64,000 nucleotides of DNA from Haliclystus octoradiatus. Its lineage: Eukaryota > Cnidaria > Staurozoa > Stauromedusae > Haliclystidae. The position numbers and the translations under genes were made by a program. Positions within the stretch are counted from its first letter, which is position 1. The number at the start of each line of letters is the position of its first letter. Below are positions 1 to 64,000 of this stretch, piece by piece. A model generated the notes under the pieces. That model made no database searches, had not been told where the DNA came from, and saw only the letters and a list, made by a program, of their open reading frames with translations. The stretch is from assembly GCA_916610825.1 (NCBI GenBank), contig OU744454.1:13470336-13534335 (forward strand). The letters are read 5' to 3'.

Positions 1-52
1 AGTATAAATATAGTGCATATAATAAATCATGAATAAATATAGTGTATATAAA

Positions 53-185
53 ATTGATCTGCAGTGTCGCGGTTGAGATCAACAAAGAGCGTTTAAAATC
101 ATTGCTCTCAGCGAAAAAAGCCCCTCATCTAGAAATAGAGGAGTGGTACTGCACGCCTTCGGTAGGGCAACACCGTCTACATTAC
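53..185 (+). repeat. SINE-A, 3' fragment
   Basis: The 3' two fifths of a tRNA-derived SINE seen in fuller form at 9306, 12832 and 33341. It runs from the ATTGATCTGCAGTGTCGCGG block through a hairpin-like GAGGAGTGG segment to the terminal CACCGTCTACATTAC. The tRNA head is missing, as expected for a truncated copy. Confidence 0.8.
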
Positions 186-940
186 ACATTTATATAATAA
201 TTATTAATGTAATGGTTATCAGCAACAGGCCAACATGACTGATCAATTGATAGTTCTCAATAAGACATCATAAATAACTGTTATGTTTGCCAATTGGATT
301 GATAAATTGAATTGCAAACAAATAAAAAATAAATCTAATCAAATCAAATCAAAATAATCAAAAATACATATATATATATAGGCAAATCACACAAGACATT
401 GATTATAAACCACTTCCTCATCTTGAACAATATTGCCTTTCCTTCCAATTTTCTCAACTCGATCACAAACACTCACTTGATAACTCTTATCATTTCTCTA
501 AATTCTTACTTTTTCTTTTAATTTTCTATTATTCTTAATTTGAAATCATTTAACCTGTAAATATATTTTGTGTCTCCCAATAAACAGGCATTGATACCTA
601 AGGGATGACCACAATCATTGTTTCATGTATGTAAATGTTAACCATGTATGTGCTTCTTAGGAGTGATGATTGAAATAAATATCTATCTATTTATCTATAT
701 CTATCTATATACATTCATCCAAATATTTACTTCAACATGTATTTCCATTATAAATATGTCCACGCACGAGAGTAGCGAGCGAATCATTTTGAAGATCCGT
801 ATTTTATTTTGAAGCTTCACAGGAACTATTGATTTATAAGGTTCGGTTTAACCAAGAATTTAATTATACCACATTTAATTATCAAGCATTTCATTCCTAG
901 GTTAAGCCCTTTTATCTCAAATTTTGTGTTATCTTTCCAG
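186..940. other. Upstream region of the peptide gene, no coding seen
   Basis: AT-rich sequence without a convincing reading frame. It holds a short TA run near 370 and a TCTA-type tetranucleotide run near 690-710. The last bases, a pyrimidine-rich tract ending CCAG at 940, look like a 3' splice site directly before the ATG at 941. No core promoter can be named with confidence. Confidence 0.5.
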
Positions 941-989
941 ATGAATAGCTTCACATTAATCTTAATTTTTGGAATGGTGTTTGCAGTAG
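941..989 (+). CDS. Peptide precursor exon 1 (signal peptide)
   Basis: Codes 16 residues plus one base, with a hydrophobic core LILIFGMVFAV. The donor is G|GTAAGC, phase 1. A strong acceptor-like tract (ATCTTTCCAG) abuts the ATG, so either a noncoding exon or a trans-spliced leader would join here. Confidence 0.72.
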
Positions 990-3557
990 GTAAGCATTTC
1001 AATTTTTTAAAGCATAATATATTTATCTTTTACATGGAACTTGCTCATATTTACAACTTGACCCGATAATCCGCTATTGACAACTCGGGCGTGGATGCAG
1101 GAATTTCATTACTTTTTCTTCTAAATTGTTTATATGAGTTGGTATAAGTGTCATTGGTAGCTGAAGTTGCTGAACTATAGGGTGAATTTGTTTATTAGAG
1201 ATTATGTACACGTGATTATTTCTGTTCTTTCGTGTAGCTTCTCAATGACCACGAGAGAATCGTGATTTCTTTGAAGATGAAGACCATGAAGGTATTTCAC
1301 AAAAGCTCATGTTTATTATTTAATTTAAGAGTTCATTCATGGGTTGTCATGCTTCATTGTAAAATTGCAGCACGAGTTATGTTTGGAGATACGAATGAAA
1401 CGTAATGAATAAACGAGCCACAGGCGAGTATTTCCTAGATTTGGCTGAGTGTCGGACATATAGAGGTGAATTTTCAGACTCCGAATCCGAAAAAAGTTCT
1501 TATAGTAGAGAATGTCCCCAAGTAAAGCTCCGAAAATGTAAGAAAAATAGCCTCTTACTACGACTCCGGCTCCAAAATATTTCAGACAAATTCCTGTAAA
1601 AAGTCCAAAAACTGATTATTTTATTAACCCAACATTAAGCAAACATATAGCAAAGTTCAACGACCAATCAAATTGCAGGGAATCATACCATAGTTTTAGA
1701 AGAATAGTATTTATAGATATATGTTTCGTATTGTATTGATGGAATGTATTACTGGAAATCGGAAATTTAACTATATAGATAGATGTTTATTTAATCATGT
1801 AAAACACTTAATAATAATAATTTACAAATCAACATAGTTGAAAGTTAATTAGTGATACATGATAAGGTTAATCCCTGAAGCAATCAATGCTTGTTTATTT
1901 GGGATACCTGTAAATATATAAAATGATTAAAGAAATGTTATATTTAGATAATTTGTAAAATTTAAAACAACATTTAAATAAGAATAGTAAACAATGAGAA
2001 TGATAATAATAGTAATATTAAATATGGCTAAAAGAACAGAATAAATTATAAAATGTTTCAAATACATTTGAAAATATAGAATAAACAATATTATAAAAGG
2101 TGTGAAATACATTTGAAAATATGATTTAATTACAGTAGATAATAGACTCAGTTGGAAAATCAACTATATGGTTAATGAGGAGGAAAGAATTATGAAGGGG
2201 ACTAGAAGAATGAGCAATGAAGAAATAAGATTTAATAGTCACAACAGATATTGCAGTTCTTGACAGTGCAGACATCATAGTTTCTTTCTAGAAACAATGT
2301 TTTTAACTTCCTAGAAAAACCATGAGTCGGTATATTGAAATCAAAATTGAACTTGGAACCATTCCAGAGGGAAAGAAACTGAAAACTGGGGTAATTTTGT
2401 AATGCAGATGTTTTTGCATGAGGTACGACAAAAATGTTTTGTTTTCGACGATGACGTGGCTGAAAGACAAAAACTTTTTTAAAATGTGATGGAACTTTAC
2501 CCTTGATGACATTATGCAGAAACAGTAAGACTTTAGAAGTGTAAAGATCCTCCAACTGAAGAATACCAAGGCGTTTACATAAAGGTTCTGCATGGGTACG
2601 AGGTCTCACCCCCATAATAATTCGAATGCATTTTTTGTGTAAGATGTTTAACTATACGATGTAAAAATATAAATATAAATACGATGTAAAACCTGTTCTC
2701 TCTTTCTTTTACTTGTGCTGACGATGATTTTGGAAGAAATCGAAAACGTTGCAAGACAACCGTTATTGTGTGTTTCATTTGTCCCTATACGTACTCAGTA
2801 TATGGTATAATGAAGCCGAAATTTGCCTTTGAAATGGCCGAGAAAATCGCGAATTGACAACATTTGATAATTATTGATTGACATATATACCTATAATAGG
2901 CTGATAATTCATATGCTAATTTGTAATTTAGACGATTTATTCCAGTACAATTAGGCAATTACTGCTTCTTGCATCACAATAATTAATTGTACAACGTATT
3001 GGAATATAGGTCTGGTATAATTATACTTTTAAATTCTAGTTAAAGATGAAGATGCCGAAGATTTTGAAGGGATTCTAGAAGAAGGTATAACGAAGAAAAT
3101 TTGGAATACAAAGCATCATATCATATGTCATACTGTATAGTTCTTCCTTTGTTGAGGGAAGGAAAAACTAGGGGTAGCGGTGCAGTTATATCATTACAAT
3201 TGTATTATATATATATCTCCATTAGATATCTCCATTATAGGCCTACAGACTATATAAACTGTATTAAGCTAGATTCCTCTGGCAGTGATACGAAGCGTGT
3301 AATATATATCCAGCATTAACATAATTGACTACATATAACATTCTTATAATATCAATGATACAATATCATAGAGTCATACCAGATGTCAAAAGGGTTATAT
3401 ACATGATTATATACAGTGTATATGTTGGCATAAATTACAATTCCATTTTTACTTTACATCTGTAGTTCAATCTGATCCTAAACCATGGTCTGGTAGAAGA
3501 CGTCGAAGATGGACTTTTTGCATACATCCACCATGCAATTATGTAATCGGAAAGTGA
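941..3557 (+). CDS. Secreted precursor of a CX4C cyclic peptide (three exons)
   Basis: Join 941-989, 3040-3084, 3466-3557; 186 nt, 61 residues plus TGA. Seen directly: residues 1-16 are a signal peptide (MNSFTLILIFGMVFAV); residues 17-31 form an acidic spacer rich in Asp and Glu; a short linker follows; residues 42-46 are five arginines; the C-terminus is WTFCIHPPCNYVIGK. Both introns are GT-AG and phase 1. Known biology: proprotein convertases cut after basic runs, and a Gly before a C-terminal basic residue is used for amidation. Inference: the product is a 13-residue peptide with one Cys-Cys ring and an amidated Ile. The ring size matches oxytocin/vasopressin and urotensin II peptides, but the core residues do not, and no neurophysin follows. 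A cationic antimicrobial peptide with an acidic pro-piece is the alternative. I do not recognise the family. Confidence 0.72.
1256..1291 (+). other. Possible extra acidic exon of the peptide gene, doubtful
   Basis: Within intron 1, the segment ends at a GT donor in phase 1 and could code ENRDFFEDEDHE, much like the real acidic exon at 3040. The good acceptor at 1237 would bring an in-frame TGA at 1246-1248, so only the weaker AG at 1254-1255 works. It may be an alternative exon or a decayed exon duplicate. Confidence 0.3.
1470..1650. repeat. Dispersed repeat, copy 1 of 2
   Basis: Shares patches with 4235-4430: the words GACTCCGAATCCGAAA, AAGTTCT and TTCCTGTAAAAAGTCC, followed by ATTATTTTATTAACCCAACAT, occur in the same order. 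It lies in intron 1 of the peptide gene. The short frame across it looks incidental. Confidence 0.45.
2228..2660 (-). mobile_element. 3' end of a non-LTR retrotransposon (LINE) reverse transcriptase
   Basis: On the minus strand an open frame reads LHKKCIRIIMGVRPRTH, then LGILQLEDLYTSKVLLFLHN, a variable stretch and SFQFLSLWNGSKF, ending in a Cys-rich tail (VKNCNICCDY). This order is typical of the C-terminal end of non-LTR reverse transcriptases: a GxxxRxH block, the LxLxDLY helix, an FxHN/YKxxxGxxP block and a final LWN motif. The catalytic YADD region is absent, so this is a 5'-truncated fossil. It sits antisense inside intron 1 of the peptide gene. The family is recognised by pattern only. 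Confidence 0.7.
2675..2825. repeat. Dispersed repeat flanking the LINE fragment, copy 1
   Basis: The block CGATGTAAAACCTGTTCTCT ... TTACTTGT(GC)TGA(C)GATGATTT ... GTTGCA ... GTGTGTTTCATTTGT ... TACTCAGT ... TAATGAAG recurs at 10575-10705 in the same order. It is probably part of the LINE's neighbouring sequence or of another old element. Confidence 0.5.
3040..3084 (+). CDS. Peptide precursor exon 2 (acidic spacer)
   Basis: 45 nt, phase 1 on both sides, so it can be skipped or duplicated without changing the frame. Codes VKDEDAEDFEGILEE, with nine acidic residues out of fifteen. Acceptor AAATTCTAG, donor GTATAA. Confidence 0.7.
3466..3557 (+). CDS. Peptide precursor exon 3 (basic cleavage site and CX4C peptide)
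   Basis: Acceptor TTTACATCTGTAG. Codes VQSDPKPWSG, five arginines, then WTFCIHPPCNYVIGK and TGA. The two cysteines are separated by Ile-His-Pro-Pro. The terminal Gly-Lys fits C-terminal amidation after trimming of Lys. Confidence 0.75.
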
Positions 3558-3652
3558 TCAAATGACAGGGGTCTTCGTACTCGCGTACTTGGTTGGATGA
3601 TATCTTTTGCTATACTAATTCTTAGTGTTTTATTGTATCACATCTCTTATAT

Positions 3653-3658
3653 AATAAA
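3653..3658 (+). terminator. Polyadenylation signal AATAAA of the peptide gene
   Basis: The first canonical AATAAA after the stop codon at 3557, giving a 3'UTR of roughly 110-130 nt. The sequence shows the hexamer only; the cleavage site is not visible. Confidence 0.5.
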
Positions 3659-4136
3659 ACATTCCAGTTGTATACTGATTCGGAATTGCCAGTTTTTTCT
3701 TGTCAGAGAAAGTCCCGGGAAATGGAAGGGTTTCCCTCCCAAAAAATAGACCGATGTGAGATGCCAAGAAAGTTCTGAAGTGAAGAAAAACAGCGCAAAA
3801 TAACATCCTATAGTAGACTTCTGTATGACGCATCTTCTGTTTCCATTCCATCTCATTTACTCTTCATTGTTCCAGTCATGTAATTTCTAAATAGAAGAAT
3901 ATAATTGTGCTTAAGTATTATCATAGTTTATATAGTGAGACTGCACAAAAACAATCAAGAAAAACGAATACATGTATCTCATTAACAACCAACGCGACAG
4001 CAACAGTACGTGAGAATAGTGTTGACCGTTCAGAGCTTTGCACGGTTTATTTGAAATGTAAACAAAAAACGGTAAAAATAACCTATCCCTTTGAAGTCGG
4101 CCGGGTTTCCTAACCATCCTACTATATAAACTATTG

Positions 4137-4215
4137 TTATTGAGCTGGAAAATATGAAGTGAAATTCCCACTTATCAGCAACCTGGCTTACTATGGAAAT
4201 CATTGCCAATTTTGA
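4137..4215 (+). repeat. MITE-C fragment
   Basis: Carries the internal words of MITE-C (37035-37223): AAGTGAAATTCCCACTTATC, GCAACCTGG and GGAAATCATTGCCAATTTTGACTTG. The terminal CAGTGTAACC blocks are lost. Confidence 0.5.
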
Positions 4216-4234
4216 CTTGGAACTTAACAAAGGT

Positions 4235-4430
4235 GAACGGAGTCTTGAGTCAGAATTTAATATTCCGAATCCGAAAGAAGTTCTCATAGAAGCGTTTGAA
4301 ATCGAGTCCAGCTCCGAACATATTAGGAAAATAGACTTCAACTCCGACTCCAGCTCCAGAATATGTCATAAAAACTCCTGTAAAAGGTCCGAAAATGCAT
4401 TATTATATCAACCCAACATATAGAAAGGTA
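4235..4430. repeat. Dispersed repeat, copy 2 of 2
   Basis: Partner of 1470-1650, with patches TATTCCGAATCCGAAAGAAG, CTCCGACTCCAGCTCC, AAACTCCTGTAAAAGGTCCG and TATCAACCCAACAT. It also holds runs of the CTCCGACTCC type that recur to about 4665. Noncoding. Confidence 0.45.
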
Positions 4431-4737
4431 CACAATAAATTAATATAGCCTCAACTACATAGAAAGCCCAACTGCTATATGTTGGATTATCAAGACGATT
4501 TTCAACGTTGCAATACTTATCAAGAAATTACCAGGAATTCATTCTAAAGTCCGGCTCGGACTGCTGCTCCTGCCTGGCAAGAGATTCATTCCAATCTGGC
4601 TCCTGCTGAAATACGGATACTCCTGTCGAAGTTCGAAGTCGGAGTTTGACTCCGGCTCCTGTACACCCTTCGTACTTAAGCCCAGTTTACACGAGCACAT
4701 TTCCTGTTACACATTCCCTTGCGATACATGAAATGCG

Positions 4738-4815
4738 TACAATGGTAGCTTAGTGGCAGAGTGTCCGCACTATGTGTGCGGGAGACCGTGGTTCGATTCC
4801 TCGTCGGTGCACACA
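4738..4815 (+). repeat. SINE-C tRNA-like head, copy 1
   Basis: Has a D-arm/A-box TAGCTTAGTGGCAGAGT, a CCGCA-CTATGTG-TGCGG anticodon-like hairpin and a T-arm/B-box GGTTCGATTCC. The two acceptor-stem halves do not pair, so it is a tRNA-derived repeat rather than a tRNA gene. A second copy at 37763-37840 shares the same sequence through GTCGGTGCACACATGTT. Confidence 0.65.
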
Positions 4816-4819
4816 TGTT

Positions 4820-6355
4820 CAAAAGCTGCGATGGACTTCGTGTTATGTGTTGTATTATAACGAAAGAAATTAAGGAAAGGCAATAACTCATAAAAAACGT
4901 CCGTGACATTCGAAACTCAACTCAAGACTGTTTATGTAATCGGATTAAGGAATATGTAATATTATATCTATGTAATTAGCTAGACTGAAACGCAATGATG
5001 TCATATTATCATATATCACTTCGCTTATGAGAAGAAAATTTCAATGTATTTTTCACGACTCAAGTGCAGCTATGGCCAATTACTTTGGTCCAAACGAAGT
5101 TCAACTCATCTTCCTAGGAAGCAAAAAAAAAAAAAAGCGAAATTGCGAAATATGACATTTTTCTGTAAAACATCTATGCGATGGAAAAGTCTAGTCAGTT
5201 AGGCATTTTGTGACACATAAAATAAGTCACGGGAAATGTTACTGTGTAAAGTGGGCTTTAAGCTGGTGGTTTCCTAATATCCCGCAGAAAAGTGGCTAAA
5301 TTATCTCAAAACAGGAACATTTATACTTGAACTAGAAGAAATTTGTATTTGGTTTTTTGAAAATTTTTTAGTGTTCAAAAGAGTACTGAAATACTTATGA
5401 AAGTACTAACTTGATTAAATGGTTACAAAATCCATCAAATGGAAAAACACCGGTGTCATACGGTCATACCATATTTATTGTATAGCTACTTCATTGTTTA
5501 CAGCCTTGCAATATATTGGTAATTGGCTAATTTACTTCTCTTCTTCTTGGAAACATGGGTTTAACTACGCTACTCCCGTATTCAAGAAGGACGAAAGAAC
5601 GAGCATGACAATTATGGACATATTGCTATCTGAACACACATATCCAAGATTTCAGAAAAAATACTCACAAAACAATTGCAATTTCATTTTCTGTCAAAAT
5701 TCTCATAGGACATGTATATGGACACAACACTGAACTGTCATTATCTGAATCTCTCAGGCTATACTTTGATGATATTGTTTTAAAAAGTTCTCTGATTAAT
5801 AATAGGTCGAGATGTTGTGAGAGTGTTGTATGCAGAATTGTAATAGATTCAATTTAATTACTTAATTAATTATGATATAATATGGTATATTTTGTCATTT
5901 TGACCGGCAACTAAAGGACACTTTACGCTATAGAAAGTGTCACTTACATACAGCCTTAAAATTAATTATTAAGAACTAGATTAAATAAACGTTATTAGCT
6001 AGAACATGAATATGACCCTATTGCTATATGCATAAATACATATGACATACTAATACAGTATCAGGTTAACAACTGTTAATGTAAAGATATGTATCTATAT
6101 ATTAGCTATATGTAATACTATATACGACTGGTTTTTTTTTATCTATATAAACACTTTACAAAATGCTGACAAATTAAATGATCGTGATTTCTCCTTGAAT
6201 GGAGCAATAGTTTTTGATGTTACAATATCATCCGTCAGATTGCTCTTTTGATTCCGAGATCAGGAGAAAGTTTCACAGTAGTACTGCTCATTTTATCAAC
6301 GAAGATAAATAAAAATTCAACATACAACTGGACCCGGAATATTCCTGACTCCAGT
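4820..6355. other. Intergenic, no gene recognised
   Basis: AT-rich. A plus-strand frame at 5419-5733 starts at a TTA-flanked ATG and has no Cys pattern, signal peptide, splice context or recognisable motif, so I do not call it. An A-homopolymer lies at about 5124-5136. Confidence 0.4.
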
Positions 6356-6359
6356 ACAG

Positions 6360-6690
6360 GGAGTTATATAAACCCGGGGGTAACTCCTCCATGACGGCTA
6401 TACGGGGACGTGCCATTTATTTTGGGTTCATATTCCAGCTGAGAAAAATCTTTTTGGGTACGAGATTTCAATTTTTGGAGCTTTTGGGTATCTACTTTTG
6501 ACTGTTTCAAGAATTTTTGAAAAAATTTTGCTTCATTTTTGTGTATTTACTTAAAATTAATCAACCTGCTAGAACTTTTTGGGTAGCATCAACAGAATTT
6601 TTGAAACTTTTTGGGTACTTTACCTTTTTCCAAAGTGGCATCCCCCATCCCCGAAGAGCTGGAATTACCCCCCCCCCGGGTATATAATAC
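6360..6690. repeat. Inverted-repeat element with TATA-bearing ends
   Basis: The left end GTTATATAAACCCGGGGGTAACTCC is matched in inverse by the right end GGAATTACCCCCCCCCCGGGTATATAATAC. The inside repeats TTTTTGGGTA several times. The right arm ends about 345 nt before the giant gene's ATG and supplies a TATATAA-like box, so it could serve as a core promoter; that is inference. Confidence 0.5.
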
Positions 6691-7035
6691 TTTATAAATG
6701 TTGTATCAAATTTCAAATGATGATAGCTGTTGCCATGCAACCAATTGTTTCTCCACGTGACTGATATGAACAAAACATGTATACTTTACAAACTGTTCAG
6801 ATTGGTTTTTTCATATGAAAACAGTTTAAAAGTCGCACTTTCCTTTGTTTGGTTATAATATTCACGATAATTTTTAAAAGTTTGAGTTATTGAGATAATT
6901 TTTAAAAGTTTGAGTGATTGGTTTATCTGATAAACAGAATGTCGAATTGTGGTGCTCGAATAATGATTTAAAAACAGAAATGGAGAAATGTAATTTCAAG
7001 ATTAATTGTTTGGATTCAGATTGCAATGCTTTATA

Positions 7036-64000
<56,965 letters not shown>

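Follow-up and report, generated by a model that had tools for sequence, protein, structure and literature searches.

We have found, in the stalked jellyfish Haliclystus octoradiatus (Staurozoa), a gene for what is probably a small cationic host-defence (antimicrobial) peptide that is secreted; the same genome contains at least 46 loci of its family, this one included. The gene lies on chromosome 9 (contig C11, 16.71 Mb), within the 64,000-nucleotide stretch of DNA analysed here, hereafter the window. The find is larger than first described, as it comprises a whole peptide family in which the window gene is a ringed outlier, with one arginine run, a net charge of +6 and a ring size absent from the other two-cysteine members. 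This arginine- and tryptophan-rich family is apparently unreported. Searches of the open-licence literature retrieved neither an earlier report of the family nor the motif CIHPPC, and the cited part of a medusozoan defence review names no staurozoan peptide; a survey counts three predicted staurozoan antibacterial peptides, which are not named in the part cited here (PMC11820242). The family peptides are candidates for synthesis, ranging from linear Arg/Trp blocks to ringed forms.

Gene model and its closest relative

The window gene has the three exons of the original prediction, all joined in phase 1, with their splice dinucleotides and stop present in the sequence (Table 1). The joined exons give a precursor of 61 residues, the continuous frame of which is MNSFTLILIFGMVFAVVKDEDAEDFEGILEEVQSDPKPWSGRRRRRWTFCIHPPCNYVIGK. 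Taken alone, this gene model would be a guess, because the second donor is weak (AAG/GTATAA) and the hydrophobic leader is short, with a signal peptide of 16 residues. Comparison with its relatives makes the predicted model firm. The signal peptide and acidic spacer, which had also been predicted, are supported by a paralogue on contig C6 (5.879 Mb) in which all three exons recur with unchanged phase. Exon 1 of this paralogue is MNTLTLISIFGMVFALAI, with 75% DNA identity to the window over positions 912-1004, and the counterpart of exon 2 is VEDQDDDDEGQEFEDLLDE. Compared by blastn at E up to 0.01, window bases 1-4200 and the C6 locus (9.8 kb) shared four pieces, one for each exon and a short one beyond the gene at 4157-4189, and within intron 1 only the first bases matched. 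Over 58 aligned codons the dN/dS of the pair is 0.185/0.702, or about 0.26, with a bootstrap 95% range of 0.11-0.56 and dN equal to or above dS in 0 of 400 resamples; the two genes are under purifying selection.

Table 1. Features of the predicted antimicrobial peptide gene, in window positions
Feature	Position	Strand	Remark
AG acceptor abutting ATG (CTTTCCAG/ATG)	933..940	+	Read from sequence
Exon 1, signal peptide MNSFTLILIFGMVFAV	941..989	+	Phase-1 end; donor GTAAGC
Intron 1, 2,050 bases	990..3039	+	
Exon 2, acidic pro-region VKDEDAEDFEGILEE	3040..3084	+	Phase 1 at both ends; TTCTAG before, GTATAA after
Intron 2, 381 bases	3085..3465	+	
Exon 3, VQSDPKPWSGRRRRRWTFCIHPPCNYVIGK and stop	3466..3557	+	CTGTAG before; TGA at 3555-3557; related last exons at 45 other loci
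Conserved family block DPKPWSGRRRRR	3474..3509	+	
Predicted mature peptide KPWSGRRRRRWTFCIHPPCNYVI-amide, 23 residues	3480..3548	+	Both ends inferred
CX4C ring	3519-3536	+	
Gly-Lys amidation signal	3549-3554	+	
AATAAA polyadenylation signal, about 95 bases past the stop	3653..3658	+	Sequence only

The layout in which an AG acceptor directly precedes the ATG is repeated at the first-exon candidates of five relatives (L016, L017, L018, L019 and L041) and is not present at L020 or at the three genes near 18.5 Mb on C8 (L022-L024). Judging from its position, the acceptor may belong to an intron in the 5' untranslated region or, in Staurozoa, to a spliced-leader trans-splice site.

Other features of the window were recorded alongside the gene. 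A 139-codon frame on the minus strand inside intron 1 (2232-2651) has, on visual inspection, a likeness to the C terminus of a LINE reverse transcriptase, and had no match in Pfam. Positions 12475-62991 of the plus strand contain many open frames rich in CPxGxYC and CxxCxxGxxC repeats; they have the appearance of exons of a single giant protein, cysteine-rich, secreted or on the surface, and of the ephrin-receptor-like GCC2/GCC3 type, and Pfam returned no match for the two frames tested. Two tRNA-like genes are located at 4739-4812 (His, anticodon atg), which may be a tRNA-derived repeat, and at 37769-37840 (Arg tct). Among the arrays in the window are (TAT)n, perfect over about 245 copies, at 51503-52236, and an array with a 22-base unit at 42573-43606. 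On the mitochondrial contig of the species (18,316 bases), cox1 lies on the strand opposite to most other genes, two tRNAs were found, and a near-palindromic stretch occurs close to one end.

An arginine-rich family of at least 46 loci

The H. octoradiatus assembly (33 contigs, 261.86 Mb) was searched by tblastn using the 61-residue precursor and its relatives, and by a degenerate DNA pattern for DPKPW...RRRR. The pattern had 63 overlapping matches in the genome, compared with 0 for a reversed-pattern control, and a second DNA pattern had 50 matches compared with 0 for its control. Forty-seven rows were gathered, from which C11:14459945 (NPLHNFPPRRRSPVCE) was dropped as a chance match before counting. 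The resulting 46 loci with a related last exon, on contigs C2, C4, C6, C8, C10 and C11, are a lower bound, as search counts of this kind are, and recent duplication may account for part of them, several pairs being identical. Clusters were found at 5.49-5.83 Mb and 18.54-18.59 Mb on C8, at 14.46-14.56 Mb on C11 and at 33.9-34.2 Mb on C4.

The sequence DPKPW is exact in 37 of the 46 loci and is present in a looser form in 42, and an Arg/Lys run of at least four residues occurs in 45. Gly-Lys(n) ends were counted at 34 loci, GKK ends at 30. In 32/46 there is more than one separate run of at least three arginines, whereas the window member has one run. From the D to the end, the median net charge is +12 (46 loci), and the arginine content of some members is extreme, for example RRRRRVTRRRRRWWRRRRRYGKK. 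Cysteines are less common: nine loci have two or more, the out-of-frame copy included, and the window member alone (1/46) has a two-cysteine CX4C ring. A CX5C ring occurs in the C6 member and in five C8 members, and a C10 member at 6.44 Mb has four cysteines, the last two with CX4C spacing; this member retrieves only the window gene, and weakly (E 0.016). Two further C10 loci (L066 and L039, at 13.258 and 13.270 Mb) have two basic segments with an acidic spacer between them, like a two-peptide precursor. One copy on the minus strand of C11 (L064, 14537100) goes out of frame in a G-run preceding the Arg block; given this copy and the 12 loci that have no Gly-Lys tail, some copies may be dead.

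No meaningful match to the family was found in Pfam, NCBIfam or PDB, and no Pfam or NCBIfam model passed its cut-off. Matches to DUF3311, REV, DUF4094 and RNase E were below the cut-offs of these models and, together with a match to capping protein (E 0.035), were taken as effects of composition.

Upstream exons were sought at 28 of the 46 loci, many of them with only 1.5 kb of upstream sequence. Acidic phase-1 exon candidates were present at 19 of the 28 and hydrophobic signal-exon candidates at nine, these being mechanical calls made without a random control, under a donor rule strict enough to miss the window's own exon 2, which a separate exon scan found. Full sets of exon candidates were obtained, likewise mechanically, for L016, L017, L019 and L022-L024, and near-identical upstream exons recur among relatives, such as AYRRDDREHEEDVEDADDDPDNL in L017 and AYRDDREHEEDFEDVEDGPDNL in L019. 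The C8 genes L022 and L024 are 78-92% identical in their four exons, compared with 58-63% in introns and flanks, and their dN/dS is 0.082/0.317 (101 codons, with the last codon left out). L022 and L023 are recent duplicates with exons no more alike than introns, and this pair therefore says nothing on selection. The family members are genes, not repeats.

Predicted product and competing readings

If the gene is expressed, exon 1 would bring the precursor into the secretory route, and the acidic exon 2 would offset the charge of the arginine-rich part until release. For the neuropeptide precursors of cnidarians, the residues described as sites of N-terminal processing are G, N, D, E and S (PMC6909153, cited from part of its text). 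By this rule the cut would lie within the acidic SDP sequence or beside it, before KPW, and would give a peptide starting at about KPW; the start of the 23-mer was set by analogy with arminin 1a and with cnidarian acidic cut sites. The terminal lysine would then be trimmed and the glycine converted to an amide. Cu2_monoox_C, a domain common to the amidating enzyme and related enzymes, has 23 matches to exons in the genome. The product, approximately KPWSGRRRRRWTFCIHPPCNYVI-amide, would bind negatively charged microbial membranes with its Arg/Trp-rich head, and its tail would be closed by a disulfide.

The pentaarginine had been read as a convertase cleavage site, which is unlikely. Arginine runs recur along the peptide at 32 of the 46 loci, which makes it more likely that RRRRR belongs to the active peptide than that it marks a cut site; it would form the cationic head of the 23-residue amide. 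In members such as DPKPWFYRRRRRVTRRRRRWWRRRRRYGKK, cuts at every arginine run would leave only VT, WW and YG.

The original prediction favoured a new cyclic peptide hormone, and named, as a finding that would refute it, relatives in which the spacer is kept and the CX4C peptide is not. This is the pattern found: acidic-exon candidates lie upstream of 19 of the 28 loci scanned, the DPKPW-type block is present in 42/46 and the Arg/Lys run in 45/46, while the two-cysteine CX4C ring is present in 1/46. What the family conserves is the signal, the acidic spacer and DPKPW-RRRRR. The gene also belongs to a large family, clustered in part and diverse in its C-terminal ends, which is unlike a peptide hormone; a hormone role for the window gene is improbable. 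The broader idea of a secreted-peptide precursor stands, given the acidic spacer, the amidation-type Gly-Lys end and the possible small disulfide ring. A cationic antimicrobial peptide, originally the second option, fits best with the Arg-rich family, its net charge and its Gly-Lys ends. In antimicrobial peptide families it is a known pattern that the leader and acidic part are conserved while the basic end varies, and the window peptide has the features of the cationic class, being net positive and Trp/Arg-rich, with secretion judged from the hydrophobic first exon.

Some probability, though a small one, attaches to a different product of the window gene. A convertase cut at RRRRR would free a 13-residue cyclic WTFCIHPPCNYVI-amide with a signalling function, the gene having left the antimicrobial family for a new role. 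The single Arg run of the window member would suit such a release. The window and C6 members share WTFC...PC after their single Arg runs, have low net charges (+6 and +5, respectively), and each sits apart from the clusters found; in the genome search for further relatives of the ringed members, only these two retrieved each other. Scyphozoans and cubozoans do have cyclic amidated neuropeptides (PMC6909153). The ring, however, changes from CX4C to CX5C in the C6 relative, which ends in HYSY; tail and amide are not conserved between the two genes, the alignment of the last ten residues being uncertain, and the lack of a Gly-Lys end in C6 counts against a conserved amidated ring. The Arg run is also common to relatives in which a simple cut site is impossible. 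In the part of the survey cited, cyclic peptides of the scyphozoan and cubozoan type are reported as absent from Staurozoa; the survey script required at least three similar copies and was blind to a one-copy precursor, and the window precursor has one copy (PMC6909153).

It is more doubtful still that the window gene is a family copy that is decaying or seldom expressed and lacks a function of its own. The C6 relative has lost the tail, another copy in the family is out of frame, and many antimicrobial peptide paralogues of Hydra are described as lacking expression (PMC10945409). The window gene nevertheless retains a full open frame, splice sites and AATAAA, and its dN/dS of 0.26, with dN at or above dS in none of the 400 resamples, argues against decay, although the same value would result from selection acting on the C6 branch or from selection that preceded decay.

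Least probable, and by a long way from the antimicrobial reading, is that the secreted Arg-rich peptide serves outside defence, for example by binding polyanions in the nematocyst capsule or in mucus. The extreme arginine content would suit this, but it fits poorly with gene clusters with varied C-terminal regions, tryptophan content and Gly-Lys ends, all usual for antimicrobial peptides. Clustering of this kind is described for the antimicrobial peptide families of Hydra (PMC10945409).

Comparison with arminins and other known peptides

Oxytocin/vasopressin and urotensin II peptides have a six-residue disulfide ring (CX4C). The window gene differs from them in its ring and tail, in having relatives without a ring and in having no neurophysin; as originally predicted, none follows, for the stop comes directly after Gly-Lys and no Pfam match was found. 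Membership of either group was rejected because the CX4C ring is unconserved, the two-cysteine form occurring in 1/46 loci and the C6 relative having CX5C. A cnidarian neuropeptide precursor, with several copies and GR/GKR-type sites, was rejected as well, since the window gene has one copy. The cyclic FRamide peptides of Scyphozoa and Cubozoa (CTSPMCWFRPamide and CXGQMCWFRamide) resemble the window peptide in their CX4C ring and C-terminal amide, but they have another sequence, occur in several copies per precursor and, in the part of the survey cited, are those reported absent from Staurozoa (PMC6909153). The arminin-like AMP1-AMP4 of Trichoplax have, as here, a signal peptide, an acidic N-terminal part, a basic C-terminal part and a C-terminal Gly for amidation; compared by description, they are about 150-250 residues long, versus 61-102 for the four Haliclystus precursors assembled (PMC12013895).

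A profile was built from 18 family peptides without cysteine. It scored its own members at 37.6-72.8 bits, arminin at 17.1 bits and four other antimicrobial peptides at -0.5 to 8.1 bits. Indolicidin is a Trp/Arg-rich vertebrate peptide with a high tryptophan and basic content, like the family. Its score was 8.1 bits, and no relation is suggested (sequence from PMC12011183).

The arminin layout, namely a signal peptide, an acidic pro-part, a basic C-terminal peptide and a Gly for amidation, is found in the window gene and its relatives. Hydra arminins likewise have an acidic pro-region and a basic C-terminal part (PMC12013895), and they are multigene and clustered, like the Haliclystus family (PMC10945409). 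The mature peptide of arminin 1a (KPWRFRRAIRRVRWRKVAPYIPFVVKTVGKK) starts with KPW and ends with GKK, as in the family (PMC12011183), although it differs from the window peptide in having neither a long Arg run nor a cysteine. The 31-residue mature sequence of arminin 1a had no match in the Haliclystus genome, in a search run without a positive control. Shuffled sequences reached the arminin score of 17.1 bits in 6 of 3000 cases when fully shuffled, in 123 of 3000 when GKK was kept, and in 981 of 3000 when both KPW and GKK were kept; the last figure indicates that the arminin likeness consists of two short ends plus composition. As the genome search came back empty and KPW and GKK account for the profile score, we do not claim homology to Hydra arminin, and convergence would be the safer reading of the likeness.

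We consider it unlikely that the Haliclystus family and the Hydra arminins derive from one medusozoan gene with an acidic pro-region and a KPW...Arg...GKK peptide, the window gene being a branch that grew a disulfide ring. In the part of the source cited, the arminin and periculin genes of Hydra are described as lacking homologues beyond that genus, Hydractinia and Clytia included, and are taken as a case of de novo gene birth (PMC10945409). Common descent, if true, would make the arminins much older and would overturn the view that they are confined to Hydra. At least 46 staurozoan loci with the arminin layout and KPW and GKK ends offer a direct test of common descent versus convergence.
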